The notes under the pieces are model-generated. The model made no database searches, was not told the origin of the DNA, and was given only the letters and a program-made list of their open reading frames with translations. A stretch of DNA of 64,000 nt from Arenimonas daejeonensis. GTDB lineage: Bacteria > Pseudomonadota > Gammaproteobacteria > Xanthomonadales > Xanthomonadaceae. Position numbers and translations under genes: made by a program. Location: the NCBI RefSeq assembly GCF_007993735.1, contig NZ_CP042453.1, forward strand, positions 992,001-1,056,000, given 5' to 3'. Positions within the stretch are counted from its first letter, which is position 1, and every line of letters starts with the position of its first letter. Positions 1 through 64,000 of this stretch are shown here, one piece after another.

Positions 1-1301
1 GGGCAGTACGGTTTCCGTTTCCATGCCGGTCCGGACGGCAGCGACGCCTTCAACCGCCCGATGCCCGACAAGATCGCCGACCTCAACATCCCGCACTGGC
101 GCGAGGGCATTGCTTTCGCCGACCGCCATCACCTGCTGCCGCGCGCGTACCTGTGGGGCCTGGCCGACACCGTGCGTGCCGGCATCGAGGGCCGCGGCCA
201 GAGCAGCCACTGGCTGTGGGGCGTGAAGTACAAGGGCAAGGCGCCGTGGTTCACCTGGCCGAGTTTCGTGCTGGCCAAAGTGCCGCTGGCGCTGACGGCG
301 CTGTCGCTGCTCGGCCTGTTGCTGTTGCCGACGACACGGCTGGAAGCGCCGGCACGCTGGACGCTGGCCGTGCTGCTCGGCGGCAGTGCGGCGCATCTGC
401 TGGCGCTGATGGGTTCACAGGGAACGTACGGCGGCATCCGCCACGCGCTGCCGCTGGTGGTCGCGCTGGCGATCCTGGCGGGCGCGCCGCGGTGGCTTCC
501 GCCTGGCAACGGCGCGCACGCTTCGCCGGCGTGGCGATGGCGGTGTTGTTCCTCGCGGCATTCGGCATGACCCTCCGCGAGCCGCGGTTGTGGGAATACC
601 ACAACGAACTGGCCGGCGGCACCGCGAACGCCTACACGCAGTTCGGCAACGAGGGCCTGGACCTGGGCCAGCGGTTTCCGGAAATGCGGGCCTTCCACGA
701 CCGGGTGATCGTGCCCGAACAAAGCACGCTGTTCGTGGACTACTGGTTCGGCGAGAAACAGGCGATCGCCGCGAAGATGCGTTACCGCCGCCGCATCCTG
801 GGCATGGAAGACGACAACGTGGCCGGCGTGTACGAGGGTTATTTCATGCTCGACATCGGCCGCACGTTGCCGGAACCCGACTGGGGCTGGGATCCGGACA
901 CGATCTACAAGGACACCAAGGTAGTCACCCGGCTGGGCCACGTGCAGGTGCGGAAAGGCCGCGTCGAGGACCCGATGGGGCGTGCGGGCAGCATGTACTA
1001 CGCGGTCGTCGAATACCTGTACCGCAAGTCCGGCAAGGACGATGTGCTGATCACGCGGCGCCTCGAGGAAGTGGTCAAGGTGATTCCGGCGCATGTGGGC
1101 GCCGCCGTGGAGCTGGCCAATGCCTACCAGCGGCTCGGCGACGGCCCGTCGGCCGTGCGCGCGCTGCGCCGGCTGCTGGACCATGAAAAGGTGCCGGTGG
1201 AGGCGCTGGTGCGCACCCAGGTGGAGGCGCAGCTGGCGAAGCTGGAAAGCAGCAGCGACCCGGCGTCGCTGGAGCCGCTGCGCAATCCCTGGATGGAGTG
1301 A
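1..1301 (+). CDS. Membrane glycosyltransferase-like protein (GT39/PMT type), 3' part, frameshifted
   Basis: The gene enters the window already open in frame 1 and ends at TGA 1299-1301. The visible part has two hydrophobic segments typical of the C-terminal half of GT39/PMT-like membrane proteins. One follows a Trp-rich stretch (about 245-330), and the second ends in GIRHALPLVVALAILAGA (about 430-485); in the family the Arg-His pair here lies at the end of a loop. A soluble tail with a tetratricopeptide-like segment follows (about 1040-1260). The reading frame changes near 490-505; restoring one C in a CCTGG context joins the two parts. Such enzymes transfer sugars from polyprenyl-phosphate donors at the periplasmic face. 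The acceptor cannot be inferred, and the catalytic N-terminus lies outside the window. Family assignment is from pattern recognition and is moderate. Confidence 0.55.
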   Translation, partial: AVRFPFPCRSGRQRRLQPPDARQDRRPQHPALARGHCFRRPPSPAAARVPVGPGRHRACRHRGPRPEQPLAVGREVQGQGAVVHLAEFRAGQSAAGADGAVAARPVAVADDTAGSAGTLDAGRAARRQCGASAGADGFTGNVRRHPPRAAAGGRAGDPGGRAAVASAWQRRARFAGVAMAVLFLAAFGMTLREPRLWEYHNELAGGTANAYTQFGNEGLDLGQRFPEMRAFHDRVIVPEQSTLFVDYWFGEKQAIAAKMRYRRRILGMEDDNVAGVYEGYFMLDIGRTLPEPDWGWDPDTIYKDTKVVTRLGHVQVRKGRVEDPMGRAGSMYYAVVEYLYRKSGKDDVLITRRLEEVVKVIPAHVGAAVELANAYQRLGDGPSAVRALRRLLDHEKVPVEALVRTQVEAQLAKLESSSDPASLEPLRNPWME

Positions 1302-1313
1302 TGCCGTTCCGCT

Positions 1314-1802
1314 TCAGGGACGGACCGCCGTCACCTCGATCTCGACCAGGAAACCCGGGTTGGCCAGTGCGGCCACCTGCATGGTCGAACGCACCGGCAG
1401 GTTCGGCTGCGCCTCGGTGCCGAAGAACTGCGAATAGCCCTTCATGAAACCGCCGAAGTCCATCTTCCCGCCCTGGGCCGGGTCGCCGACCAGGAACACC
1501 TGCATCTTCACCACGTCGCCCATCGTCAGGCCCAGCGACTTGAGCTGGCGTTCGATGGCGGTCAGCACGCTGACGGTCTGGAAGTGGGTGTCGCCATAGG
1601 CGGCGACGCTGTCCTTGGCCGCGTTCGGATCGGCGACCGGCGGCACCATGCCGCTGAGATAGACCGTGGTCTTGCCGGCCGGAACTTCCACCGCGGCGGC
1701 GATCGGGAACGTGCTGTTGTTGGGCAGCTTGTGCCGGACCACGCCTTCCGCGGCGAGGCCGAGCGAAGGCAGCAGCAACAACGTGGCGATAAGCAGGCGC
1801 AT
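1314..1802 (-). CDS. Secreted RidA/YjgF-family imine deaminase
   Basis: Intact 162-residue protein. A Sec signal peptide (hydrophobic run LIATLLLLPSLGLAAEG at residues 3-19) precedes a complete RidA fold. RidA enzymes hydrolyse reactive 2-imino acids and enamines to keto acids and ammonia. The substrate-binding Arg is present in LPVRSTMQVAAL and the conserved acidic residue in VEIEVTAV; the common Cys two residues after the Arg is Thr here. Most RidA proteins are cytosolic, so the signal peptide is unusual and matches the exported amine oxidase and cytochrome c just upstream. It is the last gene of the minus-strand series, 14 nt after the cytochrome gene, so co-transcription is likely. Its role in clearing imines made by the neighbouring oxidase is inferred from context. 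Confidence 0.88.
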   Translation of the reverse strand: MRLLIATLLLLPSLGLAAEGVVRHKLPNNSTFPIAAAVEVPAGKTTVYLSGMVPPVADPNAAKDSVAAYGDTHFQTVSVLTAIERQLKSLGLTMGDVVKMQVFLVGDPAQGGKMDFGGFMKGYSQFFGTEAQPNLPVRSTMQVAALANPGFLVEIEVTAVRP

Positions 1803-1816
1803 GGGTGTTCTCCGGG

Positions 1817-2257
1817 TCAGGGATGCAGGGCCCGCACTTCGGCGGCGGTGATCGGGTCGGTGTGATGATTGCCGAAATTCGTGCGGATATGGTTGATGAC
1901 GTCGGCCACCTGGGCGTCGGTGAGCCAGGTGGGCGGGAAGAAGAATTCGTGGTTTTCCGGTCTGGCGAATGCGGGCATGTTGCCGCGGCCCTGAAGAATG
2001 GTCACCGCCATGTAACGCGACGAGGCCACCGCCGGGCTGCCGGCGAAGGACGGATAACGCCCGGCGCCGACCGCGCCACGGCCATCGGGCATGTGGCAGC
2101 CCTGGCACAGCTGGGTGTAGATCTGCGCGCCGGTAACGTCGCCCATCATGCCGTCGGGTTCCGGCGCGGGTTCGGTCTCCTGCGCGCGTGCGAACGACTG
2201 CACGAGTGCACACGAGAGGATCAGCATGCCGAGCGAACGCGCGAGCATCGGATTCAT
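1817..2257 (-). CDS. Periplasmic monohaem cytochrome c
   Basis: Intact 146-residue protein with an N-terminal signal peptide (LGMLILSCALVQSFARA) and one haem-attachment motif, CQGCH, near residue 52. A Met-containing segment, GRGNMPAFA, about 40 residues later can supply the distal haem ligand. This is the class I cytochrome c pattern. Its ATG overlaps the stop of the upstream flavin amine oxidase as ATGA (2254-2257), which indicates translational coupling. Flavin amine oxidases of the NicA2 type are known to pass electrons to a dedicated cytochrome c instead of oxygen, so the simplest role is electron acceptor for the neighbouring oxidase, feeding the respiratory chain. That partnership is inferred from gene order and shared export. 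Confidence 0.88.
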   Translation of the reverse strand: MNPMLARSLGMLILSCALVQSFARAQETEPAPEPDGMMGDVTGAQIYTQLCQGCHMPDGRGAVGAGRYPSFAGSPAVASSRYMAVTILQGRGNMPAFARPENHEFFFPPTWLTDAQVADVINHIRTNFGNHHTDPITAAEVRALHP

Positions 2258-3853
2258 GACGCACCTCCCGTGGACAACGCGCGCTGGTGCAGGCGCCCGA
2301 TCGCATCCAGCGCCGACAGCACGGCGCCTTCCTGCCAGGCCGGCATGTACGAGGCATGTTCGCCGGCCAGCACGATGCGGCCGTCCACAGCGCACAGGTT
2401 GTCGTAGTGTTTTTCGCGCAGCGCTTCCGTCCACAGCCCGAAGCAGCCCATCGTGAACGGCGAACGGTGCCAGGCCACGGACACGCCGCTGTCGAACTCG
2501 GTGTCGTACTGCGGGTGGATGCGGCGGCCCTGTTCGACGGCGGCCTGCACCCGCTGCGCCGGCGACATCGAGGTGAAGCGCATCGCCTCGGTGCCCCAGA
2601 CATAACCGCCCAGCAGCACGCCTTTGCCGGGGGCGTGGTAACCGTGGCTCGGGTAGGAGATCGTGCCGATCGGCTGGTCGGTGTAGCTGATGCCACCGTA
2701 GATGTGCTCGTCCTGTTCCCAGAAGCGGCGCTTGAACTGCAGGCCGATCTTCACCGAAGACGCGTAGGGCAGGGCGGCGATCGCGTCGGCCATCGGCCGG
2801 CCGACGTTCATCGGCACCTGCGACAGGATGGACAGCGGGATCGTGCACACGCACCAGTCGGCGCGCGCGGTGAGCGCCTGGCCGGGCTGGGCGGTGTCTT
2901 CGTAGGCGACCCGCACGCCGCTGCCGTCCTGTTCGATCGCCGTCACCTTGCTGCGGTAGCGGATCAGCCCTTCCAGTTCGCGCGCGAAGGCGACGGCGAT
3001 GCGGTCCATGCCGCCCACCGGCTGCAGCATCGTGCCCTGCATGTCGAAGAGTTCGCCCAGCGGCAGGCTGCCCCACAGTCCCGAACCCAGCAGGTCGGAC
3101 AGCCCCACCGGTTCCGACGGCACCGGCTTTCCGCCCAGACCGCCACCCGGCGTCTTGTCGAAACCGCGGCGATCACTGCTGAAGTGGCCGCGCGCGTACT
3201 TGTATTTCCCGTCCAGCGCGCCCCACCACTGCAGCGAGGCCAGCAGGATTTCTGGTCTTCTTTCGTCAGCGGTGCGTCGAGCCTGCCGCCCTGTGCGGCC
3301 TTGGCCAGCAGTTCGGCGACGTGCCCGTGGTAGTCCGCCTTCACCTTGCGCAGCCGCTGCGGCTTGCCGCCGAAGGCCTGCGTGCCATGCAGGAAGGCGT
3401 TGTAGTTGACCTGCACGAAATTCTCGAGCGGCACGCCGAGCAGGCGGCAGTACGCCAGCAGGCCGTGGTGGTGGTGCGGTATGCGCCACGGGCCCGGGTT
3501 GATGTAGAGGCCGGGGTCGAATTCGCAGTGCTGGGTCTCGCCGCCGAGTTCGGTGTAGGTGTCGCCGCCGCGCAGGCTCATGGTGCGGCCGCCGGCGCGG
3601 GCGTTGTATTCCAGCACCTGCACCCGGTAGCCGGCCTTGCGCAGTTCGTAGGCGGCGACCATGCCGGCCATGCCCGCACCGAGCACCAGCACCGAAGCGC
3701 CGGCCGGCACGCCGCCCAACTTCGGTGGGCCCGAATAGGGGATTCCGCGGCCAGGCCAAGGCTGCTCATCGCCTGGTACATCGCCGCGCTGCCGGCGCTC
3801 AGGCCGATCATGCGCAGCAACTTCCGGCGTGTCATCGGGGTCGCGCTGTGCAT
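2254..3853 (-). CDS. Tat-exported flavin amine oxidase/dehydrogenase, two frameshifts
   Basis: About 530 residues once two indels are bridged. The start at 3853 is preferred because GAGGG lies about 8 nt upstream; it gives a twin-arginine signal, MTRRKLLRMIGLSAG, followed by a hydrophobic stretch. The FAD Rossmann motif is VLVLGAGMAGMVAAYELRKA with a downstream GGRT. The C-terminal FAD/substrate motif is IVLAGEHASYMPAWQEGAV, as in monoamine and L-amino acid oxidases. Breaks lie near 3740 (a C run) and near 3250, where one missing G would restore CCAGG. The enzyme should oxidise an amine or amino acid to an imine in the periplasm. Neighbours fit: ATGA overlap with a cytochrome c, then a secreted RidA. 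The substrate is unknown; nicotine-, polyamine- or amino-acid-like substrates are all possible. Confidence 0.83.
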
Positions 3854-3937
3854 CCGGCATGCCCTCGGGGCGTGGCGGTGGCCGGCGGTTGCCGGCAACA
3901 CCGCTGAAACAGAACGTGGTGGCGGGCCCGCAGCGGC

Positions 3938-4700
3938 CTAGTTGCGCGGCGCCTGCCCGCCCGGTCCGCCCATCGGCAGCCCGGCCTGCTGCCAGGCTTC
4001 AATGCCGCCGCGATACCAAAGCACCTTCGTGTAACCGAGGTTTATCGCCCGCAGCGCGGCGTTGTAGCTCATCCAGCACTGCGTGCTCTGGCAATAGAAC
4101 ACCATCGGCCGGTCCTTGCGGCCCTGGGTGGCCTGCTGCAGGTAGTTGCCGAAATCGGTCTGGACCTGGTCCTGAAACTGCCGCCCTGCGAGGCCGGCAC
4201 CACCGGGATGGCGTTGGGCAGCATCTGCTGGCCGCCCAGCACGTCGAAAATCATCGCGCCGGCGTTGCGGTCCTGCATCAGCTGCACCAGCTCGGGCGTG
4301 GTGATCAGCTGGCCGCCGGGGATGCCGGTGGGCGTCGGGCCGTGCAGGCCGCCGGACTTGAGCTGGGCGGTCGGTGCCACGCCCATGTCCTGGCGCTCCA
4401 TCTGCACGAGGCGTGCCACGGCGTCGCCGCCCTGCGCGGGAGCGGCGGCCGACGGCGGGCCATAACCCTGCGGTGCCGCTTGCTGCGGCGGGTAGGCGGG
4501 TTGCTGTTGCTGCGGATACTGCTGTTGCGGGGACTGCGGCTGTTGTTGTGGTGCCGGTGGCTGCTGGGGTATTGCTGCTGCGGTGGCGGCTGTTGCGGCG
4601 CACTGCCGAAGCTGTCCTGCGCGGCGGCGGCCGCCGGCATCGACGAAACCAGCAGGGCCAGCATCAGCATCTTGTTTCGGCGGGAGGCCAGGTCAGTCAT
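3938..4700 (-). CDS. Secreted rhodanese-domain protein with Gln/Pro-rich linker, two frameshifts
   Basis: Bridging two indels (near 4565 and 4185) gives about 254 residues. An N-terminal signal peptide (MLMLALLVSSMPAAAAA) is followed by a 60-residue Gln/Pro-rich linker and a rhodanese domain that starts at ITTPELVQLMQDRNAGAM. The active-site loop is FYCQSTQCWMSYNAA, with two Cys and a Trp. This resembles secreted CxxCW-type rhodanese proteins linked to periplasmic quinoprotein catabolism, although the Cys spacing here is four residues. The last helix region carries WYRGGIEAWQQAGLPM, typical of rhodaneses. The gene sits between an unknown secreted protein, which it overlaps by 8 nt, and the amine oxidase. 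A thiol or sulfur-transfer role in maturing periplasmic redox proteins is possible but unproven. Confidence 0.72.
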
Positions 4701-5750
4701 CGCTGCGCTCCATCTGTTCGGCGTCTATGCCGAGTTCGGTCTGCGGATTGAAGTTGGGGTCGTTGGTCTGCAGGTAGGTGCCGTCCTGCGCGCGCCAGGC
4801 GTTGTCGTACCGGTTGTCGAGCTGCACCTCGTCGCCGGTGGTCGGGTCGGTGTAGCGGTCCACGTTGTTGATGCCGTCCACCGTCTGCTGCTGGATGCGG
4901 TCGCTGCTGGCGTTGCGGGCGTCCCAGCCGCGCTGGTTGATGTCTGCGATCTCGCGCTGGGTGTCGGAAATGATCTGGCCGCGCTGGATTTGCCCTTGCA
5001 CGCCCTGCCGCGCGATCGTGGTGTTGTGCTTGTTCATGCGCGCTTGCCACTGCGGGTCGGGCTGCATCGAATTGGCGAAGTGGGTGAGCAGGGTCATGTC
5101 CAGCTGACCGGACGGTGCGCGCGACGATACCGGCGCCCCCGCGATGCCACCGTAGAACTTGCGCACCTCGCCCGGCATCACGCCCGCCATCGTGGTTTCG
5201 TTGAACTGCACCACGGCGGCGATGCTTTCGCGCACCTCGCCGCCGGCATCGCGGTAGGCGATCAGCACTTCGCCGCCTTCCTTCCAGTAGCGGGTCTGGC
5301 CGACGGGTGCAGGCGCCGGCGTGCGGACCAGGTCGTTGCGGGCCCGGAAGTCCAGGATGCGCGCCCCGGGGCGATGGCGCTGCACGAAGGACTGCAGGTA
5401 GGCGCGCACGTCGCCGATCGGCCAGCGCGGGCAGCTCGGGTTCTGAATGCCCATGTTGAGGTTGTCCCAGGTCCAGGCCTCGGCAGGCAGCATCTGCAGT
5501 GTCTGCCGGCCATCGGGGACTGCGCCTGCCACTGGAAGCCCGGCGTTGCGCCGCACGGCGCCTGCGGGTTCCAGACCACGCCGCCGGCGGTTTTCCAGCC
5601 GGCCGGGATCTGCACCCACAAGGCCGGCATGGGTTTCTCGAAACCGTTGGGGTCGATCACCGGCACCCGCTGCAGGCCGTTGTCGGCGCCGGCGGTGCTC
5701 AGGCTGGCGGCCAGCGCCAGGGCGAAGGTGAGGCGGTGCGGTCGTGGCAT
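4693..5750 (-). CDS. Secreted protein of unknown function, frameshifted
   Basis: About 352 residues after bridging one indel near 5525 (a C run). It opens with a signal peptide (LTFALALAASLSTAGA). A globular part follows, rich in Trp and Pro and with isolated Cys residues (QAPCGATPGF, NPSCPRWPIG), then an Asn/Gln/Asp-rich polar tail with a segment such as DEVQLDNRYDNAWRAQDGTY. I recognise no enzymatic motif. It is the first structural gene after the ECF sigma gene (67 nt gap) and overlaps the rhodanese gene by 8 nt, so it is probably part of the same exported module. The predicted start at 5750 gives a plausible signal peptide. Function is unknown. Confidence 0.68.
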
Positions 5751-5817
5751 GGTGGTTCCCCCTTTGATCCTTGTGGCGCAGAACGGCGACGGATCGGCTC
5801 ACGCACCGGTCGCGGGC

Positions 5818-6376
5818 CTACCCCGGTTCGGCCAGCGCGTCGTACAGCCAGGTGCGGGCCGCCTGCCAGTGGCGCTTCACCGTGGCCGGCGAACTGGCCA
5901 TGGCCTCGGCGGTTTCCTCGATGGTCAGCCCGCCGAAATAACGCAGCTCGACCACCCGCGCCTTGTCCGGGTCCAGGGGCCTCCAGCCGGGCCAGGGCCG
6001 CGTCCAGCGACATCACGTCCAGGCCGGTGTCCTCGGCGGCGACCTCCAGCCCGGTCAGCGTCACGCGCTGGCCGCCGTCGCGTTTGGCGGCGTCGCGGCG
6101 GCGGGCGTGGTCCACCAGGATCTCGCGCATCAGCCGGGCCGCCATGCGCACGAAGTGGGCACGGTCCTGCCAGTCGATGCGGTCCAGCCCGGACAGCCGC
6201 ATCCAGGCCTCGTTGACCAGGGCGGTGGGCTGCAGGGTGTGCTGGGCGCGTTCGCCGCGGAACTGGCGGTCGGCCAGCAGCCGCAGTTCCGGATAGACCA
6301 CGGCGGCCAGCCGGTCGCGCGCGCCGGTGTCGCCGCCGCGCCAGGCCAAAAGCAGTGCAGTGACGTCCCCCGACAT
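5818..6376 (-). CDS. ECF sigma factor of the kinase-linked (ECF43-like, Sig-70_X6) type, frameshifted
   Basis: About 185 residues with an N-terminal sigma-2 domain (YPELRLLADRQFRGERAQ, then HTLQPTALVNEAWMRL) and a C-terminal sigma-4 helix-turn-helix (VVELRYFGGLTIEETAEAMA, then SPATVKRHWQAARTWL). One extra C near 5976, in a CCCTGG context, splits the two domains. The HTLQPTALVNEAW block is typical of a family whose characterised members lack a normal anti-sigma factor and are switched on by phosphorylation of a Thr in sigma region 2 by a partner Ser/Thr kinase. Such a kinase gene starts 96 nt away on the other strand. Downstream on the same strand lies the secreted amine-oxidase series, which may be its regulon. 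Both regulatory statements are inferences. Confidence 0.85.
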
Positions 6377-6472
6377 GGCGGCAGTCTACGCCCGGCCAGG
6401 GCCGTGAGCCGGTCCGGTCCCTTCCTGCGCCTTCTGCTAGTGTCAGGCCGCAGGGTGCGGTCGGGGGAACGC

Positions 6473-8875
6473 ATGAAAACATCGATGGAAGTGCAGGTGC
6501 TGCAGGTTTTCGAGCGTGTGCTGGCGCAGCCGCCGCAGGACCGTACCGACTGGCTGGCGGCCCAGGACCTGGCGCCGGAAGTTCGCGAACGCGTGCAGCG
6601 CCTGCTGGACGCCGAACCCGCCGCGGGCGGCTTCATGGAGGAAACCGCGGTCGCGCCCGACGCCGTGCCGCCCGAGTTCCCCAAAGTGGGCGAACGCCTG
6701 GGCAACTACGAGCTGCTCAAGCCGCTGGAAGCCGGCGGCATGGGCGTGGTCTACCTGGGCCGGCGCGCCGACGACGTCTACGACCAGCAGGTGGCGATCA
6801 AGCTGGTGCGCCCGGTGCACCTGCTGGCCGCGGCCGAGTTCCGTCGCCAGCTGATCTCGCGCTTCGAGGACGAACGGTCGATCCTGGCGCGCATGAGCCA
6901 CCCGAACGTGGCCCGCATCCTCGACGGCGGCAGCACCGCCGGCGGCATCCCCTACCTGATGATGGAGTTCGTGGATGGCGTGTCGCTGACCGAGTACTGC
7001 AAGCGCAACAAGCTGGACGTGCCGGCGCGGCTGAAACTCTTCCGCAAGGTCTGCGACGGCGTGCAGGAAGCGCACCGCCACCTGATCGTGCACCGCGACC
7101 TGAAGCCCGACAACATCCTGGTCGGCGACAACGGCGAACCGCGCCTGCTCGATTTCGGCATCGCCAAGATCCTGGAACAGGAACCGCTGGCCCGGCCGGC
7201 AAACCCAGCACGTCGCTGAGCGCCATGACGCCGGCCTATGCCAGCCCCGAACAGGTGCGCCAGGAAGTCCTGACCACCAGCTCCGACGTCTATTCGCTGG
7301 GCGTGATGCTGTACCAGCTGCTGGCCGGCGTGCGGCCCTACGAACTCGGCGGCCTGCGTCCGTCGGAAGCCGAACACGTCGTCTGCGAGACCCTGCCCGA
7401 TCCGATGAGGAAGATGCTGGACAAGGCCGTGCTGACCGACGCCGAGCGCAAACAGCGCCGCGCCCAGCTGACGCCCGACCTCGAGCGCATCGTCGCCAAG
7501 GCCATGCACAAGGAAGCGGCGCGGCGCTACGGTTCGGCCTCGGAACTGGCCGACGACCTGCAGCGTTACCTCGACGGCCAGCCCGTGCTGGCACATCCGG
7601 ATTCCACCGCCTACCGCCTGCGCAAGTTCGTGCGCCGGCATCGCATCGGCGTGGCGGCGGCCTCGCTGGCGCTGCTGGCCATCCTCACCGCCAGCGGCGT
7701 GGCGGTGTGGCAGGCAAAGGTGGCGCGCCAGGCGGCCAGCGACATGGCCGAGGTCAATAGCTTCCTGCTGGACGTGCTCCGGTATTCCGACCCGTACAGC
7801 GCCGGCGGCGAAGCGACCCTGGCGCAGGCGGTGGACGCGGCCGTGGTGCACCTGGAACGCCGGTTCCCGGATCGCCCGGAGATTTCTTCCGGCATCCGCC
7901 ACGTGCTGGGCTACAGCCAGTCCAGCCGCAACCAATTGGAATCGGCCGACGAACAGCTGGGCAAGGCGCTGCAGGAGGCTACCGCGGCCTTCGGCCCCGA
8001 TGACCGTCGCTCTTTCGAGATCCGCGAAGGCATCGCCCAAGTGCGCATCGCCCAAGGACGCATCGACGATGCGGAGAAGATGTTGCTGTCACTGCTGGCC
8101 GACCTGCGCGGTTCCGGCCTGCAGGACGACCCGCTGCACTTCCTGGTGCTAAACAACCTGGGGCAGCTGTATCTCGACCTGGAGAATTATCCCGAGGCGC
8201 GGCGCTACCTGCAGGAAGCGCAGGCACTGCCGCTGCGGACGCTGGGCACCTTGAACGCCAATTCGCGCGCCGTGCTGGTCGCCAACCTGGCCTATGTCGC
8301 CCACGGTCTGGGCGAGCTGGAGAACGCCGACCAGCTGTATACCCAGGCCGAAGCCATGCACCGCGGCCTGCACCCCGACGGCAGCGCCGAACTGGCGTCG
8401 GTGCTGAACAACCGCGCCTTCCTGCTGGACGACCTGGAACGCGCGGACGAAGCCTACGTTATGCGTCAACAGTCGCTGGCGATGCGCGAAGGCGTGCTGG
8501 GCGACAAGCACCCGGCCCCTGGTGCGGCCGATGCTGGACCTGGCGCAGAGTGCGTTGATGCGCGACGACGCCGAGACCGGCCTGCGGCTGGCGACGCGCG
8601 CGGTCGAAGTGGCCACGCAGGCCTACCCGCAACCAAATGCCGACACCGTGTTCGCGATGGGCATCCAGGCCGGCGCGCTGATCAACAACAAACGGTTCGT
8701 CGACGCCGGCGAAGTGCTGAGTCGCGCCGAAGCCGACCTGGCGAAACTCGAAGCGCCGCCCGAGTACATCGTCGAAGGCCTCGGCTATGTGCGCCAGGGC
8801 CTGTGCAAGCGGCCGCGCGATCCACCGGTGCCGAGCTGCGCCGGGATCGTGCCGACGGAGCCGGCGTTGCCGTAG
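6473..8875 (+). CDS. Transmembrane Ser/Thr protein kinase with TPR sensor region, two frameshifts
   Basis: About 800 residues. The Hanks-type kinase domain (roughly residues 75-330) has GGMGVVYLG, the ATP-binding Lys in VAIKLV, catalytic HRDLKPDN, metal-binding DFG and the activation-segment SPE in YASPEQ. A transmembrane helix (IGVAAASLALLAILTASGVA, about residues 390-412) is followed by tetratricopeptide repeats, for example LNNLGQLYLDLENYPEARRY, up to the C-terminus. Indels near 7190 (C run, between DFG and SPE) and 8517 (extra C in CCCTGG) break the frame. The start at 6473 has a GGGGGA upstream. Being divergent from the ECF sigma gene, it is the likely activating kinase. The TPR part may sense a periplasmic or protein ligand. 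All catalytic residues are present, so activity is expected. Confidence 0.88.
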
Positions 8876-8917
8876 CGCCTGCGGAACAACGAACTCGATG
8901 GATCAGGAATGAGAACG

Positions 8918-9309
8918 ATGCAACTCGCACTTGCCGCCTTGGGCGCGGCAATGGTCAACGCTTGTGCGACCGCCCCCGGCATATGACTTTCCAGGAGCTC
9001 GAGTCACACGTCGGCGACTTGGCCAGCGTTTCGGTCACGGGCTGTGTTGTTATGACGGAGCTCGGGGCGCACGCCTTGTTCAAGGACTGCGATGCTGCAA
9101 AGGCCGGAAATCCGGATAACGCTGTGGATCTCGGGTTCGGCGCACAGGAAGCGCCGCTCGTCGCCCCGGGCAGTTCCGTTTGTCTTCTCGTGACGGGCAG
9201 GTTTTACGATCTTGATGGCCAATCCATCGTCACCGGTCGCACCTTCGGCACCCTTGGTATGTTTGGCGCCACCGAATGGGAGCTTGTCGACTGTGAAGGC
9301 GAAAGTTGA
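8918..9309 (+). CDS. Small lipoprotein of unknown function, frameshifted
   Basis: A short lipoprotein signal peptide (MQLALAALGAAMVNAC, lipobox VNAC) begins at ATG 8918 with AGGA nine bases upstream. A stop appears at the end of the GCCCCCGG run near 8985. Adding one C there joins it to a compact 105-residue domain that starts MTFQELESHVG and has four Cys residues, suggesting disulfides. I recognise no family. It follows the kinase gene by 42 nt on the same strand and may be co-transcribed with it. An auxiliary role in the kinase sensory pathway is possible but only positional. Confidence is moderate because the joined reading depends on one inferred base. Confidence 0.5.
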
Positions 9310-9368
9310 ATCGACCAAGGCTTTCTAGACACCCGAAACGCAGACCAGAACCCCGGATCCCATCGTCA

Positions 9369-12300
9369 TCAGCCCCGCTTCTCCCCACGCGTAAACCGCC
9401 GCGTGAACGTCTCCATCGCCGCGAAGGCCGCCGGGATCACCACCAGGCTCAGTACGGTCGAGGTGATCAGGCCGCCGATCACGGCCACGGCCATCGGCTG
9501 ACGGAAGGCGGCGTCGGCGCCGAAACCCAGGGCGATCGGCAGCATGCCGGCGCTCATCGCGATCGAGGTCATCACCACCGGGCGGGCGCGTTTGTGGCAG
9601 GCGTCCATAAGGGCGTCGTGCATGTCCATGCCCTTCTCGTCCTCGGCGATCACCGCGTAGTCCACCAGCAGGATCGAGTTCTTGGTGGCGATGCCGATCA
9701 GCATCAGCAGGCCGATCAGCGCCGGCAGCGACAGTAGGGTGCCGGTGAGGAACATCAGGCCGAAGGCGCCGCCGGCCGACAGCGGCACCGCCATCAGGAT
9801 GATCAGCGGGTGGCTGGCGTGGTTGAACAGCAGCAACAGCACCGCGTACACGCAGAACAGGCCGGCCGCCATCGCCAGCGCGAAGCCGACGAACAGTTCG
9901 ACGAAGATCTCGGCGTCGCCGTAGGGCTGGGTGCGCACGCCGGGCGGCAGGTTCTTCAGCGTCGGCAACTCGTTCACCTCGTTCATCACGTCGCCCAGCG
10001 GGCGGCCGCTGAGTTCGGCGGTGAAGGTGATCTGGCGGGCGCGGCCCAGGCGGTTGATCACCGACGGTCCGCTGCCGGTGCGGATGTCCGCCACGGCCGA
10101 CAGCGGCACGGTGCCGCCCTTGTTGCTGGGCACGCGCATCAACGACAGCAGCGCCTCGTCCGACAGCGAGTCCTCGGCCATGCGCACGCGGATCGGGATC
10201 TGGCGGTCGGCCAGGTTCAGCTTGGCCAGGCGCTGGCGGTAGTCGCCGCTGGTGGCGATGCGCGCGGCTTCGGCGATGTCCATCGTCGACACGCCCAGGT
10301 CGGCGGCGCGGCGCGCGTCCGGCACGATCACCAGCTCGGGCCGCAGCAGCGAGGCGGTGGAACTGATCGTGCCCAGGCCTGGATGCCGCGCAGCTCGCGG
10401 TCCAGCGACTGCGCCGCCGAATACAGCGCCTGCGGGTCATTGCCGGCCAGCACCACCTGCATCTGTTCGCCCGGTTCGCTGCTGATGAAACGCTGGCGCA
10501 CGCCGGGGATCACCGCCAGGCGTTCGCGCACCTCGCGCTCCAGTTCCTTCTGCGACCGGTCGCGCCCGTCTTCCAGACCCCAGTCCAGCACCATCACCAC
10601 CTTGCGCACGTCGGCGATGCCGCTGACGTTGGGGTCGCCGAAGTCCACCACGCCGCCGACGGTGGCGTAGGCCTGCTTCAGTTCCGGGATGTCCGACAGC
10701 AGCTTGCGCGCGCGTTCGGCCACGTCCACGGTCTGCTGCAGGCGCGCGCCCGGCGGCAGTTCCAGGCTCAGGTTGCTGCGGCCCAGGTCGGAGCCGGGGA
10801 TGAAGGTCGCCGGAATCATCGCCGCGATGCCCAGCGAACCGACAAACATCAGGAAGGCCGCCAGCAGCGTCAGGAAGCGGTGCGCCAGCGCCCACTCCAC
10901 CCAGCCCAGGTACCAGCGCATCACCGGGCCGTCTTCTTTCTCCGGGTGCGCCTTGGCCTTGAGCTGGTAGGCCGCCATCATCGGCGTCAACAGGCGCGCG
11001 ACCAGCAGCGAGAACAGCACGGCGGTGGCCGCGGTCCAGCCGAATTCCAGGAAGAACTTGCCGGCCACGCCGGGCATGAAGGCCACCGGCACGAACACCG
11101 CCGCCAGCGTCGCCGACGTCGCGATCACCGCCAGGCCGATCTCGTCGGCGGCTTCGGTCGCGGCCTGCTTCGGCGGCTTGCCCATGGCCAGGTGGCGGTC
11201 GATGTTCTCGACCTCGACGATGGCGTCGTCCACCAGGATGCCCACCACCACCGCCAGCGCCAGCAGGGTCACCATGTTCAGGCTGAAACCGAACAGCCAC
11301 ATCACGCCGAAGGTCGGGATGATGGACAGCGGCAGCGCCACCGCCGAGATCCAGGTCGAACGCCAGTCGCGCAGGAAGAACCACACCACGATCACGGCCA
11401 GCAGCGCGCCTTCCCACAGCATGGTCATGGACGAGGTGTAGGAGGCCTGCACTTCCTGCACGGCCGAGAACACCGGGGTGATCTTCACGCCAGGGTGGTC
11501 GGCCTCGAGCTGGCGCACGGCGGCTTCGACGCCGGCGCCGACTTCGATCTCGCTGCTGCCGCGGGTGCGGGTGATGGCGAAGGCCACCACGGGTTTGCCA
11601 TCGAGCAGGGCGACCTGGCGGCGCTCCTCGTGGCCGTCGCTGACGTCGGCCAGGGCCGACAGCGGCACCTGGCGGCCGTCGGCGATGCGGATCGGGAAGG
11701 CGCGCAGGTCCTGGGCGCTGGCGACGGTGCCGACGGCGCGGATCGCCTGTTCGCTGCTGCCCCAGGTGGCGCGGCCGCCGGAACGTTCCAGCTGGCTTTC
11801 CGCCAATTGCTGCGACAACTGCCCGGCGGTGATGCCGTAGGCCTGCAGCACGCCCGGGCGCAGGTCCACCTGCACTTCGCGGTCGATGCCGCCGGCGCGC
11901 GTCACCTGGCCGACGCCGGGCACGCCGAACATCGCCTTGGTGACGTCGTTGTCCACGAACCAGCTCAGCTCGTCCTCCGCCATCGAATCGGCGGCGACCG
12001 CGTAGGTGACCAGGGTGCCGCCGACCACGTCGATCTTGGCGACGATGGGTTCTTCGACATCCTGCGGCAGGTCGGTGCGCACGCGCGTGACGGCGTCGCG
12101 CACCTCGTCCAGCGCTTCGTTCAGGTCCTTGCCGATCCGGAATTCGACGAAGGTGGTGGAACGGCCCTCGACCACGGTGGACACCAGGTTCTTGATGCCC
12201 GGCAGGGTGGCGATGGAATCCTCGACCTTGCGGGTGACCTCGGTCTCGAGCTGGGCCGGCGTCGCCGACGGCTGCGCCACGGTGACGGTGATGCCCGGGA

Positions 12301-12424
12301 AGGCGATGTCGGGGAAACGCGACACCGCCAGCTGCTGGAAGCCGACCAGGCCGACGATGCCCAGCAGGATGAACAGCAGGATCGCCGGCAGCGGCCGGTT
12401 GATGGACCACGCGGAAAAATTCAT
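9369..12424 (-). CDS. RND efflux pump inner-membrane transporter, frameshifted
   Basis: About 1,018 residues, the usual size for RND permeases. It starts with MNFSAWSINRPLPAILLFIL and contains the proton-relay Asp pair in VVVGILVDDAIVEVEN (TM4) and the conserved Lys in LMLIGIATKNSILLVDYA (TM10). Two large periplasmic loops are present. The frame breaks near 10382, where one C missing from a CCCAGG context would join the halves. The adaptor gene lies upstream, 4 nt from the start of this gene. No outer-membrane channel is adjacent, so the pump probably uses TolC; a tolC-like gene is at 25579. Substrates cannot be told from sequence; the family mainly expels hydrophobic drugs and detergents. 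Confidence 0.88.
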
Positions 12425-12428
12425 GCGC

Positions 12429-13501
12429 TCAGCCCGCGTCGCCGGCCGGGACCACGCGCACGCGGTCGCCGTCGGTGAGGAAACCCGCGCCCTGCGTCAC
12501 GACCTGGTCGTCGTCCTGCAGGCCGTCGCGGATCTCGACCACGCCGCCGCCGCGCGCGCCGGTCTGGACCCGCCGCTGCGCCACGATGTCGCCGGCGCCC
12601 AGCACGAACACGTAACGGTGGCCGTCGCGTTCGACCACGGCCTGTTCGGGCACCGTGCGCGCGCTGCGTTCGCCCAGCACCAGGTCGCCCTGCGCGTACA
12701 TGCCGGCGCGCAGCGCGCCGGGGTCGGGCAAGTCGGCGTAAACGGTGCCGGTGCGGCTGGTGGCATCCAGCGACGGCGACACTGCGCGCACGGTGCCCAT
12801 CACCGGCGAACCGTCGGGGCCCTGCAGCTGCACCGGCATGCCGGCTTCGACACGGATCAGGTCGGCCTCGGGCAGTTCGGCGCGCCATTCCAGCCGGCCC
12901 TTGCGGATCAGGCGCAGCATCTCGACCGCGGTCTGGACCACCTGGCCGGGCTGCACGTGCCGCGCCGAGATCACGCCGTCGTCGGGCGCGCGCAGGGTGG
13001 CGAAACCCAGGCGCAGCCGCGCGTTCTCCAACTGCGCCTGCGCGGTGTTCCGCTGGGCCTGGGCGGTGAGTTCGCCGGCGATCAGCTGGTCGGCTTCGCT
13101 GGCGGCGACCAGTTGTTCGCGTTTCAGGCGCTCGCCGCGGGCGCGTTGGCGGCCGCCACGGTGAGATTGGCCTCGGCCTGGGCCAGGGCCGCTTCGGCCT
13201 GGCGCAGTTCCATCTTCAACGCACGCGTATCGAGCACAAGCAGCGGCTGGCCCGCTTTCACTTCGTCGCCGACTTCGACCAGCACCTCGGCCACGCGCTG
13301 GCCGTTGAGTTCGACGCCCAGGCTCATTTCTTCCCAGGCCGCGACCGACCCGGAAGCGGTGATGCGCTGGGGCAACGCCTGCTGCACCGGCGCGGCGACG
13401 CTGACGGTGAGGCTGGGTGTGTTTTCGGGGACGGGGGCGTCGCCGGAGCAGGCGACAAGAAGCAGCAGCAGCGGGGCCAGGAAGACGCGGAAACGGGGCA
13501 T
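12429..13501 (-). CDS. RND efflux periplasmic adaptor (membrane fusion protein), lipoprotein, frameshifted
   Basis: About 357 residues. The N-terminus carries a lipobox (LLLLLVACSG). A biotinyl-lipoyl half-motif (VEVGDEVKAGQPLLVLDTRA), an Ala/Glu-rich coiled-coil hairpin, and the second half (LRAPDDGVISARHVQPGQVV) follow, then beta-barrel and membrane-proximal domains. One indel near 13140, in a GC dinucleotide/C-run context, shifts the frame inside the hairpin. It precedes the RND permease in transcription order and bridges it to an outer-membrane channel. No regulator gene is adjacent. Confidence 0.86.
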
Positions 13502-13626
13502 TTGGGGGTTCGCCGTGGGGTGCGAGGCGGCGATTGTCTCAAAGCACGGCCGTCATGGGTGCGCGCGTGCCACTGTCCGGTGGGCTAGGCTTAAGCCGTT
13601 CTTCACGGCGCTGCCCGGAGATCCTT

Positions 13627-14830
13627 GTGACCGAAGTCGCCCCATCCCCCCAATCTCGCCAAGCGCGTCGCCGCGCTCGACACCCAGTCCGCATTGGAAC
13701 ACCTGCACGACGTGCCGCCGGCCGAAGTGGCCGTGCTGCTGGCGGGCATGGCGCCGGCGCGCGCCAACATCCTGCTGGCGGCGATGGCGCCCGAACAGCG
13801 CGCCCGCATCATGGCCGCGGCGCCGGCCGGCACCGACTGGCACGACGGCCAGCGTTACGAAGAGGGCAGCGTCGGTCGCCTGCTGGAGGATCCGCCGGCG
13901 GTGTTCCCGCTCGCGACCACGGTGACCGAAGCGGTGGAAGCCCTGCGCGAAGTGGTGAAGCAGCGCCTGGTCACCTACCTGTGGGTGGTGGACGCGGAGC
14001 AGAAGCTGCAGGGCGTGGTGGCTTTCCGCGACCTGCTGTACGCCGAACGCGAACGCCGGCTCGAAGAGATCATGATCCGCTCGCCCTTCTGCCTGCGCCC
14101 GAACACCACCCTGGTGGACGCGATGCGCGAAGTGGTGACGCGCCACTACCCGGTGTATCCGGTGTGCGAGGACGATGGCCGGCTGGTGGGCCAGGTGCGC
14201 GGGCAGGTGCTGTTCGAACAGCAGGCCTTCGAGATCTCGGCGCAGGCCGGCTCGATGGTCGGTGTCGAGAAAGAAGAGCGGTTGGCCACGCCGCTGTGGC
14301 GGAGTTTCCGGTTCCGCAATCCCTGGCTGCTGGTCAACCTGTTGACGGTGTTCGTGGCGGCGGCAGTGGTGGGGTATTTCGAGGACACCATCAACCGCGT
14401 GGTGGTGCTGGCGGTATTCCTGCCGGTGCTGGGCGGGCAGAGCGGCAACCTGGGCTGCCAGGCGCTGGCGGTGATGCTGCGTGGCATGACCCTGGGCGAA
14501 CTGCGGGCGACGAAGATCGCCGCCATCGTCAGCAAGGAAGGTCTGCTGGGTCTGCTCAACGGGCTGGTCACCGGTGCGATCGCCGGTGCGGCCATGTATT
14601 TCGTGGTGACCCGCGGCGGCGGCGAGGACGGCCTGATGCTGGGCCTGATCACGATGGGCGCGATGGCCATCAGCTGCATGTGCGCGGGCCTGGCGGGCGC
14701 CACCATTCCCCTCATCCTCAAGCGCCTGGGCGCCGATCCGGCCACGGCGTCGAGCATCTTCCTGACCACGCTGACGGACGTGGTCAGCATGGGCAGTTTC
14801 CTGGGCCTGGTGACTTGGCTGGTGCTCTGA
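13627..14830 (+). CDS. mgtE: MgtE-type magnesium channel, N-terminal frameshift
   Basis: About 400 residues. A short MgtE N domain (HLHDVPPAEVAVLLAGMAPA) is followed by two CBS domains (for example QRLVTYLWVVDAEQ and VVTRHYPVYPVCEDDG) and five membrane helices beginning FRNPWLLVNLLTVFVAAAVV. The pore-lining GGQSGNLGCQA motif is present. MgtE is a gated Mg2+ channel whose N and CBS domains close it when cytosolic Mg2+ is high. GTG 13627 gives a natural N-terminus if one C is removed from the six-C run at 13646-13651; otherwise translation could start at 13694 with a shortened N domain. A strong terminator follows at 14923. Confidence 0.88.
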
Positions 14831-14922
14831 TTCCTGTACCCGACGGTACATGTTGCAGTGCAACGTGCATGCGTTCCGGAGCCGGGCCACGATGCCAGCG
14901 CTTCCGACGTGGGGAGGGGCTG

Positions 14923-14962
14923 AAAGCCCGCAGCTGCATCGCGCTGCGGGCTTTCTTTTTTT
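14923..14962 (+). terminator. Rho-independent terminator after mgtE
   Basis: A 12-bp perfect stem (14923-14934 with 14943-14954, core AGCCCGCAGC) with an 8-nt loop is followed directly by a run of seven T within TTTCTTTTTTT. It lies between mgtE and glnE, both on the plus strand, so it probably ends the mgtE transcript. Confidence 0.85.
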
Positions 14963-14993
14963 CCGCGCCCGGCGCGCGTGACAGAATCCGGCC

Positions 14994-17781
14994 ATGCCCG
15001 ATTCGCCTTCGCTCGATTCCACTTCATCCCTCTTGGTCGAGCGCGCCCTGGCGCGCCTGGCCGAACGTGCGCCCGACGCGCTGATCAATCCCGCACGACG
15101 TGCCGCGCTGGCGAAACTGGCGCTGTGCAGCGACTTCGCCATCGACACCCTGTGCCGGCAGCCCGAGCTGCTGGACACGCTGGACGATGCGCCCGCGGCG
15201 CTGTTGCTGGAGCCCGGCCAGGAAGCCGACTGGCCGGCGCGCCTGCGGCGCTGGCGCACCGGCGAATCCACCCGGCTGGTCTGGCGCGACCTGCGCGGAC
15301 TGGACGACGTGGATGCCACGCTGGCCGGCAGCAGCCGCATCGCCGACCGGGCGCTGCAGGCGGGCGTGGCGGCGCTGTCGGCGTCGCTGGCCGCAACCCA
15401 TGGCGTGGTGCGCGATGCCGCGGGTGCGCCGCAGTCGCTGGTGGTGTTCGGGCTGGGCAAGCTGGGCGGCGACGAACTCAATTTCAGTTCCGACGTGGAC
15501 CTGGTCTATGCCTTTCCCGAACACGGTGAAAGCGACGGCGCCCGCGCGCTGGACGCCGAGGCCTGGTTCACGCGCCTGGGCCAGCGCCTGGCGCAGTTGC
15601 TGGGCGACGTCACCGCCGACGGGTTCTGCCACCGCGTGGACCTGCGCCTGCGGCCCTTCGGCGCCAGTGGCCGGCTGGCGCTGAGTTTCGGCGCGATGGA
15701 GCAGTACTACCAGCGCGAGGGCCGCGACTGGGAGCGCTACGCCTGGATCAAGGCGCGGCCGGTGGCGGGTGATATCGTTGCCGGTGAACGCCTGCTGGAG
15801 ACGCTGCGGCCCTTCGTTTACCGGCGTTATCTCGACTACAGCGCGCTCGACGGCCTGCGCGAGATGAAGGCGCTGATCGCCGCCGAAGTGCAGCGGCGCG
15901 AACTGGCCGAGGACCTGAAGCTCGGGCCGGGCGGCATCCGCGAGGTGGAATTCCTGGTGCAGGCGCTGCAGCTGATCCGTGGCGGCCGCGAACCGGCGCT
16001 GCGCAACCGCTCGCTGCTGGCGGCCTTGTCGGCGCTGGCGGCCGCGGGGCATGTGGCGCCGGCGACGGCGGACCGGCTGGCGGCGGCCTACCGCTTCCTG
16101 CGCCGGCTGGAGAACCGCGTGCAGATGCTGGGCGACCAGCAGGTGCACGCGCTGCCCGAAGATCCGGTGGCGCGCCATCGCATCGCGCGTGCGCTCGACT
16201 TCGACGACGCCGCGGCGATGTTGGCCGAACTCGATGACCATCGCAGCGTGGTCGCGGAAGAATTTTCGGGCCTGCTCGAAGCGCGCCGGCGCCGGCGTGC
16301 GCAGCCCGGCGCGATCGAGCAGTACTGGCGCGCGCTGCCCGACGGCGGCGACGCCGCGGTGCTGACCGAAGCCGGTTTCGCCGATGCCGCGGCGCAGGAC
16401 GCGGCGCTGCGCGATTTCGCCCGCACGCCGGCGGTGCGCGCGCTGTCCACCCGTGGCCGCCAGCGCCTGGACAACGTGCTGCCGCAGCTGCTCGACGCCG
16501 CCGCGCGCAGCGAAGCGCCGGACGCATCATTGCCGCGCGGCCTGGCCCTGCTGCAGGCGATCACGCGGCGCACCAGTTACCTCGCCCTGCTGGAAGAACA
16601 GCCGGCGGCGCTGGCGCGCCTGGCCGACGTCACCGCCCGCAGCGCGCTGCTGTCCGAACGGCTGGCGGCGCATCCGCTGCTGCTGGACGAACTGCTGGAT
16701 TCGCGCGCGGCTGGCCCGGTGCCGGAAGAAGCCGATTTCCCGGCGCTGGTGGCCGAAGCGATGGCGCCGCTGCCGCCCGGCGACACCGAGGCCGCGCTGA
16801 ACGCACTGAACGAACTGCGCCAGGCCATCGCCTTCCGCATCGCGCTGGCGACCCTGGGACAGCGTCTGCCGGCGGTGGATGCGGCGCGGCGGCTGGCGGC
16901 GCTGGCGCAAGCGCTGCTGGCGGCGGCGCTGCAGGTGGCGGAAGCCGACGTGGTGGCGGCGCACGGCCGCGTGCCCGGCGCCGGCCTGGCGGTGCTGGGT
17001 TACGGCAGCCTGGGCGGGCATGAGCTGGGGTTCGGGTCGGACCTGACCTGGTGTTCCTGCACGATGCCGCGACCGACGCCGTTTCCGACGGCGCCCGCCC
17101 GCTGGACGCCGGGCGATATTTCGCGCGCCTGGCGCAGCGCCTGGTCAGCCTGCTGGGCACGGTGACCGGCGCCGGAAAACTCTACGAGATCGACGTGCGC
17201 CTGCGCCCCGACGGTGCGAAAGGCATGCTGGTGTCGAGCCTGGAAAGTTTCGCCGACTACCAGCGCCACCGCGCCTGGACCTGGGAACGCCAGGCCCTGG
17301 TGCGCGCGCGGCCGATCGCCGGTGCGCCGGCCGTGGCCGACGCGTTCGAGAAGATCCGCGCGGAAACACTGGGCCAGGCGCGCGACGTCGCCACGCTGCG
17401 CGAGGACGTGCAGGCAATGCGCCGGCGCATGCGTGGCGAACTCGATCGCAGCAACGCGCTGCGTTTCGACCTCAAGCAGGGCGAGGGTGGCCTGGTGGAC
17501 CTGGAGTTCCTGCTGCAGGCGCAGGTGCTGCAGCATGCGGCCGCCGAACCGGCGCTGCGGGAGCCACGCGATACGCCAGCCCTGCTGCACGTACTGGTGG
17601 CGACCGGCGTGATGCCTGCGGACACCGTCGAAGCCCTGGCGCAGGCGCACACACTCATGTTGGGCCTGGGCCTGACTGCACCCTCGACCAGCGCCCGCGG
17701 CTGGTGCCGCCCGATCCCGCGCTGGATGCCGCTCGCGCTGTCGTGCGGGACGCCTGCGCTGGGGCGGAACTGAATTTCTGA
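14994..17781 (+). CDS. glnE: Bifunctional glutamine synthetase adenylyltransferase/deadenylase, two frameshifts
   Basis: About 929 residues after correction, matching the family length. GlnE adds and removes AMP on glutamine synthetase in response to nitrogen status. The N-terminal nucleotidyltransferase has [18 protein letters not shown]; the C-terminal one starts [15 protein letters not shown]. The first indel, near 17047, falls inside the second catalytic motif: restoring one G (CCTGACC to CCTGGACC) recreates SDLDLVFLHD. The second, near 17675, is the same kind of loss (CCTGACT to CCTGGACT) and restores a natural C-terminus ending at TGA 17779-17781. The stop is 4 nt from that of the convergent downstream gene. 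Identity is secure. Confidence 0.93.
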
Positions 17782-17785
17782 CGCG

Positions 17786-18737
17786 CTAGAACCCGAGGCG
17801 GTCGAGCACGAGCATGGCGACGCGCGATGTCTCACGCAGCGGGGCGGCAGTGTAGGGCTCGGGATGCCGACCCTGGGCGCGGATGCGTCCTCGGCGCAGC
17901 ATATTGTCCAGGTAGGCGCGCACGCGGCCCGTCGCACGGCCGGGTTCGGCCACGTACACGGGCGCGGCGGTGGCGCAGGCTTCCGACACCATGTTCACCG
18001 AGTCGGGTGAAACCACGAACCGGTCGGCCCAGGCCAGCGCACCGGCGTAGGGATTGGCGCCGTCGCTGTCGTCGAACCAGCGCAGGCCGGGCGTATCGGC
18101 CCAGTAACTGCGTGCCAGCCGGGCGATCAGCGCCGGCGTGCGGCGCGAGCCCAGCACGATCAGGCTGCCGCCTTCGGTCGCCAGCCAGTGTTCGAGCTTG
18201 GCCGCCATCACCTCGAAGGCGCCGCGGTCGAAACGCACCGCCGATGTGCGCCCGCCCAGCAGCACCACGGTGCGCGGCGACGGCAGGTTGGCGAAATGGG
18301 CGTACTGCGCGCGCGCGGAATCGAGCCAGGCGCCGTCCACCGGATGCAGGCTGCCGCAGAGCGTGATCACGTTCGGCCCGCTCAGGCCGTCGTGTTCGGG
18401 CGCGACCACCAGGTCCCAGTGCCCGGTGTCCAGGCGTGGGTGCAGCACCTGCACCACGCGCGTGCCCCGGTCGCGCAGCAGTCGCGTGGCCAGGGCGGCG
18501 CGGCGACCGCAGCCCACGGCCAGCGCCGGCGGCGATGCCAGGGCGGCTTCGAAATCGGGACCAAATGCGGACCCGGCACCCGGCAGCCGGCGTGGCGCCA
18601 GCCACGACCAGGGGGGCACGCACCTGCAGCGGCCATTCGTGAACCTGCGGCGCCAGCGCGGCAGCCAGTGCCAGCACCTGCTGACGATGGCCGGCGGCAC
18701 CGTCGTGCAGGGCCCAGCAGGAAGAGGGATCGTTCAT
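17786..18737 (-). CDS. ELM1/DUF1022-like protein (glycosyltransferase-like fold), frameshifted
   Basis: About 317 residues. The start at 18737 gives MNDPSSCWALHDGAAGHRQQ, matching the N-terminal W-x-L-x-D-G-x-x-G-H-x-x-Q pattern of ELM1-like proteins. Later blocks are LGGRTSAVRF, LIVLGSRRTP and RFVVSPDSVNMVSEACAT, the last resembling a nucleotide-sugar binding site. One extra C near 18613 (C run before TGG) breaks the frame. The family is found in Proteobacteria, often near LPS genes, and a GT-B fold is presumed; no substrate is established. It ends convergent to glnE. Functional assignment is weak, family recognition moderate. Confidence 0.68.
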
Positions 18738-18792
18738 TCCGGCAAGGGTAGCCGGAACCGCGGCGGCCGGGCGAGGCCGCCGCGGCGAAACA

Positions 18793-19563
18793 TCAATCGC
18801 CGACGAACCGCGTGCCGAAGTAGATCTGGGCGTCATCCACCAGCTGTGCCTGGCCACTGATGCCCAGGTGGATGGTGATCGGGCGGCTGAAGAAACGCCG
18901 GGCCTGCGCCGGGGTCAGGCCATGGGTGGACACCAGGCTGGACAGGCTGACCAGGCTGCCGATGCACATGCGGGCGCCGGTGATGACCTCGAATTCGTAT
19001 TCGCCGGGGTCCCGGCTGCCCGCCTTGTAGATCGCCGTCAGCGGCAGCTCCATCTCACCGCCATAGGGCAGGCCGGTGCCCGGGTTCAGCAGGCCGGGCT
19101 CGTCCAGCACTTCGCTCTCGATCCGGTAGACGGGCTGGGCGCGCAGGGTGAAGTTCTGCGTGCTGCCGGTGTTGTTGCTGGCGGAGTAATAGACGATCGG
19201 CGTCTGCCAGTGGCAGAGCAGGGACCGGCTGGAGCGAGCCGGCAGGGTGATGCTGTCGATGTCGGGCACGTCGAACGCGGTCTGGCCGGGGCCGCCGACA
19301 GCGGCACGCAGCTTTCGTCCGGCGGGTCGCCGGGGCCGGCGTGCAGTCGATGGCGAGCCGGATCGATCCGGCCAGCACGCCCAGCCACTTGACGTTGCGG
19401 CCGAAGGAGTCCGCGTCGCCGACTTCGTCGGCGGTGACCGCGGCGGCTGCCATGGCCTTCGACGCGGCGGCAGCAGCACCTCGGCGTGGGACGGCGGTTT
19501 TGCATGGGCGGTTCCGGCCAGGCAGGACAGGATCAGCAGCGACAACAGTGAACGATGCGGCAT
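18793..19563 (-). CDS. Secreted protein of unknown function, at least two frameshifts
   Basis: About 255 residues. A clear signal peptide (LLSLLILSCLAGTAHA) is followed, in another frame, by AVTADEVGDADSFGRNVKWL and an Ala/Pro/Cys segment, then a long C-terminal domain (for example SITLPARSSRSLLCHWQTPI) with Cys residues and beta-rich composition. Frame changes lie near 19465 and in 19290-19330; the exact bases are unclear and a third is possible. I recognise no known domain. The neighbouring genes do not suggest a pathway. An exported structural or surface protein is the most that can be said. Confidence 0.55.
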   Translation of the reverse strand: MPHRSLLSLLILSCLAGTAHAKPPSHAEVLLPPRRRPWQPPRSPPTKSATRTPSAATSSGWACWPDRSGSPSTARRPRRPAGRKLRAAVGGPGQTAFDVPDIDSITLPARSSRSLLCHWQTPIVYYSASNNTGSTQNFTLRAQPVYRIESEVLDEPGLLNPGTGLPYGGEMELPLTAIYKAGSRDPGEYEFEVITGARMCIGSLVSLSSLVSTHGLTPAQARRFFSRPITIHLGISGQAQLVDDAQIYFGTRFVGD

Positions 19564-19736
19564 GGGGACTCTCCAGGAGGGGCTCGCACACCGGGTGGTG
19601 CCGCGAGGGCCGCGCCGGCGGGGGCTGGTGCGGACACATCAGGGAACACGGGATTCAGGGTGGAATCCGGTCGTGCCACCCCGGCGCGATGGCGTGCGCG
19701 GGTGTAAAATGCCGGCCGACCCCGAGGAATCCCGCC

Positions 19737-19940
19737 ATGTCGCGAACCGACACCGCCACCGGCCGCGCGCCCGCCAATGCCGAACGCCGCTACGAGGTCC
19801 GCCGCGCCGACCTGCCGCTGTCCTGCCCGACGCCGGCAATGGCGCTGTGGAATTCCCATCCGCGCGTTTACCTGCCGGTCGAGGCGACGGGCAGTGCCGT
19901 CTGCCCGTACTGCGGCGCGAACTTCGTCCTGAAGGACTGA
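19737..19940 (+). CDS. Small zinc-finger domain protein (zf-CHCC/NDUFS6-like)
   Basis: Intact 67-residue protein with a CGAGGA-like ribosome site upstream. It holds one presumed zinc site: LSCPTPAMALWNSHPRVYLP supplies Cys and His, and AVCPYCGANFVL supplies a CxxC pair. This is the layout of the zf-CHCC family. In many xanthomonads and related bacteria such a gene stands in front of LPS-assembly genes. Its molecular role is unknown. The next gene starts 17 nt later, so it probably heads the glycosyltransferase/O-antigen ligase/acyltransferase operon. Confidence 0.75.
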   Translation: MSRTDTATGRAPANAERRYEVRRADLPLSCPTPAMALWNSHPRVYLPVEATGSAVCPYCGANFVLKD

Positions 19941-19957
19941 GTGGCGGGGGCCCGGCC

Positions 19958-21068
19958 TTGCGCCGCCTGACGGTCGTCCAGCTGCTGCCCGCGCTGCACA
20001 GCGGCGGGGTTGAACGGTCCACGCTGGAAATCGCCGCGGCGCTGGTGGCCGCCGGGCACCGTTCGGTCGTGATCTCAGCGGGCGGGCGCTTGGTGCAGCC
20101 GCTGCTGGGCGGCGGCAGCGAACACATCACCCTTGACGTGGGCCGCAAGTCTTTGCGCGCCTTCGCGACCATGCGCCGCCTGCGCGCCGAGCTGGCGGCG
20201 CTGCAACCCGACATCGTGCATGCGCGTTCGCGCCTGCCGGCCTGGCTGGGCTGGTTCGCACTGCGTGGCCTTCCGGCGCCGCGGCCGCATTTCGTCACCA
20301 CCGTGCATGGCATGAATTCGCCCGGCCGCTACAGCGGCGTGATGCTGCGCGGCGAGCGGGTGATCTGCGTGTCCGACAGCGTGCGCGAGTACGTGACGCG
20401 GCACTGGCCGCAGACCGATCCGCAGCGGCTGTGCGTGATCCCGCGCGGGCTGGATCCGGCGGAGTTCCCGCGCGGTTTCCAGGCCTCGGAATCGTGGCGC
20501 CAGGCGTTCGCGGCCGACCTGCCGGAATTGCAGGGCGGCCGCCTGCTGCTGCTGCCCGGCCGCGGCACCCGCCTGAAAGGCCACCACGAAGCGATCCGCC
20601 TGCTGGCCGCGCTGCGCGCCACCGGCGAAGACGCGCGACTGTGGCTGCTGGGCACGCGCGAACCGGGGCGCGAGCAGTATGTCGCCGAGCTCGAGGCGCT
20701 GGCCGGGACCCCTGGGCGTGCGCGCGGTGATGGCGATCAGCGCGCCACGCACCGACGTGCGCGAGGCCTACGCCGTCGCCGACCTCGTGCTGCAGCTGTC
20801 GAACAAACCCGAAGCCTTCGGCCGCACGGTACTGGAGGCGTTGTCGGTGGGCCGGCCGGTGCTGGGCTGGGACCACGGCGGCGTCGGCGACCTGCTGCGC
20901 CGCCTGTATCCCGCCGGTGCGGTGCCGCTGGGCGAACCCGATGCCCTGACCGGCGCGGCGCATGCGCTGCTGGCCGCACCGCCGCCGATGCCGGTTACCA
21001 TCCCGTTTACCCTGGCGGCCATGCAGTCCGCCACGCTGGATGTCTATGAACGCCTCGCCGCCGACTGA
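19958..21068 (+). CDS. Family 4 glycosyltransferase (LPS), frameshifted
   Basis: About 370 residues, most likely starting at TTG 19958. The N-terminal donor-fold start VVQLLPALHSGGVERSTLEI and the C-terminal nucleotide-sugar motif EAFGRTVLEALSVGRPVLGW are typical of GT4 enzymes. An extra C at about 20711 (CCCCTGGG instead of CCCTGGG) shifts the frame; correcting it gives AGTLGVRAVMAIS. The gene overlaps the start of the O-antigen ligase by 23 nt. It should add a sugar to the LPS core or a related cell-surface glycan; the linkage is unknown. Confidence 0.83.
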
Positions 21069-22368
21069 AGTCCGCCTGCGTTGGGCCCCCGGCTGGGTGC
21101 TGGCCTTCGTGGCGCTGTGGCCGTTGCCCGGTCCGGCGGAAACCGTGTTGTCGCTGGGCGCGATCCTGGCGCTGGGCGCGCTGGCCTACCACCGATTCCG
21201 CGGTGGCATGACCCTGCTTTCCCACGAAGCCTGGGCGCTGACCACGGTGCTGTTCCTCAGCTACTGGCTGCCGGAGGTCATTTCCGCGCCCGATGCGATC
21301 AATCCGGCACGTGCCGTGCGCGAGTCGCTGCTGGACCTGCGTTACCTGCCCTTCCTGTGGCTGGTGGCGATCGCGGTGGCGGACGAACGCGGGCGCCGCC
21401 TCACTTTCGGCGGGCTGGGCGTGATCATGGCGGTGTGGACGCTGGACGCGCTGGTGCAGGCGGTGTTCGACACCAGCCCGATCTTCTTCGCGCTCAATGA
21501 ACTCAAGCAGTTGATCAGCGGCAAGGACCTGTGCGCGAAGCCGGACATGGCGGCGCTGGGCCGGGTCAGCGGCGTGCTGGGTCCCTGCAACCTCAAGCTT
21601 GGGCTGGTGCTGGCCAGCCTGTCGCCCTTCCTGCTGTACCTGGCGGCGAAACGTTTCGGCGTGGTGGGCTGGTGCGTGGCCGCCGCCGCCGTGGGGCTGG
21701 TGATTCTGATGGCCGGCGCGCGCGCGGCCTGGATCACCTTCACGCTGGTGCTGGTGTTCTCGGGCTGGCGACTGCTGGGCTGGAAGCGGCTGGCCCTGAC
21801 CTTCGCCTTCGGTGCGGTCTCGGTGGTGGCCCTGGGCCTGGGTTCACCGCAGGTGCGCGAGCGGCTGGAACGCACCACCCAGGCGCTGAGCGCCGACACC
21901 GCCGGCATGGACGTGGCGCTGTCGGGGCGCACGCGCATCTGGGCGGCCGCCTGGTGCATGGCCACCCGGCACCCGGTGAACGGTGTCGGTGCGCGGGGAT
22001 TCCGCAAGGCCTTCCCGGACTGTGATCCGAACGCCGAGGTGGAGGCGGAGTGGGGCAAGGGCACGGCCTACCACGCCCACCAGATCGTGCTGGAAGTGCT
22101 CAGCGAAACCGGGCTGATCGGCCTGCTGCTGTGGCTGTCCGGTGCGGCCATGGCCTGGCGGGCCTGGCGTTTCGCCAGTGAGGCGGCACGCGAGCGCGCA
22201 CGACCGGCGATGCTGGCGCTGGCGGTCACCGTGTTCCCGTTCAATACCCACCTGGCGTTCTATTCGAGCTTCTGGGGCGGCCTGACCCTGCTGCTGGCGG
22301 CGCTGTATGCCGGCAGCCTGCTGGCGTCGGGACGCGTCGGCGACACGCCGGCCGACGCCGGAACCTGA
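21046..22368 (+). CDS. O-antigen ligase-like membrane protein (WaaL family)
   Basis: Intact 440-residue protein with about 11-12 membrane helices and one large periplasmic loop. The Wzy_C region has LMAGARAAWITFTLVLVFSG and, in the loop, LSGRTRIWAAAWCMA with NGVGARGFRKAF; the later His (YHAHQIVLEVLSETG) matches the catalytic His of WaaL enzymes. These join O-antigen or other polymers from an undecaprenyl carrier to lipid A-core in the periplasm. A Wzy-type polymerase is the main alternative. The position between a GT4 and a lipid A acyltransferase favours a ligase. Confidence 0.8.
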   Translation: MNASPPTEVRLRWAPGWVLAFVALWPLPGPAETVLSLGAILALGALAYHRFRGGMTLLSHEAWALTTVLFLSYWLPEVISAPDAINPARAVRESLLDLRYLPFLWLVAIAVADERGRRLTFGGLGVIMAVWTLDALVQAVFDTSPIFFALNELKQLISGKDLCAKPDMAALGRVSGVLGPCNLKLGLVLASLSPFLLYLAAKRFGVVGWCVAAAAVGLVILMAGARAAWITFTLVLVFSGWRLLGWKRLALTFAFGAVSVVALGLGSPQVRERLERTTQALSADTAGMDVALSGRTRIWAAAWCMATRHPVNGVGARGFRKAFPDCDPNAEVEAEWGKGTAYHAHQIVLEVLSETGLIGLLLWLSGAAMAWRAWRFASEAARERARPAMLALAVTVFPFNTHLAFYSSFWGGLTLLLAALYAGSLLASGRVGDTPADAGT

Positions 22369-22370
22369 AC

Positions 22371-23255
22371 ATGCCGGCGCGCTGTTTGTTCCTGCCGCCA
22401 CTGGACTGGGCCGCGCGTGGCGTGGCGCGGCTGCCGCAGCCGGCGCTGCTGGCGCTGGGTCGGATGCTGTCCTGGCTGCTGTGGCCGCTGCTGGCGTCGC
22501 GCCGGCGCATCGCACGCATCAATGTCGGGCTGTGTTTCCCGCAGGCGGACGCCGCGACGCAACGCCGCCTGTGCCGCGACAGCATCACCAATACGGTGAT
22601 CGGTGCGTTGGAGCTGATGCGCGCCTGGTTCGCGCCGAAGCGCACGCTGGCGGGCCTGGCGCAGATCGAAGGCCTGGAGCACCTGCGCGAAGCGCTGGCG
22701 CGTGGCCAGGGCGTGCTGCTGATGTGCGGGCATTTCACCCACACCGAACTGGCGGTGCGGCTGCTGTCGGAAGCACTGGGCCGCGAGGTGCGCGTGGTCG
22801 TGCGCCGGCACAACAACCCCTGCCTGGAGGCCTGGTTCGACCGCGCGCGCGCCGCCGTGTACGGCCCGACCATCGGCAAGAAGGATGTGCGTGCCCTGCT
22901 GCGGAACCTGATGGACGGCCAGCCGGTGGTGTATTCGGCCGACCAGAACTTCACCTACCAGAACGCCTTCGTGCCCTTCTTCGGCGTGCCGGCGGCGACG
23001 CTGACCGCCACCCCCGACCTGGTGCAGCGCGGACGCGCGGTGCTGCTGCCGTTCTGGTACCGGCGCGAGGCCGACGGCCGTTACCGCATCCGGATCGAGC
23101 CGACCTGGCCGGGCTGGCCCAGCGGCGATCCGGTGCGCGATGCCGCGCGCTACATGGCCGAGCTGGAAACCGTGGTGCGCGAATGCCCGGAGCAGTACCT
23201 GTGGGCGCACCGCCGCTTCAAGACGCGGCCACCCGGCGAAGCGCCGGTGTACTGA
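22371..23255 (+). CDS. Lipid A biosynthesis (Kdo-dependent) acyltransferase, LpxL/HtrB family, copy 1
   Basis: Intact 294-residue protein. The acyltransferase HX4E catalytic pair is in LLMCGHFTHTELAVRLL, and the second conserved block is VVYSADQNFTYQNAFVPFFG. An N-terminal hydrophobic helix anchors it to the inner membrane. LpxL-type enzymes add a secondary acyl chain from acyl-ACP to Kdo2-lipid A. The ATG is 2 nt after the O-antigen ligase stop, so it is in the same operon. Its stop is only one base from that of a convergent second acyltransferase at 23257. Which chain position it acylates cannot be told. Confidence 0.87.
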   Translation: MPARCLFLPPLDWAARGVARLPQPALLALGRMLSWLLWPLLASRRRIARINVGLCFPQADAATQRRLCRDSITNTVIGALELMRAWFAPKRTLAGLAQIEGLEHLREALARGQGVLLMCGHFTHTELAVRLLSEALGREVRVVVRRHNNPCLEAWFDRARAAVYGPTIGKKDVRALLRNLMDGQPVVYSADQNFTYQNAFVPFFGVPAATLTATPDLVQRGRAVLLPFWYRREADGRYRIRIEPTWPGWPSGDPVRDAARYMAELETVVRECPEQYLWAHRRFKTRPPGEAPVY

Positions 23256-23256
23256 A

Positions 23257-24162
23257 TCAGTCGTAGCGGCGGCGGCTGCCGTCGGGCTGGCGCTTGAAGC
23301 GCTGGTGCAGCCAGAGGTACTGCTCGGGCCGGCGCCGGATCAGGCCTTCGAGCGTGGCCATGATGCGCGCGGTGTCGGCGGTGGCGTCGGGGGTGGGGAA
23401 GTTTTCCAGCGGCGGCAGCACTTCGATGCGGTAGCGGCCGTCGTCCAGGCGTTCGTGGAAAAGCGGCAGCACCGACGCGTCGCTCAGCCGCGCCAGCTGG
23501 TGGGTGGAGGTCAGGCTGTAGGCGGGCTGGCCGAAGAAGGGCACGAACACGCTTTCGCCACGCCGCGATTCCTGGTCGGGCGCGAACCACAGCACGCCGC
23601 CCTGTTTGAGATGACGCACCGCCGGCCGCAGTTCGTCGCGCGCGAACATGGCGCGGGCATGGCGCAGGCGTCCGCGCCGGACCGCCCATTCCATCGCCGG
23701 CTGTTCATGCGGGCGGTACACCGCGGCCAGCGCCACGTGCTGGCAGAGCAGGCGCAGGCAGACCTCGAGCGTGGTGAAGTGCGCCGACACCAGGATCACG
23801 CCGCGGCCGCTGGCCTGGGCGGCGTGCAGGTGTTCCAGGCCGGTGATCTCGAAGCCGCGGTCCACCGGCGCCAGCCGGCCCCACCAGGCGCGCAGGAATT
23901 CGAACAGGCTGATGCCCAGCGACTCGAAGTTGGCGCGCAGCAGGCGCTGGCGGGCGGCGTCGTCGAGCTCGGGGAAACACAGGGCCAGGTTCGCGTCGGC
24001 GACGCGGCGGCGGCTGCCGGCCACGCGCAGCAGCAGGCGGCCCAGCACGGGTCCGGCCGCGCGCTGCAGCCGCCAGGGCCAGCGCGCCACGGTCCAGCCC
24101 AGGGCGATCAGCAGCCAGGTGGGCCAGGTGCGCGGGGACAGCGGGGGCGGGGTTTCGCTCAT
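23257..24162 (-). CDS. Lipid A biosynthesis acyltransferase, LpxL family, copy 2
   Basis: Intact 301-residue paralogue of the neighbour at 22371, recognisable from HX4E in VILVSAHFTTLEVCLRLL and from LWFAPDQESRRGESVFVPFF. The N-terminus after MSETPPPL contains a hydrophobic segment. Start 24162 is chosen over an upstream Met because it gives the usual family N-terminus. It is divergent from waaA with a 54-bp gap and convergent with copy 1. The two together would give the two secondary acylations of hexa-acylated lipid A; assignment as LpxL or LpxM/LpxP is not possible here. Confidence 0.87.
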   Translation of the reverse strand: MSETPPPLSPRTWPTWLLIALGWTVARWPWRLQRAAGPVLGRLLLRVAGSRRRVADANLALCFPELDDAARQRLLRANFESLGISLFEFLRAWWGRLAPVDRGFEITGLEHLHAAQASGRGVILVSAHFTTLEVCLRLLCQHVALAAVYRPHEQPAMEWAVRRGRLRHARAMFARDELRPAVRHLKQGGVLWFAPDQESRRGESVFVPFFGQPAYSLTSTHQLARLSDASVLPLFHERLDDGRYRIEVLPPLENFPTPDATADTARIMATLEGLIRRRPEQYLWLHQRFKRQPDGSRRRYD

Positions 24163-24216
24163 GCCGCGCCATTCTAGCCGGCGCCGTCGCGCCGGGAGCT
24201 CGGGTATCCTTCGCAC

Positions 24217-25519
24217 ATGTCACTCACCTTCGGGCAACGCGTGCTGCTGGGCCTGTATTCCCTGGTCCTGCACCTCGCCTTCCCGATCACCCTCTACCAC
24301 CTGATCTGGCGCGGCCTGCGCCAGCGCGAATACCTGCACCGCTGGAACGAGCGCTATGCCTGGCTCGAGGGGCAGCTGGACCTGCGCGGCGCGATCTGGG
24401 TGCACGCGGTGTCGGTGGGCGAAGTGCTGGCGGCGCGGCCGCTGGTGGACGGCCTGCTGGCGCAACACCCGGGTCGTCCCTTGCTGGTGACCACGATCAC
24501 GCCGACCGGTTCCGAGCGCGTGCGCGCGCTCTGGGGCGACCGGGTGCACCACGTCTATCTTCCCTACGACCTGGGCAGCATGGTTCGGCGTTTCCTCGAC
24601 CGCGCGCAGCCGTCGCTGGCGGTGATCGTGGAAACGGAGATCTGGCTCAATCTCTACGTCGAATGCGGGCGGCGCGGCATTCCACTGGTGATGGTGAATG
24701 CGCGGCTGTCGGAGCGTTCGCTGCGGGGTTACCTGCCGGTGCGTTCGCTGGCGCGCGTGGCGATGCAGGCGGTGCGGCTGATCGCGGCGCAGTCGGCGGA
24801 CGATGCCGCGCGCCTGGCCCGGATCGGTGCCGACCCGTCCCGCATCGTCGTCACCGGCAACCTCAAGTACGACCTCGCCGTGCCCGCGGGCACCGAAGCG
24901 CAGGCCGCCGCGTGGCGTCGTGGCTGGCGCGCAGCGGCCGGTCTGGATCGCCGCCAGCACGCATCCCGCGGAGGAGCAGGCGGTGCTGGACGCGCATGCG
25001 CGGTTCATCGAGGCGTATCCCGATGGGCTGCTGCTCTGGGCGCCGCGGCATCCCGAACGGTTCGCGCCCGTGGCCAATGCTGCACGCGACGGTGGGTTCG
25101 ACGTCTGCATGCGGCAGGCCCAGCAGCTTCCCGGCCGGGCCACCCAGGTGTTCGTGATCGACACCATGGGCGAACTGCTGGGTTTCTTCGCCGCCGCCGA
25201 TGTCGCCTTCGTCGGTGGCAGCCTGTGCGAGGTGGGTGGGCACAACGTGCTGGAACCGGCGGCGCTGGGCGTGCCCAGCCTGGTCGGGCCGCACACGTTC
25301 AATTTCGCCGAGGTCACGCGCCGCCTGCGCGACGCCGATGCCCCGGTGCAGGTGGCGGATGCGGCGGCGATGGCCGACGCCTTGCTGGAACTGGCCGGTG
25401 ATCCCGTGCGCCGGGCGGCGATGGGGGCGGCGGGCCGGGCACAGGTGGGCGAATTGTCCGGCGCGCTGGCGCGGACGCTGGCCCTGATCGACGAGGTGTT
25501 GCGGGGCCGGCGCGCCTAG
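24217..25519 (+). CDS. waaA: 3-deoxy-D-manno-octulosonic acid transferase (Kdo transferase), frameshifted
   Basis: About 433 residues, the normal size. It begins with a membrane-anchoring helix (LGLYSLVLHLAFPITLYHLI), then WVHAVSVGEVLAARPL with the catalytic Glu, ETEIWLNLY, and VFIVNARLSERS-like text read as VMVNARLSERS. The C-terminal CMP-Kdo site is FVGGSLCEVGGHNVLEPAA. An indel near 24925 breaks the frame before RPVWIAASTHP. WaaA adds Kdo residues to lipid IVA at the inner membrane, before the LpxL-type acylations encoded next door. Essential in most Gram-negatives, so a true null is unlikely. Confidence 0.93.
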
Positions 25520-25542
25520 ACGCGCAGGGCAATCGCAGGGGG

Positions 25543-25566
25543 GCCGGCGCGCCTGGGCGCGCCGGC
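25543..25566. terminator. Hairpin between convergent waaA and tolC-like genes
   Basis: Perfect 10-bp stem GCCGGCGCGC/GCGCGCCGGC with loop CTGG. There is no T tract on either side, so it is not a classical intrinsic terminator, but its place between two convergent stops suggests a transcript-end role. Confidence 0.4.
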
Positions 25567-25578
25567 GGTGCTTCGGGG

Positions 25579-26923
25579 TCAGTCGACGGTGGTGGACTCG
25601 AGCGCGGCTTCGGCGTCGTTCACCAGCACCTGGTTGACGGCCTGCAGGTCGGCCATCTCGATCACGCCGGCGACCTGCTTCAGGCGCAGGGTGTTGACCA
25701 TAAGGCGTGGCGCGAGCGGGCATATTCGCGCTGGGCGTTGTAGAGCGCCTGCTGCGTGATCAGCACGTCCACGATGGTGCGGGTACCGACTTCCAGGCCG
25801 GCTTCGCTGGCCTCGTAGGCGGCCTGGGCGGAGACCACCGACAGGCGGCGGGCTTCGACTTCGGCTTCGCCGGCGGCCAGCGAGCGCTGGGCATTGCGGG
25901 TGCCGCGGACCACGGCGCGGCGCTGCGCCTCGAGGTCGTCGGCGGCGATGTCGCGGAAGTCCACCGCCTGGCGCACGCCGGACTGGGTGGCGAAGCCGCT
26001 GAAGATCGGCACGTTCAGGGTCACGCCGACGGTGCTGCCGCCGCCGGAGGTGTTCGGGCCGCCCGGGTACTCGTTCTGCCAGCCGGCGTTGTCTCCGATC
26101 GAGGCGCTCAGGCCAGGGTCGGCAGGTGGCCGGAGCGGGCGGTGCTGATGTCGCGCTCGGCGGCGGCAAGCGCCAGTTCGCGCGCCTGCAGGGTCGCGTT
26201 GGATTCGGTGGCGATCGTCACCCATTCCTCGGCGGTGCGGGGATCGTCGTTGACCGGCTTGAAGTCCGGCGCGAGGCCCCGGAGGTTCTCGAGCGGCTGG
26301 CCGGTGATCTCGGCCAGCGCCTCGCGGCTGTCGTCCAGCGCGATGGCGGCGGCGATGGCATTGGCGCGCGCGGTGTCGTAGCGGGCACGCGCTTCGTGCA
26401 CGTCGGTGATCGGGGCCAGGCCGACTTCCAGCCGCTTTTCGGCCTGGTCGAGCTGGCGCTTCACCGAGCGCTCTTCCGCGCGCGAGGACGCCAGGGTTTC
26501 GATCGCGGTGAGCACGCCGAAGTAGGCGTCGGCGACCCGGATGACCAGGATTTCAGCCGTGGCCCGGTACTCGGCATCGGCCTGCTCGCGGCGCAGCTTG
26601 CTGGCGTTGAGGCGGGTGTAGTTGCCGTGGTCGTACAGCGACTGGCCCAGGCTCAGGCCGTAGCTGCGGTCGCGGCCGTAGGCGTCCACGCCGCGGATGC
26701 GCGTGTCGGTGAGGCTGGCCGTGCCGCTGAGCTGTGGCAGCAGGCTGGCGCGGGCCTGCACCACGTTCTCGCCGGTGGCCTGGCGCTGGGATTCCGCGGC
26801 GGAGAGCACCGGGTCGCTCTGGCGCGCCATCTCGTAGGCGTCGATCAGGTCGGCGGCGCCGGCGCTGCCGGCGGTGCCGGCCAGCAGGATGGCGAAGGTC
26901 AGGGGACGGAGGCTCAGGCGCAT
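25579..26923 (-). CDS. tolC: TolC-family outer-membrane efflux channel, two frameshifts
   Basis: About 448 residues, matching TolC. Signal peptide (FAILLAGTAGSAGAAD), then the two OEP repeats: LIDAYEMARQSDPVLSAAES with LGQSLYDHGNYTRLNASKLR, and STVGVTLNVPIFSGFATQSG with VGTRTIVDVLITQQALYNAQ. Frame breaks lie near 26112 (one G missing after CCTGG; restored text LPTLGLSASIG) and near 25705. TolC trimers form the outer-membrane exit duct for RND pumps and type I secretion. The two RND systems in this window lack their own channel genes. The gene is 17 nt downstream of the pcm-like gene, the usual order in xanthomonads. Confidence 0.9.
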
Positions 26924-26940
26924 GGAGGGGTCCTGGTGAT

Positions 26941-27594
26941 TTAAAGGGCGAAGCTCGGCGCCGGGGCGGCGCCGTGCAGATAGGGGACGTCGGTTTCGAA
27001 CAGGCTTTCGCGGTGGAAGCCTTCGCCGCGCCGGGTGATGCGCAGGGCTTCCTGCACCGGCGACTGGCCGTGGATGACGAACAGGCGGCCGCCGGGCTTG
27101 AGCCAGGCACCGAAACGTTCCGGGTCGGTGGCGACGGCGCCGGTGACGCAGATGGCGTCGAACTGGCGGCCGGGCTGCCAGGAGAAGACGTCCGCGACTT
27201 CCAGCCGGACGTTGGTGACGTTGTCGGCAGTCAGGCGGACGCGGGTGCGTTCGATGAAATCGGCATGGCGGTCGATGCTGACCACTTCGCGCGCCAGCAC
27301 CGCCAGGCAGGCGGTGACGAAACCCGAGCCGGTGCCGATCTCCAGCACCTCGTCACCGGCTTCGATGTTCATCGCCTGCAGCAGGCGGCCCTCGAGCACC
27401 GGCTTCATCATGACCTCGCCGTGCTCAAGCGGCAGCGGCAGGTCGGCGAAGGCGAGCTTGCGGTGGCGCGGCGGCACGAAGTCCTCGCGGCGCACGGTCA
27501 TCAGGGCATCGAGCACGCGCGGGTCGAGCACGTCCTGGGGACGGACCTGCTGTTCGACCATCGCAAAACGGGCCTGCTGGAAATCAATCGGCAT
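26941..27594 (-). CDS. Protein-L-isoaspartate O-methyltransferase family protein
   Basis: Intact 217-residue protein. SAM-binding motif I is VLEIGTGSGFVTACLAVLAR. The N-terminus (ARFAMVEQQVRPQDVLDPRV) and PLEHGEVMMKPVLEGRLLQA match the PCMT family, although MMKP replaces the usual ISQP/ISAP at the substrate site. Classical PCMT repairs isoaspartyl residues; this sub-type, regularly found next to tolC in xanthomonads, may have a different substrate. It is transcribed ahead of tolC with a 17-nt gap, likely as one unit. Confidence 0.78.
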   Translation of the reverse strand: MPIDFQQARFAMVEQQVRPQDVLDPRVLDALMTVRREDFVPPRHRKLAFADLPLPLEHGEVMMKPVLEGRLLQAMNIEAGDEVLEIGTGSGFVTACLAVLAREVVSIDRHADFIERTRVRLTADNVTNVRLEVADVFSWQPGRQFDAICVTGAVATDPERFGAWLKPGGRLFVIHGQSPVQEALRITRRGEGFHRESLFETDVPYLHGAAPAPSFAL

Positions 27595-27807
27595 GACGGC
27601 TAAATCCTTGAATCGCAAGGGTCGCGATTTTACGCCCCGGCCGGTGTCCAGCGGTAGCCGGACCCAGGGCCAGATAACGGAAGGGACTGCAAAACGTTGA
27701 CCTGCGCGGACCGTGTCCGGGCCGCGACAGGATGCTGGGGCCGTCAACTACGGCCGTAGTGCCATTAGTCACCGCGACCGTGGGCAGGGTGGGTGATGGT
27801 TCAGGCC

Positions 27808-28448
27808 TCATCGACGGCCGGGTCCGTAGGCGCGCAGGAACAGGTCCACGGTGGCGTCGACGTGCCGGTCGATCTGCTCCGGCGTGTAGTGCTCGCCGAT
27901 GCCGCACAGCAGCCGGGCATGGCATTCGCCCTTGAGCAGGCAGAAGAACTGGGACGCGGCCAGCGCACAGTCGGGCACGTGCAGTTCGCCCGCGGCATGC
28001 TCGGCCTGCAGGAACGTGGTCAGCGCCTCCTGGACGCGTTTGGGACCGGCTTCCCAGAACATGCGCGGCAGGTGCGAATCGCCGGTCGTCTGGCCCGACA
28101 TCATCCGGTGGATCGCGATGGCGTCGTCGCTGGTGATCAGCCGGAAGAAGGCGTGGGCGATGCGCGTCAGGTGGGCGCGCACCGGGCCCTCGAAGCGCGG
28201 CACGAACAGGTCCGACGGCAGCAGTTCCTCGCACCGGGCCTTCACCGACTCGACGAACAGCGTGTCCTTGTCCTGGAAGTGGCTGTAGACGGTGAGCTTG
28301 GACACGCCGGCCGCCTGGGCGATGGCGTCCATGCTGACGCCGCCGTAGCCGCGCACCGGGAACAGCGTCTTGGCCGCCTCGAGGATGGCGGCGCGCTTTT
28401 CCAGGTCCTTGGGGCGACCGAGGGAGGGGGCTTGGCGGGAAGGCTCAT
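27808..28448 (-). CDS. TetR/AcrR-family repressor of the adjacent RND pump
   Basis: About 213 residues. The helix-turn-helix is ILEAAKTLFPVRGYGGVSMD, AIAQAAGVSKLTVYSHFQDK, and the C-terminal ligand domain follows. The start is uncertain: the open frame runs back into the promoter to a TTG at 28506, but ATG 28446-28448 (MSLPAKPPPS) gives a better N-terminus if one base is corrected in the C-rich stretch near 28420-28435. It is divergent from the RND adaptor gene. A matching inverted repeat at 28461-28508 overlaps both predicted promoters, so it probably represses itself and the pump until a substrate binds. Confidence 0.84.
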
Positions 28449-28456
28449 GGCGAAAA

Positions 28457-28512
28457 ATATTATTGAACTGGGCGGTATTGTAAAGATAGTATCCTCCCCG
28501 GTTCAATAAATA
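28457..28512. promoter_or_regulatory. Divergent promoters and TetR operator (inverted repeat)
   Basis: Arms TATTGAACTGGG (28461-28472) and, on the opposite strand, TATTGAACCGGG (28497-28508) form a 12-bp inverted repeat with one mismatch and a 24-bp spacer. On the plus strand TTGAAC (28463-28468) with TAGTAT (28487-28492) makes a promoter with an 18-bp spacer for the pump genes. On the minus strand TTGAAC (28501-28506) with TACAAT (28477-28482) makes one for tetR. Each arm thus contains one -35 box. This is the layout expected of an auto-repressing TetR operator; binding is inferred. Confidence 0.68.
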
Positions 28513-28524
28513 TCGACCTCCCCC

Positions 28525-29652
28525 ATGAACGGCGCACCCATGATTCTCCGGATTCTACTGATGACGGGCCTGCTCGGCCTGGCGGCCTGCGGCAGCGACG
28601 AACCCGCGGAAGGCCCGGCCCGCCCGGCCATGGTGGTGCAGCCCGGCATGGCCGCGGCCGCGGCCAGTGCCTATGCCGGCGAAGTCCGGGCCCAGTACGA
28701 ACCGGCGCTGGCCTTCCGCATCGGCGGCAAGATCAGCCGCCGCCTGGTGGATGTCGGCGACCGGGTGAAGGCCGGCCAGGCCCTGGCCGAACTCGACGCC
28801 GCCGACGTCGCCCTGCAACTGGAAGCCTCGCGTGCGCAGCTGGCCTCGGCCGAATCCGACCTGGCGCTGGCGACCTCGGAACTCGAACGCTACAAGGGGC
28901 TGATCGACCGCCAACTGGTCAGCCGTTCGCTCTACGACGAGCGGGTGTCCGCACAGAAGGCCGCCGAGGCGCGGGTGCGCCAGGCCAGGGCGCAGGCCGC
29001 GGTGTCCGGCAACCAGGCCGCGTATGCGGTGCTGCAGGCACCCAAGGATGGCGTGATCGCGCAACGCCTGGCCGAAGCCGGCCAGGTCGTGGCCGCGGGC
29101 CAGACCGTGTTCGTGCTGGCCCAGGACGGCGAGCGCGAAGTGGCGATCAGCGTGCCCGAACAGAGTGCCGCCGACTTCGTGCCCGGCCGGCCGCTGCTGG
29201 TCGAACTGTGGTCGGCGCCCGGCAAGCGGTTTCCCGGCAAGCTGCGCGAAATCGCGCCGGCGGCCGATGCGCAGGCGCGCACCTTCGCCGCCCGCGTCAG
29301 CTTCGATGCCGGTGACACCCGCGCCGAGATCGGCCAGAGCGCACGCGTCTACGCGCTGCAGGACAACGGCAGCGCGCTCGCCGTGCCGCTGTCGGCCCTG
29401 TACGAAATGGACGGCAAACCGGCGCTGTGGGTGGTCGACCCGGACACCGCCAGGGTCGGCCTGCGTCCGGTCCAGGTCGGTCCCTATGGCGAAACGATGG
29501 TGCCGGTGACCGCCGGCCTGCAGCCCGGCGAGTGGGTGGTCGCCGCCGGCGTGCACCTGCTGCTGGAGGGCCAGCGCATCAAGCCGATCGATCGCGAGAA
29601 CCGCCCGGTGGCCCTGGCCGCCGCGGCGCCCGTCACCGCCGACGCGCGCTGA
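28525..29652 (+). CDS. RND efflux periplasmic adaptor, lipoprotein
   Basis: Intact 375-residue protein with lipobox LLGLAACGSD. The lipoyl half-motifs are VDVGDRVKAGQALAELDAAD and LQAPKDGVIAQRLAEAGQVV, separated by a helical hairpin rich in Ala, Glu and Gln. It belongs to the MexJ/VexC-like group of adaptors that pair with a smaller subclass of RND pumps. The permease gene begins 10 nt after its stop. Expression should follow the TetR operator just upstream. Confidence 0.9.
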   Translation: MNGAPMILRILLMTGLLGLAACGSDEPAEGPARPAMVVQPGMAAAAASAYAGEVRAQYEPALAFRIGGKISRRLVDVGDRVKAGQALAELDAADVALQLEASRAQLASAESDLALATSELERYKGLIDRQLVSRSLYDERVSAQKAAEARVRQARAQAAVSGNQAAYAVLQAPKDGVIAQRLAEAGQVVAAGQTVFVLAQDGEREVAISVPEQSAADFVPGRPLLVELWSAPGKRFPGKLREIAPAADAQARTFAARVSFDAGDTRAEIGQSARVYALQDNGSALAVPLSALYEMDGKPALWVVDPDTARVGLRPVQVGPYGETMVPVTAGLQPGEWVVAAGVHLLLEGQRIKPIDRENRPVALAAAAPVTADAR

Positions 29653-29661
29653 GGACCGGCC

Positions 29662-32600
29662 ATGGCCTCCGATTTCAATCTGTCCGAGTGGGCGCTGCGC
29701 AACCGTGCGCTGGTGCTGTACACGATGCTGGTGCTGGCCTTCGTGGGTTTCTGGAGCTACCAGCGGCTGGGCCAGTCGGAGGATCCGCCCTTCACCTTCA
29801 AGGTGATGGTGGTGCGGACCTTCTGGCCGGGCGCGACCGCCGAGGAAGTGGCGCGCCAGGTCAGCGACCGCATCGAGAAGGAAGTGATGGAGACCGGGCG
29901 CTACGAGTTCGTGCGCTCGTATTCGCGGCCGGGCGAGTCGCTGGTGATGCTGGTGGCGCGCGACTCGCTGGTGTCGCGCGAGCTGCCGCAGCTCTGGTAC
30001 GACGTGCGCAAGAAGGTCGGCGACATCCGCCAGAACCTTCCGCAGGGCGTGGTCGGCCCCTATTTCAACGACGAATTCGGCGACACCTTCGGCAACATCT
30101 ACGCGCTGCAGGGCGAAGGTTTCGATTACGCGACGCTGAAGGACTACGCCGAACGCATCGAGCTGGAGCTGCACCGCCTGCCCGACGTCGGCAAGATCGA
30201 GCTGATCGGCCTGCAGGACGAGAAGATCTGGATCGAGCTGTCGAACACCAAGCTGGCCACCTGGGCGTGCCGCTGGCGGTGGTGCAGCAGGCGATGGACG
30301 AACAGAACGCGATCGCGCCGGCGAGTTTCTTCGAGACCGGCACCGACCGCGTGCAGCTGCGGGTGTCGGGCCGTTTCGACAGCGTCGAGCAGATCCGCGA
30401 CTTCCCGATCCGGATCGGCGACCGCAGTTTCCGCCTGGGCGACGTGGCCGAGGTCCGGCGCGGTTTCGCCGACCCCGCCGCACCGCGCATGCGCTTCATG
30501 GGCGAGAACGCCATCGGCATCGCCGTGGCCATGCGCGCCGGCGGCGACATCATCCGCCTGGGCGACGTGCTGGACCAGGAGTTCGCGCGCCTGCAGGAAA
30601 ACCTGCCGGTCGGCATGACGCTGAACAAGGTGTCGGACCAGCCCAAGTCGGTGCGCAGCTCGGTGGCCGAATTCGTGCGGGTGCTGACCGAGGCGGTGGT
30701 GATCGTGCTGCTGGTCAGCTTCTTCTCGCTGGGTTTCCGCACCGGCCTGGTGGTGGCGCTGTCGATCCCGCTGGTGCTGGCGATGACCTTCGCGGCGATG
30801 CACTACTTCGGCATCGGCCTGCACAAGATCTCGCTCGGCGCGCTGGTGCTGGGCCTGGGCCTGCTGGTGGACGACGCCATCATCGCGGTCGAGATGATGG
30901 CGGTGAAGATGGAGCAGGGCTACGACCGCATGAAGGCGGCGGCCTTCGCCTACAAGTCCACCGCCTTCCCGATGCTGACCGGCACCCTGGTGACGGCGGC
31001 GGGTTTCCTGCCGATCGCCACCGCGGCCTCGAGCACGGGCGAATACACCCGCTCGATCTTCCAGGTGGTGACGATCTCGCTGATCCTGTCCTGGATCGCG
31101 GCGGTGGTGTTCATTCCCTACCTCGGTTACAAGCTGCTGCCCGCGCCCAAGCCCCACGATGCGGACGGCCAGGCCCACGACCCGTACGCGACGAAGTTCT
31201 ATCGCCGTTTCCGTGGTTGGGTGACCTGGTGCGTGCGCTACCGCAAGACGGTGATCGCGGTGACGGTGCTGGCCTTCGTCGGCTCGATCATGATGTTCCG
31301 CTTCGTGCCGCAGCAGTTCTTCCCCTCGTCCACGCGGCTGGAGCTGATGGTGGACCTGGAGCTGGCCGAAGGCTCTTCACTGCATGCGACCGAGGCGGTC
31401 GCCAAACGGCTCGAAGCCGAGTTGGCCAAGCGTGAGGACATCGAGAGCTACGTCGCCCACGTCGGCACCGGTTCGCCGCGGTTCTACCTGCCGCTGGACC
31501 AGAAGCTGCCGCAGGCCAGTTTCGCCCAGTTCGTGATCCTGACGCCGGACATCGAGGCGCGCGAGGAAGTGCGGGGCTGGCTGATCGGTCTGTTCGACGA
31601 GAAGTTCAGCGACGTGCAGGCACGTGTGTCGCGGCTCGAGAACGGGCCGCCGGTCGGCTTCCCGCTGCAGTTCCGCGTCTCGGGCGAACACGTGGATGAA
31701 GTGCGCCGGCTGGCGCGCCAGGTCGCCGACAAGGTGCGCGCAAACGAACACGTCAGCAACGTCAACCTGGACTGGGACGAGCCCAGCAAGGTCGTGCGCC
31801 TGCACATCGACCAGGAGCGCGCGCGCGTGTTTGGTGTCAGTTCGGCGCATGTCGCCGCCTTCCTGCGCGGTTCGCTGTCGGGCACCTCGGTCAGCACCTA
31901 CCGCGACGGCAACGAGCTGATCGAAATCCTGCTGCGCGGTCCGGACGAGGAGCGCGAACGGCTGTCGCTGCTGGGCAGCCTGTCGGTGCCCGCCGGCAAC
32001 GGCCGCAGCGTGCCGCTGGAGCAGATCGCGACCCTGGAATACGGCTTCGAGGACGGCATCATCTGGCACCGCAACCGGCTGCCGACCGTCACCGTGCGCG
32101 CCGACATCTACGGCGAGCAGACACCGCCCAGCGTCACCGCGCAGATCCTGCCGACGCTGGAGGACATCCGCGCGCAGCTGCCGCCGGGTTACCTGCTGGA
32201 GACGGGCGGCACGGTGGAGGATTCGGGCCGCGGCTCGCGGTCGGTCGCCGCCGGCGTGCCGCTGTTCCTGGGCGTGGTGACCACGCTGCTGATGCTGCAA
32301 TTGCGCAGCTTCCCGCGCACTGCCATGGTGCTGCTGACGGCACCGTTGGGGCTGATCGGCGTGGTGCTGTTCCTGCTGGTGTTCCGGGTGCCGTTCGGAT
32401 TCGTGGCGATGCTGGGCACGATCGCGCTCAGCGGCATGATCATGCGCAACTCGGTGATCCTGGTGGACCAGATCGAGCAGGACATCGCCGCCGGCAGCCC
32501 GCCGGCCCAGGCGGTGGTCGACGCCACCGTGCGCCGCTTCCGCCCGATCGTGCTGACCGCGCTGGCGGCGGTGCTGGCGATGATCCCGCTGTCGCGCAGC

Positions 32601-32726
32601 GTGTTCTTCGGGCCGATGGCGGTGGCGATCATGGGCGGCCTGATCGTGGCCACGGCGCTGACGCTGCTGTTCCTGCCGGCGCTGTACGCGGCGTGGTTCC
32701 GGGTGCCTCGACCCGAGCGCGTTTGA
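29662..32726 (+). CDS. RND efflux transporter permease (second system), frameshifted
   Basis: About 1,021 residues. It starts MASDFNLSEWALRNRALVLY and has the TM4 Asp pair in LGLGLLVDDAIIAVEMMAVK. In TM10 the usual Lys is Arg (ALSGMIMRNSVILVDQIEQD), as is common in the VexK/MexK-like branch. One C missing in a CCCTGG context near 30261 breaks the frame; the corrected text reads NTKLATLGVPLAVVQQAM. No channel gene follows, so the pump probably uses TolC. It forms a three-gene unit with the TetR regulator and the adaptor. Confidence 0.9.
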
Positions 32727-32756
32727 CCTGCCGGTCCGGGGCCGTTCCCGGCCGAG

Positions 32757-32775
32757 GCCGGCGGGCTCCGCCGGC
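32757..32775. repeat. Short GC hairpin downstream of the RND operon
   Basis: An 8-bp stem GCCGGCGG/CCGCCGGC with loop GCT follows the RND permease stop by 30 nt. There is no T tract after it, so a terminator role is uncertain. Confidence 0.3.
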
Positions 32776-32871
32776 CGGCAGGGGAGGCATGGTGGCCCCG
32801 CGTCCGCGGCGCTAGACTCGGCCGGCAAGCGATGGCCGGCGCGTCCGGCCAGACAGCCAGCGGGGATCGCG

Positions 32872-34737
32872 GTGAAGCCGACCGATATTCGCAATCCGGA
32901 CGTTTTCCACAAGGTCGTCGACTGCCAGTGGGCCTGCCCCGCCCACACCCCGGTCCCCGAATACATCCGCCTGATCGCCGCTGGCCGCTACGCCGACGCC
33001 TACATGGTGAACTGGCACAGCAACGTCTTCCCCGGAATCCTGGGCCGCACCTGCGACCGGCCCTGCGAGCCCGCCTGCCGACGCGGACGGGTGGAGGAGA
33101 ACAACGGCGAGAAGCCCGAGCCGGTGGCGATCTGCCGGCTCAAGCGCGTCGCCGCCGACCACAAGGGCGACGTGCGCGCGCTGATGCCGCGACCGGCCGC
33201 CACGCACAACGGTCGGCGCGTGGCCTGCGTCGGCGCCGGCCCGGCCTCGCTGACCCTGGCCCGCGGCCTGGCCCCGCTGGGTTACCACGTCACCGTGTTC
33301 GAGGCCGACCCGAAACCGGGTGGCTTCATGCGCACCCAGGTGCCGCGCTTCCGCCTGCCGGAAGAAGTGATCGACGAGGAAACCGGCTACATCCTCGACC
33401 TGGGCGTCGAGTTCGTCGGCGGCCGCCGCATCGAGTCGATGAAGGCGCTGCTGGCCGAAGGCTACGACGCGGTCTTCGTCGGCAGCGGCGCGCCGCGCGG
33501 CCGCGATCTCGACCTGCCGGGCCGGCACGGTACCGACGACCGGATCCACGTCGGCCTGGACTGGCTGGCCAATGTCTATTTCGGCCACGTGACCCGAGTC
33601 GGCCGCCGCGTGCTGGTGCTCGGCGGCGGCAACACCGCGATGGACTGCTGCCGCAGCGCGCGTCGCCTCGGCGGCGAGGACGTCAAGGTGATCGTGCGCT
33701 CCGCCTTCGACCAGATGAAGGCCAGCCCCTGGGAGAAGGAGGACGCGATGCACGAGGGCATCCCGATCCTCGACTGCCGCGTGCCCAAGAGTTTCGTGCG
33801 CGCCAGCGGCCGGCTGACCGGCATGACCTTCGAGAAGGTGAAGGTCGAATACGGCGAGGACGGCCGCCGCCGGCTGGTGCCGACCGGTGAACCGGACGAG
33901 TTCCATCCCTGCGACGAGGTCCTGATCGCGGTCGGGCAGGAGAATGCCTTCCCGTGGATCGAGCGCGACATCGGCATTGATTTCGACGACGCGGGCATGC
34001 CGGTGGTGGACAAGACGACGTTCCAGTCGAGCCTGCCGCAGGTCCTGTTCGGCGGCGACGCCGCGTTCGGGCCGAAAAACATCATCTGGGCGGTGGCGCA
34101 TGGGCATGCCGCCGCGGTCACCGTGGACAAGCTGCTCAACGGCGAGGACCCGCAGGAGCGCCCAGCGCCGGACGTGCGGCTGGACTCGCAGAAGATGGGC
34201 ATCCACGAGTGGAGCTACGACAATTCGGTGTCGCCTGACGAACGTTACGCGGTGCCGTGGTCGGAAGCGGCGCGCAAACTCGACAGCATGCACGTCGAGG
34301 TCGAGCTGGGCTTCGATGCGGCCACTGCCTGGAAGGAGGCCCAGCGCTGCCTGAACTGCGACGTGCAGACGGTGTTCACCAAGGACAAATGCATCGAGTG
34401 CGACGCCTGCGTGGACATCTGCCCGACCGACTGCATCAGTTTCACCGCCGACGGCGAGGAGCAGGAGTTGCGCAAGCGCCTGACCGCGCCGGCGCTGAAC
34501 ACCAGCCAGGACCTGTACGTGTCCGGGCCGCTGAAGACGCTCCGGGTCATGGTGAAGGACGAGGACGTCTGCCTGCACTGCGGCCTGTGTGCCGAACGTT
34601 GCCCGACCGGGGCCTGGGACATGCAGAAATTCCTGCTGCAGGAGGTCCATGCCGGGCCGGGGTGCCGCAGCGCGGCCGCCACCCCCGGTTCCTCTCCCGG
34701 CTGCGGGAAAGGCAAGCTCGTCGGCGGTGCCGCATGA
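32872..34737 (+). CDS. GltD-like FAD/NAD(P)H oxidoreductase with ferredoxin domain, partner of KorAB
   Basis: Intact 621-residue protein starting at GTG 32872. The N-terminal Fe-S domain has CQWACP and CDRPCEPACRR as in glutamate synthase small subunits. FAD motif VACVGAGPASLTLARGLAPL and NAD(P)H motif VLVLGGGNTAMDCCRSARRL follow. The C-terminus carries two [4Fe-4S] sites: CIECDACVDICP and CLHCGLCAERCP. It thus links NAD(P)H, FAD and ferredoxin-type clusters. The next gene, a 2-oxoacid oxidoreductase alpha subunit, starts at ATGA overlapping its stop. The likely job is to move electrons between the 2-oxoacid oxidoreductase and NAD(P)H; direction is unknown. Confidence 0.86.
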   Translation: MKPTDIRNPDVFHKVVDCQWACPAHTPVPEYIRLIAAGRYADAYMVNWHSNVFPGILGRTCDRPCEPACRRGRVEENNGEKPEPVAICRLKRVAADHKGDVRALMPRPAATHNGRRVACVGAGPASLTLARGLAPLGYHVTVFEADPKPGGFMRTQVPRFRLPEEVIDEETGYILDLGVEFVGGRRIESMKALLAEGYDAVFVGSGAPRGRDLDLPGRHGTDDRIHVGLDWLANVYFGHVTRVGRRVLVLGGGNTAMDCCRSARRLGGEDVKVIVRSAFDQMKASPWEKEDAMHEGIPILDCRVPKSFVRASGRLTGMTFEKVKVEYGEDGRRRLVPTGEPDEFHPCDEVLIAVGQENAFPWIERDIGIDFDDAGMPVVDKTTFQSSLPQVLFGGDAAFGPKNIIWAVAHGHAAAVTVDKLLNGEDPQERPAPDVRLDSQKMGIHEWSYDNSVSPDERYAVPWSEAARKLDSMHVEVELGFDAATAWKEAQRCLNCDVQTVFTKDKCIECDACVDICPTDCISFTADGEEQELRKRLTAPALNTSQDLYVSGPLKTLRVMVKDEDVCLHCGLCAERCPTGAWDMQKFLLQEVHAGPGCRSAAATPGSSPGCGKGKLVGGAA

Positions 34738-36571
34738 CGCCGTCGCACGCACCGCTGGAGGCGGTCAACGACTTCGTCGTCAAGTTCGCCAACGTCAACG
34801 GCTCGGGGTCGGCTTCGGCCAACGAACTCTTCGCCAAGGCCATCCTGCGCATGGGCGTGCCGGTCAGCCCGCGCAACATCTTTCCGTCCAACATCCAGGT
34901 CTGCCGACCTGGTACGAGGTGCGGGTGAACGAGCGCGGCTGGCTGGGGCGCCGCGGCGGCGTCGACCTGATGGTGGCGATGAATCCGCAGACCTGGGACG
35001 AGGACGTCGCCGCGATCGAACCCGGCGGCTACCTTCTATACGACAGCACGCGGCCGCTGAGCAGATCGCGGGTGCGCGACGACATCACCGTCATCGGCGT
35101 GCCGCTGACCGGGATCTGCAACGAGACCTGGAGCGATCCGCGCCAGCGCCAGCTGTTCAAGAACATCATGTACGTCGGCGCCCTGAGCGCACTGCTCGAA
35201 GTCGACCCGGCGATCATCGAGACCCTGGTCGGCGAGCAGTACCGGGGCAAGGAGAAGCTGCTCAGGCCGAACATCGAAGCGCTGCACCTGGGCCGCGACT
35301 GGGTGCGCGAACACCTGCCGCACCCGATCGGCCTGCGCCTGCGCAAGGCCGATGCGGTGGGCGACCGCATCTTCGTCGAGGGCAATGCCGCCGCCGCGCT
35401 CGGCTGCGTGTACGGCGGCGCCACGGTCTGCGCCTGGTATCCGATCACGCCGTCCTCGTCGCTGGCCGAGGCCTTCCAGAAGGACTGCCAGAAATACCGG
35501 GTGGATGGCGAAGGCCGTGCGCGTTATGCGGTGGTCCAGGCGGAGGACGAGATCGCCTCGATCGGCATGGTGGTCGGCGCCGGCTGGAATGGCGCGCGCG
35601 CCTTCACCACCACCGCCGGCCCGGGCATCTCGCTGATGAACGAGTTCATCGGCCTGGCCTATTTCGCCGAGATCCCGGTGACCATCATCGACGTGCAGCG
35701 CGGCGGCCCGTCCACCGGCATGCCCACGCGCACACAGCAGTCGGACGTGCTGGCCTGCGCCTACGCCTCGCATGGCGACACCAAACACGTGCTGCTGTTT
35801 CCGGAAGATCCGCACGAGTGTTTCACCTTCGCCGTCGCCGCTTTCGACCTGGCCGACCGCCTGCAGACGCCGGTGTTCGTCATGAGCGACCTGGACATCG
35901 GCATGAACCAGCGCCTGTGCGCGCCCTTCGAATGGGACGACGCCAGTCGTTACGACCGCGGCAAGGTGATGACGGCCGAGCAGCTGGAGGCGGGCGCGGA
36001 GTTCGCGCGCTACAAGGACGTGGACGGCGACGGCATTCCCTGGCGCACCTGGCCCGGCACCCATCCGGACAAGGGCGCCTACTTCACCCGCGGCACCTCG
36101 CGTGACCCGTCGGCGCGTTATTCCGAGCGCGGGCCGGACTACGTCTACAACATGGAGCGGCTGCTGCGGAAGTTCGATAGCGCCAAGGCGCTGGTGCCGC
36201 AGCCGGTGCTGTCCCGGGCCGGGATGCCGGCGCGGCACGGCGCGATCTTCTACGGCTCGACCAGCCCGGCGATGGCCGAGGCCATCGACCGCCTGCAGGA
36301 CGATGGCATCGCGCTGGACACGCTGCGGGTGCGCGCCTTCCCGTTCCCGGACGGCGTGCGCGACTTCATCGACGCACACGAGGCGGTGTTCGTGGTCGAG
36401 CAGAACCGGGACGGCCAGCTGCGCACGCTGCTGGTGAACGAATTCGGCATCGCCCCGGCGCGGCTGGTGCCGGTGCTGCACTACGACGGAACGCCGATCA
36501 CCGCACGTTTCATCGCCGACGCCATCGCGGCGCAGCTGCGGCCGCGGGGCGAACGGGAAAAGGTGGCCTGA
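34734..36571 (+). CDS. 2-oxoacid:acceptor oxidoreductase, fused gamma-alpha subunit (KorA-like), frameshifted
   Basis: About 612 residues. The N-terminal gamma domain (NGSGSASANELFAKAILRMG) is joined to the alpha/pyrimidine domain (GCVYGGATVCAWYPITPSSS, RAFTTTAGPGISLMNEFIGL, VQRGGPSTGMPTRTQQSDVL). The fused order matches KorA of aerobic bacteria. A missing G near 34902 (CCAGGT for CCAGGGT) shifts the frame; correction gives SNIQGLPTWYEVRV. With KorB it would cleave a 2-oxoacid, probably 2-oxoglutarate, to an acyl-CoA and CO2 with reduction of a ferredoxin-like acceptor. Start ATG 34734 overlaps the preceding stop; the stop overlaps the korB ATG by one base. Confidence 0.88.
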
Positions 36572-37626
36572 TGACCTACATCGCCAAACCCAAGCTGCAC
36601 CATCCGACCCTGGCCTGCAACGCGATCGGGTTCACCCGCCGCGACTACGAGGGCAAGATCAGCACGCTGTGCGCCGGTTGCGGACACGACTCGATCTCGG
36701 CCGCGATCATCCAGGCCTGCTGGGAGCTGGACATCGAACCACACCGCGTCGCCAAGCTCTCGGGCATCGGCTGCAGCTCGAAGACGCCGGACTACTTCCT
36801 CGGCCAGTCGCACGGTTTCAACACCGTACACGGGCGCATGCCCTCGGTGCTCACCGGCGCCAACCTGGCCAACCGCGAACTGATCTACCTGGGCGTGTCC
36901 GGCGACGGCGATTCGGCCTCGATCGGCATCGGCCAGTTCGTGCATGCCATCCGCCGCGGCGTGAACATGACCTACATCGTCGAGAACAACGGCGTTTACG
37001 GCCTGACCAAGGGCCAGTTCTCGGCCACCGCCGACCAGGGCTCGGTGTCCAAGCGGGGCGTGGCCAACAGCGACAGCCCGCTGGACATGGTGACGATGGC
37101 GCTGCAGCTCGGCGCCAGTTATGTCGCGCGCGGGTTCTCGGGCGACAAGGCGCAGCTGGTGCCGCTGATCAAGGGCGCGCTGATGCATCGCGGCGCGGCC
37201 TTCCTCGACATCATCAGCCCCTGCGTGGCCTTCAACAACCACGACGGCAGCACCAAGAGCTACGACTACGTGCGCGAGCACAACGAGGCGGTGAACCGCC
37301 TGGACGTGATGCCGCCGCGCACGGCGATCGTGGCCGACTACGGGCACGGCGAGAGCATCGACGTGCCGCAGCACGACGGTTCGGTGCTGCGGCTGCACAA
37401 GCTCGACGCAGGCTACGATCCCCGCGACCGCATCGCGGCGATGAACCTGATCCAGCAGCGGCACGCCCGCGGAGAAGTCGCGACGGGGCTGCTCTACCTC
37501 GACCCGGGCGCCGAGGACCTGCACGCCCACCTGGGAACCGTACCGGCACCGCTGAACACCCCTGGGGCCGGAGGAACTTTCCCCGGCTGCGCGACGCTGG
37601 AGCGGATCAACACCTCGTTGCGCTGA
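36571..37626 (+). CDS. 2-oxoacid:acceptor oxidoreductase beta subunit (KorB-like)
   Basis: 351 residues, reading through. The family Cys motif is STLCAGCGHDSISAAIIQAC and the thiamine diphosphate/Mg site is GVSGDGDSASIGIGQFVHAI with VENNGVYGLTKGQ. Further family blocks are RVAKLSGIGCSSKTPDYFLG and HGRMPSVLTGANLANREL. The last 25 residues look damaged: an extra C at about 37562 and a lost C near 37580 cancel each other. Undoing both gives the usual LNTLGPEELSPGCATLERIN ending. It follows korA with a one-base overlap. With the alpha subunit it forms the catalytic TPP core. Confidence 0.9.
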   Translation: MTYIAKPKLHHPTLACNAIGFTRRDYEGKISTLCAGCGHDSISAAIIQACWELDIEPHRVAKLSGIGCSSKTPDYFLGQSHGFNTVHGRMPSVLTGANLANRELIYLGVSGDGDSASIGIGQFVHAIRRGVNMTYIVENNGVYGLTKGQFSATADQGSVSKRGVANSDSPLDMVTMALQLGASYVARGFSGDKAQLVPLIKGALMHRGAAFLDIISPCVAFNNHDGSTKSYDYVREHNEAVNRLDVMPPRTAIVADYGHGESIDVPQHDGSVLRLHKLDAGYDPRDRIAAMNLIQQRHARGEVATGLLYLDPGAEDLHAHLGTVPAPLNTPGAGGTFPGCATLERINTSLR

Positions 37627-37649
37627 AAGGGACTGGCCCGGGCCTGCCC

Positions 37650-39044
37650 TCAGTCCCCGCTGCCGGAAAGCGCCTTGATCAGCAGGTAGATGTGGTCGAG
37701 GCCGTCGCGGAACTGATCCAGCGGCAGCCGCTCGTTGTTGCCGTGGAAGTTGTATTCGCTGTCCACGGTCGCGAACAGCGGACCGACCCCCCAGGGTGGG
37801 AATGCCGGCGCGCCGGAAGCGCAGGCCGTCGGTGCCGCCGGCTTCCTGGTAGGGCGTGATCTTCGTGCCCGGTGCGCGTGCCGCGATCACGGTTTCCAGC
37901 GCGGCCAGCGCTTCCGCCGGCATCTCCGACGCCGGGCTCTCGACGGGATCGCCAGGGTGGCGAACTCCGCCTCCGGGTTGCCGACCACGTCCTTCAGCAC
38001 GGCGAGGGTCTGCGCGACGGTCTCGCCGGGGAAGAGCCGGCAGTTCACGGTCGCGGTGGCACTGGCGGGCAGGGCGTTTTCGGCCGTGCCGGCCCGCAGC
38101 ATGGTCGCGACGCAGGTCGTGCGCAGTTCGCGGTCGATGTACGGGTCTTCCTGGAGCACCTCGACCGCGGCTTCGTCGCCGGGCCGGGCGATGAAGGCCT
38201 GCAGCGACGCGCGCGACTCGCCCTCGACGGCATCGACGATGGCGGCGAGGCTGGCGAGCGAGATGTCGTTCCACTTCACCGGAAAACGATGGGCGGCGAT
38301 GCGCTGCAGCGCGGTCGACAGTTCGTAGATGGCGTTGTCCTTGCGCGGCGCCGAAGAGTGGCCACCGGAGTTGCGCACGGTCAGTTCGAAGGTCACGTAG
38401 GTCTTCTCCGACGCCTGGTAGACGTAGGAGGTCTTGCCGTCGGCGGCGCGGAAGCCGCCTCCGGCGTCGGCATTGAGCGCGAACGCGGCGCCCTGCAGGC
38501 GCTGCGCCAGCGCCTGCGTCGTCAGCATCCCGCTTTCCTCGTCGCCGGTGAAGGCGGCCACCAGGTCGCGATCGGGCACGAAACCCTCGCGCTTCAGGCG
38601 CATGAAGGCCTGGGCGACCGTGAGCAGCCCGTATTTGTTGTCGACCGCGCCCCGGCCGTAGAGCGCGCCGTCCTTCTCGGTCAGCGTCCAGGGGTCGGTG
38701 TTCCAGTCTTCGCGCTGCACGGTGACCACGTCCATGTGCGCGATGAAGACCACGGGCTTGTGCGGTGAGCCGGCCGCGCCGCGGTAACGGACCAGCATCC
38801 CGACGGACTTTCCGGCAGGCACGAGCTCGATGTCTTCCGGCGCGAACCCGGCGGCGAGGAAACGTCCGCGCAGATAGTCCGCCATGCGCGGCACGGCATC
38901 GCCGTCGGCGGTGGTCGGGAAGGCCACCAGGTCTTCCAGCATGGCGCGGGCCTCGACCTCGACCGGGGCAGGAGCACCATGGGCGAACGGAACCAGGAAG
39001 ACGGACAGCAGGCAGGCGGCGATACCGGCGCGGATCGGTGTCAT
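37650..39044 (-). CDS. Secreted M20-family metallopeptidase, two frameshifts
   Basis: About 464 residues with a signal peptide (GIAACLLSVFLVPFAHGAPA). The dizinc ligands are all visible: FIAHMDVVTV (His), GRGAVDNKYG (Asp), TGDEESGM (Glu), ALNADAGGGF (Asp) and, after correction, EYNFHGNNERLP (His). Breaks lie near 37935 and near 37793, the latter in a CCCTGGGGGG run. The true stop is 37650-37652. M20 enzymes hydrolyse C-terminal or dipeptide bonds, or N-acyl amino acids; this one acts in the periplasm or outside. It is convergent with korB. Confidence 0.86.
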
Positions 39045-39136
39045 GGCAGGGCTCCCGGGGTCCCGCCGAGCTTATCAGCGGCGGCCCGGGCCGGTACCGC
39101 TGGGGCTGCCCGCCGACTTGTGGAAGAATGGCCCCC

Positions 39137-41227
<2,091 letters not shown>

Positions 41228-41267
41228 GCCCGGGCGCGCCGCCGTCCCGCAGTGGGCCGGCGGTGCC

Positions 41268-43087
41268 TCAGCCTTCGACGAACAAGGCGCTGCCGCCCTC
41301 TTCGGCGGAGTTGGCGTGCGCGCGCATCAGGCCGAACAGTTCGCGACCGACGCCATGGCGGTTGCCGGCGGTGTCGGGGCGGCTCGCTTCACGCGCGGCC
41401 CATTCGGCCGCCGGCACCTTCGCCTCGACCACGCCGGCCTCGCTGTCTATGCGCACCAGGTCGCCGTCGCGCAGTTTGGCGATCGCGCCGCCGCACACCG
41501 CTTCCGGCACCACGTGGATGGCCGCCAGCACCTTTCCGGACGCGCCGGACATGCGGCCGTCGGTGAGCAGGGCCACGCGCTGGCCGCGGTCCTGCATCAC
41601 GCCCAGGGTCGGCGTCAGCTTGTGCAGTTCGGGCATGCCGTTGGCGCGCGGGCCCTGGCCGCGCACCACCACCACGTGGTCGCCGGTGAGTTCGCCGGCC
41701 TTGAAGGCCGCGAGCAGGGCGTCCTGCGATCCGAAGATGCGCGCCGGCGCCTCGATGCGGCGGTGTTCATGTTTCACTGCCGACACCTTGACGATGGCGC
41801 GGCCCAGGTTGCCGCTCAGGCAGCGCAGCCCGCCCTCGGGGTCGAAAGGATCGCTCAAGGGACGCAGCACATTCGCGTCGCCCGAATGTGCCGGCGGATC
41901 ACGCCAGCGCAACACGCCGTCGTCCAGCCACGGCTCGCGCGCCTGCTGGTGCAGGTCGCCGCCGCCGACGCAGGCGATGTCCGGATGCAACAGGCCGCCG
42001 GCCAGCAGTTCGCGGATGACGAAGGGCAGGCCGCCGGCCGCGGCGAGATGGTTCACGTCGGCCTGGCCGTTGGGATAGACGCGGGCCAGCAGCGGCGTCG
42101 CGCGCGAGAGTTCGTCCAGGTCGTCCCAGGTGATCAGCAGGCCGGCGGTGCGCGCGATCGCGACCAGGTGGATCGCGTGGTTGGTGGAGCCGCCGGTGGC
42201 CGCCAGGCCGACCATGGCGTTGACGATCGCCTTCTCGTCCACGGTGTGGCCGATCGGCGTGAACTGTTCGCCCTGGCCGGTGATGGCGCATGCACGTTCG
42301 GCGGCGGCGACGGTCAGTGCGTCGCGCAGCGGCGTGTTCGGGTTGACGAAGGACGTGCCCGGCAGCTGCAGGCCCATCATCTCCAGCAGCATCTGGTTGG
42401 AGTTGGCGGTGCCGTAGAAGGTGCAGGTGCCGGCGGAGTGGTAGGAGGCCGCTTCGGCGGCCAGCAGTTCCTCGCGCGTGGCCTTGCCTTCCGCGTAAGC
42501 CTGGCGCACGCGCGCCTTCTCGGCATTGGGCAGGCCCGAGGGCATCGGCCCGGCCGGTACGAAGATCGCCGGCAGGTGGCCGAAGGACAGCGCGCCCATC
42601 AGCAGGCCCGGCACGATCTTGTCGCAGACGCCCAGCAGCAGCGCGGCGTCGAACATCTCGTGCGACAGCGACACCGCCGTCGCCATCGCGATCACGTCGC
42701 GCGACTGCAGCGACAGTTCCATCGCCGGCCGGCCTGGGTGACGCCGTCGCACATCGCCGGCACGCCGCCCGCCACCTGGGCGCTGCCGCCGGCGTTGCGC
42801 GCGGCCATCTTGATCAGCTCGGGATAGAAACGGAACGGCTGGTGCGCCGACAGCATGTCGTTGTAAGAGGTGACGATGCCGATGTTCGGCCCGCGCACGC
42901 TGCGCAGCCGCGGCTTGTCGTCTTCGGCGGCGGCGAAACCATGCGCCAGGTTGCCGCAGCTCAGGCGGCCACGGGCCGGCTCGCGTTCACGGGCGTCGTC
43001 GATCCTGGCCAGATAGTCGGCGCGGGGGCCGGCACTGCGTTGGCGGATGCGCTCGGTGACGCGCGCGACGACGGGATGCAGGGACAT
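41268..43087 (-). CDS. edd: 6-phosphogluconate dehydratase (Entner-Doudoroff), frameshifted
   Basis: About 606 residues. Fe-S and active-site blocks: [42 protein letters not shown] and [12 protein letters not shown]. One base missing near 42738 (CCTGGG instead of CCCTGGG) splits the gene; correction gives [20 protein letters not shown]. Edd dehydrates 6-phosphogluconate to KDPG. It follows pgl by one base and zwf before that, so the three genes form the glucose-6-phosphate to KDPG route. No eda is in the window. ilvD at 55728 is a paralogue of the same dehydratase family. Confidence 0.94.
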
Positions 43088-43088
43088 G

Positions 43089-43790
43089 TCAGGGACTCCA
43101 GTGGATCTCGACGGTGGCGCGGCTGTGCAGCAGCGCGGAAACGGGCCAGCGGGACGGGTCCGGGTGCGGTTGCACCCGGGCGAGCAATTCGTGTTTGCGG
43201 GCGCCGGACACGACCAGCAGCAGGCGCCGGCTGTGCAGCAGGTTCGCCAGGTTGAGGCTGATGCGCGGATGTGGCGCTTCCGGCGGCAGCGGATCGGGCC
43301 GGCCGATCACCGCATCGGCGGCCGCGTCGGGATCGAGTGCGGCGGCGAGCCCGGGGTCGCCGGGAAAGAGCGAGGCGAAATGGCCGTCTTCGCCCATGCC
43401 CAGCAGCACCAGGTCCCAGCCTCCGCCGAGCGTGGACAGGCTCCGCCGCGCCTGCGCCAGGTCGGGTTCTGCGCCGGGCCGTTCCGGCACCAACGGGAGC
43501 CAGCGTGGCTGCGTTTCGCCGGCGAAGCAGGCCTGAAGTTGCGAGAGGTTGTTGTGCGGATGGTCCGCGGCCACCCAGCGTTCGTCGGTCGGTGCGATGG
43601 CGATGCGCGTGTCCGCCGGCATGCCTTCGGCCCATCGCCGGTACGCCGGCAGCGGCGTGCGTCCACCCGCGAGCGCCAGCTGCGCCTGGCCACGTTCCCG
43701 CAGCGCGGTGCCCGCGGTTTCGCGCAGGATGTCCACACAGGCCGCCGCGAGTGCGTTGCCGTCAGCGTGTTCGTGCAGTCGCCAGGGCAT
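43089..43790 (-). CDS. pgl: 6-phosphogluconolactonase
   Basis: Intact 233-residue protein of the SOL/DevB type: ALAGGRTPLPAYRRWAE, IAPTDERWVAADHPHNNLSQ, and LVLLGMGEDGHFASLFPGDP are the family blocks. It hydrolyses 6-phosphogluconolactone. It lies 9 nt after zwf and one base before edd, so translation is probably coupled. Confidence 0.94.
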   Translation of the reverse strand: MPWRLHEHADGNALAAACVDILRETAGTALRERGQAQLALAGGRTPLPAYRRWAEGMPADTRIAIAPTDERWVAADHPHNNLSQLQACFAGETQPRWLPLVPERPGAEPDLAQARRSLSTLGGGWDLVLLGMGEDGHFASLFPGDPGLAAALDPDAAADAVIGRPDPLPPEAPHPRISLNLANLLHSRRLLLVVSGARKHELLARVQPHPDPSRWPVSALLHSRATVEIHWSP

Positions 43791-43799
43791 CGGATTGCC

Positions 43800-45251
43800 T
43801 TATTCCCGCCAGCTGTGGCCGTGGCGTTCGGTCAGCGTCACCGCGGCGCTCGGCCCCCAGGTGCCGGCCGGGTAGGGCTTGGGCGCGAGGCCCTGCTGGT
43901 GCCAGGCATGCAGGATGCCGTCCACCCACTGCCAGGCGGTTTCGGTTTCGTCGCGGCGTACGAACAGGGTGCCGTTGCCTTCCAGTGCATCCAGATAGAG
44001 GCGTTCGTAGGCGCTGCGCCGGCGCACCTTCTCGAAGGCATCGTGCAGGTCCAGGTCCAGCGATACCTGCGAGAGCTTCAGGCCCTGGCGGTCCAGGCCC
44101 GGGGTCTTGCTCATCAGCGTCAGCGAGATGCGCTCCTCGGGTTGCAGGCGGATCACCAGTGCGTTGGGCTGGGTCTCGACACCGCCGAAGATCGAATGCG
44201 GCACGGCCCGGAACTGCAGGTAGATCTCGGTGCAGCGGCGTGGCAGGCGCTTGCCGGTGCGCAGGTAGAAGGGCACGCCGGACCAGCGCCAGTTGTCGAT
44301 GTGGGCGCGCAGGGCGACGAAGGTTTCGGTGCGGCTGTCGCGGCCCAGTTCCTCGCGGTACCCGGGCACCGCGCGGCCGTCGATGGCGCCGGCGGTGTAC
44401 TGGCCGGCGACGCTGTGGCTGGCGGCGTCGGCGCCCTCGATCGCGCGGAGCGAACGCAGCACCTTGATCTTCTCGTTGCGCACGGCGCTGGGTTCGAGCT
44501 GCGAGGGTGGTTCCATCGCCACCAGGCACAGCAGCTGCAGCAGGTGGTTCTGCAGCATGTCGCGCATCGCGCCGGAATGGTCGTAGTAGTCGCCGCGGCC
44601 CTCGACGCCGACGGTCTCGGACACGGTGATCTGCACCTGCTCGACATGCCGGGCGTTCCACAGCGGCTCGAACAACGCGTTGCCGAAACGCAGCGAGATC
44701 AGGTTCTGCACACCTTCCTTGCCCGGGTAGTGGTCGACCCGGAAAACACGCTCCTCGTCGAACACGCGGGCAACGCCGTCGTTGATGGCGATCGCGCTGG
44801 CCAGGTCGTGGCCGATGGGCTTTTCCAGCAGCACCCGGCTGTCGCTGCCGCCGAGGCCATGCTGGCCGAGCGCTTCGCAGATCGAGGCGTAAAGCCGCGG
44901 CGCCGTGGACAGGTGGCTGACCACGTCGCCGTCGTGGCGGTCGCGCGCGGCGGCGGCCAGTTTCGCCATCGAGGCAGGGTCCTGGCTGTCGGCGGGCTGG
45001 TATTGAATGCGGTCGACCAGGGCGCGCAGCACGGCGGGATCGAGCGGATGGCCATGGCGTTCGATTGAACCGGCGGCCAGGGCGCGGAAGCCGGCGTCGT
45101 CCAGGTCGCTGCGTGAACTGGCCAGGATCCTGAGGCCGTCGGGCAGCAGGCGGTCGCGCTGGAGTTCGTATAGGGCGGGAAGCAACATCCGCTGGGCCAG
45201 GTCGCCGGTTGCACCGAACAACACCAGCATCGAGGCCATTGGTCTGCTCAT
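43800..45251 (-). CDS. zwf: Glucose-6-phosphate 1-dehydrogenase
   Basis: Intact 483-residue enzyme. NAD(P) motif LFGATGDLAQRMLLPALY, the active-site RVDHYPGKEGVQ with catalytic His nearby and EKPIGHDLASA are present. It makes 6-phosphogluconolactone and reduced NADP or NAD at the entry to the Entner-Doudoroff and pentose phosphate routes. It is the first gene of the zwf-pgl-edd unit; the start at 45251 fits the family N-terminus. The promoter must lie in the 159-bp region shared with the divergent lipoprotein gene; I see no clear operator there. Confidence 0.96.
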   Translation of the reverse strand: MSRPMASMLVLFGATGDLAQRMLLPALYELQRDRLLPDGLRILASSRSDLDDAGFRALAAGSIERHGHPLDPAVLRALVDRIQYQPADSQDPASMAKLAAAARDRHDGDVVSHLSTAPRLYASICEALGQHGLGGSDSRVLLEKPIGHDLASAIAINDGVARVFDEERVFRVDHYPGKEGVQNLISLRFGNALFEPLWNARHVEQVQITVSETVGVEGRGDYYDHSGAMRDMLQNHLLQLLCLVAMEPPSQLEPSAVRNEKIKVLRSLRAIEGADAASHSVAGQYTAGAIDGRAVPGYREELGRDSRTETFVALRAHIDNWRWSGVPFYLRTGKRLPRRCTEIYLQFRAVPHSIFGGVETQPNALVIRLQPEERISLTLMSKTPGLDRQGLKLSQVSLDLDLHDAFEKVRRRSAYERLYLDALEGNGTLFVRRDETETAWQWVDGILHAWHQQGLAPKPYPAGTWGPSAAVTLTERHGHSWRE

Positions 45252-45410
45252 GGATCGTTCCTGTCGAAGTCCCTGCAAGCATACGCCGTGCCGGCCGGTC
45301 GCTGCCGTTCGTCGGGAACGACATGCCGGTGCCGGGAATGGACAGCCCGTATTCATCCGGAATTGCCACGGCGTGGTAGCGTCGGCTTGCGACGTACCCG
45401 GAGACTCGTC

Positions 45411-45992
45411 ATGAACGCCCGCCCCGCTGCCCGCCTCTTTCTCCTCGCACTGCTGGCACTGCTGCTCGCCGGCTGCGTCACCAGCCCCGAATACAGCTTC
45501 GACACCGATCCGAGGGCGGACTTCACCAGCTACCGCAGCTTCGGCTTCTATGCGCCGCTGGCGGCCGAGGACAAGGGATATTCGACCCCCTCGACCCAGG
45601 CCATGCGGGCGGCGGCCCGGCGCGAGATGGAGGCCCGGGGTTATGTCTACGACGAGACAGCGCCTGACCTGCTGGTCAACATCAACGCCTTCATCACCGA
45701 ACGCACCGACGTGATCGACTACCCCTACATGGGCTACGGCTATTACGGGTACCGCGGCTACGGTTATTACGGGTACCCGGGTGGGTTCTGGGGCAGCGAC
45801 ACCTACGTGCGCAACTACAAGGAAGGCACGCTCAACATCGACCTGGTCGATGCCCGTGGCAAGAACCTGGTCTGGGAAGGCATCGCCGTCGGCCGCCTGT
45901 CCAACATGAAATCGGTGGACCGCACGGCGCGCATCAACACCACCATCGCCGAGATCTTCGCCCATTATCCGCACCGGGCCGGTGGCGGCTGA
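45411..45992 (+). CDS. DUF4136-like outer-membrane lipoprotein
   Basis: Intact 193-residue protein with a lipobox (LLALLALLLAGCVTSPEY). The DUF4136 pattern is clear: DPRADFTSYRSFGFYAP, REMEARGYVY, PDLLVNINAFITERTDV and GTLNIDLVDARGKNLVWEG. A Tyr/Gly-rich insert (GYGYYGYRGYGYYGYPGG) comes from a duplicated 24-bp DNA unit. Function of the family is unknown; it is a stand-alone gene ending at a shared terminator with ppa. Confidence 0.82.
   Translation: MNARPAARLFLLALLALLLAGCVTSPEYSFDTDPRADFTSYRSFGFYAPLAAEDKGYSTPSTQAMRAAARREMEARGYVYDETAPDLLVNINAFITERTDVIDYPYMGYGYYGYRGYGYYGYPGGFWGSDTYVRNYKEGTLNIDLVDARGKNLVWEGIAVGRLSNMKSVDRTARINTTIAEIFAHYPHRAGGG
45732..45779 (+). repeat. 24-bp tandem duplication encoding a Tyr/Gly repeat
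   Basis: Two adjacent copies (45732-45755 and 45756-45779) differ at two bases and each encode GYGYYGY plus R or P. It lies in frame inside the lipoprotein gene and explains its low-complexity segment. Confidence 0.75.
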
Positions 45993-46007
45993 CGCCTGGG
46001 TACACCG

Positions 46008-46050
46008 GGACAAGAAAAAAGCCGCCCTCGGGCGGCTTTTTCTTGTCCTG
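46008..46050. terminator. Bidirectional Rho-independent terminator
   Basis: A stem of GCCGCCC/GGGCGGC extended by AAAAAA facing TTTTT and flanked by GGACAAG/CTTGTCC. It has T tracts on both strands and sits between the convergent lipoprotein and ppa genes, ending both transcripts. Confidence 0.88.
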
Positions 46051-46064
46051 TTTCGGCGCGCAGG

Positions 46065-46613
46065 TCAGAAGTTGAGCTTCTCGGGACTGGCCTCGAAACG
46101 TTCGACCGACTCGAGGATTTCGCGGCGGGCCGCTTCCACGCCTTCCCAGCCATCGAGCTTGACCCACTTGCCCTTTTCCAGGTCCTTGTAGTGCTCGAAG
46201 AAATGTCCGATGCGCTCCAGCCAGTGCGGGCTGACCTGACCGATGTCCTTGATATGGCTGTAGCCGCCAAACACCTTGTCCACCGGGACAGCCAGCAGCT
46301 TGGTGTCCTCGCCCGCCTCGTCCTTCATCTTCAGCATGCCGACCGGGCGGCAGCGGACGACCGAACCGGGGATCAGCGGCAGCGGCAGGATCACCAGCAC
46401 GTCCACCGGGTCGCCGTCGCCGCACAGGGTGTGGGGCACGTAACCGTAGTTGCAGGGGTAACGCATCGGGGTGGACAGGATGCGGTCGACGAAGATGGCG
46501 CCCGTGGCCTTGTCGACCTCGTACTTCACCGGGTCGGCGTCCTTGGGGATCTCGATGACGACGTTGATTTCGTTCGGCACGTCGCGGCCGGTCGGGACCA
46601 GGTCCAGGGCCAT
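46065..46613 (-). CDS. ppa: Inorganic pyrophosphatase (soluble, family I)
   Basis: Intact 182-residue enzyme. Catalytic blocks: [29 protein letters not shown], the metal-binding [11 protein letters not shown] and [20 protein letters not shown]. It hydrolyses PPi to two phosphates in the cytosol. Notable in a genome that also encodes a PPi-driven proton pump and a PPi-dependent phosphofructokinase nearby. Start 46613 gives MALDLVPTG. Confidence 0.95.
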
Positions 46614-46685
46614 GGGGAAACTCCTTGTTCTTACCCGGGGAGGGCGTGTCCAGTGGGGGCGCAAGGATACGGGAAAGGCCTGGAG

Positions 46686-46787
46686 CCCGCACTCGGGCAG
46701 GCGTTTGAAAGGTCAGTGGCCCGCACTCGGGCGGGCGTTTGAAAGGCCAGCCACCCGCACTCGGGCGGGCTGCCAGGGGCGGGCTAG
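46686..46787. repeat. 34-bp tandem repeat, about three copies, upstream of ppa
   Basis: Copies start at 46686, 46720 and 46754 with a constant 34-bp period; the third is about half a unit. Each opens with CCCGCACTCGGGCGGGC, itself an imperfect palindrome, followed in the first two by GTTTGAAAGG. It lies between the divergent starts of ppa and the Hpt gene, so it may affect both promoters. It could also be a REP-like element. Confidence 0.75.
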
Positions 46788-46842
46788 GCAGGGCCGGGCC
46801 CAGCCGCCAGAATAGGCCCGACCTCGATCGGAACCCCCTGCC

Positions 46843-47202
46843 ATGGCCGAATCCCTGCTCGACCCGAAGGCGCTCGAACTGCTGCGCATGCTCGACCGCG
46901 ACCGGCCCGGCTCGTTCAGTGAGTTCGTGCGGGTGTTCGTGCACGAAGCGCCGGACCTGGTGCGCAAGATGGAACAGGCCCAGCAGGCCGGGGACCCCGA
47001 AGCCCTGGGCAACGCGGCCCATTACCTGCGTTCCGCCGCCCTGGCCATGGGCGCGGTGCAGCTGGTGGACGTCTGCCATGGCCTGGAACACCTGGACGCC
47101 GCCCAGCTGCAGGCGCCCGAAATGGCCGGCCGCCTGGATGAACTGCGTCGCCGCACCCGCGACGCGCTGATCCTGCTGCTGCAGGAAGTCCCCCAGATCT
47201 GA
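46843..47202 (+). CDS. Stand-alone Hpt (histidine phosphotransfer) domain protein
   Basis: Intact 119-residue protein that is almost all one Hpt four-helix bundle. The phospho-acceptor site reads NAAHYLRSAALAMGA, the usual H-x-L-[KR]-S pattern with Ser-Ala in place of the common Gly-Ser. Hpt domains relay phosphate between hybrid kinases and response regulators. No kinase or regulator is in the window, so its partners are elsewhere. The N-terminus, MAESLLDPKALELLRML, follows the 34-bp repeat region. It is convergent with leuB. Confidence 0.86.
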   Translation: MAESLLDPKALELLRMLDRDRPGSFSEFVRVFVHEAPDLVRKMEQAQQAGDPEALGNAAHYLRSAALAMGAVQLVDVCHGLEHLDAAQLQAPEMAGRLDELRRRTRDALILLLQEVPQI

Positions 47203-47208
47203 TCTTTC

Positions 47209-48286
<1,078 letters not shown>

Positions 48287-48297
<11 letters not shown>

Positions 48298-48886
48298 GGC
48301 GGAACTCCGGGGTGCGTGAGGATTCGTAACGGGTGATGTCGGCGTCGCGGGCGAGCAGGTAGCCCAGTTCGTCAACGCCTTCGAGCAGACAGGTGCGGGC
48401 GAAGGCATCGAGCGGGAAAACATGGACGGCGCCGGAAGGCGTGCGCAGTTCACCGGCGGCGATGTCGATCTCGAGTTCGTCGTCCGGCCGCTGCATCAGT
48501 CCCTGCACGACGTCTTCGTCCAGCACCACCGGCACCAGTCCGTTCTTGAGCGCGTTGGCGCGGAAGATGTCGGCCACCTGGCTGCTGATCACGGCGCGAA
48601 GGCCGGCGTCGGTGAGCGCCCAGGGTGCGTGTTCGCGCGAGCTGCCGCAGCCGAAGTTGCGGCCCGCGATGAGGATCGCGCGCCCCACGTTCTCCGGCAG
48701 GTTGAACACGAAGTCCGGATCCTCGCTGCCGTCGCTTTTCTTTCGCCAATCGGCGAAGGCATGCTTTCCAAGTCCGGTCCGCGTGGTCGTGGACAGGAAC
48801 CGCGCCGGAATGATCCGGTCGGTGTCGATGTTGGCCTGCGCCAGCACCATGCTGGCGGATCGGATGCTGCGGATGGCGGTGCTCAT
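48287..48886 (-). CDS. leuD: 3-isopropylmalate dehydratase small subunit
   Basis: Intact 199-residue subunit. [19 protein letters not shown] and [11 protein letters not shown] are diagnostic. It pairs with LeuC to isomerise 2- to 3-isopropylmalate. Its ATG overlaps the leuC stop (ATGA), so the two are translationally coupled. Confidence 0.96.
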
Positions 48887-50301
48887 GCGGCCTCCGTGGC
48901 GGCTTCGAGTTCGCGCACGTCGGCGACGGCGCCGGCAACCGCGCAGGCCGCGGCGGTCAGCGCCGACGCCAGCAGGGTGCGGGCGCCGGGGCCCTGGCGC
49001 CCTTCGAAATTGCGGTTGCTGGTGCTGACGGCCAACTGCCCGGGTGCGACCAGGTCGCCGTTCATGGCGATGCACATCGAACAGCCCGGCTCGCGCCATT
49101 CGGCGCCGGCGGCGCGCACGATGGCGTCGATGCCTTCGGCCTCGGCCTCGCGCTTGACCTGTTCGGAACCCGGCACCACCAGCATGCGCACGCGCGGGTG
49201 CACATGGCGGCCGTCGAGAACGCGGGCGACGTCGCGCAGGTCCGAGAGACGGCCATTGGTGCAGGACCCGACGAACACCACGTCCACCGGCGTGCCGGCG
49301 ATCGGCGCGCCGGCAGCCAGGCCCATGTAGGCCTGGGCCTTGGCTTCGGCGCTGTCGGTGGGCGCCGGCACGCGCTGGTCAACGGCGATCGCCGTGCCCG
49401 GATGCGTGCCCCAGGTCAGCGTCGGGCGGATGGCGCGGGCGTCGATATGGACTTCCCGGTCGAACACGGCGTCGGGATCGCTGGCCAGCTCCAGCCAGTG
49501 GCCCACGGCTTCGTCGAAAGCCTCGTCCTGCGGCGCGCGCGGCGTGTTCGCCAGCCAGTCGAAGGTGGTGGCGTCCGGCGCCACCAGGCCGGCGCGGGCG
49601 CCGGCTTCGATCGCCATGTTGCAGACGGTCATGCGTTGTTCCATGGACATCGCCCGCACGGTCGAGCCGCGGAACTCGATGACATGGCCGGTGCCGCCGT
49701 TGACGCCGATCTGGCCGATCACGTGCAGCACCACGTCCTTGGCGCTGACGCCGGGGCCGAGCGGGCCATCAATCGTGATCGCCAATGACTTCGGTTTGCG
49801 CTGCAGCAGGCATTGCGTGGCCAGCACATGGCCGACCTCGCTGCTGCCGATGCCGAAGGCCAATGCGCCGAACGCGCCGTGGGTGCTGGTGTGGCTGTCG
49901 CCGCAGACGATGGTCAGGCCGGGCTGGGTCAGGCCCAGCTCGGGCGCGACCACGTGCACGATGCCTCGGCGCGCATCGCCCAGGTCGAACAGCTCGATGC
50001 CATGCTCGGCGCAGTTGCGGCGCAGCGCCTCGACCTGCGCCTCGGACTGCGTGCTGGCATAGGGCAGGCGGCCGTCGGCACCGGCGGGAAGGGTCGGCGT
50101 GCTGTGGTCCAGGGTGGCCTTCGTACGGTCCGGCCGGCGCGGTTTCAGGCCGCGGGCCTGCAGCTCGGTGAAGGCCTGCGGCGAGGTGACCTCGTGCACC
50201 AGGTGCAGGTCGATGTAGAGCACCGCCGGCGCTTCGGCGGTCTCGGGCACCACCACGTGGGCGTCCCAGAGTTTGTCGAACAGGGTCTTGGGCGTGGGCA
50301 T
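48883..50301 (-). CDS. leuC: 3-isopropylmalate dehydratase large subunit
   Basis: Intact 472-residue aconitase-family enzyme. Fe-S ligands: the Cys in [12 protein letters not shown] and CSMCIAMN. The [20 protein letters not shown] block is diagnostic. It binds LeuD. It lies 8 nt after leuA. Confidence 0.96.
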
Positions 50302-50309
50302 GGGAATTC

Positions 50310-51860
50310 TCAGGCGATGGCCGCAGCGGCGGTTTGGGTGACGGTGGCGGCATCGCGTTGGCGCAGCACGCGGTTGGCGACGTCCAGCCAGGCCAGGGCG
50401 CTGGCCTCGATGATGTCGCGGCTGGTGCCGATGCCGGTGTACTCGACCTCGTCGCAGCGCACGCTCAGGCTGGCTTCGCCGCGCGCATCGGCGCCGATGC
50501 CGATGCTGTGCACCTGGTAGCTCTCGAGCTGCAGGGCGACGCCGGTGGCGCGGGTCATGGCCTCGAACAGCGCCGCGACCGGACCGTCGGCCTCGGCGAT
50601 CTCGGCCACCAGGTGGCCGTCCGGATCCGAGAGTTCGACATGGGCGCGGGCGCGTTTGCCGCTGTCGCTCATCGACAGCGCCGCCAGCCGGTAGCCGCGG
50701 CCGGCGCTGCCTTCGTCGCCGGTGACCAGGCGCTGCAGGTCGGCGTCGCCGACCAGGCGCTGGTGGTCGCAGAGTTTCTTGAAGGCGGCGAACACGCGCT
50801 CGAACTCGAATTCCTCGAGCACGAAACCCAGCCCACGCAGCCGTTCGTTCACCGCATGCCGGCCGCTGTGCCGGCCCAGCACCATCTGCGAGGCCGGCCA
50901 GCCCACGTCCTCGGGCCGCATGATTTCGTAGGTGTTGCGGTTGCGCAGCATGCCGTGCTGGTGGATGCCGGCCTCGTGCGCGAAGGCGTTGGCGCCGACC
51001 ACGGCCTTGTTGCGCTGCACGGCCATGCCGGTCAGGCGCGACAGCAGGCGCGAGGCCGGCAGCAGGGCGCGGGTGTCGATGCCGGTGCCGGCGCCGTACA
51101 GGCCGCCGCGCACCTTCAGCGCCATCACGATTTCCTCCAGCGCGGCATTGCCGGCGCGTTCGCCGATGCCGTTGATGGTGCATTCGACCTGGCGCGCGCC
51201 GCCTTCGATCGCCGCCAGCGAATTGGCCACGGCCAGGCCGAGGTCGTCGTGGCAGTGCGTGCTGAACACCGCTTGCCCGGCACCGCGCACGTTGGTGCGC
51301 AGACGGCGGAACAGGCCGCGGATCTCCTCCGGCGTGGTGTAACCGACGGTGTCGGGCACGTTGATGGTGCGGGCGCCGGCGGCGATGGCTTCACCGAACA
51401 CCTCGACCAGGAAATCCTCCTCGGTACGCAGCGCGTCCTCGGCGGAGAACTCGACATCGTCCACCAGCGAGCGCGCCAGCCGCACGCCTTCGATGGCGCG
51501 GTCGAGCACCTGCTGCCGGCTCAGGCCGAGCTTGTGCTCGCGGTGCAGCGGGCTGGTGGAGATGAAAACGTGGATGCGCGGCTTGCGCGCCTTCTCCAGC
51601 GCTTTCGCCGCGGCTTCGATGTCGCCCGGCGCGCAGCGAGAGAGCGCGCAGAGAATGGGCCGGTGCAGCTCGGCGGCGATCAGCCGGGTCGCTTCGACAT
51701 CGCTGGCCGAGCTGGCCGGGAAGCCGGTTTCGATCACGTCCACGCCCAGTTCGGCGAGGGCGCGCGCCATCACCAGTTTCTGGGCCGGACGCAGGCTGCA
51801 GCCGGGCGACTGCTCGCCGTCGCGCAGGGTGGTATCGAAGATGCGGACATCGCTCTCCAT
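50310..51860 (-). CDS. leuA: 2-isopropylmalate synthase
   Basis: Intact 516-residue enzyme. [15 protein letters not shown] (metal/active site), [20 protein letters not shown] and [15 protein letters not shown] are present, and the C-terminal LeuA allosteric domain (leucine feedback) is complete. It condenses acetyl-CoA and 2-oxoisovalerate, the first committed leucine step. It follows the aminotransferase gene by 14 nt. Confidence 0.96.
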
Positions 51861-51874
51861 GGGGTCTGTGCTCC

Positions 51875-52735
51875 TCAAACCGGGGTCAGCCAGCGCGCAT
51901 GCGCCGGTGACCCGCCACGCACGACCCGCAGGTAGCGGGCGCGCAGTTCGTCCGCGACCGGGGTCGCGCCAAAGTCCTTGCGGTCCAGCGCCGCCACCGG
52001 CATCACCTCGGCCGAGGTGCCGGTGAGGAAGACTTCGTCTGCCTCCAGTAGCTCTTCCAGCGTGACCGGTCGCGAGGCCGCACCCGCGAGTTCGACGATG
52101 GTGTCGCGGGTGATGCCGGGCAACGCGTCGGAGTGTTCGACCGCGGTCACCTGTCCGGCCTTCACCAGGAACACGTTCACGCCGGTGCACTCGACCACGA
52201 AGCCGGCGTCGTCCAGGAACAGCGCGTCGTCGAAACCCCGGCTTCCGGCTTCACGTTTGGCCAGAATCGAGTTGACGTAGGCGCCGCTGAGCTTGAGCGG
52301 CGGCATTGCGTCGGCGCGATTACGGCGGAAGGGCGAGACGGTGAGACGCACGGGTTTGTCGCCCAGGTGCGGCTTCCACGGCATCGAGGCCACCATCAGG
52401 TGCTTGCTCAGCGGCGCCACGTCCAGGCCCAGCGAGCCGGTGCCGTACCAGAGCAGCGGCCGGATGTAGGCGTCGCGGTGGTGGTTGGACTGCAGCACGG
52501 CGATCACTGCCGCGGCCGCTTCGTTGACATCGAACTTCGCGCCGAACGCTTCCGCACCTTTGCGCATGCGCTCGAGGTGTTCGGGCAGGCGGAACACGGC
52601 GGCGCCGTCGGGCGTGGCGTAGCTGCGGATGCCCTCGAAGACGGCCGTGCCGTAGTGCATGGCGTGGGTCGTGAGCGGGGCGGCGAGTTGGTCCTGCGGG
52701 CCGATGCGGCCGTCGAACCAGAGATTCAGGGACAT
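51875..52735 (-). CDS. ilvE: Branched-chain amino acid aminotransferase (class IV)
   Basis: Intact 286-residue fold-type IV enzyme. The PLP Lys is K148 in [42 protein letters not shown] and the phosphate-binding [14 protein letters not shown] are typical of IlvE. It makes Ile, Leu and Val from their keto acids. Placing ilvE inside the operon completes the route except for threonine deaminase. It overlaps ilvM by 10 nt. Confidence 0.9.
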
Positions 52736-52962
52736 GGGGCGATCTCCACGGAAAGGCAGTCGTGCAGTTGTTCGATCTGGCGCTGCAGCGGTTCGGGCGG
52801 GCGCTGGCCGCGCACGGTCAGCTGCAGGCGCCAGTCGCCGCCGTCGGGCGGTTGCGCGCCTTCGATCGACAGCGGTGTGAAACCGCGGCGCTCGGCGGTG
52901 CCGAGCACGCGCAGCAACGCGCCTTCGGCCGGGCGCAGCACCAGGTCAAGCCGGTAACGCAT
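52726..52962 (-). CDS. ilvM: Acetolactate synthase small (ACT) subunit
   Basis: Intact 78-residue single ACT-domain protein, size and place of IlvM: it starts [20 protein letters not shown] and contains RGFTPLSIEGAQPPDGGDWR. It overlaps ilvG by 17 nt. It should activate or stabilise IlvG; short ACT-only subunits of this kind are usually less valine-sensitive than IlvN types. Confidence 0.86.
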   Translation of the reverse strand: MRYRLDLVLRPAEGALLRVLGTAERRGFTPLSIEGAQPPDGGDWRLQLTVRGQRPPEPLQRQIEQLHDCLSVEIAPCP

Positions 52963-54652
52963 GGGCGGGCTCCGGCGCGGCGATCTGCACGGCGGCGGGT
53001 TCGCCTTCCAGCATCGTCGCGTTGCTGTGGTTGGGCGGCACCAGCGGCCAGACATTGCTGCGCGCGTCGATGGCGACGTGCAGGAAGGCCGGGCCCGGCG
53101 TCGACATCAGCGCATGCAGTGCATCCTCGACGTCGGCACGCTGATCCACCTGCAGCGCCGGAATCCCGAACACGCGGGCGAGCGCGGCAAAGTCCGGGTT
53201 GTCGCTCAGGTCCACCTCGCTGTAGTTCTGGTCGAAGAACAGCTCCTGCCACTGCCGAACCATGCCCAGGGCCTGGTTGTCGAGCAGCACCATCTTGATC
53301 GGCAGCTTGCAGCGCGCGACCGTCGCCAGCTCCTGCAGGTTCATCATGAAACTGCCGTCGCCACTGACCAGCACCACCGTGCGGTTGGGGCAGGCGAACT
53401 GCGCGCCGATCGCCGCCGGCAGGCCGAAACCCATCGTGCCCAGCGCACCGGAAGTCAGGTGATTGCGCGGATGGCTGAACTTCCAGTGCTGCGCGACCCA
53501 CATCTGGTGCTGGCCGACATCGCAGGCGACGATGGCGTCGCGTGGCGCGATCTCGGACAGCCGGCGCAACAGGGCCGGTGCGTACACGTCACGGCCGGGT
53601 GCGTCGTAACGCGAGGCGTGGCGTTCACGCTGTTCCAGGCAGTGCTGGCGCCAGTCGGTGCAGTCCGGATGCACGCCGGTCAGCGACTTCAGCGCGGTGG
53701 CGACATCGCCCGGCACGCCGACGTCGGCGTGGCGCAGCTTGCCGATCTCGCGGCGGTCGGCGTCCAGATGCACGATGCGCGCGCGGCGCGAACTCGGCCA
53801 GTTTGCCGGTCGCGCGGTCGTCGAACCGCGCGCCAACCACGATCAGCAGGTCGGCCTCCTGCACCGCCATGTTGGCGGCGCGGCAGCCGTGCATGCCCAG
53901 CATGCCCAGCAGCAGCGGATGGCCGGTGGGCAGGGCGCCCAGGCCGCGCAGGGTCAGCACGGTCGGGATGCCGCTGGAGTCGACGAAGCCGCGGAAGGCG
54001 TTCACCGCCTCGGCCAGGGCGATGCCGCCACCGCCGTAGATCACCGGGCGTTCGGCCGCTTCGATCGCGGCGATCGCGGCGGAAAGCGATTCCCGCGACG
54101 GCGGCGGGGGAGGAACCGCCGCCGCGGGAATCCGGGGAGAAAGATGGCTGGCATCGGCCAGCTGCACGTCCTTTGGCAAGTCGATCAGCACCGGGCCCGG
54201 GCGGCCTTCGCGGGCGATGCGGAAGGCTTCGTGCACCACGCCCGGCAGGTCGTCGACATGGCGCAGCAGGAAGCTGTGCTTGACGATCGGCAGGGTCATG
54301 CCGAACACGTCCAGTTATGGAAGGCGTCGGTGCCCATCAGCGCGGTGCTGACCTGGCCGGTGATCACCACCATCGGCGCCGAATCCAGGAAAGCGTCGGC
54401 GATGCCGGTCACCAGGTTGGACGCGCCCGGCCCCGAGGTCGCGATGCAGACGCCGACCCGGCCGCTGGCGCGCGTAGCCGTTGGCGGCCAGTGCCGCGCC
54501 CTGTTCATGGCGCACCAGGATGTGCCGGAGTTTCGAGCCGGGCAGGGCGTCGTAGAAGGGCATGATGGCGCCGCCGGGATAACCGAACAGGCGGTCGGTG
54601 CCTTCGGCCTCGAGGCATCGCGCCAGCAGCTGCGCGCCGTTTTGTCGTGTGC

Positions 54653-54656
<4 letters not shown>
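52946..54656 (-). CDS. ilvG: Acetolactate synthase large subunit, three frameshifts
   Basis: About 570 residues. N-terminus: the TPP-activating Glu in [17 protein letters not shown], then [21 protein letters not shown]-terminus: [15 protein letters not shown] (TPP/Mg) and [20 protein letters not shown]. Indels lie near 54468, near 54312 (a C lost from CCTGG; correction gives [18 protein letters not shown]) and near 53795 (GC repeat). It condenses pyruvate with pyruvate or 2-oxobutanoate. Start overlaps the ilvC stop (ATGA). Confidence 0.92.
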
Positions 54657-55696
<1,040 letters not shown>

Positions 55697-55727
55697 GGCG
55701 GCGGGTCCTTGGGTGATGGGTCGAGGG

Positions 55728-57453
55728 TCAGGCGGGAAGGGCGTCGGAGGTTTGTTTCGCGGGCTCCGGATCGAGCAATTGCAAGGCGATGCGTGTGGGT
55801 TTCGGCGCAGGCGGCGGACTAGTGACGGCGCCGAACGAAGCAGATCCGACATCGCGTGCGTACTTGGCGAGGGCGCCGCCAGCCACGCGTGGCGCGATGC
55901 GCACGGGTTCGCGGGTCGAGAGATCGGCATCCACATCGATGCGCCGCGTGGCGACATCGATGCGCACGCGGTCGCCTTCGCGCAGGCGCGCGATCGGGCC
56001 GCCGTGCGCGGCTTCGGGCGAGACATGGCCGACCATGAAACCGTGGGTGGCGCCGGAGAACCGGCCATCGGTCACCAGCGCCACGTCGTTGCCGAGGCCC
56101 TGGCCCACCAGCGCCGCGGTCACCGCCAGCATCTCGCGCATGCCGGGGCCGCCGGCCGGGCCTTCGAAGCGGATCACCACCACGTCGCCCGCCTGGATCG
56201 CGCGCGACTGCACGGCGGCGAAGGCGGCGTCCTCGGAATCGAATACACGCGCCGGGCCTTCGAAGTGGTCGCGGCCGTGGCCGGCGAGTTTGACGATGCA
56301 GCCCTCGGGCGCCAGGTCGCCGTAGAGGATGGAATAACCGCCACGCGGCTTCAGCGGCCTGGCCACGGGGAACACGCAGTCCTGCGGCGCCGGCTTGGGC
56401 ACGGCGTCCAGCTCAGTGAACAGCGTGCGGCCGGTCACCGTCGCCCCATCCAGCAACAGGCCGGCCGCACGCAACTCGTTGGCGATCAGGGCGCTGCCGC
56501 CCAGGTCGAACATCTCTGCCGCGGTGTAACGGCCGCCCGGCTTCAGGTCGGCGATGACCGGCGTGCGCGCGGCCTGCTCGAAATCCTCCAGCGTGAACTC
56601 GACCCCGGCCTCGTGCGCGATCGCCAGCAGGTGCAGGGCCGCATTGGTGGACCCGGCGGTGGCGGAAACGGCGCGGGCGGCATTGGTGAATGCCGCCCGC
56701 GTCAGGATCGTCGATGGCGTCGGGCCCTGGTCGCGATGCCGCTGCATCACCAGCTCGCCGCAGGCGAAGGCCGCCGCGGCCTTGTCGGGATGCAGGGCGG
56801 GGATGTCGTTCAGGCCCAGCGGCGACAGCCCCCAGGAAGGTCAGCACCATCGCCATGGTGTTGGCGGTGAACTGACCGCCGCAGGCGCCGGCGCCGGGGC
56901 AGGCGTGGCGTTCCACTTCGGCCAGTCCGGCGTCATCGAGCTTGCCGGCCGAAAACGCGCCGACCGCCTCGAACACGTCCTGCACCGTCAGTTTTTTGCC
57001 CTTGCACTGGCCCGGCATGATCGTGCCGCCGTAGAGGATGGCGCTGGGCAGGTCCAGCCGCGCCAGCGCCATCGCCGCGGCCGGGATGGTCTTGTCGCAG
57101 CCCACCAGCACCACCACGCCGTCCAGACAGTGGCCGCTGACGGCCAGTTCGATCGAATCGGCGATCACCTCGCGCGAGGCCAGCGAGGCGCGCATGCCCT
57201 CACTCCCCATCGCGATGCCATCGGTGATCGCGATGGTGTTGAACTCGATCGGCGTGCCGCCCGCGGCCTGGATGCCGGCGCGCGCGTGCTGCGCCAGGTC
57301 GCGCAGGGTCAGGTTGCAGGGCGAAACGTCGGACCAGGTGTGCACCACCGCGATCAGCGGTTTGGCGATGGCGGCATCGTCCAGCCCGGTGGCGCGCAGC
57401 ATGGCGCGGGCGGGAGCGCGGGCGGGGCCTGTCTTGATCGCGTCGCTGTTCAC
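55728..57453 (-). CDS. ilvD: Dihydroxy-acid dehydratase, frameshifted
   Basis: About 574 residues from a GTG start at 57453. [20 protein letters not shown] and [20 protein letters not shown] carry the Fe-S Cys. One extra G near 56830 (CCCCCAGG for CCCCAGG) breaks the frame; correction gives [18 protein letters not shown]. It turns dihydroxy-acids into keto acids. As first structural gene of the unit it lies directly behind the attenuator. Confidence 0.94.
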
Positions 57454-57526
57454 TGGGCTTGGGTCCTGACATCACGGTTGTGGGAGGGGCTTCAGCCCCG
57501 ACCCGGAATTCCGGACCCCGAAACGA

Positions 57527-57558
57527 AGAACCCCGCACCGTTTCCGGTGCGGGGTTCT
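57527..57558 (-). terminator. Attenuator terminator of the ilv-leu operon
   Basis: Perfect 14-bp stem (57527-57540 with 57545-57558), core AACCCCGCACCG, loop of four bases. It sits 34 nt after the leader stop and 73 nt before the ilvD start. The sequence after it (TCGTTTC) is only moderately T-rich. Its 5' arm holds CCCGCACC, complementary to GGTGCGGG at the end of the leader ORF (57597-57604), giving a competing antiterminator of 8 bp. Confidence 0.85.
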
Positions 57559-57592
57559 AGTTTCGAGGGCTGTTTTACTTATTCGCGCTCGT

Positions 57593-57721
57593 CTATCCCG
57601 CACCTTGGAGTGAGGTAATAAGGACGACGACGACGAGGGCGAGCAGCGTCACGGACGCGACCATGAGCCGGACCTTGAGGGTCGGCTGCGGGGTCGTGGC
57701 GGTGGCGGTTGCGGCGGGCAT
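57593..57721 (-). CDS. ilvL: Leader peptide of the ilv-leu operon (attenuation)
   Basis: A 42-residue ORF whose second half is packed with regulatory residues: LLALVVVVLI, with four consecutive Val codons plus Leu and Ile. Its last codons (GGTGCGGGA then TAG) contain the sequence that can pair with the terminator 5' arm. Stalled ribosomes at the Val/Leu/Ile codons would leave that sequence free and prevent termination; ribosomes that reach the stop would cover it and allow termination. No ribosome site precedes ATG 57721. The peptide itself need have no function. Confidence 0.87.
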   Translation of the reverse strand: MPAATATATTPQPTLKVRLMVASVTLLALVVVVLITSLQGAG

Positions 57722-57727
57722 GGGCCG

Positions 57728-57756
57728 AGATGAACACGGTGTTAAAAAGAAGTCAA
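57728..57756 (-). promoter_or_regulatory. Candidate promoter of the ilv-leu operon
   Basis: On the minus strand TTGACT (57751-57756) is a good -35 box; 17 bases on, TCATCT (57728-57733) is a weak -10. The spacing would put the start of the RNA at or next to the ATG of the leader peptide (57721). The assignment rests on the -35 box and position. A hairpin with an 8-bp stem (57760-57767 with 57782-57789) lies just upstream and could insulate the operon from the preceding gene. Confidence 0.45.
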
Positions 57757-57865
57757 GGGGGTCCGGGAAGATTTTTCCGGGCCCGGACCGGATTTGAATC
57801 CCTACTCCAATCAACCGTTTGGCGGGTTTGGAAGGCCGGTCCCAGGGCGGTTTTCCCGGGTCGGG

Positions 57866-58354
57866 TCAACAGCCGGCCGGCGGATCGGGCACGTAGGTGC
57901 CGATACCGAAAAAGAGTGCCGGAGCCTGGATATCGAGCCAGAAGGCGACGACCGCCACTAGAAGCCAGACTCCACCGAACGCGTTGCACGCGGCGACGGC
58001 GTACGCGAACCAACCGCGGCGGATGCGCCGGCGCGCGAACAGCCATTCCCCGGGATAGGGCGTCTGCCCGCTTCGCGCGATGCGCCAGGCGCCCCGCAGC
58101 AGCACGCAGGCGGCGCCGACAAAAATCGCCGAGTAATAGATCAGTCCGCCTTGGAGCCAGTGCAGCGGGTCGGATCCCGTCGGCGGCCCGAAGGCACGCC
58201 AAAGCCATGTCGGCCAGACCAGCAGCAGGCACAAGGCCAGCCAGGTGGCCAGCATGTGGATCCACCCCCAACGAACGGCGGGCGTGTATTCCGGCTCTTT
58301 CTCCAGATCTCGCGACGACGGGTTTGTCATCTTCTCCGCCCCTGATGCCTTCAT
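57866..58354 (-). CDS. Three-helix membrane protein of unknown function
   Basis: 162 residues with three membrane helices: HMLATWLALCLLLVWPTWLW, GLIYYSAIFVGAACVLL and FAYAVAACNAFGGVWLLVAV. Short charged loops and no recognised domain. Start 58354 overlaps the stop of the S41 peptidase gene (ATGA), so the two are translationally coupled; an internal Met at 58330 is an alternative start. The coupling suggests a joint role, but nothing in the sequence defines it. Confidence 0.7.
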   Translation of the reverse strand: MKASGAEKMTNPSSRDLEKEPEYTPAVRWGWIHMLATWLALCLLLVWPTWLWRAFGPPTGSDPLHWLQGGLIYYSAIFVGAACVLLRGAWRIARSGQTPYPGEWLFARRRIRRGWFAYAVAACNAFGGVWLLVAVVAFWLDIQAPALFFGIGTYVPDPPAGC

Positions 58355-59787
58355 TTTCCCGACGGCTGGCAGGCGGGTCGGGCCTGGAGCCAGGTTCGTG
58401 CCGCCGACACCACCGGATCATCGGCGAGGGATACGGCGGTGGCATCGCTCCGCACCGGTTCGTCCGGCGCGATGGCACCGCCATAGGTGCGGCCCGTCCG
58501 GTCGGCCTGCAGCGCGGTGGTGATGGCCAGCGCCGCGCCGTCGTCGAGCGGGAACGGGGCGTTGGCGGTGGAGACGCCGTAGGTCGCGGTGCCGAAGCTG
58601 CGGGTGTTTGCCCGGCCGATGAAGGACACGAGCACCGCTTCGCCGGAACTGGCGGTTTGGCCGTCGATCAGGACCGCGACGGGAGCATCGACCTGCGCGG
58701 GTTTTCCCTCGCCCGTCGCGCGCCAGGGCTGGCGTCGGTCGCCTCGATGGACGAAATAGCCGAGCTCGTCCTCGCCCAGCAGGTCGCGCAGGCCGGACAG
58801 CATCGGGTGCATGGCGCCGCCCATGTTGCCGCGCAGGTCGACGATCCAGCCGCAGGCGCCGCCCTCGGCCTGCGTGCGCAGCGCCGTTCGGATCTGCGTG
58901 GCGAAGGCCGCGCTGGGCGCTTCGCCGCCGCCCATGAACTCCGGCACCCGGAGGTAGCCGACCGTTCCCAGGACCTCGCTACGGAAACCGTAGTCTTCGC
59001 GGACCGTTTCGCTGCGCCTGTGCGTCATCATCCGCGGCGACACGAAGTGGCTGTGGTTGTCGTCGAGTGCGGCCAGCGCCTGCTTGATCGCCGGGTAGGT
59101 ATCGGCCGGTTGCCCGGCCTCCTTGCTGAGTGCGTGGCTCGATGCCCGCAGCTTGGGCCAATCGATCCGGTCCGAGTAGTAGGCATATTGCTGGATCAGG
59201 TCCAGGGCCTTGTCCAGATACTGGCGGGCGGTGAGTCCCTCCGGCAGTGCCTGCATCTGCGATGCCGACAGTTCGACATCGTCCACCCAGAGGCTTCCTT
59301 CGGCGCCGGCCACGATACCGAACTGCAGCGTGCTGGCCGATGCCGGGACGATCAGTTCGACCTCGCGCGATTCCCAGTCGCGGGTTCCGGCGATCGGCTG
59401 CAGGTACGTGTGCTCGAAGGCCGCGGCCTCGCCCGCGGCGGTGTCGGCGCGGATCCACAGGCCGGAAGTGCCTTCCGCAAGGTCGTGGCTGCGCATCATC
59501 GCGCGGAATACGAGTCTCTGACCGCGGTAGGCATGGGCATCCAGCCCCTGGCTCACGCCGGCGAACGGTGCCCGGTGTTCAAGCCGGAGCGATCGGGTTC
59601 CGGAATGGGCGACCGTTTCGTCCACGAAGTTGCCCCCGGCGCCGGAAGCGTCGTACCAGGCCGGCGCCTGCCATGACTCGCCCACAGGTGCGTCCTCGAA
59701 TCCAGGATTGGCGACGGGCAGAGTGACGGCGCCGGCGGTCGGAGCCAGCGCCATCGTCAGGACCGCGATCCATCCACTTGTCGCCAT
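58351..59787 (-). CDS. Secreted S41-family (C-terminal processing-like) peptidase
   Basis: Intact 478-residue protein. Signal peptide (IAVLTMALAPTAGA), then a beta-sandwich-like N-terminal domain of about 160 residues (LPVANPGFEDAPVGESWQ), then the S41 fold: YLRVPEF, GWIVDLRGNMGGAMHPMLSG and the catalytic Ser in IDGQTASSGEAVLVSF. A PDZ domain is not obvious, which differs from classical CtpA. It is probably a periplasmic or extracellular processing peptidase. Gene order: hppA, terminator, this gene, membrane protein. Confidence 0.84.
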   Translation of the reverse strand: MATSGWIAVLTMALAPTAGAVTLPVANPGFEDAPVGESWQAPAWYDASGAGGNFVDETVAHSGTRSLRLEHRAPFAGVSQGLDAHAYRGQRLVFRAMMRSHDLAEGTSGLWIRADTAAGEAAAFEHTYLQPIAGTRDWESREVELIVPASASTLQFGIVAGAEGSLWVDDVELSASQMQALPEGLTARQYLDKALDLIQQYAYYSDRIDWPKLRASSHALSKEAGQPADTYPAIKQALAALDDNHSHFVSPRMMTHRRSETVREDYGFRSEVLGTVGYLRVPEFMGGGEAPSAAFATQIRTALRTQAEGGACGWIVDLRGNMGGAMHPMLSGLRDLLGEDELGYFVHRGDRRQPWRATGEGKPAQVDAPVAVLIDGQTASSGEAVLVSFIGRANTRSFGTATYGVSTANAPFPLDDGAALAITTALQADRTGRTYGGAIAPDEPVRSDATAVSLADDPVVSAARTWLQARPACQPSGK

Positions 59788-59800
59788 GAGCGCCTCTCCG

Positions 59801-59830
59801 GAAAAAGAAACCCCGGCCAGGCCGGGGTTT
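59801..59830 (-). terminator. Rho-independent terminator after hppA
   Basis: Stem of 10 bp AAACCCCGGC/GCCGGGGTTT (59808-59817 with 59821-59830) with a 3-nt loop, followed on the minus strand by CTTTTTC. It lies 28 nt after the hppA stop. Confidence 0.85.
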
Positions 59831-59858
59831 CCAGAATCGCACAACTCCGCAGGACCTG

Positions 59859-61894
<2,036 letters not shown>

Positions 61895-61921
61895 GCAAAC
61901 CCTCCCCAGAGTTCAAACCAT

Positions 61922-61951
61922 GAACAAACTTAAGCGGCCGGAAGGCCGCTC
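61922..61951 (-). terminator. Weak hairpin between pfp and hppA
   Basis: Stem AGCGGCC/GGCCGCT (61933-61939 with 61944-61950), loop GGAA. On the minus strand it is followed by TAAGTTTGTT, only partly T-rich. It might reduce read-through from pfp into hppA. Confidence 0.4.
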
Positions 61952-62015
61952 CGCCCGAGTATGGCAAAGGGGGAGGGGGCGCCACAAAACTCCGGAACAG
62001 GCGTCCCGGAAAGCT

Positions 62016-63271
62016 TCAGCCGGCCCAGTCGGGCAGTTTCCGCGGCACCGCATGGTTCTTCAGCCGCACGTAGCGCGGCAGGCCGTCCGGGCCGTAGGGG
62101 GCGGCGCTTCGCCGCGGACCATGGGGTTCCAAGTAGGTCCGGCAGGCGGCGGTGATGCCGTAGCCGGATTTGTCGATGAAACCCTTGGGCATGGTCTTTC
62201 GTGGTTGGCGATGCGCTCCAGCGCGGCCGGTTCGACCTTCCAGCGGTAGGGTTTCTGACTGGTACGCACGATCACCGGCATCACGCCGTTCATTCCCTTC
62301 AGCGCGTACTCGACGGCGGCCTTGCCCACGGCCTGGGCGTGCGCCAGATCGGTTTTCGAGGCCAGGTGCCGGGCCGAACGCTGCAGGTAGTCGGGCACGG
62401 TCCAGTGCACCTTCAGGCCGAGCTTGTCCTTCACGGTCGCGGCCAGCAGCGGGCCGACGCCGCCCAGCTGGCTGTGGCCGAAGGCGTCCTTGCCGCCGCC
62501 GGCGTCGGCGACGAAACGGCCATCGGCATGGCGGATGCCTTCCGACACCACCACCACGCACCAGCCGACCCGCTTCACCGTTTCCTGCACGCGGGCGAGG
62601 AATTTCGCCTCGTCGTAGGCGATCTCCGGGAACAGGATGACCTGCGGCGCATCGTCCTTGCCGGTCCCGGCCAGGCCGCCGGCGGCCGCCAGCCAGCCGG
62701 CATGGCGGCCCATCACTTCATAGACGAATACCTTGGTGGACGTGTCGGCCATCGCGGCGACATCGAGCGCGGCTTCGGCGACGGACACGGCGGTGTACTT
62801 CGCGGCCGAACCGAAACCCGGGCAGCAGTCGGTGACCACGAGGTCGTTGTCGACCGTCTTGGGCACGCCGATGCAGGTGAGCGGATACCCCGTCGCCGCG
62901 GCCATCTTCGAAAGCTTCAGCGCGGTGTCGGCGGAATCGTTGCCGCCGTTGTAGAGGAACCAGCGCACGTCGTGGGCATCAAAAACGTCCAGCAGGCGCT
63001 GGTACTTGGACTGGTCCTGTTCCAGCGACTTGAGCTTGTAGCGGCAGGACCCGAAGGCCCCGCCCGGGGTATGGGCCAGGCCGCGGATGGCGGCGGCGGA
63101 TTCCTTCGAGGTGTCCACCAGGTCCTCGCGCAGGGCGCCCAGGATGCCGTTGCGGGCGGCCAGCACCTTGACCTTGCGGGCCCGGGCGGCCTGGATCACC
63201 GCGCCGGCGGTGGCGTTGATGACGGCGGTGACCCCGCCGGACTGCGCGTAGAGGAGCGTTCCTTTGCCCAT
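62016..63271 (-). CDS. pfp: PPi-dependent 6-phosphofructokinase, frameshifts near the C-terminus
   Basis: About 418 residues. YNGGNDSADTALKLSKMAAA carries the Asp that marks PPi use in place of the ATP-type GGDGS, and VPKTVDNDLVVTDCCPGFGS holds the catalytic Asp and the PPi-binding Lys. YEVMGRHAGWLAA is conserved. An A lost near 62203 shifts the frame (correct: NHEKTMPKGFIDKSGYGI). Close to the end a gained C (about 62123) and a lost C (about 62100) cancel out. It phosphorylates fructose-6-phosphate with PPi, reversibly. Divergent from adk. Confidence 0.92.
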
Positions 63272-63354
63272 GTTTTCCTGCCTTTCATTGACTTGGACCG
63301 GCCCGGCCAGTAGCGTTTCACCATCCGCACGGCCAGTCAGCGGCCCCACTATAG

Positions 63355-63999
<645 letters not shown>

Positions 64000-64000
64000 G

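Follow-up and report, generated by a model that had tools for sequence, protein, structure and literature searches.

The closest described system to the locus analysed here is the lao-cccA-ridA cluster of Gluconacetobacter diazotrophicus PAL5 (GDI2456-2454), published in 2016, in which Tn5 insertions in lao abolish production of IAA according to the excerpts of that report used here (PMC5053998). Clustering of Rid with FAD amine oxidase genes has been known since 2015 (PMC4433059, in excerpt), and a periplasmic LAO1 with a LAO2/RIDA pair is described in Chlamydomonas (PMC10805672, in excerpt). FAOs with a Tat signal and an adjacent monohaem cytochrome c (CytC) are mostly cytochrome-using dehydrogenases; clade 1 enzymes with c4-type cytochromes react slowly with O2 and with CytC alike, and a single enzyme made use of either (PMC12224317, in excerpt).

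The window, a stretch of 64,000 nucleotides from Arenimonas daejeonensis (contig NZ_CP042453.1, positions 992,001 to 1,056,000), contains a real but largely known system of this type, its gene set having been in print since 2016. A preliminary description of this DNA had taken a secreted RidA tied to an oxidase to be no described system, a view not supported in the light of the three earlier reports on Gluconacetobacter, Rid gene clustering and Chlamydomonas. The genes concerned, in window coordinates, are:

1802-1314, minus strand: ridA, 162 aa, PF01042 (60 bits)
2257-1817, minus strand: cytochrome c, cccA-type, 146 aa, one CxxCH, PF00034
3835-2254, minus strand: lao, flavin L-amino acid oxidoreductase (predicted), PF01593 on both pieces, TRRKLL Tat-type motif
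4700-3938, minus strand: exported rhodanese, PQQ_CXXCW-related, PF00581 on the C-terminal piece only
5789-4693, minus strand: exported hypothetical, adjoining the rhodanese here and in the same-genus relative G042

The row of exported oxidase, cytochrome and Rid genes with a rhodanese upstream is partly confirmed. The lao TGA and the cytochrome ATG overlap as ATGA (2257-2254), and the coupled monohaem cytochrome c stands as first described. The Tat flavin amine oxidase and the secreted rhodanese stand as to family and signal (the rhodanese signal being judged by eye), but neither is one open frame in the window. lao is split over three frames, with frame changes near 3740-3737 and 3252-3249 by comparison with the copy in G042, which is a single open frame (551 aa between stops, 528 aa counted from the chosen start), and in the rhodanese the frame shifts near 4177-4165. 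Similar breaks are common nearby: the exported hypothetical is broken near 5517-5514, and within the first 12 kb a gene without a family name at 7-1298 and genes named by Pfam as ECF sigma, protein kinase/TPR and RND transporter are also broken relative to G042. Elsewhere on the contig tatC is split over frames, as are two of the three COX1 genes, the third being intact; the genome is one contig with a completeness score of 86%. Since these conserved genes are affected alike, the breaks in the oxidase and the rhodanese are most likely assembly indels rather than decay of the oxidase.

Like the window, the G. diazotrophicus cluster has the three families next to one another, with a Tat signal on the oxidase, and its enzyme is 34% identical to the R. 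opacus L-amino acid oxidase, against 36% over 485 aa for the G042 copy. The printed qPCR primers for its lao, cccA and ridA genes encode six peptides that lie in register with these proteins and match their motifs, a comparison that covers the primer peptides only. It differs in that the excerpts of the report name an export signal for LAAO only, whereas the window has signals on all three products, in its role, IAA from tryptophan, and in the window's upstream rhodanese pair (PMC5053998). The Chlamydomonas LAO1 and LAO2/RIDA arrangement likewise brings an L-amino acid oxidase and RidA together outside the cytosol, but it is eukaryotic, makes H2O2 and has no cytochrome partner named in the excerpts (PMC10805672). 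NicA2, Pnao and their relatives share with the window a Tat-exported flavin amine oxidoreductase and an adjacent Sec-exported cytochrome c; unlike them the window enzyme is LAAO-like, and the main text of the paper on that group contains neither 'Rid' nor 'L-amino acid' (PMC12224317).

The nearest solved relative of the enzyme is the L-amino acid oxidase of Rhodococcus opacus (RoLAAO; 2jae, 379 bits, the next scoring 196), and no NicA2 chain is present among the best 60 of 105 solved relatives. The two window pieces are 46% identical to RoLAAO over 147 aa and 31% over 319 aa. By sequence the enzyme would therefore belong with the L-amino acid oxidases, apart from NicA2, and the amine substrate and NicA2 model of the preliminary description are not supported: judged by these solved relatives, NicA2 is probably not the best sequence model. 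Residues R120, Y414, W503 and K365 are invariant across 11 aligned relatives and are carried by the window pieces; we take the first three to be equivalents of RoLAAO Arg84, Tyr371 and Trp467, of which Arg84 and Tyr371 presumably bind the substrate carboxylate, and K365 to be the flavin lysine. Counting against an LAAO-type reading, the position that we align with RoLAAO Trp426 is Phe, and RoLAAO is itself an oxidase using O2, which counts against a dehydrogenase reading. A Tat-type motif is present in 116 of 123 oxidase frames; of the seven without the pattern, L126, L148, L152, L153 and L160 are near-Tat by eye. In the other two, L168 and L169 from one genus, charged residues replace the hydrophobic stretch of the oxidase, the Rid likewise lacks a signal, and there is no cytochrome nearby. 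AlphaFold models of the G042 oxidase (pLDDT 62) and the window Rid (pLDDT 66) were too poor for use, probably because the alignments are shallow.

The cytochrome, in an alignment with 11 neighbours, is monohaem with haem motif CQGCH and a signal peptide, so that a Tat-type signal on the enzyme and an adjacent Sec-type exported CytC are both present, as judged by motif and hydropathy. It adjoins the enzyme in all 12 family loci counted (one of 13 having been dropped for short downstream DNA) and in 77 of 78 named loci, these being from the best 80 of at least 576 relatives with two dropped for short downstream DNA, L061 and L096 appearing to repeat L019 and L020, and near relatives (Xanthomonas, Dyella, Bradyrhizobium) not being independent. 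Counting against a cytochrome-linked dehydrogenase, a nearby cytochrome is missing from 8 of 29 phylum-sample loci, all from the group below 480 bits; these loci may overlap the named genomes, and at most three candidates were scored per genome, the second oxidase of G250 not being counted separately. L160, L161 and L167 have a CxxCH protein between oxidase and Rid that is unmatched by the A3 profile. On an oxidase tree the 106 rows labelled with the A3-type cytochrome cluster, with 3 changes versus a shuffled mean of 12.5; the tree was made by a quick method, has RoLAAO on a very long branch and was used for this clustering only. L149 is mislabelled in the tree, its A3-type cytochrome (107 bits) lying at 448 bp, just past the 400 bp limit.

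The window Rid has a Sec-type signal at its N-terminus, by eye and alignment, in agreement with the earlier reading. Arg138, by position presumably the conserved catalytic Arg of Rid, is invariant in 12 of 12 alignment rows. The closest solved chains are 9bka (154 bits) and 9bkc (139 bits), with the next at 43, and as the nearest among solved chains they make a predicted Rid3-like imine deaminase the most likely identity. These two proteins, PSPTO_3006 and PFL_1385 respectively, are placed in Rid3 and in vitro cleared imines made by snake-venom LAAO from five L-amino acids; the enzymes used in these assays were the venom LAAO and DauA, neither of them a genomic partner, and for rescue of a ridA mutant the figure legend lists only RidA and Rid1, not Rid3 (PMC5619798, in excerpt). 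The printed N-terminus of PFL_1385 is hydrophobic and signal-peptide-like.

A Rid gene lies within 1.5 kb of the enzyme in all 12 family loci, so that the exported flavoenzyme, cytochrome c and Rid module of the preliminary description is indeed kept in relatives, and in 49 of the 78 named loci from the best 80 of at least 576 relatives. The PF01042 family averages about 2.6 genes per genome, from 67 matches in 26 genomes at E 1e-10, and by our estimate a chance placement within 1.5 kb of any particular gene would occur well below 1% of the time. In the other 29 of these 78 loci the enzyme lacks an adjacent Rid, and 13 of the 28 genomes searched for them (L092 apparently being the same genome as L067) have no Rid match anywhere at E 1e-12, a number that may include incomplete genomes. 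Rid is thus not obligatory: it is a partner often present, not always. A signal-peptide-like N-terminus was found in 79 of 82 oxidase-linked Rid frames, which include both L029 fragments and the L020/L096 pair, versus 3 of 28 control Rids under the same rule, a custom hydropathy rule rather than SignalP that accepts any start codon 12-50 residues upstream; further signal-peptide judgements were made by eye. The controls are the best PF01042 matches at 28 of 31 loci (three dropped for cut flanks) and so are mostly housekeeping Rids; among the three positives, L214 apparently reflects a spurious upstream start, and L223 and L224 are apparently true signals. Among titles on periplasmic, secreted or extracellular RidA in the open-licence literature, none that we found deals with an exported bacterial Rid linked to an oxidase.

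The rhodanese and the exported hypothetical are neighbours, not conserved module members. The rhodanese had been counted as one of four module genes, but it co-occurs at only 1 of 122 neighbourhood loci, that of G042; both genes are absent at E 1e-5 from the other 121. Five of 99 family genomes have the rhodanese, three of them without an oxidase match, and its candidacy as a module member was rejected on these counts. With TIGR03865 (PQQ_CXXCW) the open G042 rhodanese scores 97.7 bits and the window piece 86.8, below the curated cut-off of 128, and the 4696-5751 frame of the hypothetical matches no Pfam family at E 0.01.

The earlier interpretation is thus partly supported. Combining domains, signals and neighbourhoods, we consider it likely that the three genes form an operon of the lao-cccA-ridA type for a cytochrome-linked L-amino acid dehydrogenase acting in the periplasm, together with a Rid3-like imine deaminase. 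The folded flavoenzyme, exported by Tat, would oxidise the alpha-carbon of an L-amino acid, the substrate class that we infer, to a 2-imino acid. Its reduced FAD would pass two electrons, singly, to the co-encoded cytochrome c, our best guess at the acceptor by analogy with NicA2, and the cytochrome would deliver these to a terminal oxidase. In the same compartment the Rid3-like protein, also exported, would then hydrolyse the imino acid, yielding 2-oxo acid and ammonia. The presence in the same genome of tatC, albeit split, and of COX1 genes, one intact, counts for this reading. Whether this is one case of a widespread, compartment-matched damage-control module, in which a cytochrome-linked dehydrogenase of LAAO lineage has its imino acid removed in the periplasm by a dedicated exported Rid3, and enzyme and Rid export are gained and lost together, we regard as evenly balanced.

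An ordinary L-amino acid oxidase of the periplasm that uses O2 and produces H2O2, with the cytochrome serving otherwise, for example in peroxide removal, is suggested by the nearest solved relatives being named L-amino acid oxidases and by the phylum-sample loci that lack a nearby cytochrome. It nevertheless appears rather unlikely, given how regularly the cytochrome adjoins the enzyme among the named loci, and adjacent CytC predicts dehydrogenase behaviour well in related FAOs (PMC12224317, in excerpt). Conversion of tryptophan to auxin (IAA) via indole-3-pyruvate as the main role, as proposed for G. diazotrophicus, draws on the loss of IAA upon lao insertion in that species and on the in-register primer peptides of all three genes; we think it improbable, as occurrence across many Proteobacteria genera suits general amino acid use equally and RoLAAO is broad in substrate (PMC5053998, in excerpt).

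The remaining readings concern the extent and condition of the locus. Common strand and close spacing, in both the window and G042, would fit a single unit that includes the hypothetical and a rhodanese handling substrate-derived sulfur or cyanide, but the absence of these two genes from all but one of the neighbourhood loci, and the rhodanese-bearing genomes without an oxidase, make this a very remote prospect. Decay of the operon to a pseudogene in this genome we think improbable: two breaks in the oxidase and one in the rhodanese speak for it, but the cytochrome and Rid genes, both conserved, have unbroken frames, and it was rejected as the likeliest reading because similar breaks occur in conserved neighbours, tatC and two COX1 genes.

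To the periplasmic dehydrogenase operon that we favour, this analysis adds the adjacency counts, the export signals of Rid compared with controls, and the paired absence of signals in two loci. If the proposal is true, imine clearance by Rid, mainly a cytosolic affair so far, would also be periplasmic; PLP enzymes, its usual targets, would not be expected there, so that one would have to ask what damage the imine does, or whether Rid merely speeds the pathway. If the cytochrome is the acceptor, enzymes annotated in many Proteobacteria as LAAOs that produce H2O2 would be respiratory dehydrogenases, and our picture of how soil and plant bacteria use amino acids and make auxin would change.

Five genes on the minus strand make up the locus, and two regulatory-type genes lie beside them.

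Genes of the locus, the first five in transcription order
5789-4693, minus strand: exported hypothetical protein (first)
4700-3938, minus strand: exported rhodanese of PQQ_CXXCW-related type, carrying CxxxxCW (second)
3835-2254, minus strand: Tat-type flavin amine oxidoreductase (third)
2257-1817, minus strand: monohaem cytochrome c, sharing ATGA with the oxidase (fourth)
1802-1314, minus strand: Rid protein (PF01042 family, putative imine deaminase) with a signal peptide (fifth)
6385-5833, minus strand: ECF sigma factor gene (PF07638)
6404-8845, plus strand: protein kinase/TPR gene (PF00069 and TPR)

The flavin oxidase with a Tat-type signal, the cytochrome c coupled to it by ATGA and the Rid with a signal peptide are all present, as the preliminary description proposed. 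The sigma factor and kinase/TPR genes (5833-8845) are both matched in G042, a same-genus genome with an open oxidase frame, and are possible regulators of the operon.

The cytochrome and Rid frames are open; the oxidase shifts frame near 3740-3737 and again near 3252-3249, and the rhodanese does so once, near 4177-4165. Also frame-broken relative to G042 are the hypothetical protein, ECF sigma factor, kinase/TPR and RND transporter genes and an unassigned gene at 7-1298 (family names by Pfam), and beyond the window the same genome (G000; one contig, 3.03 Mb, 86% complete) has breaks in tatC (G000:C1:842475-843104) and two of its three COX1 genes. The simplest account of these breaks is assembly indels. 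Since this single-contig assembly seems rich in indels, isolated frame breaks in it are not to be taken for pseudogenes. Across window positions 1-12424, the majority of compared conserved genes carry frame breaks.

Searched against solved proteins, the oxidase profile scores highest with the Rhodococcus opacus L-amino acid oxidase (RoLAAO). Its 379 bits are almost double those of the runner-up, an ancestral LAAO, and monoamine oxidases, lysine oxidases and LSD1 come far lower. No chain of NicA2, the enzyme type originally invoked, is among the 60 listed of 105 solved matches, and RoLAAO is the likelier sequence model. Identity to RoLAAO is 36% for the same-genus copy and 46% and 31% for the two window pieces. 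The enzyme retains, invariant in aligned relatives, the equivalents of RoLAAO Arg84, Tyr371 and Trp467 as well as the flavin Lys, and has Phe at the Trp426 position; because the four retained positions are invariant, the substrate is expected to bear an alpha-carboxylate. Among solved proteins the cytochrome best matches fructose dehydrogenase and alcohol dehydrogenase cytochrome subunits, and the nearest solved Rids are PSPTO_3006 (154 bits) and PFL_1385 (139 bits), the next match scoring 43. Both are Rid3 proteins that, according to PMC5619798, clear LAAO-made imines from Leu, Gln, Phe, Met and His.

The oxidase is present in 13 of 99 family-sample genomes (own genome counted). Outside the own genome there are 13 family loci, and in all 12 with sufficient downstream DNA both cytochrome and Rid adjoin the oxidase, so that these three genes of the proposed module are indeed conserved in relatives; the Rid is downstream as in the window in 11 and divergent upstream in one (L020). 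The phylum sample has oxidase matches at E 1e-80 in 27 of 398 genomes (own genome counted), and 29 loci were binned by oxidase score. Above 700 bits (n=15), a cytochrome matching the profile of the module's own (A3) lies within 400 bp in 14 and within 500 bp in all 15, and a Rid is found in nine; at 480-700 bits (n=3) all have both; below 480 bits (n=11) none has an A3-type cytochrome, three have another CxxCH protein and eight have a Rid. Among the best 80 of 576 relatives, 78 loci have enough flanking DNA, with the cytochrome in 77 and the Rid in 49. The nearest named oxidases there come from Dokdonella immobilis, at 74%, and from an Arenimonas MAG, at 73%, and the host probably belongs to the Xanthomonas/Lysobacter group.

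Searches of 28 genomes with Rid-less loci find a related Rid elsewhere in 15, and those read have, by eye, an N-terminal hydrophobic stretch; in seven genomes a second oxidase adjoins that Rid. As the other 13 have no Rid match at E 1e-12, the Rid is a frequent, not obligatory, oxidase partner. In three distant relatives (L160, L161, L167) a CxxCH protein unmatched by the A3 profile sits between oxidase and Rid, as if a different cytochrome took the same place. Three Rid-less Bradyrhizobium loci (L080, L105, L140) have a long, apparently exported frame with a DIYKELVEI-like start 3' of the cytochrome, by eye perhaps an M20-type peptidase that may supply substrate.

The rhodanese, originally counted as a module member, is a neighbor of it. 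Together with the hypothetical protein, which has no Pfam match, it is near the oxidase in one of 122 loci, and three of five rhodanese-bearing family genomes have no oxidase match. It resembles PQQ_CXXCW proteins, with the open G042 copy below the cut-off (97.7 versus 128 bits).

Under a hydropathy rule, 79 of 82 oxidase-linked Rid frames have a predicted signal peptide versus only 3 of 28 control Rids from relatives, which bears out the suggested export signal; one control positive looks like a spurious upstream start. The other two, at L223 and L224 in two order-level relatives, have signal-peptide-like starts and look like secreted Rids of a type unlike the oxidase-linked one, so there seems to be more than one kind of exported Rid. 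Three frames fail the rule: one is the second piece of a gene broken at L029, and the others belong to L168 and L169, which count as one event because they share a genus. The L168 and L169 oxidases keep the RR pair, with charged residues replacing the expected hydrophobic stretch, no cytochrome is nearby, and their Rid N-termini resemble PSPTO_3006, signal-less in its printed alignment. L166, of the same genus, combines a Tat-type oxidase with an exported Rid and lacks the cytochrome.

The system had been thought undescribed, but a lao-cccA-ridA cluster is already in print for G. diazotrophicus. PMC5053998 reports a Tat signal on its LAAO, a requirement of lao for IAA from tryptophan, and conservation of the cluster in Caulobacter and Xanthomonas; it also suggests a periplasmic LAAO, electron transfer by the cytochrome and imine hydrolysis by RidA, with a Chlamydomonas complex as analogy. 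The peptides encoded at the primer positions of its Table 1 fall at matching motifs of the window's three proteins. The RidA motif lies 3-4 residues later there than in the window, so that RidA too has space for a signal peptide. Clustering of Rid genes with FAD amine oxidase genes is described in PMC4433059. PMC12224317, whose clades come from a NicA2 search, shows that most FAOs with a Tat signal and adjacent monohaem CytC are dehydrogenases that use the cytochrome, the clade 1 pairs being slow. No paper found in the open-licence literature presents the exported Rid as a partner of such enzymes in general.

The module is therefore real, conserved and previously named in print, and we infer its mechanism from sequence. 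What appears new is that the predicted export signals of oxidase and Rid are jointly present or absent, the absence resting on one loss; the breadth of the predicted exported Rid; and the LAAO lineage paired with a cytochrome as probable acceptor.
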